Shown here: positions 1 through 64,000 of the stretch, piece by piece | Layout: each line of letters starts with the position of its first letter | Numbering within the stretch: the stretch's first letter is position 1 | Assembly (NCBI RefSeq): GCF_001422405.1 | Contig: NZ_LMMV01000001.1 | Span: forward strand, 621,275-685,274 | Length of the DNA stretch: 64,000 nucleotides | Source of the DNA: Pseudorhodoferax sp. Leaf267 | GTDB taxonomy: Bacteria > Pseudomonadota > Gammaproteobacteria > Burkholderiales > Burkholderiaceae_C | Reading direction: 5' to 3' | Position numbers and translations under genes: made by a program | Notes under the pieces: generated by a model | Seen by the model: only the letters and a program-made list of their open reading frames with translations | What the model was told of the DNA's origin: nothing | Databases searched by the model: none

Positions 1-2
1 GC

Positions 3-803
3 GACCCGTGGCTGACGCAGAACATCCCGCAGCTCTACATGGCGATGATCGAGACCGCCGAGATCGTGGCCGACCGCTACGGCATCTCGCGCGAGCAGCA
101 GGACGCGTACTCCGTCGAGTCGCAGGCGCGCACGGCCAAAGCCCAGAGCGAGGGCCGCTTCGACGCCGAGATCGTGCCGATGTCCACCGTGATGACGGTG
201 ACCGACAAGGCCACGGGGGCGGTGTCCGAAAAGCCCATCACCATCTCGGCCGACGAAGGCAACCGCCCTGGCACGACGCTGGCCGACCTGCAGAAGCTGA
301 ACCCCGTGTTCAAGGACGGCCAGGTCATCAAGGAAGGCCGCTTCATCACGGCCGGCAATGCGTCGCAGCTGTCCGATGGCGCGTCCGCCATGCTGATGAT
401 GGAGGCCAAGGAGGCCGCACGCCACGGCCTCACGCCACTGGGCGCCTACCGCGGCATGGCGGTGGCCGGCTGCAATCCCGACGAGATGGGCATCGGCCCG
501 GTGTTCGCCATCCCCAAGCTGCTCAAGGCCCACGGCCTCACGGTCAACGACATCGGCATCTGGGAGCTGAACGAGGCCTTCGCCAGCCAGGTCATCTATT
601 GCCGCGACAAGCTGGGCATTCCGAACGACCGGCTCAACGTGTCGGGCGGCTCCATCTCCATCGGCCACCCGTTCGGCATGTCGGGCGCGCGCATGGCCGG
701 CCACGTGCTGATCGAGGGCAAGCGCCGCGGCGCCAGGTTCGGCGTGGTGACGATGTGCGTGGGCGGCGGCATGGGCGCGGCCGGCCTGTTCGAAATCTAC
801 TGA
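3..803 (+). CDS. Acetyl-CoA acyltransferase (thiolase), 5'-truncated
   Basis: C-terminal 266 residues of a thiolase; the gene enters from beyond the left edge and the frame is open from base 3. It should cleave 3-ketoacyl-CoA with CoA, the last beta-oxidation step. Visible thiolase signatures are [19 protein letters not shown], the active-site histidine segment [16 protein letters not shown] and the C-terminal [10 protein letters not shown], whose Cys is the second catalytic cysteine. The stop lies 9 bases before the next start, which has its own GGAG site. The thiolase, fused hydratase/dehydrogenase and two acyl-CoA dehydrogenases follow the order of pimB-F-C-D clusters for dicarboxylyl-CoA degradation, so a pimB-like role is inferred. 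The N-terminal nucleophile Cys is outside the window. Confidence 0.93.
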
Positions 804-812
804 GGAGACACC

Positions 813-2903
813 ATGGTCCAGATCAATGATGTGACGACCTACACGAACATCGACGGTGTCGGTGTCATCGTGCTGAACTCGCCGCCCGTCAATGCCTTGT
901 CGGCCGCCGTGCGCGACGGCATCCATGGCGGCGTGCAGAAGGCGCTGGCCGATGCGGATGCGCAGGCCATCGTGCTGCGCTGTGACGGCAACACCTTCAT
1001 CGCCGGGGCCGACATCACCGAGTTCGGCAAGCCGCCGGCCGGCGTGGGCCTGGGCGAGGTGCAGCGCGTGCTGGAGGAATCGACCAAGCCCGTCATCGCC
1101 GCCATCCACGGCACGGCGCTGGGCGGCGGGCTGGAGGTGGCGCTGGTGTGCCACTGGCGCATCGCCGTGCCCACGGCCAGGCTGGGCTTGCCGGAGGTGA
1201 ACATCGGCCTCTTGCCCGGCGCCGGCGGCACGCAGCGGCTGCCGCGTGTCGTGGGGCCGGAGGTGGCGCTGGAATGGATGACGGCGGGCACGCAGGTCAA
1301 GGCGGCCGACGCGCTCGAGAGCGGCCTCATCGACGCGCTGGCGCCTGAGGACGATCTGCAGGGCGCGGCCGTCGCGCTGGCCAAACGTGTCGTCGCCGAG
1401 CAGCGCCCGCTGCGCAAGCTGCGCGACGAGAACGCCAAGGTGGAGGCCGCGCGCGGCAAGCCCGAGATCTTCGCCGCATTCCGCAAGGCCAACGCCAAGA
1501 AATTCCGCGGCTTTGCGGCGCCCGAGAAGATCGTGCAGTGCGTGGAGGCGGCCGTGAACCTGCCGTTCGACGAGGGCCTGAAGCTCGAACGCAAGCTGTT
1601 CGTGGAGCTCATGCACGGCGACCAGTCCGCCGCGCAGCGGCATTACTTCTTCGCCTCGCGCCAGGCCTGGCAGGTGCCGGGGCTCAAGAAGGACGCCGCC
1701 ATCGTGCCCGTGCAGACCGTGGGCGTGATCGGCGCGGGCACCATGGGCGCCGGCATCGCGATGAACTTCCTGAACGTGGGCATTCCGGTGCACATCGTGG
1801 AGACGCAGCAGGCGGCGCTGGACCGGGGCCTCAAGACCATCCGCACCAACTACGAGAACACGGCCAAGAAGGGCAAGCTCAAGGTCGAGGCCATCGAGGA
1901 GCGCATGGCGCTCGTCACGGGCTCGCTGGACCTGCAGGACCTGTCGGACTGCGACCTCGTGATCGAGGCCGTGTTCGAGAACATGGAGGTCAAGAAAGAC
2001 ATCTTCGGCCGGCTGGACCGCGTGGCCAAGGCCGGTGCCATCCTCGCGTCCAACACCTCGGCGCTGGACCTGAACCAGATCGCCTCGGCCACGTCGCGGC
2101 CCGAGTCGGTCATCGGCCTGCATTTCTTCTCGCCGGCCAACGTCATGAAACTGCTGGAGGTGGTGCGCGGCGACAAGACATCGGACAGCGTGATCGCCAC
2201 GTCCATGCAGTTGGCCAGGAAGATCGGCAAGGTGGCCGTGCTCGTGGGCGTGTGCCCGGGTTTCGTGGGCAACCGCATCCTGGGCCAGCGCCAACGCGAG
2301 GCCAACCAGCTGATCTTCGAGGGCGCCATGCCCTGGGCCGTGGACCGCGTGCTGTATGACTTCGGCTTCCCGATGGGCCCGTTCGCGATGAGCGACCTGG
2401 CCGGGCTGGACTTGGGCTGGAACAAGGAGAAGTCCACCGGCTCCACGCTGCGCGAAGTGCTGTGCGAGATGGACCGGCGCGGGCAGAAGACAGGCGCGGG
2501 CTTCTACGACTACGACGAGAAGCGCACGGCCCGCCCGTCCACCCTGGTCGAAGGCGTCATCAAGCAGTTCGCCGAGAAAAAGGGCATCACGCCGCGCGAG
2601 GTGAGCGACGACGAGATCCTGGAGCGCTGCATCTACCCCATGATCAACGAGGGCGCCAAGATCCTCGAAGAGGGCATGGCCTCGCGCGCCTCCGACATCG
2701 ACGTGGTCTGGATCAACGGCTACGGCTGGCCGGTCTACCGCGGCGGCCCCATGCACTACGGCGACCGCGTCGGCCTGCCCAAGGTGTTGACCAGGATGCG
2801 CGAGTTCGAAGCCAAGTACGGGCCGCAGTTCAAGCCCGCCAAGTTGCTCGAGGAACTGGTGGCCACCGGCCGCCGGTTCAGCGACCTGAAGCCCGCCCAC
2901 TAA
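813..2903 (+). CDS. pimF: Fused enoyl-CoA hydratase / 3-hydroxyacyl-CoA dehydrogenase (PimF/FadJ-like)
   Basis: A 696-residue bifunctional beta-oxidation enzyme that hydrates enoyl-CoA and then oxidises the 3-hydroxyacyl-CoA with NAD. Residues about 10-190 are a crotonase domain (oxyanion segment [12 protein letters not shown], then [17 protein letters not shown] with its catalytic acid). The dehydrogenase begins with a Rossmann motif GAGTMG at residues 307-312 and keeps the HFFSPANVM histidine segment and a GNRI motif. The length is normal for PimF and FadJ. The start is preceded by GAGGAG. It lies between the thiolase and two acyl-CoA dehydrogenases in one operon. The symbol is by context and length; FadJ of ordinary fatty acid oxidation is the alternative. 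Confidence 0.9.
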
Positions 2904-2987
2904 CCACCGCAACCCCGAGCCCCACGGCCGGCCCCTGGCGCCGGTCGCGGGGGAGGATTTGCCCATTTTTCACCCAAAGGAGCAGTG

Positions 2988-4181
2988 ATGGACCTGGAGT
3001 ACAAAGAGGAAGACCTTCGCTTCCGCGAAGAGGTGCAGGCGTTCTTTCGCGAGAACGTGCCCAAGGAGCTCAGCGACAAGGTGCGTGCGCGCAAGCACCT
3101 CAAGCGCGAGGACGCGGTGCGCTGGCACAAGATCCTGGCCAAGAAGGGCTGGATCGCGCCAGGCTGGCCCAAGCAGTACGGCGGCACGGGCTGGAGCGCC
3201 ATGCAGCGCCACATCTGGGCCGAGGAATACGCGCTGGCCTATGCGCCGCCCACGCTGTCGTTCGGCCTGAACCTGCTGGCCCCGGTGCTGCTGGGCTTTG
3301 CCAGCGAGGAGCAGAAGCAGCACTACCTGCCACGCATCTACAACGCCGAGGACTGGTGGTGCCAGGGCTATTCGGAGCCGGGCGCCGGCTCGGACCTGGC
3401 CTCGCTCAAGACGCGCGCCGTGCGCCAGGGCGACCACTACATCGTGGACGGCCAAAAGACCTGGACCACGCTGGGCCAGCATGCCGACATGATCTTCTGC
3501 CTGGTACGCACGAGCAGCGAGGGCACCAAGCAGCAGGGCATCTCGTTCCTGCTGATCGACATGAAGACACCGGGCATCACGGTGCGGCCCATCATGCTGC
3601 TGGACGAGGGGCACGAGGTGAACGAGGTGTTCTTCGACAACGTGAAGGTGCCGGCGGCCAACCTGATCGGCGAGGAGAACAAGGGCTGGACCTACGCCAA
3701 GTACCTGCTGGGCCACGAGCGCACGGGCATCGCGGCGATCGGCAATTCCAAGCGCGAGCTCAAGGTGCTCAAGCGCCGCGCCGCCAAGGCACAGGTGAAC
3801 GGCAAGCCGCTGCTGCAGGACCCGCAATTCGCCGCCCGCATCGCCGACGTGGAGATCGAGCTCATGGCGCTGGAGATGACGGCCCTGGGCCTGGTGGCCG
3901 ATGGCGCCAGCAGCAAGATCGGCCCGGAGGCCTCGCTGTTGAAGGTCAAGGGCACGGAGATCTCGCAGGAGATCAGCCAGCTGCAGCTCGAATCGGCCGG
4001 CCCCATGGGCCTGGCCTTCGACCCGGCCTACCTGGACGGCGAGCGCGAGCACGCCATCACCGGCGACGACGACGCGGCGCCGCTGGCCGCGCACTACTTC
4101 AACCTGCGCAAGATCACGATCTTCGGTGGCTCCAACGAGGTCCAGCGCAACGTGATTTCCAAAATGATTCTGGGCCTGTAA
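2988..4181 (+). CDS. pimC: Acyl-CoA dehydrogenase, PimC-like large subunit
   Basis: A 397-residue FAD acyl-CoA dehydrogenase that introduces the 2,3 double bond into an acyl- or dicarboxylyl-CoA. The middle-domain signature YSEPGAGSDLASL and the C-terminal FAD/dimer segment FGGSNEVQRNVISK are present. ATG at 2988 was chosen over GTG at 2985 because AAAGGAG ends five bases before it. The upstream gap of 84 bases has no gene. The following homologous gene starts 10 bases after the stop, and paired large and small acyl-CoA dehydrogenases next to a PimF-like enzyme are typical of pim operons. Substrate chain length is inferred, not shown by the sequence. Confidence 0.88.
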   Translation: MDLEYKEEDLRFREEVQAFFRENVPKELSDKVRARKHLKREDAVRWHKILAKKGWIAPGWPKQYGGTGWSAMQRHIWAEEYALAYAPPTLSFGLNLLAPVLLGFASEEQKQHYLPRIYNAEDWWCQGYSEPGAGSDLASLKTRAVRQGDHYIVDGQKTWTTLGQHADMIFCLVRTSSEGTKQQGISFLLIDMKTPGITVRPIMLLDEGHEVNEVFFDNVKVPAANLIGEENKGWTYAKYLLGHERTGIAAIGNSKRELKVLKRRAAKAQVNGKPLLQDPQFAARIADVEIELMALEMTALGLVADGASSKIGPEASLLKVKGTEISQEISQLQLESAGPMGLAFDPAYLDGEREHAITGDDDAAPLAAHYFNLRKITIFGGSNEVQRNVISKMILGL

Positions 4182-4191
4182 GGAGACGACC

Positions 4192-5328
4192 ATGGACTTC
4201 CGACTTTCCGAAGAACAGCAGCAGTTTTCCGACTCGCTGCGCCGCTGGATCGAAAAGGACTACGGCTTCGAAGCCCGCCAGAAGATCATCCGTTCCGAGA
4301 CCGGCGTGTCGCAGCCCGCCTATGCCGCGTTGACCGAGCTGGGCGCGCTGGCGCTGGCCGTGCCCGAGGAGGCAGGCGGCATGGGCGGCAGCTCCGAAGA
4401 CCTGATGATCGTAATGAAGGAGATCGGCCGCGGCCTCGTGGTCGAGCCCTTCTTCGCCACCATCCTGGCGGCCGAGTTCTTCAAGCAGGCCGGCGCGCAC
4501 AAGCCCATCCTGGAGCGTGTGGCAGAGGGCAGCATCAAGCTGGCCTGTGCCCTGAACGAGAAGGGTGCCGGGCACGAGCTGTTCAACATCGCCCTGGCCG
4601 CGCGCCAGGACGGCGACGGCTTCGTGCTCCATGGCGCCAAGGGCGCGGTGGTGCACGGCGGCCAGGCCGACGGCTACGTGGTTTCGGTGCGCACCGGCGG
4701 TGCGCAGCGCGACCAGGACGGCATCACGCTGGTTTACGTGCCGCGCGACGCGCAGGGATTGCGCGTCACCGACTACCGCACCTACGACGGCCAGCGCGGC
4801 GCCGACCTGGCGTTCGCCGACGTGCGCGTGCCGGCATCCGCCGCCATCGGCCCGGTCGGCAAGGGCTGGGACCTGCTGGAATGGGTGACCGACTACGGCG
4901 TGGCGCTGCTGTGCGCCGAGGCCGTGGGCGCCATCGAGCAGGCCAACGCGCTGACGCTGGACTACCTCAAGACACGCAAGCAGTTCGGCGTGCCGATCGG
5001 CACCTTCCAGGTGTTGCAGCACCGCATGGCCGACATGTACATCCACCAGGAGCAGGCCCGCTCGATCACCACGCTGGCTGCGGTGAAGGTGCAGACCGCC
5101 GCGCCCGAGGAGAGGCGCAAGCTGGTCTCGGCCGCCAAGGTGCGCGTGGGCAAGGCAATGCAATTCGTCGGCCAACAGGCCATCCAGATGCACGGCGGCA
5201 TGGGCATGACCAACGAGATGTCCATCTCCCACTATTTCAAGCGGCTGACCGCCATTGAGATGACGCTGGGCAACACCGACTTCCACCGTAGTCGGTTCAT
5301 CAGCCAGCCCGGTTTCGCGGCTGTCTGA
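4192..5328 (+). CDS. pimD: Acyl-CoA dehydrogenase, PimD-like small subunit
   Basis: A 378-residue acyl-CoA dehydrogenase family protein, the likely partner of the preceding gene. The N-terminal helical domain starts DFRLSEEQQQFSDSLRRW; the C-terminal domain has KQFGVPIGTFQVLQHR and QMHGGMGMTNE, typical of the FAD-binding fold of this family. An AAGGAG site lies seven bases before ATG. It is the last gene of the beta-oxidation block; a hairpin follows nine bases after the stop. By family, PimD-type proteins act with PimC as a heteromeric dehydrogenase, which is inferred here from adjacency. Confidence 0.86.
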   Translation: MDFRLSEEQQQFSDSLRRWIEKDYGFEARQKIIRSETGVSQPAYAALTELGALALAVPEEAGGMGGSSEDLMIVMKEIGRGLVVEPFFATILAAEFFKQAGAHKPILERVAEGSIKLACALNEKGAGHELFNIALAARQDGDGFVLHGAKGAVVHGGQADGYVVSVRTGGAQRDQDGITLVYVPRDAQGLRVTDYRTYDGQRGADLAFADVRVPASAAIGPVGKGWDLLEWVTDYGVALLCAEAVGAIEQANALTLDYLKTRKQFGVPIGTFQVLQHRMADMYIHQEQARSITTLAAVKVQTAAPEERRKLVSAAKVRVGKAMQFVGQQAIQMHGGMGMTNEMSISHYFKRLTAIEMTLGNTDFHRSRFISQPGFAAV

Positions 5329-5336
5329 TCGCGCAA

Positions 5337-5361
5337 AGGGCCTGTCGTTCTGACGGGCCCT
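5337..5361 (+). terminator. Hairpin after the beta-oxidation operon
   Basis: An inverted repeat with arms AGGGCCTGTC and GACGGGCCCT (one mismatch) around a 5-base loop starts nine bases after the pimD-like stop. It is followed by C-rich rather than T-rich DNA, so it may slow or stop transcription or protect the 3' end, but it is not a classic intrinsic terminator. Confidence 0.45.
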
Positions 5362-5478
5362 CGTCCCCCGGCCGGGCCCGCGCCCGGATAGATCCCTGCA
5401 GGGAAGGTTCGGCTGCGCCTATCCGGCGGCGGGCCCGTGTCCGTCTGTTCGCGTCGATTTCAACCAAGGAATTTCGTG

Positions 5479-6525
5479 ATGAAGAGATTGGTAGTGACCT
5501 GGGTCGTGATGGCTGCCGCGGCAAGCCCCGCGTACGCCCAGTCTTCGGTGAGGATTTCGGGTTCGGTCTACGGTGGCATCGGCCTGAGTGGCGGTGCGCC
5601 GTCGCGCACGCACGTGGCGGGGCCGTCTTCCATCATGTTCAGCGGCAAGGAGGACCTGGGCGGCGGCAACGCCGTGCTGTTCAAGCTGGAGAACGGATTC
5701 AACGCGACCACCGGCTCGAACGCCAGTGCGACGACCTTCTTCGACAAGCAGGCCTTCGTCGGCCTGCAGGGCGACTGGGGCACCGTGCGCGCCGGGCGCG
5801 TCTACACGCCGGCCTTCGCCACGCTGGCGCTGGTGGCCGACCCGAGCGCCACCAATTCCATGCTGACCAGCACCACGCTCATGGAGAGCCATGGCGTGCG
5901 GCTGAACAACGGGATCATCTACAACTCGCCCGGCTTCGACCCCTGGACCTACAAGCGCACTGGCTGGTATGGCGCGGTGGCGCACTACTTCGGTGAGGCG
6001 CCCACTGGCGGCATGTCGCGCAACTCGGCCAACGGCTTGAACCTGGGCTACGGCCTGGGGCCGCTGGTGGTGGAGCTGTCGCACCAGCGCACCAACCTGT
6101 ACACCTCGGCCACGCAGGATGTGGACTCCACCAGCACCCTGTTGGCGGCCAACTACGACTTCGGCCCGGCCACGGGCTACATCGCGTTCTCGGACAACAA
6201 CGCGCGCAACGTGATCTCCACCCTGAAGACCAAGAACAGCAATGACTTCCTGCTCGGGGTGTCGGTGCTGGCCGGCGACCTGGGCCTCGTGACGGTGGTG
6301 GTCATCCACAAGAACGACAAGCTGCCGGCGAACAGCGACGGCACCATGGTGGGCGCTACCTACGACTACCTGCTCTCCAAGCGCACCAAGTTCACGGTGG
6401 GCTACGCGCGCATGCACAACCGCAACCCGGCCAAGCCCTACAAGCTGGCCAACAGCTACACGGGCACGACCGCGGCCAACGGCGGCCACTCGGCGGTGCA
6501 GCTGGGCATCACCCACAGGTTCTGA
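5479..6525 (+). CDS. Gram-negative general porin
   Basis: A 348-residue outer-membrane porin of the betaproteobacterial OmpC/OmpF-like family. ATG at 5479 follows AAGGA at eight bases and gives a signal peptide MKRLVVTWVVMAAAASPAYA, with cleavage before QSS. The mature protein opens with VRISGSVYGGIGLSGG, has FKLENGF and QAFVGLQGDWGTVRAGR barrel motifs and ends in aromatic HRF, the usual outer-membrane insertion signal. It forms diffusion pores for small anions or acids. Its position after the dicarboxylate beta-oxidation block suggests, but does not prove, uptake of the same substrates. Confidence 0.9.
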   Translation: MKRLVVTWVVMAAAASPAYAQSSVRISGSVYGGIGLSGGAPSRTHVAGPSSIMFSGKEDLGGGNAVLFKLENGFNATTGSNASATTFFDKQAFVGLQGDWGTVRAGRVYTPAFATLALVADPSATNSMLTSTTLMESHGVRLNNGIIYNSPGFDPWTYKRTGWYGAVAHYFGEAPTGGMSRNSANGLNLGYGLGPLVVELSHQRTNLYTSATQDVDSTSTLLAANYDFGPATGYIAFSDNNARNVISTLKTKNSNDFLLGVSVLAGDLGLVTVVVIHKNDKLPANSDGTMVGATYDYLLSKRTKFTVGYARMHNRNPAKPYKLANSYTGTTAANGGHSAVQLGITHRF

Positions 6526-6568
6526 TCGACCGGGCGCCGTGGGCAGGCTGGGCCGGCCTGCGGCACCC

Positions 6569-7807
6569 TCATTCGGAGCAGATGCCGCAGAAGAAGGGCT
6601 TCAGGTACAGCTCGACCGCATCGGTCTTTTCGGAGCCGGGCACCCACTTGTCCAGCGTGGCCGAGCCGTTGATGGCCCCCACCACCATCCAGGCCGCGAT
6701 CGCCTGGTGCGTGGGGCGGACGGAGCCGTCCATCATGCCGGTGGCCAGGAAGTCGACCACGGTCTGCGTGAGCTGGCGCATGGGCTGGACCTGGCCGTAG
6801 AACTGCTCCAGGTTGGACAGCTCGGTCCACGCCGTCATGCGCAGCAGCGGCCCGCGCGGCGAGAAATGGAAGCCCACCAGCGAGCGCGCGAGCGCGGCCA
6901 GCTTGTCGCCGCCCGAGCCTTCGCCCGCGATGGCGGCGGCCTGCATGCCCTCGACCACGGCCAGCGTGCGGCTCACGCATTCGGCAAACAGGTCGTCCTT
7001 GCTCGGGATGTGGTGGTAGAACGAGCCCTTGGTCACCGACAGGCGCGCCGAGATCCGGTCGATGGACGCGCCGTTGTAGCCCACCTCGTTGAGCAGGCTG
7101 ATCGCCGCCGCGATGAAGTTGCGGTTGGAGGGCTCGGGCAGCTTGATGGCGGCCACCTTCTCGTCCAGCGCCGTGGGCGCCCAGGGCTTGCCGGGCGCCA
7201 GCAGGCCGTTGATGAGCACGTCGCACATGTAGGCGGCCAGGCGCCCGTAGTCGGTCACGCTGAAGTTCGACAGCCAGGTGCGCGTCCACTGCGTCGACGT
7301 GAGCAGCAGGTGCGTGCGGATCGTGAGCGACATGCGGTTGTCCGACGTGACCGGGCCTTGGGCCAGCAGGCCGCGCACGCGCCGGAACATGTCGCCGTAG
7401 GCCGAGAAGATGGTCTTGGTGTACGAGGCATCGAGCTCGCCCACGTCGCGGAACGACATCATGGCCGGGTACTGGCCTTCGGCCGCTTCGGCCAGCTTCT
7501 TCCAGCGGCCGGTGACGAAGCGCGTGACCCGTTCCTCGGGCGTGGCGCCGGCCGCGCTCTCGGCGGCGATGGCCGAGATGGTGCTCGTGGTGTGCATCAG
7601 GCACTCGAACACCAGGTCTTCCTTCTTCTTGAAGTAGTAGGTGATGCTGTTGGTGCTGAGCCCGACCTGCTGCGCCACCTCGGACAGCATGGTGCCCTTG
7701 ATGCCGTTCTCGTCGAACAGGCGGGCGGCCGCGTTCAGGATGGCTTCGCGCTTCTGCTTGTAGCGGCCCGTGGTGCGGTCGCCGGCGTCGGCCGATTGAG
7801 GGTTCAT
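6569..7807 (-). CDS. Tandem TetR-family transcriptional regulator (two HTH domains)
   Basis: A 412-residue protein holding two TetR modules in one chain. The first HTH is at about residues 20-65 (REAILNAAARLF, then LSTNSITYYFKKKEDL). The second is at about 228-275 (NRNFIAAAISLLNEVGYNGASIDRI read with a gap, then LSVTKGSFYHHIPSKDDL). Ordinary TetR proteins are near 200 residues, so this is a fused tandem dimer. It lies tail to tail with the porin and near the beta-oxidation operon, for which it is a reasonable repressor candidate; acyl-CoA is a common ligand of such regulators. The target is not visible in the sequence. Confidence 0.88.
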   Translation of the reverse strand: MNPQSADAGDRTTGRYKQKREAILNAAARLFDENGIKGTMLSEVAQQVGLSTNSITYYFKKKEDLVFECLMHTTSTISAIAAESAAGATPEERVTRFVTGRWKKLAEAAEGQYPAMMSFRDVGELDASYTKTIFSAYGDMFRRVRGLLAQGPVTSDNRMSLTIRTHLLLTSTQWTRTWLSNFSVTDYGRLAAYMCDVLINGLLAPGKPWAPTALDEKVAAIKLPEPSNRNFIAAAISLLNEVGYNGASIDRISARLSVTKGSFYHHIPSKDDLFAECVSRTLAVVEGMQAAAIAGEGSGGDKLAALARSLVGFHFSPRGPLLRMTAWTELSNLEQFYGQVQPMRQLTQTVVDFLATGMMDGSVRPTHQAIAAWMVVGAINGSATLDKWVPGSEKTDAVELYLKPFFCGICSE

Positions 7808-7880
7808 GGTCGAGCGTGGGAGTGTGGCGCGGTGGACGCGGATTCTAGAAGGGGCATCTGGCGAGCGGGCAGGGTTCCTC

Positions 7881-9167
7881 CTAGGCGCGTTGCGGATCGA
7901 AGCGCGGCTCGGCGATGCTCCAGATGATGGCCACGGCGCTGGCCTTGAAGGCCAGCGCCATCCAGAAGATGGGCGTGTAGCCGAACTGCATGGCGATGAG
8001 GCCGCCCAGCAGCGGGCCGATGGCCATCATGAGGTGCGAGGCCGTGTCGGAGACGGCGATCAGCATGGGCAGCTCGTGCGTCTTGCCGAACTCCAGCACG
8101 AAGTTCTGCGCCGCCACCTGGTAGCCGCCGTAGCCCGCACCCAGGCCGCAGAAGGCCAGCAGGAACAGCGGCAGCGAGGAACCCAGCACCAGCAGCAGCG
8201 TGGCCGCGCACCACAGGCACACGCTCAAAATGAACACGAGCCGGTAGCCATGCCGGTCGGCGATGCGGCCCCACACGAGGTTGCTGATCGTCTGCGACAG
8301 CAGGAACGCCAGAGAGAAGTAACCCAGCGTGGCGCCCGACAGGCTCACGAACTGGCCCACGTGCAGGATGTAGAACGGCACGGCCGAGGTGCCCAGCGCG
8401 GCCAGCGCACGCGCGAAGAAGAAGCGGCGGTACTGCGGGTCGGCACGCAGCAGGCCGGGCACGTCGGCCAGCCGCTGCATGAAACGCGAGGGCGCGGCCC
8501 GCACCGACAGCGAGCGCGGCTCGCGCACGAAGGTCAGTGCGCTGATGCCGATGCTGGTCAGGATGAAGGCCAGCATGAAGGTGGAGGCGTAGCCGTTGCC
8601 GAAGGCGTTGGAGCCCACCAGGTACTCGCCGCCCAGGTAGGCCACGCCCGACGCCGTTAGGCCTCCGAGGAAGTTGCGCAAGCCTGTGAGCCGCCCGCGC
8701 TGCGTGACGGGGATCACCTTGGACATCAGCACGTTGAAGGTCACGTTCTGCACGCCGCCGAAGAAGCCGAACAGCGCGAGGAAGACGCAGGCCGCCGTCA
8801 AGGCCCAGTGGGCCGGCAGCAGGAACGCGCTGACCGCCAGCCCCAGGATCTGCAGCCGCATGAGCCAGCCGACCGAGTAGACGACCTTCATGACCTGGTT
8901 GCGGTGCTCGATCAGCGTGGCGCCCCAGATGGAGGACAGCGCCATGCCCAGGAACTGCGCGCCCAGCGCCAGGCCAACGGCCAGCTTGGAGCCCGAGAGC
9001 AGGTAGATGTAGGCCGGCACGAAGGTGGGCGCGGCGAGCAGGTAGAAGCCCGTCATGCCCATCAGGCCGTGCGCCAGGTTGGCCGCGAAGTTGCGCGGCA
9101 GGTCGCGCTGCACCTGCGCGTGGTAGGCGGCCTCGCCCGCGGCGCAGGTGGCGCAGGCGGTGGTCAT
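7881..9167 (-). CDS. Major facilitator superfamily transporter
   Basis: A 428-residue integral membrane protein with about 12 hydrophobic segments, of MFS type. It has a cytoplasmic-loop motif of the form GRIADRHGYR between predicted helices 8 and 9, and an N-terminal TCATCAAGEAA leader rich in Cys. The start at 9167 is preceded by GAGGGG on the coding strand; a longer frame upstream lacks coding character. Substrate unknown. It follows two alpha/beta hydrolase genes on the same strand with a gap of 76 bases, so the three are probably one transcript that takes up and hydrolyses an ester or lactone. That role is inferred from context only. Confidence 0.85.
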   Translation of the reverse strand: MTTACATCAAGEAAYHAQVQRDLPRNFAANLAHGLMGMTGFYLLAAPTFVPAYIYLLSGSKLAVGLALGAQFLGMALSSIWGATLIEHRNQVMKVVYSVGWLMRLQILGLAVSAFLLPAHWALTAACVFLALFGFFGGVQNVTFNVLMSKVIPVTQRGRLTGLRNFLGGLTASGVAYLGGEYLVGSNAFGNGYASTFMLAFILTSIGISALTFVREPRSLSVRAAPSRFMQRLADVPGLLRADPQYRRFFFARALAALGTSAVPFYILHVGQFVSLSGATLGYFSLAFLLSQTISNLVWGRIADRHGYRLVFILSVCLWCAATLLLVLGSSLPLFLLAFCGLGAGYGGYQVAAQNFVLEFGKTHELPMLIAVSDTASHLMMAIGPLLGGLIAMQFGYTPIFWMALAFKASAVAIIWSIAEPRFDPQRA

Positions 9168-9243
9168 GGGTGCACCCCTCGGCCAGCGGCCTGTTGCCCG
9201 CCTGAGCGGGCGCGAGCTTGCCTGGGGAGGCCCGGCGCGTCTT

Positions 9244-9939
9244 TCATGCAGGCACGGGCGCAGGCTTCGGCAGGGCGTTGGCGTTGGCATAGGCGCGCCA
9301 TGCGTCCGCGGGCGCGACGGGTTCGGCCGGGGGGCCGCCCAGCACCTCGACGGCGGCCTGCAGCCAGGGCGGCTGCTCGCGCGTGCAGACCGTGATGGGG
9401 CGCGGCAGGGGCGAGCGCTGCGCGGCCAGCCGCGCGAAGTGCGAGGCGTATTCCGGGGGCCGCGCGTCGGTGGCCAGCTCGGCGATGGCGAACGGGTCGG
9501 GCGGCGCGGGCTGCAGCCTGTCCACCAGCGGGATGTGCGGCGTGGACGCGGCGCAGCTGCCCGCCATGCCCGGGCCGTCGAGCAAGATGGCGCCCAGCAC
9601 GCGGTCGGGCCGCCCGCCGGCGATCAGCAGCGCGATGTAGGCACCCAGCCCGCGGCCGCAGACCGTGGCCGGGCCGATGTGGGCCAGCGCGATGTCCACG
9701 TCGCCCATCAGCACCTCGCAGCTGTAGCCGCCGCCGGCGGGGATGGTGGACTGGCCGTGGCCCGTGAAGTCCAGCGCGTGCACGGCGCCGGGCCACTGCG
9801 CGTAGCTGAAGGCCGGGTGCGCGGCATGCGACTCGCCCAGGCCGTGCAGCAGCAGCAGCGGGTGGGCGTCGGGCTCGCGTGCGCTCTGCAGGCGGTGCAG
9901 GGCCAGGCGGATGCGGCCGTGGGGCAGGAATTCGGTCAT
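9244..9939 (-). CDS. Alpha/beta hydrolase-fold protein lacking the nucleophile serine
   Basis: A 231-residue alpha/beta hydrolase-fold protein. It keeps the oxyanion-hole loop LLHGLGES and the strand motif DFTGHGQS. At the nucleophile elbow, however, it reads GRGLG where the family has G-x-S-x-G: the serine codon is GGG (glycine). No histidine is found in the last 60 residues, where the catalytic His should sit. It is therefore probably not a classical hydrolase; a structural or binding partner role, or a decayed copy, is possible. Its start overlaps the stop of the upstream hydrolase as ATGA (9936-9939), implying coupled translation and perhaps a heteromer. Confidence 0.8.
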   Translation of the reverse strand: MTEFLPHGRIRLALHRLQSAREPDAHPLLLLHGLGESHAAHPAFSYAQWPGAVHALDFTGHGQSTIPAGGGYSCEVLMGDVDIALAHIGPATVCGRGLGAYIALLIAGGRPDRVLGAILLDGPGMAGSCAASTPHIPLVDRLQPAPPDPFAIAELATDARPPEYASHFARLAAQRSPLPRPITVCTREQPPWLQAAVEVLGGPPAEPVAPADAWRAYANANALPKPAPVPA

Positions 9940-10910
9940 GTGCGCAGGAAGTCGATGACGAGGTCGGCGGTTTCGCGCGGGCGCTCGATGTGGATGAAGT
10001 GGCCGGTGTCGGCCATGGCCAGGCCGCGTGCGGACGTGGGCAAGTAGGGCGCCAGGTCGTCGTAAGTGCAGTCCCAGCCCATGGGCTCGTCGATGGTGCT
10101 GAACAGCGCCAGCAGCGGCACCGGGAAGCCCGGCAGCCGGTCGGTCATCCAGCGCGAGCGCATGGCGCCGAAGCCGCCGGGGCGGATGGCCGGGTCCAGT
10201 TTCCAGCGCCAGCCTGCGGCGTCGTGCTGCGCTCCCTGCGTGACGAGGTAGCACAGCCACTCGTGGCTGAGCCGCGGGTTCAGCCGCGCGCGGCGGCCGG
10301 CGATGTCCTGCAGCGGCGACGACTTGCGCTGGCTCGTGGCGGGCGTGTGCCGGTGGTTCAGCCAGTTGCTGATGATCTCGGGCGACATGTAGCGCTTCTC
10401 GTGCATGGCCGTGTCCGGGTGCGGGCTGCGGAACGGCATGCCGTCGATGCAGGCAAAGCGCGTGAAGCGGTGCGGCAGCGCCTCCATGGCATGGATCAGC
10501 AGCGAGCCGCCCTTGCTGTGCCCGATGGCCGGCATGGGCTGGCGCGTGACCGAGTCGGCCACGGCCAGCAGGTCGCGCTCGTCCGCCACCCAGCCATACA
10601 GCGCCGCGTGTTCCGAGTCGCCATGGCCGCGCTGGTCGTAGGAGACGACGCGAAAGCCCGCGTCGGCGATCAGCGGCGCGAACACGTCGAACGTGCGCGC
10701 GAAGTCCAGCGCGCCGTGCACCAGCAGCACCGGTGGGGCGTCGATGTCGCCCCATTCGTAGGTGGCCAGGCTGATGCCGTTGGCTTCGATGCGGCGTTGG
10801 CGGTCGGGCGCGCGGGCGCCGGGGTAGTGGAAGAAGGGGGCGTCTTCGGGGCTGTACCCAGCGGGCATTGGCGGCGCGGTCGCTGCAGCAGGGGAGGCAG
10901 AAAGGTGCAT
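9936..10910 (-). CDS. Alpha/beta hydrolase
   Basis: A 324-residue alpha/beta hydrolase. It has the oxyanion loop LLVHGALDFARTF, the YDQRGHGDS motif, the nucleophile elbow GHSKGG and a C-terminal DTGHFIHIERP histidine segment, so the triad looks complete. Substrate unknown; related proteins hydrolyse esters, epoxides or C-C bonds. The product starts with a short Ala/Pro-rich tail and no convincing signal peptide, suggesting a cytoplasmic enzyme. It is the first gene of the hydrolase-hydrolase-MFS string and overlaps the next gene by four bases. No confident promoter was recognised upstream. Confidence 0.87.
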   Translation of the reverse strand: MHLSASPAAATAPPMPAGYSPEDAPFFHYPGARAPDRQRRIEANGISLATYEWGDIDAPPVLLVHGALDFARTFDVFAPLIADAGFRVVSYDQRGHGDSEHAALYGWVADERDLLAVADSVTRQPMPAIGHSKGGSLLIHAMEALPHRFTRFACIDGMPFRSPHPDTAMHEKRYMSPEIISNWLNHRHTPATSQRKSSPLQDIAGRRARLNPRLSHEWLCYLVTQGAQHDAAGWRWKLDPAIRPGGFGAMRSRWMTDRLPGFPVPLLALFSTIDEPMGWDCTYDDLAPYLPTSARGLAMADTGHFIHIERPRETADLVIDFLRT

Positions 10911-11251
10911 ATCTGGGTTGTCGGTATGGATGGTTCTGACTGGAGAGCCGCTTTGGCGGCGCCATCGATTGCTTCTGGATGGGCTCGCAAGACGTTAGTT
11001 CACTGGAAGGGTACGATTATTGGTGTTCATGGTATGGTAATTCTAGCGGTGGCACAACTGGCCTGCTGACCACTGCGTGACAGGCTGCGCACAGGGACGT
11101 CGCGTGTGCGGAGCGCACGGTCACGAGGGTGCGTGCACTGACACGCAGGCAACGATCGTGGTGCGCGGTATGGCCGGCCCAGGCTGCGGGTCGGCGGCTG
11201 TACGGCTTGAGGCTGTGCCTGGCGGATCGATGGGTTCGCCGGTGCGCGGCG
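10911..11251. other. Non-coding gap, no gene seen
   Basis: About 340 bases between the hydrolase start and the exonuclease stop. The part nearest the hydrolase (about 10960-11060) is clearly less GC-rich than the rest of the window. It should hold the promoter of the hydrolase operon on the minus strand, but no pair of -35 and -10 boxes stands out. No ORF with coding character, tRNA or repeat was recognised. Confidence 0.5.
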
Positions 11252-11962
11252 TCAGGGCGTCGGTCGCGTGGCGGACGGACGCTCGGTGTTCGTGGCGATG
11301 GGGGTCAGCCGCTCACCATCATGCGCGGTCAACCACGCCGCGCGCAGGGCCCGTGCGTCGGCAAGCGCGTGGTGCTGCAGCAGCCCGGCAGCGGCGCTGT
11401 CGGAAAACGAAGCCGTCGCAGCCGTCCGGGCCGCGTCCGAGTTGGACTGCCCGCCGATGTTGCTTTCCGTCGTACGGGCCCAGTGTTCCGCCCATCTGCC
11501 CGATGCGACCAGTGCTTCGACCAGGAAATGGCGATCGAGTTTGTGGTCGTACAAGACCTCGACGGGCGCGGGGAGCGACAGCAGGAAGTCGGAGATGCGG
11601 CCCGTCATCTCCCTATGCCCCTGCGCGCCAGCGCCCGGCACGCGCCCGAACAAGGTCAGGACGGTATCGCGCACGAAATCCTGGCGCACGTCCATGCGGG
11701 AATGGTCGGCACGCTCGACGTAGAACTCGGTCCCTGATGCCGTCACCATCCCGATCGACAGCAACTGGCCCCCGCGAAACTCCGTGAATTCCGTATCGAA
11801 GAAAACCTTGGTCAGCGCAACGGTCTCGCCCGCTTCCAGCTGCGCCCTGAACCTGGCCACGGAGCCAAGCAGGTCCTGGCGGTCGCGGGGGTCCACCGTG
11901 GAAACCGCAGGGCTTGGTGGGATGGTGGGCACGCTGGAAAAGAAGGAGGACCAAATGCGCAT
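11252..11962 (-). CDS. DEDD-family 3'-5' exonuclease-like protein
   Basis: A 236-residue protein with a ribonuclease H-like exonuclease core. The first acidic motif is FFDTEFTEFRGGQLLSIGM (DTE at about residues 54-56), and the C-terminal motif HHALADARALRAAW carries the His and Asp expected of the DEDDh group. The opening resembles 3'-5' exoribonucleases of the Rv2179c-like family, so action on RNA or nucleotides is likely. The ATG at 11962 is the most plausible start but has no good Shine-Dalgarno, and about 50 residues precede the domain, so the true start could be further in. It follows the glycerophosphodiesterase by 128 bases on the same strand. Confidence 0.7.
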   Translation of the reverse strand: MRIWSSFFSSVPTIPPSPAVSTVDPRDRQDLLGSVARFRAQLEAGETVALTKVFFDTEFTEFRGGQLLSIGMVTASGTEFYVERADHSRMDVRQDFVRDTVLTLFGRVPGAGAQGHREMTGRISDFLLSLPAPVEVLYDHKLDRHFLVEALVASGRWAEHWARTTESNIGGQSNSDAARTAATASFSDSAAAGLLQHHALADARALRAAWLTAHDGERLTPIATNTERPSATRPTP

Positions 11963-12090
11963 GTGAAGGCTGCAGACGTGACGGGTGCGCAAGGGTACGA
12001 CAGGTCGCGCATCGCCTGGTGGCCGCTGAGAAGGTGGTCGCTTTCGATGTCGGCCGTCCCGGTCGGCACGCGGCTCAGGGGCCAGTGGTG

Positions 12091-13062
12091 TTACCGCGGC
12101 GCTGCAGCTTGCGCCCGCGCCCTCAGCGCCACATCCGGATAGTTCGCGAACACGCCATCCATCCCCCAATTCAGATGCTTGCGCACTTCCGGCTCGCCTT
12201 GCGCCGGACGGCCCTCGGCAAACGTGTAGCCATGCACCGTGAGCCCGGCGGCATGCGCCATCTCGATGAAGCTGCGCGACATGCCCTCGCCGCGGATGCT
12301 CACGCCCACACCCTGGGCGTAGCCGGCGATGCGCTGCAGGTCCATCGCCAGCAGGCGGTTGGCCGAGCCGTTCAGCAGCACGAGCTTGAAGTTCAACCCC
12401 ATGGCGGCCTGGCGGCGCTGCAGGCTGCGGATGGTGTCGGCGTCGAAGGACTGGATGAACACCTTGTCGGTGCCCACGTAGCCGCTGGCCGACAGCACGG
12501 TCAGGATCTGCGTGGCCAGGCGGGGGCCGGGCTGCTTGGCCTCGGGGTACAGGCCGATGGCGCGCGAGCCGTTGGCTTCCAGCCGGCGCACGAGCGCGAT
12601 GATTTCTTCCAGCGTGGGCACGCGCAGCGGGTGGGGCGTGCTGGGCGTGAAGCCGGGGTAGCTGGTCTGCGCCGTGCCCTGCGGGCGCATGCTCAGCGAG
12701 CGGATTTCTTCGAGCGAGAAGTCGGACACCAGGTAGCCGCCGTTGCGCGCAGCGAACTTGGCGGCGACGTCGGTGGTGCGCTCCAGCGAGAGGTCGTGCA
12801 TGGCGACGAGCTGGCCGTCGCGCGTGAGCTGCAGATCGGGCTCGACGTAGTCGGCGCCCATGCGCACGGCCAGCTCGTAGCCGGCCAACGTGTGCTCGGG
12901 CAGGTAGCCCGAGGCGCCGCGGTGCGCGATGACCAGTGGGGGCTTGCCATCCAGCGTGGGCAGGCGATCGGCCGCGGCCGACGCGAGGGAACCGAGGGCC
13001 AGTGCCGACGCGAGGGCGGCCTGTCGGATGCGGGGGAGCGAGATCGAAGGCATGGCTACCAC
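12091..13062 (-). CDS. glpQ: Glycerophosphodiester phosphodiesterase, exported
   Basis: A 323-residue GDPD, which hydrolyses glycerophosphodiesters to glycerol 3-phosphate and an alcohol in the periplasm. A signal peptide (hydrophobic run through ALASALALGSLASAAA) precedes the TIM-barrel. The substrate motif VIAHRGASGYLPEHT and the metal acids in VEPDLQLTRDGQLVAMHD are intact. ATG at 13062 or 13053 may be the start. It begins 18 bases after the stop of the AtzH-like gene, so it may be the last gene of the catabolic operon. It is clearly a paralogue of the gene at 24572-25636 but lacks that copy's PEP-CTERM tail. The symbol is by family only. Confidence 0.88.
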   Translation of the reverse strand: MVAMPSISLPRIRQAALASALALGSLASAAADRLPTLDGKPPLVIAHRGASGYLPEHTLAGYELAVRMGADYVEPDLQLTRDGQLVAMHDLSLERTTDVAAKFAARNGGYLVSDFSLEEIRSLSMRPQGTAQTSYPGFTPSTPHPLRVPTLEEIIALVRRLEANGSRAIGLYPEAKQPGPRLATQILTVLSASGYVGTDKVFIQSFDADTIRSLQRRQAAMGLNFKLVLLNGSANRLLAMDLQRIAGYAQGVGVSIRGEGMSRSFIEMAHAAGLTVHGYTFAEGRPAQGEPEVRKHLNWGMDGVFANYPDVALRARAQAAAPR

Positions 13063-13080
13063 TGTAGCCGGCCCGGCGGC

Positions 13081-13470
13081 TCAGCTCATCAGGCTCACGT
13101 GGGCGGCCACGACGCGCCAGCCCTCGGCCAGGCGCACCCAGGTCTGGCTCTGGCGGCCGATGCGTTCGCTGCCGGTGCGGCGGAACTCGATGTTGGCCAC
13201 GGCCAGGTCGCGCCCATAGCTGGTGAGCACGCGGGCCGTGACCTCGCGCTCCAGGTTCACGGCCGGGCGGCCCTGGCGGAAGGCCTGGATCGCGGCAAAG
13301 CCGTACAGATTCTCGCCCGCGCCGTAGCGCAACGTGTGCGGCGAGTCGAAGAACAGCTTGTCGAGCGTGGCGACATCGTTGGTCACGAGGGCCTGCTCGT
13401 AGGCGTCGAACTGGGCCTGGACTTCGGCCAGCACGTCGGGCAGGTTGATCTGGTCGGCTTGGATGGTCAT
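13081..13470 (-). CDS. AtzH/HpxZ-like protein (DUF3225, SnoaL-like fold)
   Basis: A 129-residue cystatin/SnoaL-type fold protein of the DUF3225 family. Family features visible are [39 protein letters not shown] and the closing [12 protein letters not shown]. Known members are AtzH of the cyanuric acid pathway, reported as a 1,3-dicarboxyurea decarboxylase, and HpxZ of oxalurate catabolism. Both sit beside amidase-signature hydrolases and act on carboxylated ureas. Here it is in one operon with an AtzD/barbiturase-like enzyme and an amidase, which supports a role with a ureido or carboxy-urea intermediate. It begins four bases before the permease stop. The exact reaction is inferred. Confidence 0.85.
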
Positions 13471-13474
13471 GGTG

Positions 13475-14239
13475 TTACTTTCCGCCCCAGTGGACGAAGC
13501 GGCGCTCGGCCAGCAAAAAAACGAGATTCATCACGTAGCCGAGCAGGCCGGCCGCGAAGATCGAAGCGTACATGTCGGGCATGTCGAAGATGGTCTGCGC
13601 GTTCATGATGCGCTGGCCCAGGCCGTCGGTGGAGCCGATGAACATCTCGGCCACGATCACGATGACCAGCGCGATGGACACGCCCGAGCGCATGCCCACG
13701 AAGACTTGCGGCATGGATTCGAGCAGCGTCACGTCGGTCAGCACGCGCCAGCTCGGCGCGCCCATGACCTTTGCCGCCAGCTGGCGCTGCTTGCGCGCGC
13801 TCATCACGCCATAGGCCACGTTGAAGAGGATGGCCAGCGCCGCGCCGAAGGCGGCCACGGCGATCTTGGTCTGCTCGCCCACGCCGAAGAGCACCAGGAA
13901 CAGCGGGAACATGGCCGAGGCCGGCGTGGAGCGGAAGAAGTCGATCGCGAACTCGATGCCGGCGTAGATCTTCTCGTTGCTGCCCAGCAGCACGCCCAGC
14001 GGCACGGCGATCGCGGTGGCGATGCCGAACGACAGCACGGTGCGCACGATGGTCTTCTCGAAGTCGGCCCACAGCGTGCCCTGGAACAGGCCGTTCCAGA
14101 ACGCCTGCAGCGTCTCCAGCGGCGAGGGCAGCAACACCGGGTCGACGGCCTTGGTCGTGTGCGCGAAGGCCCACAGGCCGATGAGCGCGGCAATGCCCCA
14201 CAGCGGGCGCAGCTTGCCCAGTACATCGTTGAACGTCAT
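13475..14239 (-). CDS. ABC transporter permease, SsuC/TauC type
   Basis: A 254-residue inner-membrane permease with about six hydrophobic helices and the BPD-transport signature region near [23 protein letters not shown] (EAA loop, read with the flanking residues). Permeases of this type import nitrate, taurine, sulfonates, pyrimidine precursors and riboflavin. ATG at 14239 overlaps the ATPase stop as ATGA (14236-14239). With the ATPase and binding protein upstream it completes an importer inside the catabolic operon. The substrate is probably the N-heterocycle that the operon degrades (inferred). Confidence 0.9.
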
Positions 14240-15066
14240 TTGCGCACCTCGCGTTGGAAGATCGCCAGCGCCTCGGACTTCACCTCGATGAAGCGCGGCG
14301 TGACGGTGGTGTCGGCCGTGCGCGGGCGCGGCGCGTCGAACAGCAGGTTGTCGGCCACTTGCGTGGGCCGCTTGGTCAGCAGCAGCACGTGGTCGGCCAG
14401 CAGCACGGCCTCGTCCAGGTCGTGCGAGACCAGCATGGTGGTGACCTTGCGCTCGACCAGCACCTTCTGCAGCCGCTCGCGCAGGAACATCACCATCTCG
14501 TAGTCCAGCGCCGAGAAGGGCTCGTCGAGAAACAGCACCTCCGGGTCCACCACCAGCGCCCGCATGATGGAGACCATCTGCTGCTGGCCGCCCGACATCT
14601 GGTAGGGGTAGCGGTTGAGGTCCAGCTTCACGTCGAAGGCCTGCATGAGCCGGTCGAGCCGCTCGGCCTGCTCGCCCTTGGAGAGCTTGAGGTACTGCAG
14701 CGGGTAGCGGATGTTGTCGATGGCGCGCATCCACGGGAACACGGCCTCGCGGTAGTTCTGGAACACGTAGCCGATGCGCGTCTCGCGGGCTTCCTTGCCC
14801 TCGAACAGGATCTGCCCGCCGTCGTAAGGCAGGATGCCCGCGATCATGTTGATCAGCGTGCTCTTGCCGCAGCCGTTGGGGCCGAACACCGAGGTGATCC
14901 TGCCGTGCGGGATGTCCAGGTCGAAGTTCTCGTAGACGGCCGCGCCCGCGAAGCGCTTGGTCAGCCCGCGGATCGTGATGTGCGTGCCGGCCGGGAACCA
15001 GCGGCCGCCGGCGGCGGCGGGCGCGGGCGTGGCGGCCATGGGGGTGTTGGAGGGCATCGCGCGCAT
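14236..15066 (-). CDS. ABC transporter ATPase, SsuB/TauB type
   Basis: A 276-residue ATPase powering the importer. It has Walker A GPNGCGKST, Q-loop VFQNYREAVFPW, signature MSGGQQQMVSIMRALV, Walker B VLFLDEPFSALD and the H-loop in VSHDLDEAVLLAD. The signature is SGGQQQ rather than SGGQRQ, and the third Q is a minor oddity. ATG at 15066 shares one base with the stop of the binding-protein gene (TGATG). A second ATG at 15057 is possible. It ends in an ATGA overlap with the permease. It acts at the cytoplasmic face of the inner membrane. Confidence 0.9.
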   Translation of the reverse strand: MRAMPSNTPMAATPAPAAAGGRWFPAGTHITIRGLTKRFAGAAVYENFDLDIPHGRITSVFGPNGCGKSTLINMIAGILPYDGGQILFEGKEARETRIGYVFQNYREAVFPWMRAIDNIRYPLQYLKLSKGEQAERLDRLMQAFDVKLDLNRYPYQMSGGQQQMVSIMRALVVDPEVLFLDEPFSALDYEMVMFLRERLQKVLVERKVTTMLVSHDLDEAVLLADHVLLLTKRPTQVADNLLFDAPRPRTADTTVTPRFIEVKSEALAIFQREVRK

Positions 15067-16049
15067 CACAAGGCCTTGACCAGGGCCTTGCCGTCGACCT
15101 TGTCCTTGACCACGCCGAGCTGCTGGCCGATGTCCAGGAATTTCTGGAAGTCGTCGGTGTCGGCCGGCTTCATGTCGGCGGCCATCACGATGCGCGGCAA
15201 CGGCACGGAGGCGGCCAGCTCGGGCGGCACCTTCATGCCGGCGATGAGATAGCCGCGCGTGCTGCTGTCGCTCTGCGCGGCCTGCACGCCGCGCGCCCAC
15301 ACGGCGGCGAAGCGCTTGGCCACGTCGGGCCTGTCGGCGATGAACTTGTCCGACAGCACGGCGCCGGCGGCGAAGGCCGAGGCGTCCTTGCGGCCCAGCA
15401 GGTGGGTGGCGATGACGCCGGCCTCGACGCGGCGGCCGATCTTCTGCGCTACCATCACCGTGGCGGCCGGCTCCAGCGTGTAGCCGCCGTCGAAGTTGCC
15501 GGACTGCAGCGCACCCAGGTGCACGCCGATCTGCTGTTCCTGGATCGTGAAGTCCTTGCCCTCGGTGAGGCCCACCTTCTTGAGCACCGCGCGCGCCGCG
15601 CCGATGTTGGCCGGGCCGGGGGCCGAGAACAGCTTGAACCCGTTCTTGAAGTCGGCGAGGGTCTTGGCGGGGCTGCCGGCCTTGACGACGAACTGCTCGA
15701 TCACGTACTGGCTGTTCTGCCCGTTCAGCGAGATGTACTTGAGCGTGCCGGGTCGGCGCGATTCCATGTTGGCGCCTTCCAGCGTGACGAGGTTGGCCGC
15801 GCCGTCGATGCCATTGGAGATCAGCGCCTGCACGGTCAGCGGGTGGCTGGTCATGGGGATCTCTTCGACCTCCAGGTTCGCGTCCTTGAACCAGCCGCGG
15901 TTTTGCGCGATGTAGAAGGGCAGCGCGGCACTGGAGGGGAACACGCCAAACTTGATCTTGTCGGCCGCGTGGGCGGCCAGCGGCAACGCAAGCGTGGAGG
16001 CGGCCAGGGCCAGGGCGGCGGTGCGGCGCAGGAAGTCAGAGCGTTGCAT
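15066..16049 (-). CDS. ABC transporter substrate-binding protein (SsuA/NMT1-like)
   Basis: A 327-residue periplasmic binding protein. The leader MQRSDFLRRTAALALAAS has a paired-arginine n-region and is followed by an AHA cleavage site, so Sec or Tat export is possible. The mature part begins DKIKFGVFPSSAALPFYIAQ, typical of SsuA/TauA/NMT1 folds. Such proteins bind nitrate, sulfonates, thiamine precursors and, in some cyanurate and pyrimidine clusters, N-heterocycles. It overlaps the VOC gene stop by 14 bases and the ATPase start by one. The ligand is not readable from sequence. Confidence 0.9.
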   Translation of the reverse strand: MQRSDFLRRTAALALAASTLALPLAAHAADKIKFGVFPSSAALPFYIAQNRGWFKDANLEVEEIPMTSHPLTVQALISNGIDGAANLVTLEGANMESRRPGTLKYISLNGQNSQYVIEQFVVKAGSPAKTLADFKNGFKLFSAPGPANIGAARAVLKKVGLTEGKDFTIQEQQIGVHLGALQSGNFDGGYTLEPAATVMVAQKIGRRVEAGVIATHLLGRKDASAFAAGAVLSDKFIADRPDVAKRFAAVWARGVQAAQSDSSTRGYLIAGMKVPPELAASVPLPRIVMAADMKPADTDDFQKFLDIGQQLGVVKDKVDGKALVKAL

Positions 16050-16557
16050 GCGGGGGTTCTCCGGAGAAGGTGGGGTAATGGTCGAAGTCGAAAAACGAGT
16101 GGCCGGCGCGGTAGACGCGGCCGGGCGACATGTCGGGCGGGGCGCCGGGCTCCACGGCGCCCTCGAAGGTCAGCTCCAGCTGCACGCCGCTGGGGTCGTA
16201 GACGAACAGCTGCCACAGCGTGGTGCCGGGCACGAGGAACTCGCGCCAATCCAGGCCTGCGTCGCGAAAGCGCCGCACGTAGGCGTGGTAGCCGCTGCAG
16301 GCCAGAGAGACGTGGTCGATGGCGGCCGTGCCCTGGGGCACGGTGGCCGAGCCTGCCAGCGCGGGGCCGCCGGCATAGACATGGATGATGGCCTGGCCGC
16401 CCGGTTGGCCACAGGCCAGCCAGGCGCCGGGGTAGCCGAAGTCGGGGCGCGGCACCTCGCGCAGGCCGATCACGCCGGTCCAGAAGGCGCGCGTGCGGGC
16501 CAGGTCGGCGGTCTTGATGGCCAGGTGGAAGAGGCCGTGGGTGAGGGCTTGGGTCAT
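16036..16557 (-). CDS. VOC-family (glyoxalase/dioxygenase fold) protein
   Basis: A 173-residue protein with two beta-alpha-beta-beta-beta modules. Likely metal ligands are the His in GLFHLAIKT near the start, the His in AIDHVSLACSGYH, and the Glu in VQLELTFEG. This is the pattern of metal-dependent VOC enzymes (glyoxalases, extradiol dioxygenases, some ring isomerases). It lies between the flavin monooxygenase and the binding protein with overlaps on both sides (ATGA upstream, 14 bases downstream), so it belongs to the pathway. Its reaction is unknown; isomerisation or cleavage of a hydroxylated intermediate would fit (inference). Confidence 0.85.
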   Translation of the reverse strand: MTQALTHGLFHLAIKTADLARTRAFWTGVIGLREVPRPDFGYPGAWLACGQPGGQAIIHVYAGGPALAGSATVPQGTAAIDHVSLACSGYHAYVRRFRDAGLDWREFLVPGTTLWQLFVYDPSGVQLELTFEGAVEPGAPPDMSPGRVYRAGHSFFDFDHYPTFSGEPPHATL

Positions 16558-17855
16558 GGGAAGTTGCGGCCGTGCGGGCCCTCACCCCAGCCCTCTTCCA
16601 GGGGGAGAGGGAGTGAAGAGGCGCGCGTGGGATTTGCTCCCTCGCCCCTCTGGGGAGAGGGTTGGGGTGAGGGGAGCGGCACATCGCGGAACAGCGTCGC
16701 CAGATCCGCCAGAAACGGCGCCTCGGTCTTCCACCGCGTCCCCGCCACCGGGTCGGCGCCGGCCAGCATGGTGTCGGTGGCCTGCACGGACAGTGCCATC
16801 ACGAAGCGGATGCGCTCGCGGCGCGCGGCGTCGATGGCTTGCAGCCAGCCGCGTGCGGCCAGCCGGCCCGCAGCGACTTCCGCCTCGATCAAGAGCGCCG
16901 CCGCGCACGCGTCCTCCATCGCCTGCGTCGCGCCCTGGCCCAGCGTGGGGGCCATGCCGTGGGCGCTGTCGCCCAGGTACAGCACGTCGGCCTGCGGCTC
17001 GGCGAACAGCACGTCGGACTCCTGCATGCGCGCCCAATGCGCCTCGGCCAGGTTGGCGCACAGCGCATCGAGCAGCCACGCCATCTGCGCGCTGGGCTGG
17101 CCGCTGGCGGGCGTGTAGGTGGCGCGCATGCTGGCCTCGGTCTTCCACTCGTCCTTCAATGGCGCACCGGGCTCCACGGGGTAGGTCGCGGCGATGTAGA
17201 CCTGGCCGGGTGGCACGCGGAAGGCCAGCAGCCGGTGCGCGCCGTTGAACCACTGGCCGTAGTCGTCGATGAGGCCGGCGCTGGTGTCGGGCACCAGCGT
17301 GCGCAGGATGGCCACGCCGATGTGGCGTGGCTCGGGCAGCCCAGAGAACGCGGCGCGCGTGGCGGAGTAGCGGCCGTCGGCGCCGATCAAGAGGTCGATG
17401 CCGTCCAGCGTGATGGTCTGGCCGTCCTGTGTGTAGCGCACGCAGGTCTTGCCGGCCTGGGTGCAGGGGCCGATGTGCTCGACCTGGCAGCCGTAGCGGA
17501 TGGCAGTGCCCGCGCCTTCGCGCAGCACGCGGTACAGCTCCGACCAGCGGATGCGGATGCCCGGGTTGTCGGCCACCTGCGTGAGCGGCAGGTCCATCAG
17601 CACCGTGCCGTCGGCCATCGCCACATGCCAGTGCTTCCAGGGCAGGCTGGCGGCTTCGACGCTGGCGGCAAGCGCCGGGTCGCAGCGGCGCAGCGCCTTG
17701 ATGGCGTTGGGGCCGACGTTCAGGCCCGTGCCCGATTCCGAATGGTCTTCGGGGCCGACGCGTTCCAGGCAATGGACGTTCAGGCCGGGCAGGCGGGACA
17801 GGCGGCGCGCCAGGATGGCGCCGGCCACGCCGGCGCCGATGATCACGATCTTCAT
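16554..17855 (-). CDS. FAD-dependent monooxygenase (class A), HpxO/salicylate-hydroxylase-like
   Basis: A 433-residue flavoprotein hydroxylase. It has GAGVAG at residues 7-12 for FAD/ADP binding, a DG motif in IGADGRYSATR and a GD motif in LGDSAHGMAPTLGQGATQAMEDA (split by family-typical residues). Related enzymes hydroxylate aromatic or N-heterocyclic rings (HpxO acts on urate). The start overlaps the amidase stop as ATGA. Residues about 395-426 are encoded by an inverted GC-rich repeat (16579-16673) giving a low-complexity tail rich in Pro, Gly and Glu; the catalytic core is complete before it. A ring-hydroxylating step before ring opening is inferred. Confidence 0.88.
   Translation of the reverse strand: MKIVIIGAGVAGAILARRLSRLPGLNVHCLERVGPEDHSESGTGLNVGPNAIKALRRCDPALAASVEAASLPWKHWHVAMADGTVLMDLPLTQVADNPGIRIRWSELYRVLREGAGTAIRYGCQVEHIGPCTQAGKTCVRYTQDGQTITLDGIDLLIGADGRYSATRAAFSGLPEPRHIGVAILRTLVPDTSAGLIDDYGQWFNGAHRLLAFRVPPGQVYIAATYPVEPGAPLKDEWKTEASMRATYTPASGQPSAQMAWLLDALCANLAEAHWARMQESDVLFAEPQADVLYLGDSAHGMAPTLGQGATQAMEDACAAALLIEAEVAAGRLAARGWLQAIDAARRERIRFVMALSVQATDTMLAGADPVAGTRWKTEAPFLADLATLFRDVPLPSPQPSPQRGEGANPTRASSLPLPLEEGWGEGPHGRNFP
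16579..16673. repeat. Inverted GC-rich dispersed repeat inside the monooxygenase 3' end
   Basis: Two arms, at about 16579-16613 and 16637-16673, are near-perfect inverted copies. Each has the form CCCTCACCCCA, CCCTC, CC, GGGAGAGGG when read inward. Elements of this type recur between genes in many Burkholderiales and other Proteobacteria. Here the element lies within a coding sequence and keeps the frame open to an ATGA junction with the next gene. It can form a strong RNA hairpin between the two cistrons and may lower expression of downstream genes. Confidence 0.75.
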
Positions 17856-19255
17856 GCGGGGAGACTTTCCATCTGGGGCAACACCGGCCAGCGCCATGGA
17901 AGGCCCTGGTGCTGCAAAAAGGATTGGCCGAGCGCACACAGCAGCGCGTCGCTGCTGCGCGGGCCCAGCAGTTGCAGGCCGATGGGCAGGCCGTCGGCCT
18001 GGCCGGCCGGCAGGGCCAGCGCGGGCAGGCCGGCGCCGTTGGCGAAGGCCGTGAACACGGCGTGGCCGCGTGCGTCCACGGCCTGGCCGTCGATCTCGGT
18101 GGGGTGGCTCTGGTCGGCGGCCCAGGGCATGGCGGCGCAGGCCGGCGTGAGCACCACATCGTGGCCGGCGAACACGCGGTCCATGGCCTCGCTCAGTGTG
18201 CGCTGCACGGCCTGGGCCTCGAACAGATCGGTGGCGCGCCAGGCGCGGCCGGCCAGCAGCATGCTGCCCAGGGCCGGCGTGAGCTGCGCCTCGCGGCCGC
18301 GCAGCGGCTCCAGCACGGCGGCCAGCCCGGTGCTGCTGAGCACCGGCCAGGCGCGGCGGTTGAAGTCCTCCACCTCGGCCGGGGCTTCGGTCACGTCCAC
18401 GCGATGGCCCATGGCGCGCAGCCGCTCGGCGGCGGCGTCGACGCGCTGCGCGATCCGGGCGTCGACGGCGCTCGCGCCGATGCGGCGCCAGTGGGCGATG
18501 CGCAGGGGGCGCTGGACGGCGGGCAGGGCGTGCGGCATGGCAGGCGCGATGACTTGCAGGATGCGTACCAGGTCGTCCAGGCTGCGCGCGATGGGGCCGA
18601 TCACCTCCAGGCCCGGCAGCATCTCGGGCAGGCCGTCGGCGCGCGGCACCACGCCCCGGCCGGGCTTGAAGCCGACCAGGCCGGTGTAGGCACAGGGCCG
18701 GCGGATGGAGCCGCCGCCATCGGTCGCCAGCGCCAGCGGGCCGATGCCGGCTGCCACCGCGGCCACGGCGCCGCCGCTGGAGCCGCCCGGCGTGCGCGCC
18801 AGGTCCCAGGGGTTGCGCGTGACGCCGAACAGCGCGTTGTCGGTATAGCCCTGCAGCGTGAACTCGGGCACGTTGGTCTTGCCGAACAGCACGGCGCCGG
18901 CCGCGCGCAGGCGCGCCACGGGCGATTCGTCGCGGGCCGGGCGGTGCTCCGCGAACAGCCGGCTGCCCCAGCGGCAGGGCAGGCCACGCTGGGGGATGTT
19001 GTCCTTCACGCTGATGGGCACGCCGTCCAGTGGCGACAGCGGTGTGCCGCGCTGCCAGCGCTCGGCGCTGGCCTGGGCGGCCGCGTGGGCGGCGGCATCG
19101 TCGCGGGCGATCACGGCGTTGAGGGCCGGGTTCACGGCGTGCAGGCGCGCCAGCACGCTGGCCAGTGCCTGGACGGGCGAAAGGCTGCCGTCGGCATAGC
19201 CGGCGACCAGATCGCCGGCCAGCAGCTGCCAGGGCTCCTTGACGTGCTCAGACAT
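17852..19255 (-). CDS. Amidase-signature hydrolase (candidate ureidomalonase/biuret-type amidase)
   Basis: A 467-residue amidase-signature enzyme with a complete Ser-cisSer-Lys triad: Lys84 in ISVKDN, the GGSSGG serine at about 159-160, and nucleophile Ser183 in [10 protein letters not shown]. Such enzymes cleave amides; relatives near AtzD/barbiturase genes are ureidomalonase, 1-carboxybiuret hydrolase (AtzE) and allophanate hydrolase (AtzF). The chain has only the amidase domain, without the extra C-terminal domain of AtzF, and no small AtzG-like subunit gene is seen. It overlaps the ring-opening enzyme by 8 bases and the monooxygenase by 4. It probably takes the ring-opened ureide as substrate (inferred). 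Confidence 0.88.
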
Positions 19256-20393
19256 GGGCGATCACCGCGACAAGGCCGCCACCGTCCGGCCCCTGGTGCT
19301 CGGCACCGCCGGACACGAAGATGCGCGGGTCGCCCAGCACGCCGGCCACCAGCGCGCCCACGGCGCCGCGGATGTGGCGCTGGGCGTTGATGTCGGTGTC
19401 GTCGAGCATGGTGTGGCGCGCGCCGCGCACCTGGCCGCGCCGGTCGGGCTCGCACTTGACGAACACGGCGGCGATGCGGCTGGCGTCCTCGGCGGCCAGC
19501 TGGGGGCGGGCCCGCAGGCCCACGGCGGACAGCGCCGCGCCCACGGCGGCGATGTCCAGCGCGTCGCGCATCGGCGCGCAGCCCATGCGCAGCGGGCCCT
19601 GCCAGCGCCGGCTGTGGCCCAGCACGATGACCTCGTTGCACTCGACCTCCACGCCGCAGGACACGCTGGCGCGCGACGAGAAGTGCTCGAAGTCGCGCAG
19701 CAACGCTGGCTCCAGCGCCGCATCGTCGGGCAGCTCGCCCAGTGCGATGGCGGTGCCGAAAGCGCCGGCCGCGCGTGCATAGGCCATGGAGCGGCCAGGG
19801 TCCGCCGTCAGCACCGCATGGCCTTCGGCGGCTGCGGCCTGGGCGCGCGCCGATGTGACGCACGGGGTCTTGAGCTGCACGAAGGCCACGTCCTCGGCGC
19901 GCGCGATGCCGGCGTCGCGCATGGCGGCGCGCACGGCGTCGGCCACTGCGGCGACCTGCGCCCAGCGGCCGACCTCGTGCGCCGGGGTGTGCGCGCTCAT
20001 GGCGGTGCCGATGGCCAGCGCTGCCTCGCCCGTGGCCGGCTCCGCGCCCTCGGGCCGGCCGCTGCGCGCGAAGACCACGTAGTGCGGGCTCAGCACGCCC
20101 TCGGTGCCGCCGGACAGCACGCACGGCAGTTCGCGCACCAGCGCCTCGGCCGGGCGGCCCAGGCGCGCGGCCAGCAGGCCCATCAGCGACTGCGTGAAGT
20201 AGCCGCGCGTGAAGTCGTTGACGCCGCCGTTGCCCTCGGTCTTGCCGATGACGGCCACGATGTCGCGGGCCTGCAGCGCGCCAGCGTCCAGCAGCGCGGC
20301 CAGCGCCGAGAGGTCGCCCGGGTGGGCCATGGCCAGGCGCCGCACCTGGAGCTGCGGGCGGGTGTCGAGGGGGGTGGAGTTGGTGGTGTGCAT
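19248..20393 (-). CDS. Ring-opening amidohydrolase, cyanuric acid hydrolase/barbiturase family
   Basis: A 381-residue member of the small AtzD/TrzD/barbiturase family, a fold with internal threefold symmetry found in few enzymes. All three Lys-Ser pairs are visible: Lys51 (IGKTEGNG) with Ser94 (LSGGTEG), Lys175 (VQLKTP) with Ser239/240 (SSRAS), and Lys313 (FVKCE) with Ser361 (VSGGAEHQGPDGGG). The RHTMLDDTDIN motif is also kept. Known members open cyanuric acid to 1-carboxybiuret or barbiturate to ureidomalonate; motif reading alone does not separate them. It is the first gene of the operon. There is no strong ribosome site before ATG at 20393. Confidence 0.92.
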   Translation of the reverse strand: MHTTNSTPLDTRPQLQVRRLAMAHPGDLSALAALLDAGALQARDIVAVIGKTEGNGGVNDFTRGYFTQSLMGLLAARLGRPAEALVRELPCVLSGGTEGVLSPHYVVFARSGRPEGAEPATGEAALAIGTAMSAHTPAHEVGRWAQVAAVADAVRAAMRDAGIARAEDVAFVQLKTPCVTSARAQAAAAEGHAVLTADPGRSMAYARAAGAFGTAIALGELPDDAALEPALLRDFEHFSSRASVSCGVEVECNEVIVLGHSRRWQGPLRMGCAPMRDALDIAAVGAALSAVGLRARPQLAAEDASRIAAVFVKCEPDRRGQVRGARHTMLDDTDINAQRHIRGAVGALVAGVLGDPRIFVSGGAEHQGPDGGGLVAVIAHV

Positions 20394-20484
20394 GGTGCTG
20401 CGGTGCAACAGAAACCGCAGTATGGGCAGCGCGTGCGCAAACCACCAGCGCATAGTTTCGACCGCACCGAGCGCAATTTGTGTG

Positions 20485-20508
20485 CACTGGAACGGCGCCG
20501 CTCCAGTG
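20485..20508. promoter_or_regulatory. 24-bp palindrome in the divergent promoter region
   Basis: Arms CACTGGAACGGC and GCCGCTCCAGTG are complementary at 11 of 12 positions with no spacer. The site lies 92 bases upstream of the ring-opening amidohydrolase start and 81 bases upstream of the MHYT-GGDEF-EAL start. That is where an operator for a dimeric regulator would sit. No regulator gene adjoins the operon, so the binding protein is unknown. Confidence 0.55.
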
Positions 20509-20588
20509 GCGCCGACATGCTTGCGCCACATTCGCACGGGCGCACGCCCGGAAAATCCAACCCAAGACCAGCCCACCGGACCGACCCC

Positions 20589-22709
20589 ATGCCAGCAGCC
20601 TTCGTTGACGTGACCCACAACCCCTGGGGGGTGTTGCTCTCGTTCCTGATCGCCAGCTTCGCGGCCTACGTCGCGCTCGACCTGGCGAGCCGGGTGCGAT
20701 CGAAGGACCGCACCATCGCCAGGGCCTGGTGGATCGGCGGCTCGTTGGCGATGGGCACGGGCATCTGGTCCATGCACTTCGTCGGCATGCTGGCGGCGTC
20801 CCTGCCGTTCGCCGTAGGCTACGGCTATGCGATCACGGCGCTGTCCTGGGTGGCAGCGGTGGCGGTGTCGGGGGTGGGCCTGCATGTGGCCAGCCGTGCG
20901 CACTTGAGCCTGGGCAGGCTGGTCCGTGGCTCGGCGGTGATGGGTGCGGGCATCTGCGTCATGCACTACACCGGCATGGCGTCGCTGGAGCTTGCGCCCG
21001 GCATCCAGTGGAACTGGCTGCTGGTGGCGGCATCGGCCGCCATCGCGGTCGTCGCCTCGGCGGTCGCGCTGCTGATCTTCTTCGCGCTGCGCCGCTACGG
21101 CGGCAGCATGCAGCGCAACCTGCAGGTGCTGGCCGCACTGGTCATGGGCGCGGCCATCTGCGGCATGCACTACACCGGCATGGCCGCGGCCGAATTCTCC
21201 GTGGGCAGCGTCTGCATGAGCGTGGACCAGCTGCGCGGCGACCACCTGGGCCTGCTGGTGGCCGTGGCCACGACCGTGCTGCTGAGCCTGACCATGTTCA
21301 GCTCGCTGCTGGACGCCCGCATGCAGAGCAAGGCCGAACTGCTGGCGGAATCGCTCAAGAGCGCCAACACCGAGCTGCAGCAGATCGCCTTTCGCGACGC
21401 GCTGACCGGCCTGCCGAACCGCCTGCTGCTGGACGACCGCGTGAACTCGGCCGTCGAACGCTGCCGCCGCGACCGCGTCAGCATGGCCATGCTGTTCATC
21501 GACCTGGACGGCTTCAAGCCCATCAACGACTCCTTCGGACACCGCGTGGGCGACGCCGTGCTGAAGGAAGTCGGCCGGCGCCTGGCCACGCAGCTGCGCG
21601 CGGCCGACACCGCGGCGCGCGTGGGCGGCGACGAATTCGTGCTGCTGCTGGAGGGCAGCGCCGACTCGGCCGCCATCGCGCAGACGGCGCAGCGCCTGAT
21701 CGACCTGGTCAGCGCCGCCATGCACATCGATGGCCACGAGTTGCGGCTGTCGTGCTCGATCGGGATCGCGCTGTTCCCGTCGGACGGCCCGCAGAGTGAC
21801 CTCATGGCGCATGCCGACGCGGCCATGTACGCGGCCAAGCGCGCGGGCGGTGCGTCCTACGCCTTCTTCGAAGCGCACATGAATGCCGGCGTGCGCGAGC
21901 AGATCGAGCTGCAGCGCGACCTGCGCTCGGCGGTGGAGCGCAACGAGCTCGAGCTGTACTACCAACCCAAGGTCAGCGCCGGGCGCACCGTCATCACCGG
22001 CGCCGAGGCACTGGTGCGCTGGCGCCATCCGGCGCGCGGCATGGTGAGCCCGGCCGTGTTCATCCCCGTGGCCGAGCGCTTCGGCCTGATCAACGCCATC
22101 GGCGGCTGGGTCATCGAGGAGGCCTGCCGCCAGGTGGCCGACTGGCTGGCCCAGGGCCTGCGCGTGCGCGTGGCGATCAACCTGTCGGTGCACCAGCTGC
22201 GCCAGGACGACTTCGCGCGGCGCGTGGCCGCCGTCATCGAGCGCCGCCGCATCGACCCCGCGCTGCTGACCTTCGAGATCACGGAGTCCGTGGCGATGGA
22301 AGATGCCGAGGGCACGCTGCGCGCGTTCGAGGAGCTGAGCCGCATCGGCGTGCGCCTGTCGATCGACGACTTCGGCACGGGCTATTCCAGCCTGTCCTAC
22401 CTGCGACGGCTGCGGGTAGGCGAGCTCAAGATCGACAGGTCGTTCGTGCAGGACCTGGAGTCCAGCGCCGATGCGCGCGCCATCGTCGAGGCCGTGATCC
22501 GCCTGGCCCATGTGCTGGGGCTCAAGGTCGTCGCCGAAGGGGTGGAGACGGTCGGCCAGCAGGAGGTGCTGACGCAGCTGCAGTGCGACGACTTGCAGGG
22601 CTTCCTGTTCGCCCGGCCCATGGCTGCGGATGCGATGGCCCGGTGGGCCGAGGACAACCGGGCCCCGGGCCAGGTGCCCTTCGGCCTGTCGTCGTTCGTG
22701 CCGACCTGA
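20589..22709 (+). CDS. MHYT-GGDEF-EAL cyclic-di-GMP signalling protein
   Basis: A 706-residue membrane protein. The N-terminal part is an MHYT sensor of about seven helices with motifs MHFVGM, MHYTGM and MHYTGM, proposed to bind copper and sense a diatomic gas such as oxygen, CO or NO. Then come an intact GGDEF at residues 346-350 (diguanylate cyclase) and an EAL domain with EAL at 473-475 plus DDFGTGYSSLSYL (phosphodiesterase). Both output domains keep key motifs, so the net activity cannot be told. It is transcribed divergently from the ring-opening operon; the shared 195-base region holds the palindrome at 20485-20508. The C terminus ends normally. Confidence 0.93.
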   Translation: MPAAFVDVTHNPWGVLLSFLIASFAAYVALDLASRVRSKDRTIARAWWIGGSLAMGTGIWSMHFVGMLAASLPFAVGYGYAITALSWVAAVAVSGVGLHVASRAHLSLGRLVRGSAVMGAGICVMHYTGMASLELAPGIQWNWLLVAASAAIAVVASAVALLIFFALRRYGGSMQRNLQVLAALVMGAAICGMHYTGMAAAEFSVGSVCMSVDQLRGDHLGLLVAVATTVLLSLTMFSSLLDARMQSKAELLAESLKSANTELQQIAFRDALTGLPNRLLLDDRVNSAVERCRRDRVSMAMLFIDLDGFKPINDSFGHRVGDAVLKEVGRRLATQLRAADTAARVGGDEFVLLLEGSADSAAIAQTAQRLIDLVSAAMHIDGHELRLSCSIGIALFPSDGPQSDLMAHADAAMYAAKRAGGASYAFFEAHMNAGVREQIELQRDLRSAVERNELELYYQPKVSAGRTVITGAEALVRWRHPARGMVSPAVFIPVAERFGLINAIGGWVIEEACRQVADWLAQGLRVRVAINLSVHQLRQDDFARRVAAVIERRRIDPALLTFEITESVAMEDAEGTLRAFEELSRIGVRLSIDDFGTGYSSLSYLRRLRVGELKIDRSFVQDLESSADARAIVEAVIRLAHVLGLKVVAEGVETVGQQEVLTQLQCDDLQGFLFARPMAADAMARWAEDNRAPGQVPFGLSSFVPT

Positions 22710-22757
22710 TCGGTGGGAGGGCGCGCCTGCTGCGAGGCCTGGCCCCGCGCGATGTGG

Positions 22758-23663
22758 TCAGTCCGGCAGCAGAGCCAGCCGGCCCACCAGCGTCTCCAGG
22801 AACGACAGGCCGGCGATCGGCAGCACCCGCCCCTCGCGCGTGGCCAGCACCAGCTGGCTCTGCGAGAACGCCGGGTCGCTGAGCGGGATGGAGCGCAGCT
22901 CGCCCAGCCGGGCCTCGCGCAGCGTGCCGATCTGGAACTGGAAGCTGATGGCGCCGGTCGCGCGCGTGAACTCCTTGAGCGTCTGCACCGAGCTGGCCTC
23001 CAGCGCCACCTGCAGCGTGAGCCGCGAGCGGGCCGTGACGGCGTCGATCAGCCGCCGGCTGCCGAAGGAGCGGTCGCCCAGCGCCACCGTGTGGTCCTGG
23101 CAGTCGGCCAGGCGCAGGCTGGCGCGGTCGGCCAGCGGGTGGTCGGGCCGCAGCATGGCGCACAGCGGCTGGGGCACGGCAGTGACGACGCGCAGGCTCT
23201 CCGAGGGCTGCGGGTCGTGCACCAGCACCAGGTCCACGTCGTCGGCCAGCAGCGCCTGCACGAGCTGCGCCGTGACGCCCGCGAGGACCTGGAACTGCAC
23301 GCCCGGGTGCGTCTGCTGGTAGTGGGCGATGGTGGCGGGCATCAGGTCGGTGGCCACCGACTCGGCGCAGCCCACGCGCACGGTGCCGCGCACCAGGCCG
23401 CGCAGCTGCTCGATCTGCGATTCGGCCGCACGCAGATCGGCCAGCGTGCGGCGCACGGCCGTCAGCAGCACCTCGCCCGCGGCGGTGAGCCGCACGCCGC
23501 GCGGCAGCCGCTCGAACAGCGGCGTGCCGATCTCCGATTCGATCTCCAGGATCTTGCGGTTCAGCGCGGTGGAGGCCACGTGCAGCTTGTCGGCGGCCTT
23601 GCGGATGGAGCCGGCGCGGGCCACCGCATCCAGGTAGACGAAGTGGCGGGGCGCATGCAGCAT
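22758..23663 (-). CDS. LysR-family transcriptional regulator
   Basis: A 301-residue LysR regulator: N-terminal winged HTH (FVYLDAVARAGSIRKAADKL, with VASTALNRKILEIE recognition region) and a C-terminal ligand-binding domain starting GTVRVGCAESVATDL. It lies 57 bases after the glutathione transferase-like gene on the same strand, so the two may be co-transcribed. The target is unknown. It is not adjacent to the ring-opening operon, which lacks its own regulator, so a link is possible but unsupported. Confidence 0.9.
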   Translation of the reverse strand: MLHAPRHFVYLDAVARAGSIRKAADKLHVASTALNRKILEIESEIGTPLFERLPRGVRLTAAGEVLLTAVRRTLADLRAAESQIEQLRGLVRGTVRVGCAESVATDLMPATIAHYQQTHPGVQFQVLAGVTAQLVQALLADDVDLVLVHDPQPSESLRVVTAVPQPLCAMLRPDHPLADRASLRLADCQDHTVALGDRSFGSRRLIDAVTARSRLTLQVALEASSVQTLKEFTRATGAISFQFQIGTLREARLGELRSIPLSDPAFSQSQLVLATREGRVLPIAGLSFLETLVGRLALLPD

Positions 23664-23720
23664 GGGCGGGATTCTTTCATGGCCGCCTGCACCGGCCGCG
23701 CGCCGTGGTGGCGATGGCGC

Positions 23721-24419
23721 TCAGCGTGCGGGCGGCTTGGGCACGGCGTCGTAGCGCATGTCAGCGCTGGAGTGCCGGGCGATCTCGGCCATCTGGTCCT
23801 GCTCGGCCTTGACATGGGCTGGCCGCGCCAGGATGGCCTGCTGCCAGGCAGCCAGCGCAGGCAGATCGTTCAGCAGCTCGAGCCGGTGCGCGATCTTCAG
23901 GATGGAGGCGACCATCAGGTCGGCCACCGAGAAGGCGTCGCCCACGAACCAGGCGCGGCCGTCGCGTGCCTTCTCCAGCAGGGCCAGGCGTTCCTTGGCC
24001 ATGGCCGTGACCGCCGGCCGCCGGGCGGCCTGCGCCGCCGGGTCGTCCATGAAGTACTCGACCTCGGCGACGTTGAACAGGAAGGGCTCGACCGAATTGA
24101 GGCCGGCGACCACCCACTGGATCGCGGCCGAGCGCTCGGGCGTGCCATCGGCGCCGATGTAGCGGCCGGCGCGCATGGCCACGTCCAGCACGATGGCGCC
24201 GCTCTCGAACAGCGGCGGCCGGCCCTCCTCCTCCAGCACCGGCAGCTGCCCGAACGGCTGCTGGGCGCCCAGGTAGCGGGCCGACTTCATGGTCGGCGCA
24301 TCGACGAGCCGCACTTCATAAGGCCAGCCCACTTCGTTGAGGATCCAGCGCACGCGGTGGTCGCGCACCTGGCCCGCCGCGAACGGCGGCGCCCACTTCA
24401 TGGCGGTGACGGTAATCAT
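23721..24419 (-). CDS. Glutathione S-transferase family protein
   Basis: A 232-residue GST-like protein: thioredoxin-like N-terminal domain (MITVTAMKWAPPFAAGQVRD, then QQPFGQLPVLEEEG and ESGAIVLD with the cis-Pro and glutathione-gamma-glutamyl serine) and an all-helical C-terminal domain (SVADLMVASIL). The usual catalytic Ser/Cys/Tyr near residue 10 is not obvious, so activity is unsure. The ATG at 24419 has AAGGGGGA seven bases upstream, which decides the start over a longer frame. Followed by the LysR gene. Confidence 0.85.
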   Translation of the reverse strand: MITVTAMKWAPPFAAGQVRDHRVRWILNEVGWPYEVRLVDAPTMKSARYLGAQQPFGQLPVLEEEGRPPLFESGAIVLDVAMRAGRYIGADGTPERSAAIQWVVAGLNSVEPFLFNVAEVEYFMDDPAAQAARRPAVTAMAKERLALLEKARDGRAWFVGDAFSVADLMVASILKIAHRLELLNDLPALAAWQQAILARPAHVKAEQDQMAEIARHSSADMRYDAVPKPPAR

Positions 24420-24571
24420 GGTGTCCCCCTTGGCATGTCGGCACAGCCTTCCAGTAAAGGCATCACCGATCCGCGGCCTGGTCGGGATGCAGCGCATCCG
24501 CGTGCCGGAAATGGCTGACATGCAGGCGCGCCGCGCAGGAGGGCGCAGGCGCCCGCAGGCGCACGCGGAAC

Positions 24572-25636
24572 TCAGGCGGGCACTGCTGCGCTTGCCTGCT
24601 GCAATGCAGCCGCGCCGCGCCGGCGCCGCGCGATGGCCGCGATGCCGGCCACGCCCAGCAGCGCCAGCAACGCGCTCGACGGCTCGGGCACGGCGGCCAC
24701 GAACTCGTCACGCGCGATCAGCGCCAGGTCGGGGTAGTTGGAGAAAACGCCGTCCAGGCCCCATTCGAAGAACTGCGTGTACTGCGGCAGCGCCGTGGCC
24801 GGGTCGGGGCGGCTGAAGGTGTAGGCGTGCACCAGCAGGCCGGCGTCGTGCGCGGCGCCGATGAAGGCTTCGCCCAGGCCGCTGATCGAGGGGCCCACGC
24901 CGTCGGCATAGGCGGCGATGGCGGCCAGGCCCAGGTTGGTCAGCGAAGTGGCCGAGCCCAGCACCACGAGCTGGAAGTCCAGGCCCAGCGCGCTCTGCTT
25001 GTCGTGCAGGTTCTTGATGGTGTCGGCGCTGAAGGACTGGATGAACAGCTTGCTGGCGTTGCCGTAGCCGTTGTCGGCCAGCGTCTTGAGCACCAGGTCT
25101 TCCATGGTGGCGCCACCGGCCTTGGCTTCGGGGTAGATGCCGATCTCGCGCCCGGTCTCCAGGCTCAGGCGCTGCGCCAGCGTGATGACTTCCTGGAACG
25201 TGGGGATGCGGAACGCGTCGGCCGAGGTGGGCGTGAAGCCGGGGTAGCTGGGCTTGGCCGTGCCGACGAACTTCATCTCCAGCGTCTTGAGCTCGGCCAG
25301 CGTGAAGTCGGCCACGCGGTAGCCGCCGTTGCGCTGGGCGAAGACGTCGGCCACGTTCGTGGTGCGCGTCAGCGTGGCGTCGTGGATCGCGACCAGCTGG
25401 CCATCGCGGGTCAGGTGCAGGTCGGGCTCGATGTAGTCCACGCCCATCTTCACGGCCAGCTCGTAGCCGGCCAGCGTGTGCTCGGGCAGGTAGCCCGAGG
25501 CGCCGCGGTGTGCGATGACGATGGGTGCCTGGCCGTGCAGCGTGGTCTGCGGTGCGGCGTAGGCAATGCTGGCCGGCAGGGTGGTGGCCAGGGCGAAGGC
25601 GAGGCCGGTGAAGCGGCGCGAGAAGCTCAGGTGCAT
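24572..25636 (-). CDS. Glycerophosphodiester phosphodiesterase with PEP-CTERM anchor
   Basis: A 354-residue exported GDPD. The signal peptide MHLSFSRRFTGLAFALATTL leads into IAYAAP. The catalytic HRGASGYLPEHT, IEPDLHLTRDGQLVAIHD segments match the paralogue at 12091-13062. The extra C terminus reads AAVPEPSSALLALLG, a hydrophobic helix and RRRRG: a PEP-CTERM sorting signal recognised by an exosortase, normally found in species that make exopolysaccharide. The residue string after RRRRG is Ala-rich and unusual in length. Surface anchoring or export with exopolysaccharide is inferred. No exosortase gene lies in this window. Confidence 0.88.
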   Translation of the reverse strand: MHLSFSRRFTGLAFALATTLPASIAYAAPQTTLHGQAPIVIAHRGASGYLPEHTLAGYELAVKMGVDYIEPDLHLTRDGQLVAIHDATLTRTTNVADVFAQRNGGYRVADFTLAELKTLEMKFVGTAKPSYPGFTPTSADAFRIPTFQEVITLAQRLSLETGREIGIYPEAKAGGATMEDLVLKTLADNGYGNASKLFIQSFSADTIKNLHDKQSALGLDFQLVVLGSATSLTNLGLAAIAAYADGVGPSISGLGEAFIGAAHDAGLLVHAYTFSRPDPATALPQYTQFFEWGLDGVFSNYPDLALIARDEFVAAVPEPSSALLALLGVAGIAAIARRRRGAAALQQASAAVPA

Positions 25637-25822
25637 GGGTGATGGCTTGTAGTGTGGAGGGATGCGTGGCGCCCGCAAGGCGGCTGCCGCAGGCCAGCTT
25701 AGGCAGGCCGTGTGACAGTTCTGAGCCAAATCCCCACAAACTGCCGGCGCATCGGCGCGAGCCGGTGCGCTGCCGCCCACAAGCGCCTTGGCCGCAATCG
25801 CGCCGGGGCGCAGCGGATGGGC

Positions 25823-26647
25823 TCAGTCGCAGCGCCCGTGGGCCGAGCGCGCCAGCTGCGCGCCCTTGAGCAGCGCGAACGTGCTGTCGCCGCCCACCAG
25901 CTCCAGGTGCGGGCCCTGCACGCGCAGTTCCATCGCGCGCTTCGCACCGGGCAGAGAGTGCAGGCGGTTGCCCTGCACCGTGCCCTCGTACTCGCGCACG
26001 CGGCCGGCGCGTGTCATGGTCGCGGTGAAGTTCTGGAAGCTCTGCTCCACGGCGAACTGCACGCCTCGCACCAGCCCCGTGCCGCACCACAGGCCCTGCA
26101 CGTCGGCGGGCACGGTCCACAGGTGGACCTTGCTGGTCTTCTCCAGCCCGACCTTCTTGTCGGGCACGGGCAGCACGGTGGTCTGGTCGGGCTTCCAGTC
26201 GCCCATGTCCCAGTCGTGCGAGACGATGCGCGTGCCGGGTCTGAGCTTGAGCAATTCGGGGCGCAACGCGAGGTTGACCTCGGGCAGCAGGTACATGGTG
26301 ATCACGCTGGCCTTGGACAGGTCGGTCTTGAAGATGTCCTGCTCGCGGAATTCCACGCGGTCGGCCACGCCGGCCTTGCGCGCGCTCTCCTGGCTCTGGC
26401 GCACCAGGTCGGGCACGATCTCCACGCCCAGGCCGCTGGCGCCGAAGCGCTGCGCGGCCAGGATCACGATGCGGCCGTCGCCCGAGCCCAGGTCGATCAC
26501 GTGGTCGTCCTTGCCGACACCGGCAATGCGCAGCATCTCCAGCGTCACGTTGTCGGGCGAGGTGACGAACGGCACCTCTTCCATGGCCTGCGCGAGCAGC
26601 GGCAGGCAGGCGATGAGCAGGGCGCTCGAGAGTCGGCGCAAACGCAT
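25823..26647 (-). CDS. Exported class I SAM-dependent methyltransferase-like protein
   Basis: A 274-residue protein with a signal peptide (MRLRRLSSALLIACLPLLAQA) followed by a class I methyltransferase core. The core has motif I VIDLGSGDGRIVILAA, motif II GLGVEIVPDLV, VEFREQDIF, and ASVITMYLLPEVN at the post-motif. The C-terminal third (about 180-274) is an extra beta-rich region of unknown function. SAM is not known in the periplasm, so an exported methyltransferase fold is odd: it may bind something else or may stay inside. ATG at 26647 shares one base with the stop of the TauE/SafE permease gene, so the two are co-translated. Confidence 0.82.
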   Translation of the reverse strand: MRLRRLSSALLIACLPLLAQAMEEVPFVTSPDNVTLEMLRIAGVGKDDHVIDLGSGDGRIVILAAQRFGASGLGVEIVPDLVRQSQESARKAGVADRVEFREQDIFKTDLSKASVITMYLLPEVNLALRPELLKLRPGTRIVSHDWDMGDWKPDQTTVLPVPDKKVGLEKTSKVHLWTVPADVQGLWCGTGLVRGVQFAVEQSFQNFTATMTRAGRVREYEGTVQGNRLHSLPGAKRAMELRVQGPHLELVGGDSTFALLKGAQLARSAHGRCD

Positions 26648-27456
26648 CAGGCGGTGATCCCTTTGTAGAGCATGTACGCGGCCAGCAGGTACAGCACGCT
26701 GGCGAACACGCGCTTGAGCGTGGCCACGGGCAGGGTGTGGGCGGCCCGGGCGCCCAGCGGCGCGGTGAGCACGCTGGCCAGGGCGATCACGCCCAGGGCA
26801 GGCAGCCACACATAGCCCAGCGAGCCGGCCGGCAGGTCGGCCACGTTGCGGCCGGCCAGCACATAGCCGATCACATTGGCCAGCGCGATCGGAAAACCCA
26901 GGCCCGCGCTGGTGGCCACGGCGTTGTGGATGGGCACGTTGCACCAGGTCATGAAGGGCACGCTGATGAAGCCGCCCCCCGCACCGACCAGGCCCGACAG
27001 GAAGCCGATGCCGCTGCCCGCGGCCACCCGGCCGGCCGGGCCCGGCAACTGGCGCGTGGGCTTGGGCTTCCTGTCCAGGAACATCTGCGTGGCCGAAAAG
27101 CCCACGAACAGGCCGAAGAAGATGGCCAGGTAGGCGCCCTTGAGCAAGGCGAACACGCCCAGGCTGGCGACGAGGCTGCCGAGCACGATGCCGGGCGCCA
27201 GCGTCTTCACGAGGTCCCAGCGCACCGCGCCGCGCTTGTGGTGCGCGCGCACGCTGGCGATGGATGTGAACATGATGGTGGCCATCGAGGTGGCGATCGC
27301 CATCTTCACGGCCAGGTCCGCCTCCACGCCCTGCCGGGATAGCAGGAAGGTCAGGAACGGCACCATGAGCATGCCACCGCCGATGCCGAGCAAGCCGGCC
27401 AGGAAACCACTGCCCAGCCCCAGCAGGGCGAGCTCGATCAGCAACAGGGATGACAT
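26647..27456 (-). CDS. TSUP/TauE-SafE family permease
   Basis: A 269-residue membrane protein of about eight helices, with the TauE/SafE hallmarks GLLGIGGGMLMVPFL near the N terminus and GLVGAGGGFISVPFM in the second half. Members export sulfite, sulfoacetate or other organic sulfonates or anions. The coding strand just before ATG is a run of C residues with no Shine-Dalgarno. Transcription probably comes from the 6S RNA or zapA side, as 6S RNA is read through into a downstream gene in E. coli. It is coupled to the exported methyltransferase-like gene. Confidence 0.86.
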   Translation of the reverse strand: MSSLLLIELALLGLGSGFLAGLLGIGGGMLMVPFLTFLLSRQGVEADLAVKMAIATSMATIMFTSIASVRAHHKRGAVRWDLVKTLAPGIVLGSLVASLGVFALLKGAYLAIFFGLFVGFSATQMFLDRKPKPTRQLPGPAGRVAAGSGIGFLSGLVGAGGGFISVPFMTWCNVPIHNAVATSAGLGFPIALANVIGYVLAGRNVADLPAGSLGYVWLPALGVIALASVLTAPLGARAAHTLPVATLKRVFASVLYLLAAYMLYKGITA

Positions 27457-27491
27457 CGAACGGGGGGGGGAGGGGGAGAGAGAAGAAAGGT

Positions 27492-27663
27492 GTCTGCAAG
27501 TGCCACCGGACCGGCATCCTGAACCGGGGTTCAGGTGGGCTAGGTCAGCCTGGAGTTGGGATCATCTGACGCGAGACGTTCACGCTCCCCAGGAAATGTT
27601 CCAGGCCCGGGCTCATATGAGCATTGGTTCAAGGAAATATAAAGCCCGGCATGCACTGCAGAC
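27492..27663 (-). ncRNA. ssrS: 6S RNA
   Basis: About 172 nt, read on the minus strand. Ends GTCTGCA (27663-27657) and TGCAGAC (27498-27492) form a perfect closing stem, extended by GTGC/GCAC with one bulge and CCGG/CCGG. The 3' half has CACCTGAACC, CC, GGTTCAGGATGCCGG, the small hairpin flanking the central bubble that is conserved in 6S RNA, here pairing CCTGAACC with GGTTCAGG. A -10 element TAGAAT (27675-27670) lies six bases before the predicted 5' end, and a CT-rich tail follows. The place directly downstream of zapA is the usual one for ssrS in proteobacteria. 6S RNA traps housekeeping RNA polymerase in stationary phase. Ends may be off by a few bases. Confidence 0.85.
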
Positions 27664-27669
27664 GGCTTC

Positions 27670-27675
27670 ATTCTA
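27670..27675 (-). promoter_or_regulatory. -10 element of the 6S RNA promoter
   Basis: TAGAAT on the minus strand, close to the sigma-70 consensus TATAAT, ends six bases before the G that starts the 6S closing stem. No good -35 hexamer is found at 16-18 bases. The site separates ssrS from the zapA stop 64 bases upstream, so the RNA can be made from its own promoter as well as from zapA transcripts. Confidence 0.6.
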
Positions 27676-27739
27676 GGACGAATGCGCCGCGCAGTTGGCG
27701 CAAAAGACGCACGGCGCGCGGTGTTGTTGCGAGGGGGCT

Positions 27740-28045
27740 TTACAACAGCCGGCCGTCGTCACCCAAAGCCTCGTCGAGCCGGGCCACGATGGCGGCGAGC
27801 GCAGCCTGCTGGTCGCCGGGCGCTTCGGCACCGGGCTCGGTGGCGGGCGGCGTGGACTGGTCGAAGGCCAGGTTCAGCGCGGCCAGCACGGCGATGCGGT
27901 CGCGCGCCTTGATGCGGCCGGCATCGCGGATCGCGCACATGGCGCCGTCCACGCGCTCGACGGCCAGCAGCATGCGGGCCTCGCCGCCTTCGGGGCAGCC
28001 GAGCAGGTAGCTCTGGCCGAGGATCTTGACTTCGAGCTGCTTCAT
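27740..28045 (-). CDS. zapA: Cell division protein ZapA
   Basis: A 101-residue ZapA that binds FtsZ and bundles protofilaments at the division ring. The N-terminal strand-rich region MKQLEVKILGQSYLLGCPEG and the following RMLLAVERVDGAMCAIRDAG, then IAVLAALNLAF, match the family; the C-terminal half is a coiled coil. The start overlaps the zapB-like stop as ATGA (28042-28045). The 6S RNA gene downstream is the conserved neighbour. Confidence 0.93.
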   Translation of the reverse strand: MKQLEVKILGQSYLLGCPEGGEARMLLAVERVDGAMCAIRDAGRIKARDRIAVLAALNLAFDQSTPPATEPGAEAPGDQQAALAAIVARLDEALGDDGRLL

Positions 28046-28293
28046 GGCGTGTCCTGGTGGGGCGCATGCGCAGGCGCTGGCGGGCTCAGGGGGCCGCCTT
28101 CGGGCAGGCGCTCGAGCAATGCGTCGATGCGCGCACGTGCAGCGGCCAGGCGCGAGCGCAGCGAATCGCGCTCGCGCGTCAGTGCGTCCACCTGTTCCGT
28201 GAGCAAGGCGTTGGTCCGCTGCAACTCGCGGTGGCGCAGCAGCAGGCGCTCCGTGCGTTCGGCGATCTGCTGGATTTGGGTGGCATGGTCCAT
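28042..28293 (-). CDS. Small coiled-coil protein upstream of zapA (ZapB-like)
   Basis: An 83-residue protein, mostly a coiled coil from residues 1 to about 62 (heptads through RTERLLLRHRELQRTNALL and VDALTRERDSLRSRLAAAR), with a Pro/Ala-rich tail. Small proteins of this kind are encoded just before zapA in many proteobacteria and are thought to act in division like ZapB. ATG at 28293 is used; ATG at 28305 in the same frame is the alternative, and neither has a clear ribosome site. Overlaps zapA by four bases. Confidence 0.8.
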   Translation of the reverse strand: MDHATQIQQIAERTERLLLRHRELQRTNALLTEQVDALTRERDSLRSRLAAARARIDALLERLPEGGPLSPPAPAHAPHQDTP

Positions 28294-28335
28294 GGCGGCC
28301 CGCATTGTAGGGTTTGCACCCGTAGAATCCGCGCC

Positions 28336-28545
28336 GTTGGTGCTCGCGGCGTGGTTCACGCGCTGCGGTTCAACGGGAAGCAGGAGGGTGCCCGACCAAG
28401 GGGTGTCTAACCTGCGCTGCCCCCGCAACGGTAAGCGGCCGAAGTCCTCGCGACTTCCACTTCAACACATCGCCACTGGCGGCCCGCAAGGCCCGCTGGG
28501 AAGGCGTTGAAGCGAGCGCCGCCAGCCCGGATACCGGCCAACGAG
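28336..28545 (+). promoter_or_regulatory. Cobalamin (B12) riboswitch
   Basis: The leader of the btuB operon carries the conserved cobalamin aptamer elements in order. These are GGTGCTCG near the 5' end, GGGAAGCAGG, the core CCTGCGCTGCCCCCGCAACG, GTAAGCGGCCGAAG, GCCACTGG within the peripheral arm, and CAGCCCGGATACCGGCC at the 3' end. This fold binds adenosylcobalamin or related corrinoids and turns down uptake and synthesis genes when the vitamin is plentiful. A strong hairpin and then a T-tract terminator follow before btuB. Confidence 0.93.
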
Positions 28546-28554
28546 GTGGTCCGC

Positions 28555-28578
28555 CCACGCCGTGCTCGCACGGCGTGG
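28555..28578 (+). promoter_or_regulatory. Perfect hairpin between aptamer and terminator
   Basis: CCACGCCGTG and CACGGCGTGG form a perfect 10-bp stem with loop CTCG. It sits directly after the cobalamin aptamer and before the terminator, where the switching part of the expression platform should be. It may be the regulatory stem or may simply keep the terminator apart from the aptamer. Confidence 0.55.
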
Positions 28579-28591
28579 CGTGGCCCGTGCG

Positions 28592-28629
28592 CCCATTCGC
28601 CGGCGGGGAAGCCGGCGCGGGTATTTTTT
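28592..28629 (+). terminator. Riboswitch-controlled intrinsic terminator
   Basis: A stem CGCCGGC/GCCGGCG with loop GGGGAA, extendable through CCC/GGG with small bulges, is followed by TATTTTTT. It ends 16 bases before the btuB start codon. This is a textbook Rho-independent terminator, suggesting that B12 binding stops transcription of the operon rather than (or as well as) hiding a ribosome site; no clear ribosome site is visible before the btuB ATG. Confidence 0.82.
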
Positions 28630-28645
28630 GATCGGCATCTGTCCC

Positions 28646-30511
28646 ATGAGAATTGCAACGTCCCACGTGCGCCTGGCCGCGCTCCCCCTGGCCCTGTCCG
28701 TCTGCTGGCCCTTGGCGGCATCGGCGCAAGCCAATCCCTCCCTGGCATCCACCGTGGTCACAGCCAACCGCACGGCGCAGGCGCTGGCCGACCTGGTGGC
28801 CGACGTGTCCATCGTCGACCGCGCCACCATCGAGCGCAGCGGCGCAGTCGGCGTGGCCGATGTGCTGGCGCGTCTGCCCGGCGTCCAGATCGCGCGCAAT
28901 GGCGGCCCGGGCAACGCCACCAGCGTCTTCCTGCGTGGCGCCGAGTCGCGCTACACCGCGGTCTACCTCGATGGCGTGCGGCTCGACTCGCAGGCCACGG
29001 GCGGCGTGCAGTGGGAGCAGATCCCGCTGTCGCAGATCGACCGCATCGAGGTGCTGCGCGGCCCGGCCGCGGCGGTGTATGGCTCCGACGCCATCGGCGG
29101 CGTGATCCAGCTGTTCACGAAGAAGGGCGAGCCCGGCAAGCCTGCGGTCTATGCCGGCGTGGGCCTGGGCAGCCACCGCACCTACCGCCTCGAAGCCGGC
29201 GTCAGCGGCCGCACCGGCGTGGACGGTGCCGTCGACTATGCGCTGGGCATCGACAAGGAGCGCAGCGAAGGGTTCGACGCGCAGCCGCTGCGCCTGCGCG
29301 CGCCGACCGCGAGCACCGTGAACCACGACGCCGACGGCTACGAGCGTCTGTCGGGCAATGCGCGCCTGGGTCTGCAGGTCAACAGCGCGCACCGGCTGGA
29401 CGCCACGCTGCTCATGACCAAGCTCAATTCCGGCTACGACGCATTCGTGAGCCCCGCGGCTGCGCCCGTGGACGACCGCAACGACCACCGCCTGCGCACC
29501 GCGGGCCTCACCTGGTCGGCGAAGTGGACCGACGCCTACACCACGCGCCTGCAGGTCACGGACTCGCATTCCCGCTATGCGACCAACCCTTCCTACTACC
29601 GCAGCGAGACCGACCTGCGCGGCTACCTGTGGCAAAACGAGTACCGCATCGGCGCGCACCTGCTGAGCGCCACGCTGGAGCGCCGCGAGGATGCGCTGGA
29701 GAACGGCAGCATCGACCGCGACCGCAACCAGAACGCGCTGGCCCTGGGCTACGGCTTCACGAGCGGCGCGCATGCGCTGCAACTGCATCTGCGCCGCGAT
29801 GACGACAGCGAGTTCGGCGGCCACACCACGGGCAGCGCCGCCTACGGCTACGCCATCACGCGCCAGCTGCGCGCCACCGTGTCGGCCGGCACCGCGTTCC
29901 GCGCCCCCACGCTGTACCAGCGCTTCAGCGAATACGGTGTCGGCAGCCTGGAGCCCGAGAAGGGCCGCAACATCGAGGCCGGCCTGCGCTGGACGGAGGG
30001 CGCCAGCAGCGTCGGCGTGGTGGCCTACCGCAACCGCGTGCGCAACATGATCATCTTCGGCGCGGCAGGCCCTTGCGCCAATGACTTCGGGTGCTACGAG
30101 AACGTGGGCCGTGCGCAGTACGAAGGCATCACGCTGTCGGGCAACCACCAGGTGGGCAACGTTCAACTGCGCGCCTCGCTGGATTTCCAGAACCCCAAGG
30201 ACCGCGACACCGAGAAGCAGCTCGCGCGCCGCGCCAAGCGCTACGCCACCGTCGGGGCCGACACGCAGATCGCCGGCTGGACGGTGGGCGCCGAGGTGCA
30301 GGCCACGGCCAAGCGCTTCGACAACGCCGCCAACACCAACGTGCTGGGCGGCTACACGCTCGTGAACCTGTACACCAGCACGCAGGTGGCGCGCGACATC
30401 ATGCTGACGGCACGCCTGGACAACCTGACCGACAAGGACTACCAGAACGCGCGCCTGTACGCCAACGCCGGCCGCACGGTCTGGGTCGGCCTGAAATGGG
30501 CGCCGCAATAA
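28646..30511 (+). CDS. btuB: TonB-dependent cobalamin receptor BtuB
   Basis: A 621-residue outer-membrane receptor that imports corrinoids with TonB energy. The signal peptide (MRIATSHVRLAALPLALSVC onward, cleaved after ASA) is followed by a TonB-box-like STVVTANR. Next are the plug domain (VLARLPGVQIARNGG, VLRGPAAAVYGSDAIGGVIQ) and a 22-strand barrel ending in a C-terminal DNLTDKDYQ, YANAGRTVWVGLKW. Function is set by the riboswitch upstream and the cobalamin genes downstream. cbiA starts inside its last 16 bases. Confidence 0.93.
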   Translation: MRIATSHVRLAALPLALSVCWPLAASAQANPSLASTVVTANRTAQALADLVADVSIVDRATIERSGAVGVADVLARLPGVQIARNGGPGNATSVFLRGAESRYTAVYLDGVRLDSQATGGVQWEQIPLSQIDRIEVLRGPAAAVYGSDAIGGVIQLFTKKGEPGKPAVYAGVGLGSHRTYRLEAGVSGRTGVDGAVDYALGIDKERSEGFDAQPLRLRAPTASTVNHDADGYERLSGNARLGLQVNSAHRLDATLLMTKLNSGYDAFVSPAAAPVDDRNDHRLRTAGLTWSAKWTDAYTTRLQVTDSHSRYATNPSYYRSETDLRGYLWQNEYRIGAHLLSATLERREDALENGSIDRDRNQNALALGYGFTSGAHALQLHLRRDDDSEFGGHTTGSAAYGYAITRQLRATVSAGTAFRAPTLYQRFSEYGVGSLEPEKGRNIEAGLRWTEGASSVGVVAYRNRVRNMIIFGAAGPCANDFGCYENVGRAQYEGITLSGNHQVGNVQLRASLDFQNPKDRDTEKQLARRAKRYATVGADTQIAGWTVGAEVQATAKRFDNAANTNVLGGYTLVNLYTSTQVARDIMLTARLDNLTDKDYQNARLYANAGRTVWVGLKWAPQ

Positions 30512-31836
30512 GCCAGCGCTGCCCGGCCGTCCTGGTCGCCGCGCCGGCCTCGGGCCAGGGCAAGACCACGGTGGCCTGCGCGCTCGCGCGGCTGCACACG
30601 CGCCAGGGCCGGCGCGTGCGCGTGTTCAAGTGCGGGCCGGACTTCCTCGACCCGTTCTGGCTGGCCCTGGCCAGCGGCGCGCCCGTGTACCAGCTCGACC
30701 TGTGGATGACGGGCGAGGCCGATTGCCGCGCGCGCCTGCATGCCGCAGCGGCCGAGGCCGACCTCGTCATCGTCGAGGGCGTGATGGGCCTGTTCGACGG
30801 CCAGCCCAGCGCGGCCGACCTGGCGCGGCGCTTCGATCTGCCGGTGCTGGCCGTCGTGGACGCGTCGGCCATGGCCGGCACCTTCGGCGCGCTGGCCCAT
30901 GGCCTGCAGCATTACCAGCAAGGCCTGCGCTGGGCCGGCGTGCTGGCCAACCGCGTGGCCAGCGAACGCCACGCGCAGATGCTGCAGGACGGCCTGCGCA
31001 CGCCGCAGGACTGGCAGGGTGCGTTGATGCGCGACGCCGCACTGGCGCTGCCCGAGCGGCATCTGGGCCTCACGGCCGCGCACGAGGTCGGCGATGCGCT
31101 GGCACGCCTGGACGCGGCGGCCGACGCCCTGGCCCGCACGCCGCTGGGCCGCATGGAGCTGCCCGCCCTGCAGCGCTTCGCCGTGGACTTCGCGCCTCCG
31201 CAGGCGCCCCCGCCCGTGCCGCGGCTGCTGGCCGGCACCACGGTCGCCGTGGCGCGCGACGCGGCCTTCTGCTTCCTCTACGCCGCCAACCTGGACACGC
31301 TGCTGGCACTGGGCGCGCGGCTGGTCTTCTTCTCGCCCTTGCAGCAAACGGCCGTGCCCGACTGCAACGCGCTGTGGCTGCCCGGTGGTTATCCCGAGCT
31401 GCATGCGCGGCGGCTCACGGGCAACGCCGCCCTGCGCGCCAGCCTCGCGGCCCATGTGCAGGCCGGCAAGCCCGTGTGGGCCGAGTGCGGCGGCATGATG
31501 GCGCTGTTCGAGCGCATCACCCTGGCCGACGGCCAGGACGTGCCGCAATGGGGCCTGCTGCCCGGCCACGTCGCCATGCAGCCGCGGCTGGCCGCGCTGG
31601 GGCCGCAGCAGCTGGACCTGGACGGCCAGGTGCTGCGCGGCCACACCTTCCATTACTCCACCTGCAGCACCACGCTGGTGCCGCGCACGCACACCACGCG
31701 GCCGGGCAGCGATGCGCCGGTCGAGGCCGTGTTCCAGCAGGGATCCATCCGCGCCAGCTACTTCCACGCGTGGTTCGCGTCGAACCCGCGCGCCACGGCG
31801 GCGCTGTTCACGCGGGAGGCAGAGCGCCATGGCTGA
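30496..31836 (+). CDS. cbiA: Cobyrinate a,c-diamide synthase
   Basis: A 446-residue glutamine amidotransferase that amidates the a and c side chains of cobyrinate with ATP and glutamine. The N-terminal dethiobiotin-synthetase-like domain has AAPASGQGKTTVACALAR and KCGPDFLDPFW; the C-terminal GATase domain has WAECGGMM, whose Cys is the nucleophile, and FHYST with the likely His. ATG at 30496 overlaps btuB by 16 bases. Only late B12 genes are present here, so the enzyme may serve salvage of incomplete corrinoids or complete a route encoded elsewhere. Confidence 0.92.
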   Translation: MGAAISQRCPAVLVAAPASGQGKTTVACALARLHTRQGRRVRVFKCGPDFLDPFWLALASGAPVYQLDLWMTGEADCRARLHAAAAEADLVIVEGVMGLFDGQPSAADLARRFDLPVLAVVDASAMAGTFGALAHGLQHYQQGLRWAGVLANRVASERHAQMLQDGLRTPQDWQGALMRDAALALPERHLGLTAAHEVGDALARLDAAADALARTPLGRMELPALQRFAVDFAPPQAPPPVPRLLAGTTVAVARDAAFCFLYAANLDTLLALGARLVFFSPLQQTAVPDCNALWLPGGYPELHARRLTGNAALRASLAAHVQAGKPVWAECGGMMALFERITLADGQDVPQWGLLPGHVAMQPRLAALGPQQLDLDGQVLRGHTFHYSTCSTTLVPRTHTTRPGSDAPVEAVFQQGSIRASYFHAWFASNPRATAALFTREAERHG

Positions 31837-32383
31837 GCTGATCCTGGGCGGCCAGAAGAGCGGCAAGTCCAGACGCGCCGAGCTGCTCGCGCGCGACTGG
31901 CTGGCAGGCGATCCGGCGCGCGACGCCGTGCTGATCGCCACCGGCCAGCCGTACGACGACGAGATGCGCGCGCGCATCGCCCGCCACCGGCTCGATCGCG
32001 CCCGGCGCGTGCCTGGCCTGCGCACGGTGGAGGAGCCGCTGCAGCTGGCCGCCGCCATCGCCGCGCACAGCGCGCCCGGCACACTCGTGGTCGTGGACTG
32101 CCTGACGCTGTGGCTCACCAACTGGCTGATGCCGATGTCGGCAGCGCCACGCGCCGGCGACCCGGCCGCTGCCATCGACGCACTCGAAGCCGCGGTGCGA
32201 TCCACGCGCGGCCCTGTGCTGCTGGTGGGCAACGAGATCGGCCTGGGCGTGATCCCGCTGGGCCGCGAGGTGCGCCAGTTCGTCGATGCGCTCGGCGGCC
32301 TGAACCAGCGCATGGCCGCCGCCTGCAGCCGCGTCACACTCATGGCCGCGGGCTTGCCGCTGGTGCTCAAGGACTCCGGATGA
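31829..32383 (+). CDS. cobU: Adenosylcobinamide kinase / GTP:adenosylcobinamide-phosphate guanylyltransferase
   Basis: A 184-residue CobU/CobP that phosphorylates adenosylcobinamide and then transfers GMP to it. Walker A GGQKSGKS is at residues 7-14; ARIARHRLDR contains the His guanylylated in CobU; VVVDCLTLWLTNWL and VGNEIGLGVIP are family motifs. It overlaps cbiA by 8 bases and btuF by 4 (ATGA). Confidence 0.93.
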   Translation: MAELILGGQKSGKSRRAELLARDWLAGDPARDAVLIATGQPYDDEMRARIARHRLDRARRVPGLRTVEEPLQLAAAIAAHSAPGTLVVVDCLTLWLTNWLMPMSAAPRAGDPAAAIDALEAAVRSTRGPVLLVGNEIGLGVIPLGREVRQFVDALGGLNQRMAAACSRVTLMAAGLPLVLKDSG

Positions 32384-33249
32384 ACAAGCTGTTGCGCCTG
32401 GGCCTGGCGTTGTGGATGGGCTGCATCGGCCACGCGCTGGCTGCGCCCTACGAGATCGTCGACGAGACCGGTGCGCGCCTGCGTTTCGACGCGCCGCCCC
32501 AGCGCGTGGTCTCGCTGCTGCCTTCGCTGACCGAGACCGTTTGCGCGCTCGGCGCCTGCGCGCGGCTGGTGGGTGTGGACCGTTTCTCCAACTGGCCGCC
32601 CGAGGTGCGCGCGCTGCCGCAGCTGGGTGGTGGCATCGACCCCAACATCGAATCCATCGTGCGTGCGCGGCCCGACGTGGTGCTGGTCTCGCACAGCGGC
32701 CGCGTAGGCGAGCGGCTGCGCGCGCTGGGCCTCAAGGTCGTGGTGCTGGAGCCCAAGAACCATGCCGACGTGCGCCGCGTGCTAAGCACGGTGGGCCAGC
32801 TGCTGGGCGTGCCGGGCGCCGAGGCCGCGGTCTGGCAGAGCATCGAGCAGGGCATGGCGCAGGCTGCGGCCGCACTGCCCGAGAACGCGCGCCGTGCCCG
32901 CGTCTACATCGAGGTCAGCCGAGGGCCGTATGCGGCGGGCGAGGCGTCCTTCATCGGCGAGACGCTGGCGCGCCTGGGCGTGGCCAACGTGGTGCCGGCT
33001 GCATTGGGCCCGTTCCCCAAGCTGAACCCCGAGTACGTGGTGCGCGCCGACCCCGACCTCATCATGCTGGCCAACCGCACTATGCAGGCCGAGATCGACT
33101 ACCCGGGCTGGCAGGCCATGCGCGCCGTGCGCGAACAGCGCATCTGCCTGTTCTCCCTCGACGACGCCGAGATCGTGGTGCGGCCCGGCCCGCGCATGGA
33201 CCAGGCGGCGCGCGTGATGGCCGATTGTTTGAAGGCCAGGGCCCCGTGA
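32380..33249 (+). CDS. btuF: Cobalamin ABC transporter, periplasmic binding protein
   Basis: A 289-residue binding protein with signal peptide (MNKLLRLGLALWMGCIGHAL, cleaved after ALA). It has the type III periplasmic-binding fold: RVVSLLPSLTETVCALGA, RPDVVLVSHSGR and a long linking helix. It delivers B12 from the periplasm to BtuCD. The ATGA overlap with cobU and GTGA overlap with btuC place it inside one cobalamin transcript. Ferric-siderophore binding proteins share this fold, but the context decides for B12. Confidence 0.9.
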   Translation: MNKLLRLGLALWMGCIGHALAAPYEIVDETGARLRFDAPPQRVVSLLPSLTETVCALGACARLVGVDRFSNWPPEVRALPQLGGGIDPNIESIVRARPDVVLVSHSGRVGERLRALGLKVVVLEPKNHADVRRVLSTVGQLLGVPGAEAAVWQSIEQGMAQAAAALPENARRARVYIEVSRGPYAAGEASFIGETLARLGVANVVPAALGPFPKLNPEYVVRADPDLIMLANRTMQAEIDYPGWQAMRAVREQRICLFSLDDAEIVVRPGPRMDQAARVMADCLKARAP

Positions 33250-34247
33250 ACCAGCGGCGCGCGACCTGGCTGGCCTTGGCGCTGGCGCTGCTGTCGGGCC
33301 TGCTGGCCCTGCTGGGTGCCAGCGTGGGCAGCACCGGCTTTGACTGGCCCTGGCGCCTGCAGGCCGACCCCATGGGCTGGCAGATCGTGCGCGACATCCG
33401 CCTGCCGCGCACGCTGGGCACCTGGCTGGCCGGTGCGCTGCTGGGCCTGGCCGGTGCCGTGGCGCAGGGCCTGTTCCGCAATCCGCTGGCCGACCCCTAC
33501 CTGCTGGGCAGTGGCTCGGGCGCGCTGCTGGCCGTGGCTGCCAGCATGGCGGCAGTGGGCGGCTCGCCGTTCGCGATGTCGTGGCTGGCGCGCACGGGGC
33601 TGGCCGGTGCGGCCTTCATCGGTGCCGTGGCCGGCGTGCTGCTGACACTGGCACTGGCCCAGGGCGTGCAGCACACGCTGCGGCTGCTGCTGGCCGGCGT
33701 GATCGTGGGCGTGGTGCTGAGCGCCTTCACCTCGCTGTTGATGCTGCTGTCGCCCGAGATCATGCAGGCGCTGCAGGCCTTCATGCTGGGCAGCACCGGC
33801 ACGGTGGGCTGGTCGGCCTGCGCGCTGATGGCCGTGCCGCTGGCCCTCAGCGCGCTGGTGGCGTGGGGGCTGTCGCCCACGCTGGATGCGCTGGCGCTGG
33901 GCGAGGCCACGGCCACCAGCCTGGGCATCCCGCTGCCGGCCATGCGCATGGCGCTGGTGGCGGTGCTGGGCCTGGCCACGGGCGCGGCCGTGGCGCAGAC
34001 CGGGCTGGTGGCCTTCGTCGGGCTGGCCGCGCCGCACCTGGCGCGCTCGCTGGTCAAGGTCACGCACGGGCGGCTGATCCTGCTGGCCGCGGGCACGGGC
34101 GGCGTGCTGCTGCTGGGGGCGGACATCCTGGCCCGTTGGCTGATCGCGCCGCAGGAGCTGCCCGTGGGCGTGCTGACGGCCGTGCTGGGCGGCACCTATC
34201 TGCTGTGGCTGATGCGCCAGCGCACGCGTGCCGGGGGCGGGCTGTGA
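33246..34247 (+). CDS. btuC: Cobalamin ABC transporter, permease
   Basis: A 333-residue permease of the FecCD/BtuC family with about ten helices. Family motifs include DIRLPRTLGTWLAGALLGLAG (read with flanks), GLFRNPLADPYLLGSGSGA and VAFVGLAAPHLARSLV. GTG at 33246 is the start: it overlaps the btuF stop (GTGA), and no in-frame ATG gives the full first helix. It forms the inner-membrane channel with BtuD. Confidence 0.91.
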   Translation: MNQRRATWLALALALLSGLLALLGASVGSTGFDWPWRLQADPMGWQIVRDIRLPRTLGTWLAGALLGLAGAVAQGLFRNPLADPYLLGSGSGALLAVAASMAAVGGSPFAMSWLARTGLAGAAFIGAVAGVLLTLALAQGVQHTLRLLLAGVIVGVVLSAFTSLLMLLSPEIMQALQAFMLGSTGTVGWSACALMAVPLALSALVAWGLSPTLDALALGEATATSLGIPLPAMRMALVAVLGLATGAAVAQTGLVAFVGLAAPHLARSLVKVTHGRLILLAAGTGGVLLLGADILARWLIAPQELPVGVLTAVLGGTYLLWLMRQRTRAGGGL

Positions 34248-35005
34248 GCTTCACCCTCGCAGCCCGCGATCTGCATGCCGCGCAGGGCGGCGTGGAAGTG
34301 CTGCACGGCGTGGCGCTGCAGCTGATGGCCGGGCGCTGGACCTCCATCGTCGGCCCCAATGGCGCCGGTAAATCGACGCTGCTCAAGGCGCTGGCCGGGC
34401 TGCTGCCCAGCACCGGCGAGCTGCTGCTGCACGGCCGTCCTCTCGCGGACTGGCGCAGCCGCGAACGCGCACGCCAGATCGCCTGGCTGGGCCAGAACGA
34501 AACCGCGGCCGATGACCTCTCGGTCTACGACGTGGTCATGCTGGGCCGCCTGCCGCACCGCGCCTGGCTGGCCGCGCCGTCCGAGGCCGACCACGCCGCC
34601 GTGCTGCAGGCGCTGCGCGCCACGCATGCGCTGGACTGGCAGGCGCGCCCGCTGGCCCGGCTGTCGGGCGGCGAGCGCCAGCGCGTGCTGCTGGCCCGCG
34701 CGCTCGCGGTGCAGGCGCCCATCGTGCTGATGGACGAGCCGCTGGCCAACCTGGACCCACCGCATCAGGCCGACTGGCTGGCGATGGCGCGCGCGCTGGC
34801 GCACGAGGGCCGCACGGTGGTCAGCGTGCTGCACGAGCTGCCGGCCGCGCTGCAGGCCGATGCGTTGGTCATCGTGGAGCGTGGCCGCATCGCGCACCAC
34901 GGCGCCAGCAGCGACGCCGCGACGCACCGGGCGCTGGAGTCCGTGTTCGCCCAACGTGTGGCCGTCCACCACGTGGCCGGCCAATGGATCACCGTCCCAC
35001 AATGA
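34244..35005 (+). CDS. btuD: Cobalamin ABC transporter, ATPase
   Basis: A 253-residue ATPase. Walker A VGPNGAGKST, signature LSGGERQRVLLARAL, Walker B PIVLMDEPLANLD and H-loop VLHELPAALQ are complete. GTG at 34244 overlaps the btuC stop (GTGA). It energises corrinoid import. A repeat-bearing gap of 188 bases follows before cobO. Confidence 0.92.
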   Translation: MSFTLAARDLHAAQGGVEVLHGVALQLMAGRWTSIVGPNGAGKSTLLKALAGLLPSTGELLLHGRPLADWRSRERARQIAWLGQNETAADDLSVYDVVMLGRLPHRAWLAAPSEADHAAVLQALRATHALDWQARPLARLSGGERQRVLLARALAVQAPIVLMDEPLANLDPPHQADWLAMARALAHEGRTVVSVLHELPAALQADALVIVERGRIAHHGASSDAATHRALESVFAQRVAVHHVAGQWITVPQ

Positions 35006-35193
35006 AACACCCCCAGTCTGCGCGCTGCGCGCTCCGCCAACCCCCTCAAGGGGGCGCCGCCAGCGGCCTGGCAGAGCCAGTTCCGCGGCGGCCGCTGGCT
35101 TGGCCTGCTCCGCGGCCTCTCGAACAAGCGCTTGCGACCAGGCCCTGTGCGATAGAAGCGACGAGCAGCACAACCCGTCACTGAGATTCATCC
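35006..35193. repeat. GC-rich intergenic repeat between btuD and cobO
   Basis: No gene is seen. The stretch contains CCAACCCCCTCAAGGGGGCG, whose CCCCCT/AGGGGG arms form a hairpin, followed by GCCGCCAGCGGCCTGGC and GCCGCTGGC inverted pieces. Similar blocks are scattered between genes in Comamonadaceae. A shorter related block (CCCCGAGGGGGCGCG) lies inside cobQ at about 54150-54235. It may end or attenuate btuBFCD transcription before cobO. Confidence 0.55.
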
Positions 35194-35763
35194 ATGCAGA
35201 TCGAAACCCCACCCAGCACCAAACCCTACGAGAAGCCCGAGGGCGAACGCCGCGGCCTCGTCATCGTCAACACCGGCGACGGCAAGGGCAAGAGCACGGC
35301 CGCGTTCGGCCTCGCGCTGCGCGCGCACGGACGCGGCAAGGCCGTCAAGATCTACCAGTTCATGAAGGTGCCGAGCGCACGCTTCGGCGAGCACCGCATG
35401 TTCGAGCAGTTGGGCATCCCGATCGAGGGCTTGGGCGACGGCTTCAGCTGGAAGAGCCAGGACCTGGAGCGCTCGGCCCAGCTCGCGCGCGACGGCTGGG
35501 AGAAGGCCAAGGCCGCCATCGTGTCGGGCCACTACTTCATGGTCACGCTGGACGAGATCACCTATCCGTTGGTCTACGGCTGGCTGCCGCTGGACGACGT
35601 ACTCGCCACGCTGCGCGCGCGGCCACGCGAGGTGCACGTCGTGCTGACGGGCCGGCGCTGCCCGCCCGAGATCATCGAGCTGGCCGACACCGTGACCGAG
35701 ATGACCATGGTGAAGCACGCGTTCAAGGCCGGCATCCCGGCGCAGCGCGGCATCGAGGATTGA
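35194..35763 (+). CDS. cobO: Cob(I)yrinic acid a,c-diamide adenosyltransferase
   Basis: A 189-residue CobO/BtuR/CobA-type enzyme that attaches the 5'-deoxyadenosyl group of ATP to Co(I) corrinoids. The P-loop [29 protein letters not shown] and [13 protein letters not shown] are family hallmarks, as is the C-terminal [10 protein letters not shown]. The cbiB start overlaps its stop as TTGA. It may share the riboswitch transcript or have its own promoter in the preceding repeat region. Confidence 0.93.
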
Positions 35764-36659
35764 CGGCCGCCGCGGCGCTGTGGATCGCGCTGCTGGTGGA
35801 CCGCCTGTGGGGCGAGCCGCCGGCCGCGCTGCATCCGGTCGTCGCCATGGGCCGCTACCTGGGCTGGGCCGGCCGGCGCCTGCCGCAGCCGCCGCGCGCG
35901 GCGTTCTGGTTGGGTGCCGCGGGGTGGTGCGCGGGTGCGCTGATGGTCGGCCTGCTGGCGGCGGTCGTGCAGTGGGCGCTGTGGCGCTGGCTGCCGGCCT
36001 GGGCCGCGGCCGTGCTGCTGGGCGTGCTGCTCAAACCCTTGCTGGCCTGGCGCATGCTGCGCGACGAGGTGCAGGCGGTCGAGGCGGCGCTGGCGCAGTC
36101 GCTGGACGCGGGCAGGGCGCGCCTGGCCTTCCTGGTCAGCCGCGACACGGCGCCACTCGACGCCAGCGCCGTGCGCGAAAGCGCCATCGAATCGCTGGCC
36201 GAGAACCTCAACGACTCCGTCGTCGCACCGCTCTTCTGGTTCGTGCTGCTGGGCCTGCCGGGCGCGGCCGTCTACCGTTTCGCGAACACGGCCGACGCGA
36301 TGTGGGGCTACCGCAGCGTGCGCAACGGCCGCGACTGGGAGTGGGCTGGCAAATGGGCGGCCCGCGCCGACGATGTGCTGAGCTGGGTGCCGGCGCGCAT
36401 CACGGCGCTGCTGCTGTGCCCCGTGCGTGCCTACGCCGCGCTGCCTGTCGAGGCTGGGCGCACGCCATCGCCGAACAGCGGCTGGCCGATGGCGGCGATG
36501 GCGTTGCGGCTCGGGGTGCGGCTGGGCAAGCCCGGGGTCTATGTGCTGAACGCAGGGGGCCGCTCGCCCACGGCGGCCGATGCGGCGCGGGCGGTCTGGC
36601 GTGGCGGACTCGCCGTGCTCGCCATGGGCTCGCTCAGCGCTGCGATGCTGCTGGTGTAG
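35760..36659 (+). CDS. cbiB: Adenosylcobinamide-phosphate synthase CbiB/CobD
   Basis: A 299-residue membrane protein of about four to five helices that joins aminopropanol phosphate (or a related amine) to adenosylcobyric acid. Motifs visible: [52 protein letters not shown] and [11 protein letters not shown]. The start is a TTG at 35760 overlapping the cobO stop; no ATG or GTG in this frame precedes the conserved first helix. It closes the cobalamin block. Confidence 0.9.
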
Positions 36660-36697
36660 GACAGCAGTGGCCGGCTCGAAGGAAGCAGCGCTGCTGG

Positions 36698-36715
36698 CCT
36701 TCAGACGCCTGAAGG
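36698..36715 (+). terminator. Hairpin after the cobalamin operon
   Basis: CCTTCAG and CTGAAGG form a perfect 7-bp stem with loop ACGC, 38 bases after the cbiB stop. No T-tract follows, so it is a weak terminator candidate or 3'-end stabiliser. Confidence 0.35.
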
Positions 36716-36760
36716 CAAGGCCGGCCGATATCATGGCCCGCTCTCCCATCGAGGCCACCA

Positions 36761-37740
<980 letters not shown>

Positions 37741-37741
<1 letters not shown>

Positions 37742-38136
37742 TGCAGGCTCTGCTCGATGCCGCACGCGCCGCGCAGGCCCAGGCCTATGCGCCGTACTCG
37801 CGTTACCGGGTCGGCGCTGCGCTCGCCACGCCGGACGGCCGCGTGTTCGCAGGCTGCAATGTGGAGAACGCGGCCTATCCCAGCGGCACCTGCGCCGAGG
37901 CCGGTGCCATCGCGGCCATGGTGGCGGCTGGCGGGCGCGAGATCTCCGACATCGTGGTCGTGGGCGACGGGCCCGAGCTGGTCACGCCCTGCGGCAACTG
38001 CCGCCAGCGCATCCGCGAGTTCGCGACCGCAGCCACGCGCGTGCACGCGGCGGGCACGGCGGGCGTAGCGCGCAGCTTCACGATGGACGAGTTGCTGCCG
38101 GCGTCCTTCGGCCCCGCGCATCTGCAGGTTGGCTAA
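37741..38136 (+). CDS. cdd: Cytidine deaminase family protein
   Basis: A 131-residue homotetrameric-type cytidine deaminase. The zinc site is complete: Cys51 and catalytic Glu53 in TCAEAGAI, Cys84 and Cys87 in PCGNCRQR; NVENAAYPSG contacts the ribose in known enzymes. The residue after CAE is Ala instead of the usual Arg. It should convert cytidine or deoxycytidine to uridine forms, though the substitution leaves room for another nucleoside. Its stop TAA overlaps the opposing gene's stop TAG by two bases within CTAA at 38133-38136. Confidence 0.87.
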
Positions 38137-39053
38137 GGCCTGCGGCCCTCGAGCAGCTTGACCAGCGCCCACATCGCACGGTTGACCGGCGTGGCGATGC
38201 CCAGCGCCTCGCCGCGGCGCACGATGAAGCCGTTCAGGTGGTCGATCTCGGTGGGCTTGCCGCGTGCGAGGTCCTGCGCCGTGGACGAACTCTGCGCCGG
38301 CATGGTGCCGGCCAGGCGCTCCACGGCAGTGTGGATGTCGCCGGGCAGCTGCACCCCCTCGGCCTGCACCACGGCCAGGCATTCGGCGACCAGGTCGCCC
38401 ATCAGCCGCGGCACGCCAGCGCCTTCCACCATGCGGCCATAGGGCAGCTGCGTGATCGCCGAGATCGCGTTGTACGCGCAGTTCAGCACCAGCTTGGCCC
38501 ACAGCGCGCCGCGCACATCGGGCGAGACCTCGGTCGGCACGCCGGCCTCGTGCAGCAGCCGCGCGAGCGACTCGGCGCGGGGCCCGGGCTCGATGACGAG
38601 CTCGCCGCGGCCATGGTGGCGCACATGGCCTGGGCCGGCCATCTCGGTGGCCACATAGACCACGGCGGCTGCCACCTCGTTCGGCAGCACCGTGCGCAGG
38701 CGCTCGGCGTTGTCCACGCCGTTCTGCAGCGTGAGCACCAGGGCCTGCGGCGACAGGTGCGCGGCCAGCGCCCGGCCGGTGGGTTCCGTGTCTGGTGACT
38801 TCACGCTGAAAAGCACGAGATCGGCGCCGGCCACGGCCGCCAGGTCGGTGCTGGCCTGCAGCCCGACTTGCTCGTCGAAAGCCTGCGTCTGCACGCGCAG
38901 GCCGTTGGCGGCAATGGCCTGCACATGGGTTGGGCGGCCGATCAGCACGACGGCATGGCCGGCACGCGCCAGCATGCCGCCGTAGTAGCAGCCGACCGCA
39001 CCAGCGCCGACAACGGCGACCCGCAGCGGCGATGAGAACGTGGAGGTGGACAT
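38133..39053 (-). CDS. 2-dehydropantoate 2-reductase (ketopantoate reductase) family
   Basis: A 306-residue NADPH-dependent reductase. The Rossmann motif VVGAGAVGCYYGGMLARAG starts at about residue 15; LFSVKSPDTE holds the catalytic-type Lys and the C-terminal half has KLVLNCAYNAISAI and the family Glu/Ser region. PanE makes pantoate for CoA, but Burkholderiales carry several paralogues of other function, so panE is not claimed. ATG at 39053 is chosen; a TTG eight codons upstream lacks support. Convergent with the cytidine deaminase gene. Confidence 0.87.
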   Translation of the reverse strand: MSTSTFSSPLRVAVVGAGAVGCYYGGMLARAGHAVVLIGRPTHVQAIAANGLRVQTQAFDEQVGLQASTDLAAVAGADLVLFSVKSPDTEPTGRALAAHLSPQALVLTLQNGVDNAERLRTVLPNEVAAAVVYVATEMAGPGHVRHHGRGELVIEPGPRAESLARLLHEAGVPTEVSPDVRGALWAKLVLNCAYNAISAITQLPYGRMVEGAGVPRLMGDLVAECLAVVQAEGVQLPGDIHTAVERLAGTMPAQSSSTAQDLARGKPTEIDHLNGFIVRRGEALGIATPVNRAMWALVKLLEGRRP

Positions 39054-39207
39054 GCGCAGGCCTTGCGAAGTGGACAACGGCGCGCATTGTCATCCGTGCT
39101 TGCTTCAAATGCGCGCCCGTGGCCGCGGCTCCCAGTGCCGGCTTGGCCCTTAGACTGCGGCGCCTGTGCTGCGACGATCGACCACACAGGACATCCAGGA
39201 GAACGCC

Positions 39208-39630
39208 ATGCCACTGCACACCATGGACACCAGCGCCCGCTGGGACCAAACCACGCCCGACAACCGCGCCGTGTTGCGCTTCGCGCCAGCGCAGAAGGAA
39301 GTCGAATTGCCGGTCGGCACCGATGAGGACGCTGCCGCGCCATCGCCGCATGACCTGCTCGACGCCGCGCTCGCGTCCTGCACCGCGCTGACACTGCGCC
39401 TGTATGCCGCGCGCCGGGGCATCGCGCTGCGCGGTTTGAAGGTGACGGTCACGCACACCACGGTGGACGGTGTCTACCGCATGGCCCGCGCCCTGGCCAT
39501 CGATGCCGACGTCACGCCGGCCGACTGGGCCACGCTGCTGCGCGTGGCCGATGCGTGCCCGGTGCACAAGACGCTGTCGGGCGACATCGCGATCACCACC
39601 GAAGCGACGCCAATGGGCGCGGCAGCCTGA
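39208..39630 (+). CDS. OsmC family protein
   Basis: A 140-residue OsmC/Ohr-fold protein with the two redox cysteines at positions 58 (LASCTALTL) and 117 (ADACPVHKTLSG). Such proteins reduce organic hydroperoxides or act as redox-linked carriers in the cytoplasm. The ATG at 39208 has AGGAG six bases upstream, which decides it over an earlier in-frame ATG at 39166. Convergent with the lactate permease gene. Confidence 0.88.
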   Translation: MPLHTMDTSARWDQTTPDNRAVLRFAPAQKEVELPVGTDEDAAAPSPHDLLDAALASCTALTLRLYAARRGIALRGLKVTVTHTTVDGVYRMARALAIDADVTPADWATLLRVADACPVHKTLSGDIAITTEATPMGAAA

Positions 39631-39649
39631 ACAGCCGCGCCCGCGCCCC

Positions 39650-41311
39650 TTACCGCACCACCATCAGCGTGAACGGCCAGACATAGGCCTGCATCGTTAC
39701 GTACAGCCCGACCAGGCAGGCCAGCGCGATCGAGTGGAAGAACACGTAGCGCAGGATCTCGCCTTCCTTGTTGAACCAGCGCGTGGCGGTGGAGGCCACG
39801 ACGATGGACTGCGCATCGATCATCTTGCCCATCACGCCGCCCGAGCTGTTGGCCGCGCCCATGAGGTTGGGCGACAGGCCGAGCTGCTCGGCCGCCACCT
39901 TCTGCATGCCGCCGAACAGCACGTTCGATGCCGTGTCCGAGCCCGTCAGCGCCACGCCGATCCAGCCCATCAGCGTGCCGAAGAAGGGGTAGAACACGCC
40001 GGTGTTGGCAAACGCCAGGCCCAGCGTGGTGTCCGTGCCCGAGAAGCGCGTGAGCGTGCCCAGGGCCAGCATCAGCACGATGGTCAGCAGCGAGTACTTG
40101 ACCAGCCACACCGTCTTGAGGAACGTGCGCACGATGGCGACCGGGTTGTACTTCATGACGATGGCGCTGACGAGCGCCGCCAGCAGGATGCCGGTGCCGG
40201 TGGCCGAGAGCAGATTCAGCGTATAGACCGCGGCCTCGGGATGCGGCACGGGCACGACGGGCGGCACCTTCATGATGAGGTTGTGCAGGCCTTCGATCGG
40301 GAACTTGGGCGCGAAGATGCTGTTGAGCCAGGCCTTCACAGGCGGCAGGCCCCAGATGAACACGAACACCGACAGGATGGCCCAGGGCGTCCACGCGGCG
40401 ACCAGCGCCTGGCGGGAGTGCTGCACCACGGGCTGCGGCGGCTTCGCTTCGGCGGCGCTCACGTCCTTGCCGCGCAGCGCGGGCGAGGTCCAGATCTTCT
40501 TGGGTTGCCACACGCGCAGGAAGCCCACCAGGCACAGCATGGAGACGATGGCGGCGATGATGTCCACGAGTTCCGGGCCCATGAAGTTGGAGACCAGGTA
40601 CTGCGGGATCGCGAAGGACAGGCCGGTCACCAGGATGGCGGGCCAGATTTCCATCATGCCCTTGCGGCCGGCGAAGGCCCAGATCAGCCAGAACGGCACG
40701 AGCAGCGAGAAGAACGGCAGCTGGCGGCCGATCATGGCCGTGACCTGCATCAGGTCGTAGCCGTGCACCTGGGCCAGCGTGATCACCGGCGTGCCCAGCG
40801 CGCCGAAGGCCACGGGCGCCGTGTTCGCGATCAGGCTCAGGCCGGAGGCCGCCAGCGGCGAGAAGCCCAGGCCGATCAGGATCGCCGCCGTCACCGCCAC
40901 CGGCGTGCCGAAGCCGGCCGCGCCCTCGAAGAACGCGCCGAAGCAGAACGCGATCAGCAGCAGCTGGATGCGCCGGTCCTCGGTGATGCCCGACAGCGAA
41001 TCCTGCAGCACTTTGAAGCTGCCGTTCTGCTCGGTCAGCTGGTGCAGGAAGATGATGTTCAGCACGATCCAGCCGATCGGCAGCAGGCCCGTGAAGCCGC
41101 CCAGCATGGCGGCGCGGCCGGCCATGTCGATCGGCATGCCATAAGCGAACACCGCCACGATGAGGGCCGCGACGAGCCCCATGCCGGCCGCGATGTGGGC
41201 CTTGATGTGAAAGAAGCCGAGGGCGCCGAGCATGACGACCACCGGGATCGCGGCGAGCGCGGTCGAGATGATCATGTTGCCGAAGGGGTCGTAGATCTGC
41301 TGCCAGGTCAT
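39650..41311 (-). CDS. lctP: L-lactate permease (LctP/LldP family)
   Basis: A 553-residue inner-membrane permease with about 13-14 hydrophobic helices. Family signatures include GFGTPVAVTAAILIGLGFSP near residue 130 and TGSDTASNVLFGGMQ followed by MGAANSSGGVMGKMIDAQS. It imports lactate, and often glycolate, with protons. The ATG at 41311 has AGGAG eight bases upstream. Divergent from the YceI gene across 216 bases that contain a TACGTA-centred dyad but no clearly readable promoter. Confidence 0.92.
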   Translation of the reverse strand: MTWQQIYDPFGNMIISTALAAIPVVVMLGALGFFHIKAHIAAGMGLVAALIVAVFAYGMPIDMAGRAAMLGGFTGLLPIGWIVLNIIFLHQLTEQNGSFKVLQDSLSGITEDRRIQLLLIAFCFGAFFEGAAGFGTPVAVTAAILIGLGFSPLAASGLSLIANTAPVAFGALGTPVITLAQVHGYDLMQVTAMIGRQLPFFSLLVPFWLIWAFAGRKGMMEIWPAILVTGLSFAIPQYLVSNFMGPELVDIIAAIVSMLCLVGFLRVWQPKKIWTSPALRGKDVSAAEAKPPQPVVQHSRQALVAAWTPWAILSVFVFIWGLPPVKAWLNSIFAPKFPIEGLHNLIMKVPPVVPVPHPEAAVYTLNLLSATGTGILLAALVSAIVMKYNPVAIVRTFLKTVWLVKYSLLTIVLMLALGTLTRFSGTDTTLGLAFANTGVFYPFFGTLMGWIGVALTGSDTASNVLFGGMQKVAAEQLGLSPNLMGAANSSGGVMGKMIDAQSIVVASTATRWFNKEGEILRYVFFHSIALACLVGLYVTMQAYVWPFTLMVVR

Positions 41312-41527
41312 GACGCTATCTCCTGTTGTGCTGAGTTGTAGTGGACGCCAGTACGCTGGCACGGTCGCGCGAACGCCGTGGCCCGGAGAATCGGGCCGGC
41401 GCTAATGTAGGCCCCTCACGGTTGCAACGGTTTGAAGAATTTTGTTTGCGGATGTGATCTTTCTTCGTCGTACGTAGTACCCACAGGCCGGTTGCGTCCG
41501 CGAGCGCATGCGGGCACAGTTCGGCGC

Positions 41528-42184
41528 ATGAAAAATCCCCTTGCCTGCGCGCCAGCCGCTGTGCTGTCGCTGGCTCTGGCCGCCGCGTGCGTGGCCACCG
41601 TGTCGGCGCAAAGCGTGCCCAATGCCATGCCCGAGATGCCGGCCCGCCCCGGCGGCCAGCTCGGCGCGGGCGCGCGCTATGTCGTCGACCCGACCCACAC
41701 CTTCGTGATGTACGAGATGGGCCACTACGGCACCAGCACCAACCGCGGCCGCTTCAGCACCAAGGACGGCCAGGTGCAGATCGACGCGGCCGGCACCAGC
41801 GGCACGGTGGACATCACCATCGACATGGGCACGATCAACACCGGCGTGGACCTGCTGAACCGCCACGTGCAGAGCCGCGACTTCCTGAACGTGGCCGATT
41901 ACCCCACGGCACGCTTCACGGCCGAGCGCATGGTGCTGGAAGGCGGCATGGTGCGCGAGATCCCGGGCGCCCTGACCATGCTGGGCCAGACCCACCCGGT
42001 CACGCTGCGCGCCACGCGCTTTAACTGCTATATGAGCCCCATCCACGGCCAGCAGGTGTGCGGCGGCGACTTCGACGCGGTGATCGAGCGCAGCCAGTGG
42101 GGCATCACCTGGGGGCTGCAGTTCGGCTTCGAGGACAAGGTGCGGCTGCTGACCCAGATCGAGGCCGTGCGCATCGGGCGCTGA
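41528..42184 (+). CDS. YceI family periplasmic protein
   Basis: A 218-residue exported protein (MKNPLACAPAAVLSLALAAA leader, cleavage near VSAQS) with the YceI lipocalin-like barrel: YVVDPTHTFVMYEMGHYG, GTVDITIDMGTINTG and HVQSRDFLNVADYPTARF. Members bind polyisoprenoids such as ubiquinone precursors. Stop lies six bases from the stop of the converging phospholipase D-like gene. ATG at 41528 is the one giving an intact signal peptide. Confidence 0.9.
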   Translation: MKNPLACAPAAVLSLALAAACVATVSAQSVPNAMPEMPARPGGQLGAGARYVVDPTHTFVMYEMGHYGTSTNRGRFSTKDGQVQIDAAGTSGTVDITIDMGTINTGVDLLNRHVQSRDFLNVADYPTARFTAERMVLEGGMVREIPGALTMLGQTHPVTLRATRFNCYMSPIHGQQVCGGDFDAVIERSQWGITWGLQFGFEDKVRLLTQIEAVRIGR

Positions 42185-42190
42185 CAGCCT

Positions 42191-43768
42191 CTACAGCAGG
42201 CTCTCGGGCGTGAACGGCGCCACCAGCTCCCGCAGCAGCCGGTCCCACCAGCTCGCGTCGGGCTCGGTGTGCAGCACCTGGGGCACGCCGTCGTCCGTGC
42301 CATGCCATTGCAGGCGGCCGTCGGCGTCGGCCCGCACGCGCCAGGCGCCCTGGTCGCGCAGCACCTCGGCCAGTTTCAGCACCTGGCCGGCCAGCGTCTC
42401 GCTGCGGATGAACAGGCCGATCTCGGTGTTGTGCAGCTCCGAGCGCGGGTCGAAGTTCAGCGAGCCGATGAACACCAACGAGCGGTCGATGACGGCCATC
42501 TTGGCGTGCAGCCGTCCCGTGGCCGTGCCGAACAGGCCCAGGCGCACGCTGCGGCGCACGCGGCTGCCGCTGATCTCGTCGATCTCCACGCCCAGGCGCA
42601 CCAGGTCGGCCCGGTAGCGCCGGTAGGCCGTGTGCACGAAGGGCTCGTCGCTGGCGGCCAGCGAGTTGGTGACCAGGTGCACGGCCACGCCGCGCGCGCG
42701 CGCCTCGCGCAGCACCTGCATGCCCGAGGCGCCGGGCACGAGGTAGGGCGAGCTCAGCAGCACCTCGCGCCGCGCACGGCGGATGCTCTCGGCCACGTTG
42801 TAGCGCACGCTGTCCACGTCCAGCAGCGGCACGCCACCGTATGCGCTTTGCTTGCCGATGGCGCGCTCGGGAGAATCCGCGTAGGCCTCGGCCGTGGCCC
42901 AGACCAGGCCGATGCGTCCGCCCGCCAGCTCGCTGGACACGGGCGCGTAGCCCAGCATGTCGTTCGGCGCGCTGGGGCGCGGCGGCGGGGCCTGGCCGGG
43001 CGCGGTCAGGGCCTCGAAGCGTTCGCGCATGGCGGCCAGGTCGGGGTCGGCCTTGGCGAGCCGCTCGATGGGCACCACGTGCGGGCTGTTCCAGTACAGG
43101 TCGAACAGGGCGGCCAGCCGCGGCATCAGCGCGCCGGCCACGATGGTGTCCATGTCCAGGAAGTTCTCGCCGCTGGTCTGCGTGTAGTAGCGCGCGCCGA
43201 TGTTGCGCCCGCCGGCCACGCCCATGGCACCGTCGGCCAGCAGCAGCTTGTTGTGCATGCGGCGCTGCAGCCGGTCGAACTGCAGCAACGAGGCCGCGAA
43301 GCGCCGCGCACTGCCGCCCTCGCGCTGCGGGAACGGGTTGTAGATGCGCAGTTCCAGGTTGGGCGTGGCGGCCAGGCTCAGGAACAGGCCGTCGTCGCCG
43401 GCCGTGTACAGGTCGTCCAGCAGCAGGCGCACGCGCACGCCGCGTTGCGCCGCATCGCGTAGCGCGCGCAGGAAGTGGCGGCCGGTGGCGTCGTTCTCGA
43501 CGTGGTAGTACTGCACGTCCAGCGAGACCTCTGCGCGCTGGATCAGCGTGAGCCGCGCATCGAGCGCAAAGTCGCCGCTGGGCAACAGGCGAAAGCCGCT
43601 GAGATCGGCATCGGGCTGGCTCAGCCGCGCGATGCGGACCAGGCTCGCGTCGGCCATGGGGGGCAGGGCCGTCGAAGGTGGGCCGGCCAGGCCGTCCGGC
43701 AGGCTGGCGCAGCCGGTCAGCAGCGCGAGCAGGCAGGCGAGCAGCAGCCGGGCCGCCGTGGCCGTCAT
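42191..43768 (-). CDS. Phospholipase D-like lipoprotein (cardiolipin synthase family)
   Basis: A 525-residue lipoprotein: the leader MTATAARLLLACLLALLTGC has an LTGC lipobox. Two HKD motifs mark the PLD fold, HNKLLLADG with GGRNIG at about residue 170 and LHAKMAVIDRSLVFIGSLNFD at about residue 420. It resembles the ClsC/YmdC group of phosphatidyltransferases or phospholipases, here membrane-anchored in the envelope. The downstream end converges on yceI. The zeta-like gene upstream overlaps its start by four bases, so the three minus-strand genes may be one transcript. Confidence 0.9.
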   Translation of the reverse strand: MTATAARLLLACLLALLTGCASLPDGLAGPPSTALPPMADASLVRIARLSQPDADLSGFRLLPSGDFALDARLTLIQRAEVSLDVQYYHVENDATGRHFLRALRDAAQRGVRVRLLLDDLYTAGDDGLFLSLAATPNLELRIYNPFPQREGGSARRFAASLLQFDRLQRRMHNKLLLADGAMGVAGGRNIGARYYTQTSGENFLDMDTIVAGALMPRLAALFDLYWNSPHVVPIERLAKADPDLAAMRERFEALTAPGQAPPPRPSAPNDMLGYAPVSSELAGGRIGLVWATAEAYADSPERAIGKQSAYGGVPLLDVDSVRYNVAESIRRARREVLLSSPYLVPGASGMQVLREARARGVAVHLVTNSLAASDEPFVHTAYRRYRADLVRLGVEIDEISGSRVRRSVRLGLFGTATGRLHAKMAVIDRSLVFIGSLNFDPRSELHNTEIGLFIRSETLAGQVLKLAEVLRDQGAWRVRADADGRLQWHGTDDGVPQVLHTEPDASWWDRLLRELVAPFTPESLL

Positions 43769-44415
43769 GCCAGCCGCTCGATGGCCGCCTGCACGATGGG
43801 CCGGGCCCAGGCGGGCGTGGCCTGCAGTGCGGCCGGGTCGCCGGCGTCGGGGAACACCATGCGCCCGGCGACCGTCTCCAGCACCAGCACCGGGTCGGGG
43901 ATGTCCTCGCCCGGCGCCGCCTCGGCGCTGTTGTCGAACACCTGCAGCCGCGCCAGCACGGGCAGCAGCGCGATCAGGTTGGCGCGCGAGGTCACCCAGC
44001 GCTCGCGGATCTTGTGTTCGGGGATGTCGTGGCCGCCCGCGGTGACGCGCAGCTGCACGCGCGCGAGGTGCTGCTCGGGCGATGCCAGGCCGCAGAACAG
44101 CATCACCACATCGTGGCTGCGGCTGGCCGCCACCAGCATGGCCGGAATGGTCTTGGCGCCCAGCGTGGTCTCGAACGCGTGGCTGCGGCCCTGGGCGATC
44201 GCCGCCTCCAGCAGCGCGCGGCCGTACTCCCAGGCGCGGCCATTGGCCTCGGCGGCCGGCAGGCCCAGTTGCGCGACCAGTTCGCGCGCATAGGTGTCGG
44301 GGTTGAACCAGGCCAGGCCATGTTCGGCCAGCATGGCGCCGCCAACCGAGCTCTTGCCCGCGCCGTTCACACCGGCCAGCACGAAGAGGAACGGCCGTGC
44401 GGCGGCCCGGGCCAT
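43765..44415 (-). CDS. Zeta-toxin-like P-loop kinase
   Basis: A 216-residue P-loop NTPase with Walker A GVNGAGKSS at about residues 15-23, FNPDTYARELV with the acidic substrate-site Asp, and HAFETTLGAKTIP, as in zeta/PezT-type kinases. Zeta toxins phosphorylate UDP-N-acetylglucosamine and block peptidoglycan synthesis; other small members phosphorylate other substrates. It overlaps the upstream Phd/YefM-like gene by one base and the PLD-like gene by four. Whether it is toxic is inferred from the pairing. Confidence 0.82.
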   Translation of the reverse strand: MARAAARPFLFVLAGVNGAGKSSVGGAMLAEHGLAWFNPDTYARELVAQLGLPAAEANGRAWEYGRALLEAAIAQGRSHAFETTLGAKTIPAMLVAASRSHDVVMLFCGLASPEQHLARVQLRVTAGGHDIPEHKIRERWVTSRANLIALLPVLARLQVFDNSAEAAPGEDIPDPVLVLETVAGRMVFPDAGDPAALQATPAWARPIVQAAIERLA

Positions 44416-44789
44416 CAGAAGGACGCGCCGGCCTTGGGGCGGCGGCCCAGCTTGCCGCGCGTGTCGAACAGCGCCGTCACCTTGCGTGCCGCGTCGGGCT
44501 GCTGCAGCACGGCCAGCCGCGCGTCGAAGCGTTGTTCGAGCTCTTGCAGCACCGCGCGTTCGCGGTCCTTCAGGGCCTGGACGTCCTCGGTGAGTTGCCG
44601 GTAGGTGGACGCGTCCACCAGCACCATCTCGACCGCAGAATGGTTGGTGACCGCCACACTGCCCGATTGGCGCACGAGGCGCACCACCTCACCCCATTTG
44701 TTCTTGACCTGCGAGGCGTTTTGGCGGGGCAGGTCATCCAGGGCGATCAGTGCGTTGAGCATGGCGGGTTCCAGTGCGTGGGTGGGCAT
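44415..44789 (-). CDS. Phd/YefM-like antitoxin-type protein
   Basis: A 124-residue protein. Residues about 22-65 (ASQVKNKWGEVVRLVRQSG, then VAVTNHSAVEMVLVDASTY) match the DNA-binding half of Phd/YefM antitoxins; the rest is a charged helix and a basic tail ending GRRPKAGASF. Phd proteins repress their own operon and neutralise the toxin encoded next. A start at 44762 (residue 10) is equally possible. The partner here is a zeta-like kinase rather than a Doc or RelE toxin. A minus-strand TATTAT at about 44808-44813 is a possible -10. Confidence 0.78.
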   Translation of the reverse strand: MPTHALEPAMLNALIALDDLPRQNASQVKNKWGEVVRLVRQSGSVAVTNHSAVEMVLVDASTYRQLTEDVQALKDRERAVLQELEQRFDARLAVLQQPDAARKVTALFDTRGKLGRRPKAGASF

Positions 44790-44854
44790 GAAGTCTGGCC
44801 ATAATAGCCTGAATTGTCAGAAATTGCCCGATATAGCCATCTTGGCATGGGGGC

Positions 44855-47551
44855 TCACAGGGCGTGCGTCACGAGCCTGAAGTCCGGGTCTTCCGGGAAA
44901 GCCTTCACCGTGAACCCCAGGCTGCGCATGAGCTTGAGCATGTTCGGGTTGTTGACCAGCACCAGGCCCTCGATCTCCGCCAGGCCCTTCTCGCGCGCCA
45001 CGTCCATGATGGCCTCCATGAGCCGCGAGCCGATGCCCTTGCCGGCGAAGTCGTCCGCCACGACCAGCGAGAACTCGCAGCTGGACTGGTCCGGGTTGGT
45101 CACATAGCGCGACACGCCGACCACGCGCTCGGTCTCCACGATGGAGCCGTCGGTGGCCGCGCTGCGCTGCTTGCACACGGCCACCAGCGCCATCTCGCGG
45201 TCGTAGTCGATCAGCGTGAAGCGCGCCAGCATGGCCGGCGGCAGCTGGGTCATCGACGAGACGAAGCGGAAGTAGCGGCTCTCCTGCGACAGGCTTTGCA
45301 CCAGCGTCTGCAGCATCTGCGCGTCGGTGGGGTGGATGGGGCGCACCGTGTACTCGCCGCCGCCGCGCAGCGGCCAGACCTGCTCGTAGCGGGCGGGGTA
45401 GGGCAGCATGGCCAGGTGGCCATAGGGGTTGGTGCCGGCGCCCAGGCCCGTGCCCTGCGGCGCGTGGTCGATCACGATGCGCGCGTCCACGGCCACGACC
45501 CCGTTCTCGTCGACGATCAGCGGGTTGATGTCCATCTCGCGCAGCTGCGGCAGCTCGCAGACCATCTCGGACACGCGCAGCAGCACCTGTTCCAGCGCCG
45601 CCATGTCCACCGGCGCGGCGCCGCGCCATTCGACCAGCGTCTCGGCCACGCGCGAGCGCTCGATGAGCCGGCGCGCGAGGAATTTGTTGAGCGGCGGCAG
45701 CTCCATCGCGCGGTCGCGGATCAGCTCGATCATGGTGCCGCCCGCGCCGAACACGATGACCGGGCCGAACGGGTCGTCGGTCACCATGCCGATGCAGATC
45801 TCGCGGCCGCGCTGGGCGCGCGCCATCTTCTGTACCGTCACGCCGTGGATGCGCACGCCAGGCTGCAGCCGCGCCACGCGCTCGACCATGTCGGCGTAGG
45901 TGTCGCGCACGGTGGCGCCGTTCATGATGTTCAGTGCCACGCCCTGCACGTCGCTCTTGTGCGTGATGTCAGGCGAGTCGATCTTCAGCGCCACCGGGAA
46001 GCCCAGCTGCGTGGCGATCATCATGGCCTCGTTGGCCGTGCGTGCCAGGATGGTGTTGGTCACCGGGATGTGGAAGGCCGACAGCAGCGTCTTGCTCTCC
46101 ATCTCGGTCAACACCTTGCGCCGCTCGGCCAGCACGCTTTCGATGACCAGGCGCGCACCCTCGATGTCGGGCTTGGCCAGCGTGGACAGCGGCGGCGGCG
46201 TCTGCTGCAGCAGCAGCTGGTTCTGGTAGAACGAGGCGATGTTGCCGAAGGCGCCCACGGCCGCCTCGGGCGTGCGGAACTGCGGCACGGCCGCCTCGTT
46301 GAGCGCAGCGCGCGCCTCGGCCACCGTGGCGTCGCCCATCCAGCAGGCCAGCAGCGGCTTGCCGAGCTGGCGCTTGGCCTCGGCCAGCGCGCGCGCCACG
46401 CCGATGGCGTCGCCGCCGGTCTTGGCCGAGTAGATCGCGAGGATGCCGTCCACCTGCCTGTCGCGCGCGGCCGCGTCGATGGCCGCCACGTAGTGCGCCG
46501 CGCCCGCGTCTTCGGACAGGTCGATCAAATCGTGGAGCGAGGCGAGCGGGGGCAGCCTGCCCTGCAGCGCGGCCACCGACTCGGCGCCCAGCTTGCCCAG
46601 CTCCAGCCCGATCTCGTTCACCCAGTCGGCCGCCAGCACGCCGGGACCACCGCCGTTGGTGACCACCGCCAGCCGCTTGCCCACGGGCCGGTAGCGCGAG
46701 GCCAGGCACTTGGCGGCCGAGAACAGCTCGACGAAAGAGCGCACGCGCACGGCACCGGCGCGGCGCAGCGCGGCGTCGAACACGTCGTCGCTGCCCACGA
46801 TGGCGCCGCTGTGCGTCTGCGCGGCCTCGTTGCCCGCGGGCCGGCGCCCGGCCTTGAGCACCACCACAGGCTTGGCATTGGCGGCCGAGCGCAGCGCGCT
46901 CATGAAGCGGCGCGCGCTGGAGATGCCTTCCAGGTACACGATGATGCTGTGCGTGGCCGCGTCGTTGGCCAGGAAGTCCAGCGTCTGCGCGATGTCCACC
47001 GACGTGTTCGGCCCCAGCGACACCACGGACGAGAAGCCCACCGCGTTGCTGCGCGCCCAGTCCAGCATGGACGAGGTCAGCGCGCCAGACTGCGACACCA
47101 GTGCCAGCGAGCCCTTGGCCGCCAGCGGCCCCAGCGTGCTGGCGTTCAGCTCCAGGCTGGGGCGCTGGATGCCCAGGCCATTGGGGCCGAGCAGATGCAC
47201 GCCCTCGCGCCTGGCGATGCGGTGCAGTTCCGCGGCGCGCGCGGCGTCGATGCCGCTGCACAGCACCAGCGCGCTGCGGCAGCCCATGCGGCCGGCCAGC
47301 TCCAGCGCGGCGGCGAGGTCGCCCTGCGGCAGTGCGATGAGAGCCAGGTCGGCGTGCAGCTGCGTGAGGTCGGCCAGCGTGCCGCTGGTGCGCACGTGGA
47401 AGAAGCTCAGCGTGCCGGGGTAGGGCTGGGCGCGCAGCGCGGCATGCAGCGCGCGGGCCTGCGGCGTCAGCGTGTCGGGCGCCTCGGCGTCGCCGGCCAG
47501 CACCACGATGGAACGCGGCGCGAAGAGCGGGGTCAGGTAGTGCTTGTCCAT
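44855..47551 (-). CDS. PatZ-like fused acyl-CoA synthetase (NDP-forming) / GNAT acetyltransferase
   Basis: An 898-residue protein. Residues 1 to about 470 are CoA-binding and succinyl-CoA-synthetase-like domains (APRSIVVL, LLGPNGLGIQRP, LVSQSGALTSSMLDWA), with the phospho-His region QTHSGA at about 249. Residues 490-705 form an ATP-grasp domain (FPVALKIDSPDITHKSDV), and residues about 735-895 a GNAT domain (FAGKGIGSRLMEAIM acetyl-CoA loop). E. coli PatZ, of the same layout and size, acetylates lysines of acetyl-CoA synthetase and other proteins. The His is kept, so synthetase activity is possible as well. Confidence 0.9.
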   Translation of the reverse strand: MDKHYLTPLFAPRSIVVLAGDAEAPDTLTPQARALHAALRAQPYPGTLSFFHVRTSGTLADLTQLHADLALIALPQGDLAAALELAGRMGCRSALVLCSGIDAARAAELHRIARREGVHLLGPNGLGIQRPSLELNASTLGPLAAKGSLALVSQSGALTSSMLDWARSNAVGFSSVVSLGPNTSVDIAQTLDFLANDAATHSIIVYLEGISSARRFMSALRSAANAKPVVVLKAGRRPAGNEAAQTHSGAIVGSDDVFDAALRRAGAVRVRSFVELFSAAKCLASRYRPVGKRLAVVTNGGGPGVLAADWVNEIGLELGKLGAESVAALQGRLPPLASLHDLIDLSEDAGAAHYVAAIDAAARDRQVDGILAIYSAKTGGDAIGVARALAEAKRQLGKPLLACWMGDATVAEARAALNEAAVPQFRTPEAAVGAFGNIASFYQNQLLLQQTPPPLSTLAKPDIEGARLVIESVLAERRKVLTEMESKTLLSAFHIPVTNTILARTANEAMMIATQLGFPVALKIDSPDITHKSDVQGVALNIMNGATVRDTYADMVERVARLQPGVRIHGVTVQKMARAQRGREICIGMVTDDPFGPVIVFGAGGTMIELIRDRAMELPPLNKFLARRLIERSRVAETLVEWRGAAPVDMAALEQVLLRVSEMVCELPQLREMDINPLIVDENGVVAVDARIVIDHAPQGTGLGAGTNPYGHLAMLPYPARYEQVWPLRGGGEYTVRPIHPTDAQMLQTLVQSLSQESRYFRFVSSMTQLPPAMLARFTLIDYDREMALVAVCKQRSAATDGSIVETERVVGVSRYVTNPDQSSCEFSLVVADDFAGKGIGSRLMEAIMDVAREKGLAEIEGLVLVNNPNMLKLMRSLGFTVKAFPEDPDFRLVTHAL

Positions 47552-47592
47552 TGCATGGGATTGTGGAGCGACGAACCTGCCTCGTGCTGGCC

Positions 47593-48528
47593 TCAGCGCA
47601 AAGCCCGCTTGCCGCTGGCGGCGCCGCGTGGCTTGGCCGCACCCGCACCCTTGTGGTGCAGTCGCGCGACCGCGTCGGTGCACACCTCGCACAGCGCCAG
47701 CATGGCGCGGCGCTCCACATCGGCCGGGCGCAACACCAGCGACATCTGCATCACCGGCCCCAGCGGCCCCAGCTCCAGGGTGCGCACCGGGTAGCCCATG
47801 AACAGGCGCGGGTCGGGCGCGGTCAGCATGGAGACGCCCAGGCCGGCGCTGACCATGGCGAACACCGACTGGGCCGAATGCAGCTCGATCTCGCCATGGG
47901 TGCGCAGCTTGTGCAGCAGCGCGAAGCGTGCGGCCATGCGGCCGGTGATGCTGTCGCGGTCGAAGCGGATCCACTCGTGCTGGGCGAACAGCGCATGCAG
48001 GTCGGCCTCGTGCGTGCCGGGCGGCGCGATCACGATCAGCGGCGTGCGGAACAGCGGCCGCCAGGCCAGGCGCTGCGTACCGCCGCGCTCGGGCTGGGCG
48101 ACGATGGCCGCGTCCAGCGTGCCGGCCTTCACGGCCCCGGTCAGCTCGGCGCTGCGCCCGCGCAGGGGCCGCAGGTCCAGCGTGGGGTAGCGCTCGCGCG
48201 CCAGCGACAGGATGGCCGGCATCAGCGTGGGCTGCAGCGAATCGATCACGCCCACGCGCAGCGTGGCCTGCACCGCCACCTGCTCACGCCGGCGCAGCCG
48301 CTCAATCTCGGCCAGCGCGGGCGCCATGCTGGCCGCCAGCGTCAGCGCGAACGGCGTGGGCCGCACATGCGGGCCCGAGCGGTCGAACAGCGGCGCGCCG
48401 AAGTACTGCTCCATGAGCTTCATCTGCATGCTGACCGCGCTGGGTGTGATGTTGATCTGCTGCGCCGCGGCCGCCAGCGAGCCGCTCTGCAACACGGCGG
48501 CCAGCGTGTGGAAGTAGTCGATCTTCAT
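47593..48528 (-). CDS. LysR-family regulator, divergent from dioxygenase operon
   Basis: A 311-residue LysR protein: HTH region MKIDYFHTLAAVLQSGSLAA with INITPSAVSMQMKLME, then an effector domain from QATLRVGVIDSLQPTL. The basic C-terminal tail (KPRGAASGKRALR) is longer than usual. ATG at 48528 is used. It faces the TauD-like dioxygenase operon across 96 bases, the standard layout for a LysR activator of the neighbouring pathway, which makes it the likely regulator of 48625-53379. Confidence 0.9.
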   Translation of the reverse strand: MKIDYFHTLAAVLQSGSLAAAAQQINITPSAVSMQMKLMEQYFGAPLFDRSGPHVRPTPFALTLAASMAPALAEIERLRRREQVAVQATLRVGVIDSLQPTLMPAILSLARERYPTLDLRPLRGRSAELTGAVKAGTLDAAIVAQPERGGTQRLAWRPLFRTPLIVIAPPGTHEADLHALFAQHEWIRFDRDSITGRMAARFALLHKLRTHGEIELHSAQSVFAMVSAGLGVSMLTAPDPRLFMGYPVRTLELGPLGPVMQMSLVLRPADVERRAMLALCEVCTDAVARLHHKGAGAAKPRGAASGKRALR

Positions 48529-48624
48529 CAAAATTCCTGATGTTGGACTTCACCAAGTTTCGCTTTTTTTTGTTGATGCGGTCCGTACCATGGACGGCAC
48601 GAACCGCAACCGAGACACAAGCCC
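48529..48624. promoter_or_regulatory. Divergent promoter region of the LysR/dioxygenase pair
   Basis: These 96 bases must hold both promoters. An eight-T tract lies in the middle, and an imperfect dyad CCGT, ACCATGG, ACGG around 48580-48596 is a candidate LysR site. No T-N11-A site or -35/-10 pair can be assigned with confidence. Confidence 0.4.
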
Positions 48625-49743
48625 ATGCCCAACGCCTTGCCACCCCCGCATGCCTGGTACCCCGAAGACCTGCGCCGCGACGACTCCTGGATGCAGCGCC
48701 TGACGCCCGAGGCTGCAGAGGGGTTCGACAGCGCGCTGGCCGTGGCCAAGGCCAGCGGCAAGCCCGTGCTGGAGCTCACGGCCGACGACTTCCCGCTGCC
48801 GCCAGCGTCCAGCGATGCCTTGCGCCAGGCCTTCGCGAGGACGCAGACCGGCTTCGGCTTCTGCCTCGTCAAGGGCTTCCCGGTGCAACGCTGGAGCGTG
48901 GAGGACGCGCGGCTCGCCTACTGGTGCATCGGCCTGCATGCCGGCGTGGGCCGCACGCAGAACCGCGCCAGCGACTTCATGAACGACGTGCGCGACGCAG
49001 GCGGCACCTACAAGGTGACCAACGGCCGCGGCTACAACACCAACAAGGGGCTGGACTTCCATGTCGATTCCTGCGACGTGGTGGCGCTGCTGTGCCTGCA
49101 CGGTGCCAAGGCCGGCGGCACCAGCCTGGTGACCAGCTCGATCGCGCTGCGCGACGCCGTGGCGCGCCAGCGGCCCGAGCTGCTGGAGGTGCTGCGCCAG
49201 CCCTTTTATTACAGCTACCAGGGCGCGCAGGACCCGTCGCTGCCGCCGTACTACGCCTGCCCCATCCTGGGTCAGGCCGGCGAGCATTTCAGCTTTCGCG
49301 TGAACCGCAAGAACATCACGGCGGCGCAGAACGACTTCCCCGAGGTGCCGCGCCTCACCCCCGTGCAGGTCGAAGCGTTGGACCTGCTGGACCGCCTCTA
49401 TGCCGACCCGCAGCTGTGCTATTCGATGCAGCTGGAGCAGGGCGACCTGCAGCTGCTCAACAACTACGTGGCCGTGCACTCGCGCACGGACTTCGAGGAC
49501 TTCCCCGAGCCCGAGCGCAAGCGCCATCTGCTGCGCCTGTGGCTGGCGATTCCGCAGTCGCAGCCGCTGCCGGCGGACTGGGAGGAATACTTTGCCGACG
49601 TACGAGCCGGCGCCGTGCGCGGTGGCCTGCGCGGCCAGGCCATGCCGGCCGCGTTCACGGCCTACGAGGCGCGGCAGGCCGCGCGCCTGGGCATGGCCTA
49701 CCGGCCGTTCCGCGCGCCGCAGCCCGCCACGGCTGCCGCTTGA
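48625..49743 (+). CDS. TauD/TfdA-family Fe(II)/2-oxoglutarate dioxygenase
   Basis: A 372-residue enzyme with the facial triad His146-x-Asp148 (FHVDSCDV) and distal His285 (VAVHSRTDF), and the 2-oxoglutarate arginine near 304 (RHLLRLWL). It would hydroxylate a carboxylate-bearing substrate using O2. The C terminus continues past the fold with an Ala/Arg-rich region. First gene of an operon with a Bug binding protein, a LeuCD-like hydratase and a lyase, so it probably carries out the entry step of a carboxylate pathway (inferred). Confidence 0.87.
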   Translation: MPNALPPPHAWYPEDLRRDDSWMQRLTPEAAEGFDSALAVAKASGKPVLELTADDFPLPPASSDALRQAFARTQTGFGFCLVKGFPVQRWSVEDARLAYWCIGLHAGVGRTQNRASDFMNDVRDAGGTYKVTNGRGYNTNKGLDFHVDSCDVVALLCLHGAKAGGTSLVTSSIALRDAVARQRPELLEVLRQPFYYSYQGAQDPSLPPYYACPILGQAGEHFSFRVNRKNITAAQNDFPEVPRLTPVQVEALDLLDRLYADPQLCYSMQLEQGDLQLLNNYVAVHSRTDFEDFPEPERKRHLLRLWLAIPQSQPLPADWEEYFADVRAGAVRGGLRGQAMPAAFTAYEARQAARLGMAYRPFRAPQPATAAA

Positions 49744-49768
49744 ATTTTCAGAACCAGGAGACTTCCCG

Positions 49769-50728
49769 ATGAAACGACGCCTTGCCCTGCATGCCGCCTT
49801 GCTGGCCGCCACCACGCTGGCCCTGCCTGCCGTGGCCAACGACCTGCCGATCAAGATCCTGGTCGGCGCCTCGCCCGGCGGCTTCACCGACACCGTGGCC
49901 CGCTCGCTGGCCATCGAGATGAGCAAGGTGCTCAAGGGCCGCGCCGTCATCGTGGAGAACCGCGCGGGTGCCGGCGGCAACATCGCCGCGCAGATGGTGG
50001 CCAAGGCGCCGCCCGACGGCACCACGCTGCTCTTGAGCTACACCAGCCACGCCATCAACGCCACGCTGTACCCCAGCCTGCCGTTCGACCCGATCAAGGA
50101 CTTCACGCCGCTCACGCAGATCGCCACGGCACCGGGCGTGCTGGTGGTGCCGCCCTCGCTGCCGGTGAAGAACCTGGAGGAATTCATCGCGCTGGCCAAG
50201 CGCCAGCCGGGCAAGCTTAACTTCGGAATTCCCGGCGTGGGCGCCTCCACGCACCTGGCCGGCGAGATGTTCAAGATGCAGGCTGGGCTGGACATCGTGA
50301 GCATTCCGTACAAGGGCACGGCGCCCGTCATCACCGCCATGATGGCCAATGAGGTGCAGATGACCATGGCGACTGTGAGCAACGCCAAGCCCCATGTGGC
50401 GGCCGGCCGGCTGCGCGCCATCGGCATCACGAGCGCCAAGCGCATGCCCGAGTTCCCCGACGTGCAGGCGATTGCCGAGGTGCTGCCGGGCTTCGAGTCC
50501 AACGCCTGGTACGCCTTGTTCGGGCCGGCCGGCATGTCGCCGCAACTCGTCAAGACCATCAGCGACGCTGCGCGCAAGGCCATCGAGACGCCCGAGGTGC
50601 GCAAGCGGCTGGAGCACGACGGCGCCACGGTGGTCGGCAGCTCGCCGGCCGAGTTCGCCGAGTTCGTGAAGCAGGAGATCCCGCGCTGGGGCGCGATCGT
50701 GAAGGCTTCGGGAGCGCAGGCCGAATGA
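49769..50728 (+). CDS. Bug/TctC-family periplasmic substrate-binding protein
   Basis: A 319-residue Bug receptor: signal peptide MKRRLALHAALLAATTLALP, cleaved near AVAND, then IKILVGASPGGFTDTVAR and NRAGAGGNIAAQMVAK, which form the carboxylate clamp in known structures. Bug proteins feed tripartite tricarboxylate transporters or act as sensors; no TctA/TctB genes lie here, as is common for orphan Bugs. AGGAG lies eight bases before ATG. The gene ends in an ATGA overlap with the hydratase large subunit. A di- or tricarboxylate or substituted malate ligand fits the pathway. Confidence 0.92.
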   Translation: MKRRLALHAALLAATTLALPAVANDLPIKILVGASPGGFTDTVARSLAIEMSKVLKGRAVIVENRAGAGGNIAAQMVAKAPPDGTTLLLSYTSHAINATLYPSLPFDPIKDFTPLTQIATAPGVLVVPPSLPVKNLEEFIALAKRQPGKLNFGIPGVGASTHLAGEMFKMQAGLDIVSIPYKGTAPVITAMMANEVQMTMATVSNAKPHVAAGRLRAIGITSAKRMPEFPDVQAIAEVLPGFESNAWYALFGPAGMSPQLVKTISDAARKAIETPEVRKRLEHDGATVVGSSPAEFAEFVKQEIPRWGAIVKASGAQAE

Positions 50729-51990
50729 CCACACCGCAGACGCTGGCGCAAAAGCTCATCGCGCGCGCCGCCGGGCGCGACCACGTGGCGGTGGGCGAGG
50801 TCGTCACCTGCCGCATCGACCTGGCCATGTTCCACGACTCGTCCGGCCCGCGCCGGCTCGCGCCGCTGCTCGAGAAGCTGGGCACGGGCATCTGGGACAA
50901 ATCGAAGGTCGTGCTCATCACCGACCACTACGTGCCCGAGCAGGACGACGACTCGCGCCAGATCCTGCGCTTCACGCGCGATTGGGCGCGCGAGCAGGCG
51001 CTGCCCCATGTGCACGACGCCGTGGGCATCTGCCATGTGGTGCTGCCGCAGCAGGGGCACCTGCGGCCCGGCATGTTCGCGGTGGGCGGCGATTCGCACT
51101 CGACCACGGGTGGTGCGTTCGGCGTCTACATGTTCGGCGTGGGTGCGTCCGACCTGCTGGGCGCCGTGGCCACGGGCGAGACCTGGGTGCGCGTGCCGCC
51201 CACGCAGTTCATGCAGTGGCACGGCCGGCTGTCGAGCGGCGTGTGCGCCAAGGACATGGCGCTGCACCTGGCCGGCCGCTTCGGCATGAACGGTGCGGCG
51301 TATGGCGCGCTGGAGTTCTGCGGCGAGGCCGTGCGCGCGCTGGACATGGAAGAGCGCATGACGCTGTCCAACATGAGCGCCGAGCTGGGCGCCCAGGTCG
51401 GCCTGATCGCGCCCGACGCCACCACGCGCGCGTGGCTGGACAGCGCGGGCGCCGGCCCGGCCGAGCCTGGCGACTGGCGCAGCGACGAGGGCGCCGCGGG
51501 CGAGCGCTTCGATTTCGATGCCGGCGCGTTGTCGCCCCAGGTGGCGGCGCCGCACAGCCCGGCCCATGCCGCGCCCGTGGCCGAGCACGCGGGCACGGCC
51601 ATCGACCTGGCTTATATCGGCTCGTGCACGGGCGCCAAGCTGGCCGACATGCGCGCCGCGGCCCAGGTGCTGCGCGGCCAGCGTGTGGCCAAGGGCGTCA
51701 GCCTGCGCCTCGCACCGGCCAGCCTGCGCGACCAGGAGGCGGCGCGCGCCGATGGCAGCTTGCAGGTGCTGCTGGACGCGGGCGCCGACCTGCTGGCCAC
51801 GAGCTGCGGCGCATGCTCGGGCTACGGCGCGGTCGTGCCCGAGGGCGCCACCGTGATCTCGACCACGGCGCGCAACTTCAAAGGCCGCATGGGCGCCGCC
51901 ACGGCGCGCGTCTACCTGGGCTCGCCGTACACCGTGGCGGCCGCCGCGCTGCGCGGGCGCATCGGCGATCCGCGCGAGGTGATGGCATGA
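50725..51990 (+). CDS. Aconitase-family hydratase, large subunit (LeuC/DmdA-like)
   Basis: A 421-residue [4Fe-4S] hydro-lyase large subunit. Cluster cysteines are Cys301 (IGSCTGAK), Cys361 and Cys364 (TSCGACSG); substrate and cluster motifs GGDSHSTTGGAFG and RPGMFAVGG are present. It is close to 3-isopropylmalate dehydratase and to 2,3-dimethylmaleate hydratase. Its length matches the prokaryotic short LeuC type. Since a C-C lyase follows instead of a dehydrogenase (LeuB), leucine synthesis is unlikely. Coupled by ATGA on both sides. Confidence 0.88.
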   Translation: MTTPQTLAQKLIARAAGRDHVAVGEVVTCRIDLAMFHDSSGPRRLAPLLEKLGTGIWDKSKVVLITDHYVPEQDDDSRQILRFTRDWAREQALPHVHDAVGICHVVLPQQGHLRPGMFAVGGDSHSTTGGAFGVYMFGVGASDLLGAVATGETWVRVPPTQFMQWHGRLSSGVCAKDMALHLAGRFGMNGAAYGALEFCGEAVRALDMEERMTLSNMSAELGAQVGLIAPDATTRAWLDSAGAGPAEPGDWRSDEGAAGERFDFDAGALSPQVAAPHSPAHAAPVAEHAGTAIDLAYIGSCTGAKLADMRAAAQVLRGQRVAKGVSLRLAPASLRDQEAARADGSLQVLLDAGADLLATSCGACSGYGAVVPEGATVISTTARNFKGRMGAATARVYLGSPYTVAAAALRGRIGDPREVMA

Positions 51991-52529
51991 ACGCCGGCCT
52001 TGACCCCGATCTGCAGCGCTGCGTGTGGCGCGTGGGCGCCGACATCGACACCGACCTGCTGGCGCCCGGCGCCTACATGAAGCAGGGCATCGAGGTGATC
52101 GCCCGGCACTGCCTGGAACTCGTGCGCCCCGAATTCGCCGCCCAGGTACGGCCGGGCGACGTGGTCGTGGCCGGGCCGAACTTCGGCATCGGCTCCTCGC
52201 GCGAGCAGGCCGCGTCGGCGCTGGTCACGCTGGGCGTGGCGGCCGTGATCGCGCCCTCGTACAGCGGGCTGTTCTTCCGCAATGCCTTCAACGTGGGCCT
52301 GCTGCTGCTCACGTGCGCCGAAGCCGAGCAGCTGGCCGATGGCGCGCAGATCCGCATTGCGCAGGACCCGCTGGCCGTGGTCACGGCCGAGCGCCGCCTG
52401 GCCTGCGAGCCCGTGCCCGGCTTCTTGTTCGACATGGTGCGTGGTGGCGGCCTGATGCCCTTGCTGCAAGCCCGCTTCGCCGCCCGCGACCCCTCACCCC
52501 GCGTCTCCCAGGAACCCCATGCCCATTGA
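51987..52529 (+). CDS. Aconitase-family hydratase, small subunit (LeuD/DmdB-like)
   Basis: A 180-residue swivelling domain. WRVGADIDTDLLAPGAYMK aligns with the LeuD opening, and GPNFGIGSSREQAASAL is the substrate-binding loop (usually FGCGSSREH). It forms the active hydratase with the large subunit. ATGA overlap upstream; its stop overlaps the lyase gene by 11 bases, so hydratase and lyase are translated together. Confidence 0.88.
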   Translation: MNAGLDPDLQRCVWRVGADIDTDLLAPGAYMKQGIEVIARHCLELVRPEFAAQVRPGDVVVAGPNFGIGSSREQAASALVTLGVAAVIAPSYSGLFFRNAFNVGLLLLTCAEAEQLADGAQIRIAQDPLAVVTAERRLACEPVPGFLFDMVRGGGLMPLLQARFAARDPSPRVSQEPHAH

Positions 52530-53379
52530 CTTGAAAACCCGCCTGGCCGAAGGCGGCACCGTGCTCGCCCCCGGCGTCTACGACGCGCTGACCGCGCTGG
52601 TGGCCGAGCAGGCCGGCTTCGAAGCCGTCTATCTCTCGGGCGCCTCCATCGCCTACAGCAAGCTCGGCCGTTCCGACGTGGGGCTGACCACGGCGACCGA
52701 AGTGGTGGACACGCTGGCCCACATCACCGAGCGCGTGCAGATCCCGGTCATCGTCGATGCCGACACAGGCTTCGGCAACGCGCTGAACACGCAGCGCACC
52801 GTGCGCCTGTTCGAGCGGGCCGGCGCGGCGCTGCTGCAACTGGAGGACCAGACCTTCCCCAAGCGCTGCGGCCACCTGGACGGCAAGGGCGTGATCGCGG
52901 TGGACGAGATGTGCGGCAAGCTCAAGGCCGCGCTCGACGCGCGGCAATCCGACAAGACCCTCATCATGGCCCGCACGGACGCGCTGGCCATCGAGGGCCT
53001 GGACGCCGCGCTGGACCGCGCCGAGGCCTACCTGGCCTGCGGCGTCGACGTGCTGTTCATCGAAGCCCCGCAGTCGCTGGCGCAGATGGACGCGATCTGC
53101 CAGCGCTTCGCCCACCGCGTGCCGCTGCTGGCCAACATGGTGGAGGGCGGCAAGACGCCGCTGCGCAACGTGGCCGCGCTGCGCGAGTGCGGCTACCGCG
53201 TCGTGATCTTCCCGGGTGGCACGGCGCGCGCGGTGGTGCATGGCCTGCAGGGCTACTACAACAGCCTGAAGCAGCACCAGAGCACCGACCCCTGGCGCGA
53301 GAAGATGCTGGACTTCGACCAGCTCAACGAGGTGATCGGCACGCCGGCCCTCATGGACCTCTCGCGCCGCTACCGCTGA
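52519..53379 (+). CDS. Isocitrate lyase/PEP mutase-family C-C lyase
   Basis: A 286-residue ICL/PEPM-superfamily enzyme, with Mg site Asp80/Asp82 in VDADTGFGN, QLEDQ, and Cys117 in KRCGH as in lyases of this family. Family members include methylisocitrate lyase, 2,3-dimethylmalate lyase, oxaloacetate hydrolase-like and PEP mutase. Next to a LeuCD-like hydratase, a substituted-malate lyase releasing pyruvate or glyoxylate is most likely. The exact substrate is not readable. The next gene starts 24 bases on but is cobQ, of unrelated function. Confidence 0.88.
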   Translation: MPIDLKTRLAEGGTVLAPGVYDALTALVAEQAGFEAVYLSGASIAYSKLGRSDVGLTTATEVVDTLAHITERVQIPVIVDADTGFGNALNTQRTVRLFERAGAALLQLEDQTFPKRCGHLDGKGVIAVDEMCGKLKAALDARQSDKTLIMARTDALAIEGLDAALDRAEAYLACGVDVLFIEAPQSLAQMDAICQRFAHRVPLLANMVEGGKTPLRNVAALRECGYRVVIFPGGTARAVVHGLQGYYNSLKQHQSTDPWREKMLDFDQLNEVIGTPALMDLSRRYR

Positions 53380-53403
53380 GGCGCGGCGGCGAGAATCCGC
53401 CGC

Positions 53404-54963
53404 ATGAGCAAACAGGATTCAGGGCTGGCCCGCTGCGTGATGGTGCTGGGCACGACCAGCGGCGCCGGCAAGAGCTGGCTGACCACGGCGCTGTGCCGGC
53501 ACTATGCGCGCCAGGGTCTGAAGGTGGCTGCCTTCAAGGCCCAGAACATGAGCAACAACGCGCGCGTGGTGGCGGGTGGCGAGATCGGCAGCGCCCAGTA
53601 CTTCCAGGCCCTGGCCGCGCGCGCCGTGCCGGACGTGCGCATGAACCCGCTGCTGCTCAAGCCCGAGCGCGACACGCACAGCCAGGTCATCCTGCTGGGC
53701 CAGGTCAGCCCCGAGCTCACGGCCATGCCGTGGCGAGACCGCAGCCAGCACGTGTGGCCGCAAGTGACTCAGGCGCTGGACGCGCTGCGCGCCGAGAACG
53801 ACCTGGTCGTGATCGAGGGCGCGGGCTCGCCGGCCGAGATCAACCTGGCCGACAGCGACATCGTGAACATGCGCGTGGCCGAGCATGCGGGGGCCGCCTG
53901 CCTGCTCGTGGCCGACATCGACCGCGGCGGCGCGTTCGCCCACCTGTATGGCACCTGGGCGCTGCTGCCGCCGGCGCAGCGCGCGCTGATCCGCGGCTTC
54001 GTGCTCAACAAGTTCCGGGGCGACGCGGCGCTGCTGGCACCCGGGCCGCAGATGCTGGAACAGATGACGGGCGTGCCCACGGTGGCGGTGCTGCCCATGT
54101 GGTGGCAGCACGGCCTGCCCGAGGAAGACGGCGTGTTCGACATGACCCCCACACTCGGCACTGGCGTGTCCTCGCTGCTCCCCGAGGGGGCGCGTGCCGC
54201 CTTGGGGCGGCCCGGCGGCGGGACCCGCAGCACGCGGCCGGGTGCGGCCGGCAAGACCATCGCCGTGATCGCCTACCCGCGCATCAGCAACCTCGACGAG
54301 TTCCAGCCGCTCAAGAACGTGCCGGGCCTGCGTCTCATCTGGGTGCGCAGCCCGTTGCAACTGGCCGGCCTGTCGCGCGAGGACTGGATCGTGCTGCCCG
54401 GCTCCAAGCACACGAGTTCCGACCTGGCCTGGCTGCGCGCGCAGGGGCTGGACGCGGCCATCGCTGCCCACGCGGCCGTCGGCGGCGCGGTGCTGGGCAT
54501 CTGCGGCGGGCTGCAGATGCTGGGCAAGGCGCTGATCGACCCGCACGGCATCGACGGCAATGCGCCGGGGCTGGGCCTGCTCCCGCTGGTGACCGTGTTC
54601 GCGCCCGACAAGACCGTGCGCTCGACCCGCGCGACGTTCGGCGCGGTCCAGGGCCCATGGGAAGGACTGTCCGGGCTGGAGGTCCAGGGCTACGAGATCC
54701 ACCACGGCCAGACCGCGCTGCACCCGGCCATGGCACAGGCCGGCGCGCAGGCCCGCCCCGTGATGCCCGGCGCCCTGGCGTGGCAGAACGGGCAGGGCCA
54801 TGTGCTGGGGCTGTACCTGCATGGCCTGCTGGAAAACGCGGCGGTGTTGCAGGCCCTGTTCGGCGCCCTTGTGCCGACGCTGGACAGCGTTTTCGACGGA
54901 CTGGCAGATTTCATAGAGCACAACTTTTGCGCGAATGTTTTGCGAGACTTGCACGCGTTGTGA
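53404..54963 (+). CDS. cobQ: Cobyric acid synthase
   Basis: A 519-residue amidotransferase that amidates the b, d, e and g side chains of adenosylcobyrinate a,c-diamide. N-terminal MVLGTTSGAGKSWLTTALC and FKAQNMSNNARV; GATase domain with Cys in LGICGGLQMLG and the C-terminal His in YEIHHGQT. Residues about 248-280, between the two domains, are a Ser/Leu/Gly/Arg-rich stretch encoded by a GC-rich repeat-like element (about 54150-54235). It lies 17 kb from the other cobalamin genes and has no riboswitch. Confidence 0.93.
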   Translation: MSKQDSGLARCVMVLGTTSGAGKSWLTTALCRHYARQGLKVAAFKAQNMSNNARVVAGGEIGSAQYFQALAARAVPDVRMNPLLLKPERDTHSQVILLGQVSPELTAMPWRDRSQHVWPQVTQALDALRAENDLVVIEGAGSPAEINLADSDIVNMRVAEHAGAACLLVADIDRGGAFAHLYGTWALLPPAQRALIRGFVLNKFRGDAALLAPGPQMLEQMTGVPTVAVLPMWWQHGLPEEDGVFDMTPTLGTGVSSLLPEGARAALGRPGGGTRSTRPGAAGKTIAVIAYPRISNLDEFQPLKNVPGLRLIWVRSPLQLAGLSREDWIVLPGSKHTSSDLAWLRAQGLDAAIAAHAAVGGAVLGICGGLQMLGKALIDPHGIDGNAPGLGLLPLVTVFAPDKTVRSTRATFGAVQGPWEGLSGLEVQGYEIHHGQTALHPAMAQAGAQARPVMPGALAWQNGQGHVLGLYLHGLLENAAVLQALFGALVPTLDSVFDGLADFIEHNFCANVLRDLHAL

Positions 54964-55018
54964 GCCCAATCTCATGCGGAGCCGGTAGACTGGGCGGTGT
55001 ACACATTGTGTAACTGAC

Positions 55019-58054
<3,036 letters not shown>

Positions 58055-58066
58055 CGGCCGGCAGGC

Positions 58067-58924
58067 TCAGGCGATGGCCGCCGAATCGGAGCTGGACGCC
58101 AGCACCTTGCCGCTGGCCGAGTGCACGGGCCTGGAGCCCGCAGCCCTGTCCTTGTGCGCGGCCTTGGCCGTGCGCATGGCCTCGGCTTCTTCCTTGGCGC
58201 CCTCGACCATTTCGCACACCCACTTGACCAGCAGGTTGGTGTAGGACTGGCTGAAGGCCTTTTGCGACAGGCTGTGGTCCGCGCCCTTGATCACGCGGTA
58301 GGTCATCGAGTGCGCCTGCTGGAACGCGTCCAGGTAGTTCTTGATGACCGGGTGCGGCACCATCACATCGTGTTCGGACTCCACCAGCAGCACGTCGCCC
58401 TTGAACTTCGCCGCCGCGGCGAGCGCGCGGTTCGCATCGGGCGGCAGCTGCATGTTGCGGTAGGCCACCAGCTCCTCGCGGCTCAGCGCGCGCTTGGGCA
58501 CCATCCAGTCCTGGTCCTTGTACAGCGCCGGCGCGCGCAGGCCCAGCCAGCGCACCGGGCGCAGCGTGGTCAGGATGGCCGCGAGATAGCCGCCGTAGCT
58601 GCTGCCGGCCACGGCCACGGCCGAGCCGTCGACCGAGGGGTGGCCGACGAGCACGTCATAGGCGGCCAGCATGTCGGCCATGTTGTCCTCGCGCGTGACG
58701 GCGTCGCGCGCTCCCTGGTCCTTGGCATGGCCGCGCAGATCGAAGGTCAGGCAGATGCAGCCCAGCGCCGCGATCTCATGGGCGCGCGCGATGTACTGCT
58801 CCTGGCTGCCGTCCCAGCCGTGCACCAGCATGACGCCCGGCATGAGGGTATTGGGGCCGACGAGGGTGCCGGCGATGCTGCGGTCGCCGACCGGGATGTG
58901 GATGGTGTTATGTCGGGTGGTCAT
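58067..58924 (-). CDS. Alpha/beta hydrolase (DUF3182 partner)
   Basis: A 285-residue alpha/beta hydrolase with MLVHGWDGSQEQY (oxyanion loop), FDLRGHAKDQG, nucleophile GSSYGG at about 107-112, ESEHDVMVPH with the acid and GADHSLSQKAF with the His. The triad looks complete. A 40-residue charged, Ala/Ser-rich tail follows the fold. Its start overlaps the end of the DUF3182 gene by 17 bases, which suggests a two-protein function. Substrate unknown; the fold resembles dienelactone hydrolase and acyl-peptide-type hydrolases. Confidence 0.87.
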   Translation of the reverse strand: MTTRHNTIHIPVGDRSIAGTLVGPNTLMPGVMLVHGWDGSQEQYIARAHEIAALGCICLTFDLRGHAKDQGARDAVTREDNMADMLAAYDVLVGHPSVDGSAVAVAGSSYGGYLAAILTTLRPVRWLGLRAPALYKDQDWMVPKRALSREELVAYRNMQLPPDANRALAAAAKFKGDVLLVESEHDVMVPHPVIKNYLDAFQQAHSMTYRVIKGADHSLSQKAFSQSYTNLLVKWVCEMVEGAKEEAEAMRTAKAAHKDRAAGSRPVHSASGKVLASSSDSAAIA

Positions 58925-60110
58925 CGTGGATCAGGGTGGTGTACTTGGTCAGCCGGCCGACCTGCTCGTCGACACCGTTGAAGTACACCACCGCGCCGGG
59001 CGGCGGCGCCTCGTCGGAGCCGAAGATCTCGTGACCGCTGGCGCGCACGACGTGGCGCTGCGGGTCGGCCTGCAAGGCCTCCAGCGCGGCGATCTCCGCG
59101 CCTGTCGCACCGCCCGCGCGCCAGGACTGCTCCAGCACGGCGGAGTGCCAGGTGCCGTCTGCCGCAGTGCCCTGCACCACGTCGTAATTGATGCGCGAGG
59201 CGAAGAAGCCCGGGAAGCAGGCGGTGGCGGCGCTGTCGTACAGCAAGGCCTGCTCGACCGCGATGCGCACCTCGCGTGGCAACTGCAATTGCAGCAAGGC
59301 CTGGAAGTCGCCGCGCACCACGGTCAGGTCGGAGCCGCCGTAGACCTCGGCGCCCTTGTTGTTCGGCGTGAGACGCTGGTAGCCGTAGTAGGTGGCGACG
59401 ATGCCGGCCACCGTGACCTGGCCCACGCTCAGCGTGTCCACGTGGCGCAGGTTCTGCTCGAGGACCACGCCGTCGGCGGCCAGCATGCTGTCGTCCAGCG
59501 GCGCCAGGCACGCCTGCACCTCGGCCATGTCGCGCGCCACGGACTGGCCGTTGCCGCCGGTCTCGCGCACGATCTTGATGCGCACCGGCCCCACGGCCAG
59601 CAGCTGCCCTGCCGCTGTGAGCGCGTCGGCCCGGCTGAAGGCCGTGAAGCCCGGCAGCACGGCATCGCCGACCATGCGGCTGAATTCGTGGCTCCACCCT
59701 TCGGGCGCTGGCGCGTCGGGCGCGACCAGCGGGTGCGTGATCGCCTTGGTCGAGACGAAAGGGAAGGGCACGACGCCGCCGAAGAAATCTTCCTTGCCGC
59801 GGATGCCCAGGGCCTGGGCGCGCTCCACGCCGACCAGGGTGTCGCTGGGCACCAGGTAGACCGGGCCCAGCGCAGGGGCTTGCGCAAACTCCTCGGATAC
59901 CGCGTACCCGCCCTTGAGCCGGGCCAGGCGGCGCACCACCTCCATGCGCGTCATCTGTTCGTGCTCGCAGGCGTAGCCGCGCAGGCCTTGCGTGTAGGCC
60001 ATGGCCGTTCCGCGCACCGCCGCTGCGGCCGGTGCGGCGACGTCACTGACCAGTGGGGCTGGCGTGCCGGGCAGGGCTGCGAGACCCGAGATGGAAGAGG
60101 GAGTCAGCAT
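58908..60110 (-). CDS. DUF3182-family protein of unknown function
   Basis: A 400-residue protein of the DUF3182 type. The middle reads like an ATP-grasp subdomain: VRIKIVRETGGNGQSVARD (Gly-rich loop) and ADGVVLEQNL (carboxylate region), followed by GQVTVAGIVATYYGYQR. ATP-dependent ligation is therefore a weak inference. There is no signal peptide or membrane segment. ATG at 60110 has GAGGTG upstream, better than the long frame preceding it. It forms an overlapping pair with the alpha/beta hydrolase. Confidence 0.75.
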   Translation of the reverse strand: MLTPSSISGLAALPGTPAPLVSDVAAPAAAAVRGTAMAYTQGLRGYACEHEQMTRMEVVRRLARLKGGYAVSEEFAQAPALGPVYLVPSDTLVGVERAQALGIRGKEDFFGGVVPFPFVSTKAITHPLVAPDAPAPEGWSHEFSRMVGDAVLPGFTAFSRADALTAAGQLLAVGPVRIKIVRETGGNGQSVARDMAEVQACLAPLDDSMLAADGVVLEQNLRHVDTLSVGQVTVAGIVATYYGYQRLTPNNKGAEVYGGSDLTVVRGDFQALLQLQLPREVRIAVEQALLYDSAATACFPGFFASRINYDVVQGTAADGTWHSAVLEQSWRAGGATGAEIAALEALQADPQRHVVRASGHEIFGSDEAPPPGAVVYFNGVDEQVGRLTKYTTLIHDDHPT

Positions 60111-60211
60111 GGTGGCACCTCGTCGCAAAGGGTTGAAATGCCTCGAATGTCGCCGCGTGGCGCGGCGCCAGCCATCGTCCAATGGCCGGTGCGCTCGTGG
60201 GCGCAGGACTA

Positions 60212-60237
60212 CAGGGCCAAACGGCTTATAGGCCCTG
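60212..60237 (-). terminator. Hairpin at the 3' end of the exopolyphosphatase gene
   Basis: CAGGGCC and GGCCCTG form a perfect 7-bp stem around a 12-base loop, overlapping the last codons and stop of the gene at 60226. No T-tract follows on the minus strand, so termination strength is uncertain. Confidence 0.35.
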
Positions 60238-61728
60238 GATGTGCAGTGGCCAGGGCGTCTTGTTCCAGGCCGCGGCTTCCTCACGCAGCAGATGGGCCGA
60301 CTGCGGAAAGGCATCGGCCCAGCCGGCGCGGCAGCTCAGTGTGCGGGCTGGCTGGCCGGCCTTGGCGCTGAGCTGCAGGCCCTGCAGATCGGGGTCGCGT
60401 CGCGCATGGCACAGGATCACGGCCAGGCGCAGCGCCAGCAGCTGCTGGGCGAAGGCCGCATCGCTGAGCTCGGCTTCGAGCTTGCGCAGCTTGCCGCGGT
60501 GGCCCAGCACCAGCAGGCCCAGGCGGTGCAGCTCGGGCGTGGCGAAGCCGGGCGCGTCGGCGTGCTCCAGCACATAGGCACCGTGGCGGTGGTAGTCGCT
60601 GTGCGAGACGAGGAAGCCGATCTCGTGCAGCTGGGCGGCCCAGCCCAGCTTGCGCTGCAGCCGGTCGGCGTCGTCCAGGGCCTGGCCAGCGCTCTTTTGC
60701 AGCTGCTCGAAAAAGCGCGTCGAGGCCGCACCCACGCGCCGGCTCTGCGCTGCATCGGTGTCGAACTTGAGCGCCAGACGGCGTACCGAGGCCGATCGCA
60801 CGTCGCTGTCGGGTCCGTCGCGCTCCATCAGGTCGTACAGCACGCCGTGGCGCAGCGCGCCGTCGGCCGCGTGCATCTCTTCGATGCCCAGCAGGTCGAA
60901 CACGGCCAGCAGCACGGACAGGCCGCCGCCGATGACCAGCTTGCGGTCGTCCTTCATGCCTTCGATGCGCAGCCGATCGACCGTCCGGGCCTCCAGCAGC
61001 TTGTCCATCAGCCAGGTGAGGCCGGCACGCGGGATCACGCCCGGTGCCCAGCCCGCGGCGGTCAGCATGTCGGCCACGGCGCCCACGGTGCCCGAGGCGC
61101 CGTAGGCCATGGTCCAGCGGCCCTTGCCATAGGCGTCCAGCGCCTCGTCGAGCACGGCCTTGGCGGCGATCTGCGCCACGCGGAACGCGTCGGCCTTGAA
61201 TTCGCCCTTGGGGAAGTAGCGCATGGACCAGGCCACGCTGCCCACGCGGAACGAGTCCATGACGCGGGCCTCGTAGCCCTGGCCCAGGATCATCTCGGTG
61301 GAGCGCCCACCGATGTCCACGACCAGGCGCTTCTCGTCGGACTGCGGCAGCAGCCGGGCCACGCCCTGGTAGATCAGCCGCGCTTCTTCGCGCCCGGGGA
61401 TCACGTCGATCGGAAAGCCCAGCACTTCGTGGCCGCGCGCCAGGAATTCCTCGCGGTTGCGCGCCTCGCGCAGGGTCTGCGTGGCGACGGCACGGACCTG
61501 GTGCTTCTTGAAGCCGGCCAGCCGCTCGCCGAAGCGGGCCAGGCAGTCCAGGCCGCGCTGCATGGCCTCGGGAGTCAGATTGCGGGCCTCGTCCAGGCCG
61601 TTGCCCTGGCGCACGACCTCCTTGAGGTACTCCGTGCGGCGGATCTGGCCATGTTCGAGACGGCCGATTTCCAGCCGAAAACTGTTGGAGCCCAGATCGA
61701 GGGCGGCGAGGAGGGTTCCGTTTTGCAT
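60226..61728 (-). CDS. ppx: Exopolyphosphatase, Ppx/GppA family
   Basis: A 500-residue Ppx/GppA phosphatase: LAALDLGSNSFRLEIGR (phosphate 1), VRAVATQTLREARN, VVDIGGRSTEMILG (phosphate 2) and GGGLSVLL near the adenosine region; the C-terminal helical domain has LHEIGFLVSHSDYHRHGAY like HD-type regulators. It removes phosphate from polyphosphate (or hydrolyses pppGpp). It is divergent from pstS-pstC, and the Pho box between them suggests coordinated phosphate control. Confidence 0.92.
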   Translation of the reverse strand: MQNGTLLAALDLGSNSFRLEIGRLEHGQIRRTEYLKEVVRQGNGLDEARNLTPEAMQRGLDCLARFGERLAGFKKHQVRAVATQTLREARNREEFLARGHEVLGFPIDVIPGREEARLIYQGVARLLPQSDEKRLVVDIGGRSTEMILGQGYEARVMDSFRVGSVAWSMRYFPKGEFKADAFRVAQIAAKAVLDEALDAYGKGRWTMAYGASGTVGAVADMLTAAGWAPGVIPRAGLTWLMDKLLEARTVDRLRIEGMKDDRKLVIGGGLSVLLAVFDLLGIEEMHAADGALRHGVLYDLMERDGPDSDVRSASVRRLALKFDTDAAQSRRVGAASTRFFEQLQKSAGQALDDADRLQRKLGWAAQLHEIGFLVSHSDYHRHGAYVLEHADAPGFATPELHRLGLLVLGHRGKLRKLEAELSDAAFAQQLLALRLAVILCHARRDPDLQGLQLSAKAGQPARTLSCRAGWADAFPQSAHLLREEAAAWNKTPWPLHIQGL

Positions 61729-61823
61729 GGCTGGGGCGGGATGCTAGCACCGGTGTTGCACCGCAACCAAGGCGGCGTCGCGGGCAATCGACAGGCGGTT
61801 CGGGGCCGCCAGGGGGCCGCCAC

Positions 61824-61842
61824 ATGTCATGTTGCTGTCACA
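61824..61842 (+). promoter_or_regulatory. Pho box (PhoB-binding site)
   Basis: ATGTCATGTTGCTGTCACA contains two TGTCA repeats eleven bases apart (TGTCAT and CTGTCA), close to the PhoB consensus. It lies 83 bases upstream of pstS, and TTAAAT about 61851-61856 is a fitting -10 at the usual spacing. Low phosphate should induce pstSC through PhoB-PhoR. Confidence 0.75.
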
Positions 61843-61924
61843 CAAGCTTCTTAAATTCCAACCATCGCGGATGGCAAGCGCCGTCCGGTTCCGGTTCCCT
61901 CAACCCCCACCGAGAGGTTTTGAC

Positions 61925-62971
61925 ATGCACCCCGTTACCCGTTTCTCTTCGATCACCCTGGCCATCGGCCTGACCGCCCTGGCCGGCGTTGCCCATGCAC
62001 AAGACGTGACCGGCGCTGGCGCCAGCTTCCCGGCACCGCTGTATTCCAAGTGGGCTGCCGACTACAACAAGGCCACCGGCACCAAGATCAACTACCAGTC
62101 CGTGGGCTCCGGCGCCGGCCTGAAGCAGATCGAGGCCAAGACCGTGGACTTCGGCGCCTCCGACGCACCCCTGAAGGACGAAGACCTGGCCGCCAAGGGC
62201 CTGATGCAGTTCCCCACCGTGATCGGTGGCGTGATCCCCGTGGTCAACATCGCCGGCATCAAGCCCGGCGAACTGAAGCTGAACGGCCAGGTGCTGGGCG
62301 ACATCTACCTGGGCAAGATCACCAAGTGGAACGACCCCGCCATCGTGGCACTGAATGCCGGCGTGAAGCTGCCCGATGCGGCCATCGCCCCGGTGCGCCG
62401 CGCCGACGGCTCGGGCACCAGCTTCCTGTTCACGAACTACCTGTCCAAGGTCAACGCCGAGTGGAAGAGCAAGGTCGGCGAAGGCACGGCCGTGAACTGG
62501 CCCACCGGCGCGGGTGGCAAGGGCAATGAAGGCGTGGCTGCGTTCGTGGGCCGCCTGCCGAACTCCATCGGCTACGTGGAGTACGCCTACGTCAAGCAGA
62601 ACAAGATGAACTACGCGCTGCTGCAGAACGCATCGGGCAAGTTCCCCCAGCCCGATGACGACGCGTTCAAGGCCGCCGCCGCCAACGCCCAGTGGGACAA
62701 GAGCTTCTACCAGATCCTCACCAACCAGAACGGCGACGGCGCCTGGCCCATCACGGGCGCGACCTTCATCATCATGCACAAGAAGCAGGACAAGCCGGCC
62801 GTCGCGGCCTCGGCGCTGAAGTTCTTCGCCTGGGCCTACAAGGACGGCGACAAGACCTCCAGCGACCTGGACTACGTGCCCATGCCGGCAGCGGTCAAGA
62901 CCACGATCCAGAAGTCGTGGGAGCAGGTCGTCGACGCCTCCGGCAAGCCGGTCGCGCTGGCCGCCAACTGA
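61925..62971 (+). CDS. pstS: Phosphate-binding periplasmic protein
   Basis: A 348-residue PstS that binds inorganic phosphate in the periplasm. Signal peptide [20 protein letters not shown], cleaved near AHAQDV; then [25 protein letters not shown] and [17 protein letters not shown], all phosphate-binding loops. ATG at 61925 has GAGAGG seven bases upstream. It is followed by pstC in one pst transcript under the Pho box. Confidence 0.95.
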
Positions 62972-63085
62972 TCGCCGGCCGACCCGTCCAACAGCCGAGC
63001 CACCGCCGTGTCTTCTACACTTCCAGCGAACGGCGCCCCTTTCGACATGTCCGGCAAGGGTGCTGGCAAAGGGGGCGAACGCGCG

Positions 63086-64000
63086 ATGACAACACCTCCC
63101 CCCAAGAAGGCCCGCAGCGGCCCCATGGTGGACCGCCTGTTCGGGTGGGCTGCCAAGGGCGCGGCATGGCTCACATTGCTGCTGCTGATCGGCATCCTCG
63201 CGTCGCTGGTGCAGGGCGCGTGGCCGGCGATCTCCAAGTACGGCCTGAGCTTCCTGACCAGTACCACCTGGGACCCGGTGCAGGAAGAGTACGGCGGCCT
63301 GGTCATGATCTACGGCACGCTGGCCACGTCCATCATTGCGCTGGTGATCGCCGTGCCGGTGAGCTTCGGCATCGCGCTGTTCCTGACCGAGCTGTCGCCG
63401 GCCTGGCTCAAGCGCCCGCTGGGCACGGCCATCGAGCTGCTGGCGGCGGTGCCGTCCATCGTCTACGGCATGTGGGGCCTCTTGGTGTTCGGCCCCATCC
63501 TGGCCACCTATGTGCAGCAACCGCTGCAAAGCCTTTTCAACGGCGTGCCCTACCTGGGCGCGCTGGTCTCCGGCCCGCCGGTGGGCATCGGCATCCTGTC
63601 GGCCGGCATCATCCTGGCGATCATGATCATCCCGTTCATCGCCTCGGTGATGCGCGACGTGTTCGAAGTGACGCCGCCGCTGCTCAAGGAATCGGCCTAC
63701 GGCCTGGGCGCCACGACCTGGGAAGTGATGTCCCGCGTGGTGCTGCCCTACACCAAGGCCGGCGTGGTCGGCGGCATCATGCTCGGCCTGGGCCGCGCTT
63801 TGGGCGAGACCATGGCCGTGACCTTCGTGATCGGCAACATGAACCAGCTCGACTCGCTGAGCCTGTTCCAGGCTGCCAACTCCATCACCTCGGCCCTGGC
63901 GAATGAATTCGCCGAAGCCGGCGCCGGCCTGCACCAGGCGGCACTGATGTACCTGGGCCTGGTGCTGTTCTTCATCACTTTCGTGGTGCTGTCGTGCTCC
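63086..64000 (+). CDS. pstC: Phosphate ABC transporter permease PstC, 3'-truncated
   Basis: Open to the right edge; the stop is outside. The product has PstC features: helix 1 in [57 protein letters not shown] (split by family-typical residues), and the EAA loop [20 protein letters not shown]. The start is uncertain. ATG at 63086 has AAGGGGG about ten bases upstream, and in-frame ATG at 63047 and GTG at 63008 would add 13 and 26 residues. It forms the inner-membrane channel with PstA, beyond the window. Confidence 0.9.

Follow-up and report, generated by a model that had tools for sequence, protein, structure and literature searches.

A bacterial operon pairing a ring-opening amidohydrolase of the cyanuric acid hydrolase/barbiturase family with a flavin monooxygenase

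On what kind of compound would a ring-opening amidohydrolase (ROA) act when it is encoded together with a flavin monooxygenase and an importer? The question is raised by a gene cluster of Pseudorhodoferax sp. Leaf267, lying in a stretch of 64,000 nucleotides (the window) that was analysed here. The family of this ROA, that of the cyanuric acid hydrolases and barbiturases, is described in passages of PMC4051656 and PMC6557486 as rare and minor, with industrial cyanurate behind its recent spread; it is split into ten clades in the part of PMC4051656 consulted.

Gene content and layout

Seven overlapping genes, all on the minus strand, encode the ROA (19248..20393; PF09663, 437.2 bits against a cut-off of 25), a stand-alone amidase-signature hydrolase (AMD, 17852..19255; PF01425, 313.8 bits, with the GGSSGG signature), a class A FAD monooxygenase (FMO, 16554..17855; FAD_binding_3, PF01494, 42.2 bits), a protein of the VOC/glyoxalase fold (16036..16557; Glyoxalase match) and an importer. 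The latter consists of a substrate-binding protein of the NMT1/SsuA type (SBP, 15066..16049; NMT1 match), an ATPase (14236..15066; ABC_tran, PF00005) and a permease (13475..14239; BPD_transp_1, PF00528) whose start was set from the sequence, with a 4-nt overlap. The next gene, also on the minus strand, codes for an AtzH/HpxZ-like protein of the NTF2 fold (13081..13470; NF033625, PF11533). The intergenic distances are -8 (ROA/AMD), -4 (AMD/FMO), -4 (FMO/VOC), -14 (VOC/SBP), -1 (SBP/ATPase), -4 (ATPase/permease) and +4 nt (permease/AtzH-like). All these genes are open, start with ATG and have zero internal stops, and their families match; the gene make-up given in the first-pass annotation (ROA, amidase, FMO, VOC, an SsuABC-like importer, then the AtzH/HpxZ-like gene) is thus correct. 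The GDPD phosphodiesterase gene (12091..13062, minus strand; PF03009; read from GTG, likewise without internal stops), which comes 18 nt further on and had been put forward as a possible last gene, has no GDPD match among the compared loci and was discarded as an operon member; it is a neighbour outside the conserved unit.

Two features that had been overlooked belong to the unit: the gene for a cognate LysR-type regulator (22758..23663, minus strand; LysR_substrate and HTH_1 matches), with an MHYT/GGDEF/EAL gene of the opposite strand between it and ROA, and a putative operator for it (see below).

The ring opener departs from both known signatures

The ROA keeps all three Ser-Lys pairs of the family and three substrate arginines (equivalents of Arg54, Arg195 and Arg325). 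According to passages of PMC3758960, specificity is marked at five AtzD positions, which are Arg195, Thr321, Arg325, Gly345 and Gly346 in cyanuric acid hydrolases and Asn195, His321, Lys325, Val345 and Ser/Ala346 in barbiturases. The ROA of the window has Arg, Gln, Arg, Gly and Gly; it matches the former signature at 4 of 5 positions, Gln321 being the departure, and the latter at none of the 5. Judged by signature, it is neither a cyanurate hydrolase nor a barbiturase and would belong to an uncharacterised subfamily tied to FMO, for which the residue at the position of AtzD Thr321, one of these five, was used as marker. Thr310 of the Azorhizobium enzyme, the residue equivalent to AtzD Thr321, touches a water molecule straight above the ring (part of PMC4051656 consulted), and a Gln at this position may therefore suit a group that projects out of the ring plane.

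In a quick tree of 108 rows, the Gln321 ROAs form one clade (SH-aLRT 100). A more careful tree was built from 66 of these rows with the trait columns removed. There, Gln rows are divided from Thr and Glu rows by a branch with a support of 100/99. The long-branch rows L016 and L017 root within the Gln rows, which requires two changes; a single Gln321 clade is not rejected (AU p 0.295).

Gln321 ring openers and the monooxygenase occur together

The comparison set comprised 80 ROA loci, 34 with a Gln321 ROA and 45 with a Thr321 ROA. All 34 Gln321 genomes have FMO, 30 of them within the locus and 4 elsewhere in the genome. Among the Thr321 controls, which are skewed towards Bradyrhizobium or close kin (37 of 45 loci and 15 of 20 genomes), no locus out of 45 has FMO or VOC at 40% identity or above, and FMO plus VOC are present in 2 of the 20 genomes searched; both of these also hold a second, Gln321 ROA locus with FMO beside it. 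When FMO or VOC is absent from a Gln321 locus it is found elsewhere in the genome, save for VOC in five genomes that have a second ROA (ROA2). ROA, FMO and VOC (or a second ROA), mostly with the importer too, occur together, which bears out the earlier proposal that ring opener and monooxygenase belong with each other.

The same gene order is shared with Pseudacidovorax, Variovorax (L036), Hydrogenophaga, Noviherbaspirillum and Pseudomonas profundi, and with Polaromonas save for AtzH. Because it recurs across these genera the arrangement is not due to chance: this is a real bacterial operon, present in many soil and water bacteria, and the Gln321 subfamily is found in several proteobacterial families. 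Within the genus of the window, 1 genome out of 6 has the ROA. The tail of the operon is not constant, since AMD is present in 25 and AtzH in 11 of the 34 Gln321 loci (counted within loci only). Where FMO or VOC is placed outside the Gln321 locus, the importer lies with or near it in L154-L157 and L159. Mo-hydroxylase genes are inside the operon at five loci (L038, L039, L042, L152 and L153); matches to the large Mo-subunit (at least 28% identity) are no commoner at Gln321 loci (4/34) than at Thr321 loci (7/45), whereas the small subunit is commoner (7/34 versus 1/45). Plasmid relatives were none for FMO at 1e-40, and for VOC they were at most 53.5% identical. G+C content is 0.67-0.77 over the operon versus 0.66-0.75 in the flanks shown; a recent island was considered, and composition gives no sign of one.

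A putative operator for the LysR regulator

Of the 80 loci, 19 have a LysR match of 55-84% upstream of ROA and on its strand, and the 7-mer GCACACA is present in all 20 upstream regions (those of the window and of the 19 LysR loci). In the window, the corresponding 19-nt element, GCACACAAATTGCGCTCGG (20467..20485, minus strand), lies 92 nt upstream of the ROA start and is the sole match in the whole genome at up to 2 mismatches. A held-out test gave a match in L035, and L118, with a LysR of 58%, gave none. On this comparison of upstream regions, the element is a putative operator for the cognate regulator. It would add a second handle on the subfamily, next to its one-residue marker Gln321.

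Proposed route and alternatives

On balance, we favour a LysR-controlled oxidative catabolic operon for a small N-heterocycle containing a cyclic ureide or imide, in which ROA would open the product of FMO. We infer the substrate class, the order of the steps and every reaction of the route. The SsuABC-like importer would take up the N-heterocycle, and in some relatives a xanthine-dehydrogenase (XDH)-type enzyme would first put an oxo group next to a ring nitrogen. FMO would then hydroxylate the ring, giving a trioxo, cyanurate- or barbiturate-like ring that carries an out-of-plane (sp3) hydroxyl or a similar group. A second step would fall to the VOC protein or, in five alphaproteobacteria, to the second ROA. 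The Gln321 ROA would cut an amide bond to open the ring, and the amidase would split its product. The AtzH-like protein, where present, would take off a carboxyl group, so that nitrogen exits via urea or allophanate; an allophanate hydrolase (747.7 bits, cut-off 511) is encoded elsewhere in the genome. From the route proposed earlier (import, hydroxylation, ring opening, amidase cleavage) the ROA-FMO link is retained, and the exchange of VOC for a second ROA is not explained by a four-step scheme.

Two observations concern the compound itself. As to the barbiturate- or cyanurate-like nature of the FMO product, ROA departs from both signatures (Gln versus Thr or His at 321). The fold of SBP was considered as a clue to the ligand and is not decisive, as PqqT, SsuA, TauA and the nitrate and pyrimidine binders are all within about 2 Z units.

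The alternative that survives best, although we regard it as unlikely, is a purine-type route: FMO would be an HpxO-like urate hydroxylase acting on urate or a methylated or altered urate, ROA would stand in for HIU hydrolase, and the next enzyme would be replaced by VOC or the second ROA. The hpx urate/oxalurate genes (HpxO, HpxZ) likewise include a class A FMO, and the HpxZ-like protein exceeds its model cut-off (NF033625, 202.9 bits versus 135); FMO, however, is far under that of HpxO (NF033623, 81.5 versus 500), and the ring opener has the Toblerone fold and is not an HIU hydrolase. Some relatives have genes that fit purines. In Pseudacidovorax L018, L021 and L026, and likewise in L119, a PuuE-like allantoinase and a PF01177 racemase lie between LysR and ROA, but the PuuE-like proteins score 300-367 for a cut-off of 424.6. 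L039 has a fused OHCU decarboxylase/HIU hydrolase and a urate oxidase, above cut-offs, a few kb downstream, but this locus also has the standard urate pathway, and a second would be redundant unless meant for an analogue. Genes of L114 resemble the OHCU decarboxylase/HIU hydrolase by similarity, and XDH-type genes occur in Bradyrhizobium loci. In L113-L117, more distant FMO relatives (41-44%) occur with no ROA; three of these loci have VOC and four an allantoinase-like gene, so FMO and VOC may have purine-type starting compounds. Against such a substrate, the three-carbonyl pocket of ROA is still tight and Gln takes up more space than Thr; a fused bicycle would be expected to fit badly.

A variant of the oxidative pyrimidine pathway appears improbable. 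Uracil or thymine would be converted to barbiturate, for barbiturase and a ureidomalonase (the amidase), with FMO replacing or supplementing uracil dehydrogenase, for which there is no gene among the operon genes. Barbiturase (Bar) is of the same family and reaction type as ROA, and an XDH-type enzyme adjoins ROA and AMD in Bradyrhizobium (elsewhere in the Leaf267 genome there are seven XDH-family large subunits, none more than 39% identical to that one), but ROA differs from Bar at all five specificity positions, and FMO and VOC are foreign to the Bar pathway, plain barbiturate needing neither.

The AtzH-like protein is identical to AtzH (6bjt) at 78 of 123 aligned positions (63%) and retains Tyr22 and Arg46, as the favoured route would ask, along with Arg63, Arg66 and Arg73. 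The best solved relative of FMO by profile is 6-hydroxynicotinate 3-monooxygenase (84 bits), and, in line with the favoured route, the solved relatives include N-ring and aromatic-acid hydroxylases (3rp6-3rp8 we take to be HpxO, and 6pvf PhqK); 6-hydroxynicotinate 3-monooxygenase and salicylate hydroxylase decarboxylate. Conversion by FMO of a 1,3,5-triazine (e.g. of oxonate by decarboxylating hydroxylation) to cyanurate, for an ordinary cyanuric acid hydrolase with an AtzE/AtzH-like tail, would agree with such decarboxylating relatives, with this AtzH identity and with ROA being closer in the PDB to cyanurate hydrolases (283-325 bits) than to barbiturase (260), but is the least probable reading, as the Thr321 loci, which have the signature residue of the characterised cyanurate hydrolases, are the ones devoid of FMO, AMD is under both AtzE cut-offs (TIGR02715, 209.4 versus 425.75; NF006631, 211.7 versus 461), the overlap of ROA, AMD and FMO leaves no room at the locus for an AtzG partner, of which none lies beside AMD, and VOC or the second ROA would have no role.

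Relation to known systems

The operon resembles atzDGEHF of Pseudomonas sp. ADP in that AtzD/TrzD share the Pfam family, Ser-Lys dyads and arginines of ROA, and in having the ring opener first, the amidase next and the AtzH-like gene last. It differs by Gln instead of Thr at 321, by the absence of AtzG and AtzF from the operon, by an amidase that is not AtzE by cut-off, and by the addition of FMO, VOC, an importer and its own LysR gene and operator. A lumichrome/riboflavin cluster of Nocardioides simplex similarly combines oxidation with hydrolytic opening of a pyrimidine-dione ring, but uses a P450 and another hydrolase (the 80-kDa LumH), no Toblerone-fold enzyme being seen in the part of PMC12746152 consulted. 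The gene combination had seemed unfamiliar, and we found no paper with this operon in the open-access literature searched, although the Gln321 subfamily may have been listed before. The Gln321-FMO operon seems to be a variant on the cyanurate/barbiturate ring-opening systems, with a so far unstudied relative of their ring opener. The occurrence of this subfamily in several proteobacterial families and its link to an oxygenase, to an importer and in many cases to a dedicated regulator suggest that much of the family has a natural substrate.

The VOC protein and the second ring opener

Invariant residues of VOC are His11, His59, His82 and Glu128, which by analogy would be its metal ligands. Among the 34 Gln321 genomes, VOC is missing solely in the five, of completeness not given, that have a second ROA, with Glu321; in the VOC-bearing genomes, a second ROA was looked for within the locus. 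Four of the five ROA2 genomes fall within a single clade of the first ROA, so the exchange may correspond to just one or two events. A tentative extension of the favoured route is that VOC does the same job as the Glu321 ROA: the Gln321 subfamily would open a flavin-hydroxylated, non-planar cyclic ureide, VOC being a ring-opening or rearranging enzyme. Part of the same reading, and equally speculative, is that this ureide would be a bacterial growth substrate undescribed in the open-access literature searched. Two ring openers per operon could also mean that the pathway opens two rings, one after the other. The exchange itself hints at a new reaction for a VOC protein.

Gene order at the ring-opening amidohydrolase locus

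The minus-strand genes at 13081-20393 match the description in the first-pass annotation, which had proposed a candidate N-heterocycle degradation operon built on a cyanuric acid hydrolase/barbiturase enzyme: each of the seven genes overlaps the next by 1 to 14 nt, whereupon the AtzH/HpxZ-like gene (AtzH, 13081-13470) follows after the announced gap of 4 nt. A scan of genome contigs gave 565 loci of the ring-opening amidohydrolase (ROA, 19248-20393), of which the best 80 were kept. The gene order recurs, and the commonest arrangement is LysR, ROA, amidase (AMD), class A FAD monooxygenase (FMO), glyoxalase-fold protein (VOC), then the SBP, ATPase and permease of an SsuABC-like importer. Within the same set, the residue at AtzD position 321 of ROA is Gln in 34 loci and Thr in 45, the gene being uncalled in one (L050). 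The SBP is present in 24 of the 34 Gln321 loci, AMD in 25 and AtzH, in terminal position, in 11; L022, L024 and L041 are without AMD, and the order is rearranged in L019. Away from ROA, VOC lies beside the three importer genes in L154-L157 and near them in L159, which supports a single unit also where the genes are spread over separate places.

Residue 321 and ROA phylogeny

The 6.53 Mb genome has no PF09663 match other than ROA. The family is sporadic: of 299 genomes in the taxonomic family, 13 gave a match, one of these being a short fragment, and the window's ROA occurs in one of six genomes of the genus. According to Peat et al. (PMC3758960), the AtzD signature is Arg195, Thr321, Arg325, Gly345 and Gly346, that of barbiturase at these positions is Asn, His, Lys, Val and Ser/Ala, and Gln at 321 is assigned to none of their six groups. 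With Arg, Gln, Arg, Gly and Gly, the window's ROA differs from barbiturase at all five positions but from AtzD only at 321. Position 321 corresponds to Thr310 of the Azorhizobium enzyme (counting from Arg314 = Arg325), whose hydroxyl touches a water positioned immediately over the bound ring (PMC4051656).

The Gln enzymes also stand apart in the phylogeny that had been suggested as a check. In a 108-sequence tree, the 41 Gln rows (34 loci, the window, L109-L112, L118 and L119) fall on one side of a branch with SH-aLRT 100, the window's best neighbours being from Pseudacidovorax and Variovorax, which makes a Comamonadaceae origin of the window probable; the five second ROAs with Glu321 (ROA2) form another group (SH-aLRT 100). 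A more careful tree of 66 rows, with the trait columns removed, retains the split between Thr/Glu and Gln (100/99), two very divergent rows rooting inside Gln. On sequence grounds, the Gln321 ROA is a distinct subfamily. In two very divergent relatives (35%), L016 and L017, Ala and Phe replace two of the three dyad serines, and positions 321 and 346 carry Asp; these proteins are perhaps not hydrolases of this kind.

Association of FMO with the Gln321 ROA

Among the best 80 of 565 loci, FMO is found in 30 of the 34 Gln321 loci; the four remaining genomes (L028, L029, L046 and L047) carry it elsewhere. No FMO or VOC of 40% identity or more was found in the 45 Thr321 loci of the same set, which are mostly Bradyrhizobium (37/45). 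Of 20 Thr321 genomes searched whole (15 Bradyrhizobium), two carry both genes, and both have a second locus, XdhF-XdhS-XdhL-ROA(Gln321)-FMO-VOC-AMD. Thr321 and Gln321 ring openers coexist in three Bradyrhizobium genomes (L042 and L095; L057 with L152; L064 with L153), which argues for different substrates. In a gene-order search, 9 of the 399 genomes contained a hit of the FMO profile, at 10 places in all. One is the window, four adjoin a Gln321 ROA (L109-L112), and five are without ROA nearby (L113-L117), these FMOs being more distant (41-44%).

The window's FMO has an inverted repeat, CCCTCACCCCA... (16579-16599 and 16653-16673), within the 3' end of its gene; it extends the C-terminus, to 433 aa versus about 400 in most relatives, and the L018 FMO has a different tail there.

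VOC and the second ROA

VOC ranks with the best-conserved proteins: in 19 relatives it shares 64-86% identity with the window's copy, and His11, His59, His82 and Glu128 are invariant. It was called in 22 of the 34 Gln321 loci (best 80 of 565), L043 adding a fragment at a contig end; six other Gln321 genomes carry it elsewhere, and it is present in the genomes of L109, L110 and L112, outside the stretch first taken. At E 1e-15, VOC is absent from all five ROA2 genomes (L037, L040, L044, L045 and L049). As no case of VOC together with ROA2 turned up, both may have one intermediate as their substrate.

LysR regulator and putative operator

A same-strand LysR gene, 55-84% identical to that at 22758-23663, lies upstream of ROA in 19 of the best 80 of 565 loci, mostly directly so, with four intervening genes in Pseudacidovorax. 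In the window, a plus-strand signalling gene (20570-22709), assigned to the MHYT/GGDEF/EAL family by reading its sequence, separates LysR from the operon, which is why the two had not been joined earlier. In Variovorax L036, a 40% relative of this signalling gene lies just upstream of LysR.

The 7-mer GCACACA is present in all 20 upstream regions taken (the window and the 19 LysR loci); L044 carries the full palindrome GCACACAATTTGTGTGC and L036 carries GCACACAAAATGTGTGC. A matrix built from these sites and scanned over 2.13 Mb (loci plus window) gave 32 matches. Of these, 28 fall at the site ahead of ROA, a number that includes overlapping loci and matches on both strands. Noviherbaspirillum L035 supplies a held-out match, 74 nt upstream of its ROA; the contig there stops too early for any LysR gene to show. 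The scan gave no match in the 14 Gln321 loci without LysR; the exception is L118, which has a LysR of 58% yet no match. With up to 2 mismatches allowed, the window genome contains the putative operator pattern a single time, 92 nt ahead of ROA; the regulon may therefore consist of this operon alone.

Substrate and proposed pathway

The best solved relatives of FMO are 6-hydroxynicotinate 3-monooxygenase (84 bits), 6pvf (79) and a salicylate hydroxylase (74), with 61 bits for 3rp6, which we take to be HpxO. In Bradyrhizobium, XDH-type genes are part of the operon; in other loci they stand next to ROA on the opposite strand (L048), upstream (L049) or, as a large subunit, no more than 5 kb from the FMO-ROA pair (L109, L110 and L112). 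By bare count, the large XDH subunit is not enriched in Gln321 loci (4/34 versus 7/45 control loci); the small one is commoner (7/34 versus 1/45). In three Pseudacidovorax loci and the similar L119, the genes between LysR and ROA include a PuuE-like relative of allantoinase and a racemase of PF01177. Around the distant FMOs, VOC is present in L113-L115, PuuE-like and amidohydrolase genes also in L113 and L114, and a PuuE-like gene in L116 and L117, the latter with a ureidoglycolate-lyase-like gene. A 54% VOC on a Terrarubrum plasmid adjoins genes annotated as creatininase, cytosine deaminase and nucleoside deaminase. Together, these relatives and neighbours point to a cyclic ureide of purine, pyrimidine or pteridine type as the substrate, rather than a pyridine. 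L109 additionally encodes, by Pfam, a CoA-transferase of family III and a protein of the MmgE/PrpD type.

Most likely, FMO would produce a hydroxylated trioxo ring, a Mo hydroxylase acting first in some species; Gln321, above the ring, would suit an sp3 substituent there. ROA would next open an amide bond, and AMD and AtzH would complete the degradation, with isomerisation, hydrolysis or oxidation of the possible shared intermediate as candidate steps for VOC. With 63% identity to AtzH, the AtzH-like protein retains both Tyr22 and Arg46; AtzH probably decarboxylates 1,3-dicarboxyurea (PMC6219798). An allophanate hydrolase gene is present elsewhere in the window genome.

Published descriptions and plasmid relatives

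A search of the open-access literature, which leaves out most subscription papers, yielded no description of this operon, nor of the gene combination that the first-pass annotation had not recognised. The enzyme fold and the gene families are already known; the subfamily, gene set, operator and VOC/ROA2 exchange appear new, as far as the literature search goes.

Ring-opening amidohydrolase matches were also seen in 127 plasmid records, about 45 of them enterobacterial and several of these clinical; the enterobacterial enzymes are 45% identical to the window's ROA. In the one plasmid examined, from Klebsiella (L163, 6004-13104), the ring opener is accompanied by a nucleobase symporter, DUF2877, FdrA, DUF1116 and a carbamate kinase. 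FdrA and the two DUFs are presumably linked to transcarbamoylase, and these neighbours suggest that the ring-opening product is transcarbamoylated rather than plainly hydrolysed.
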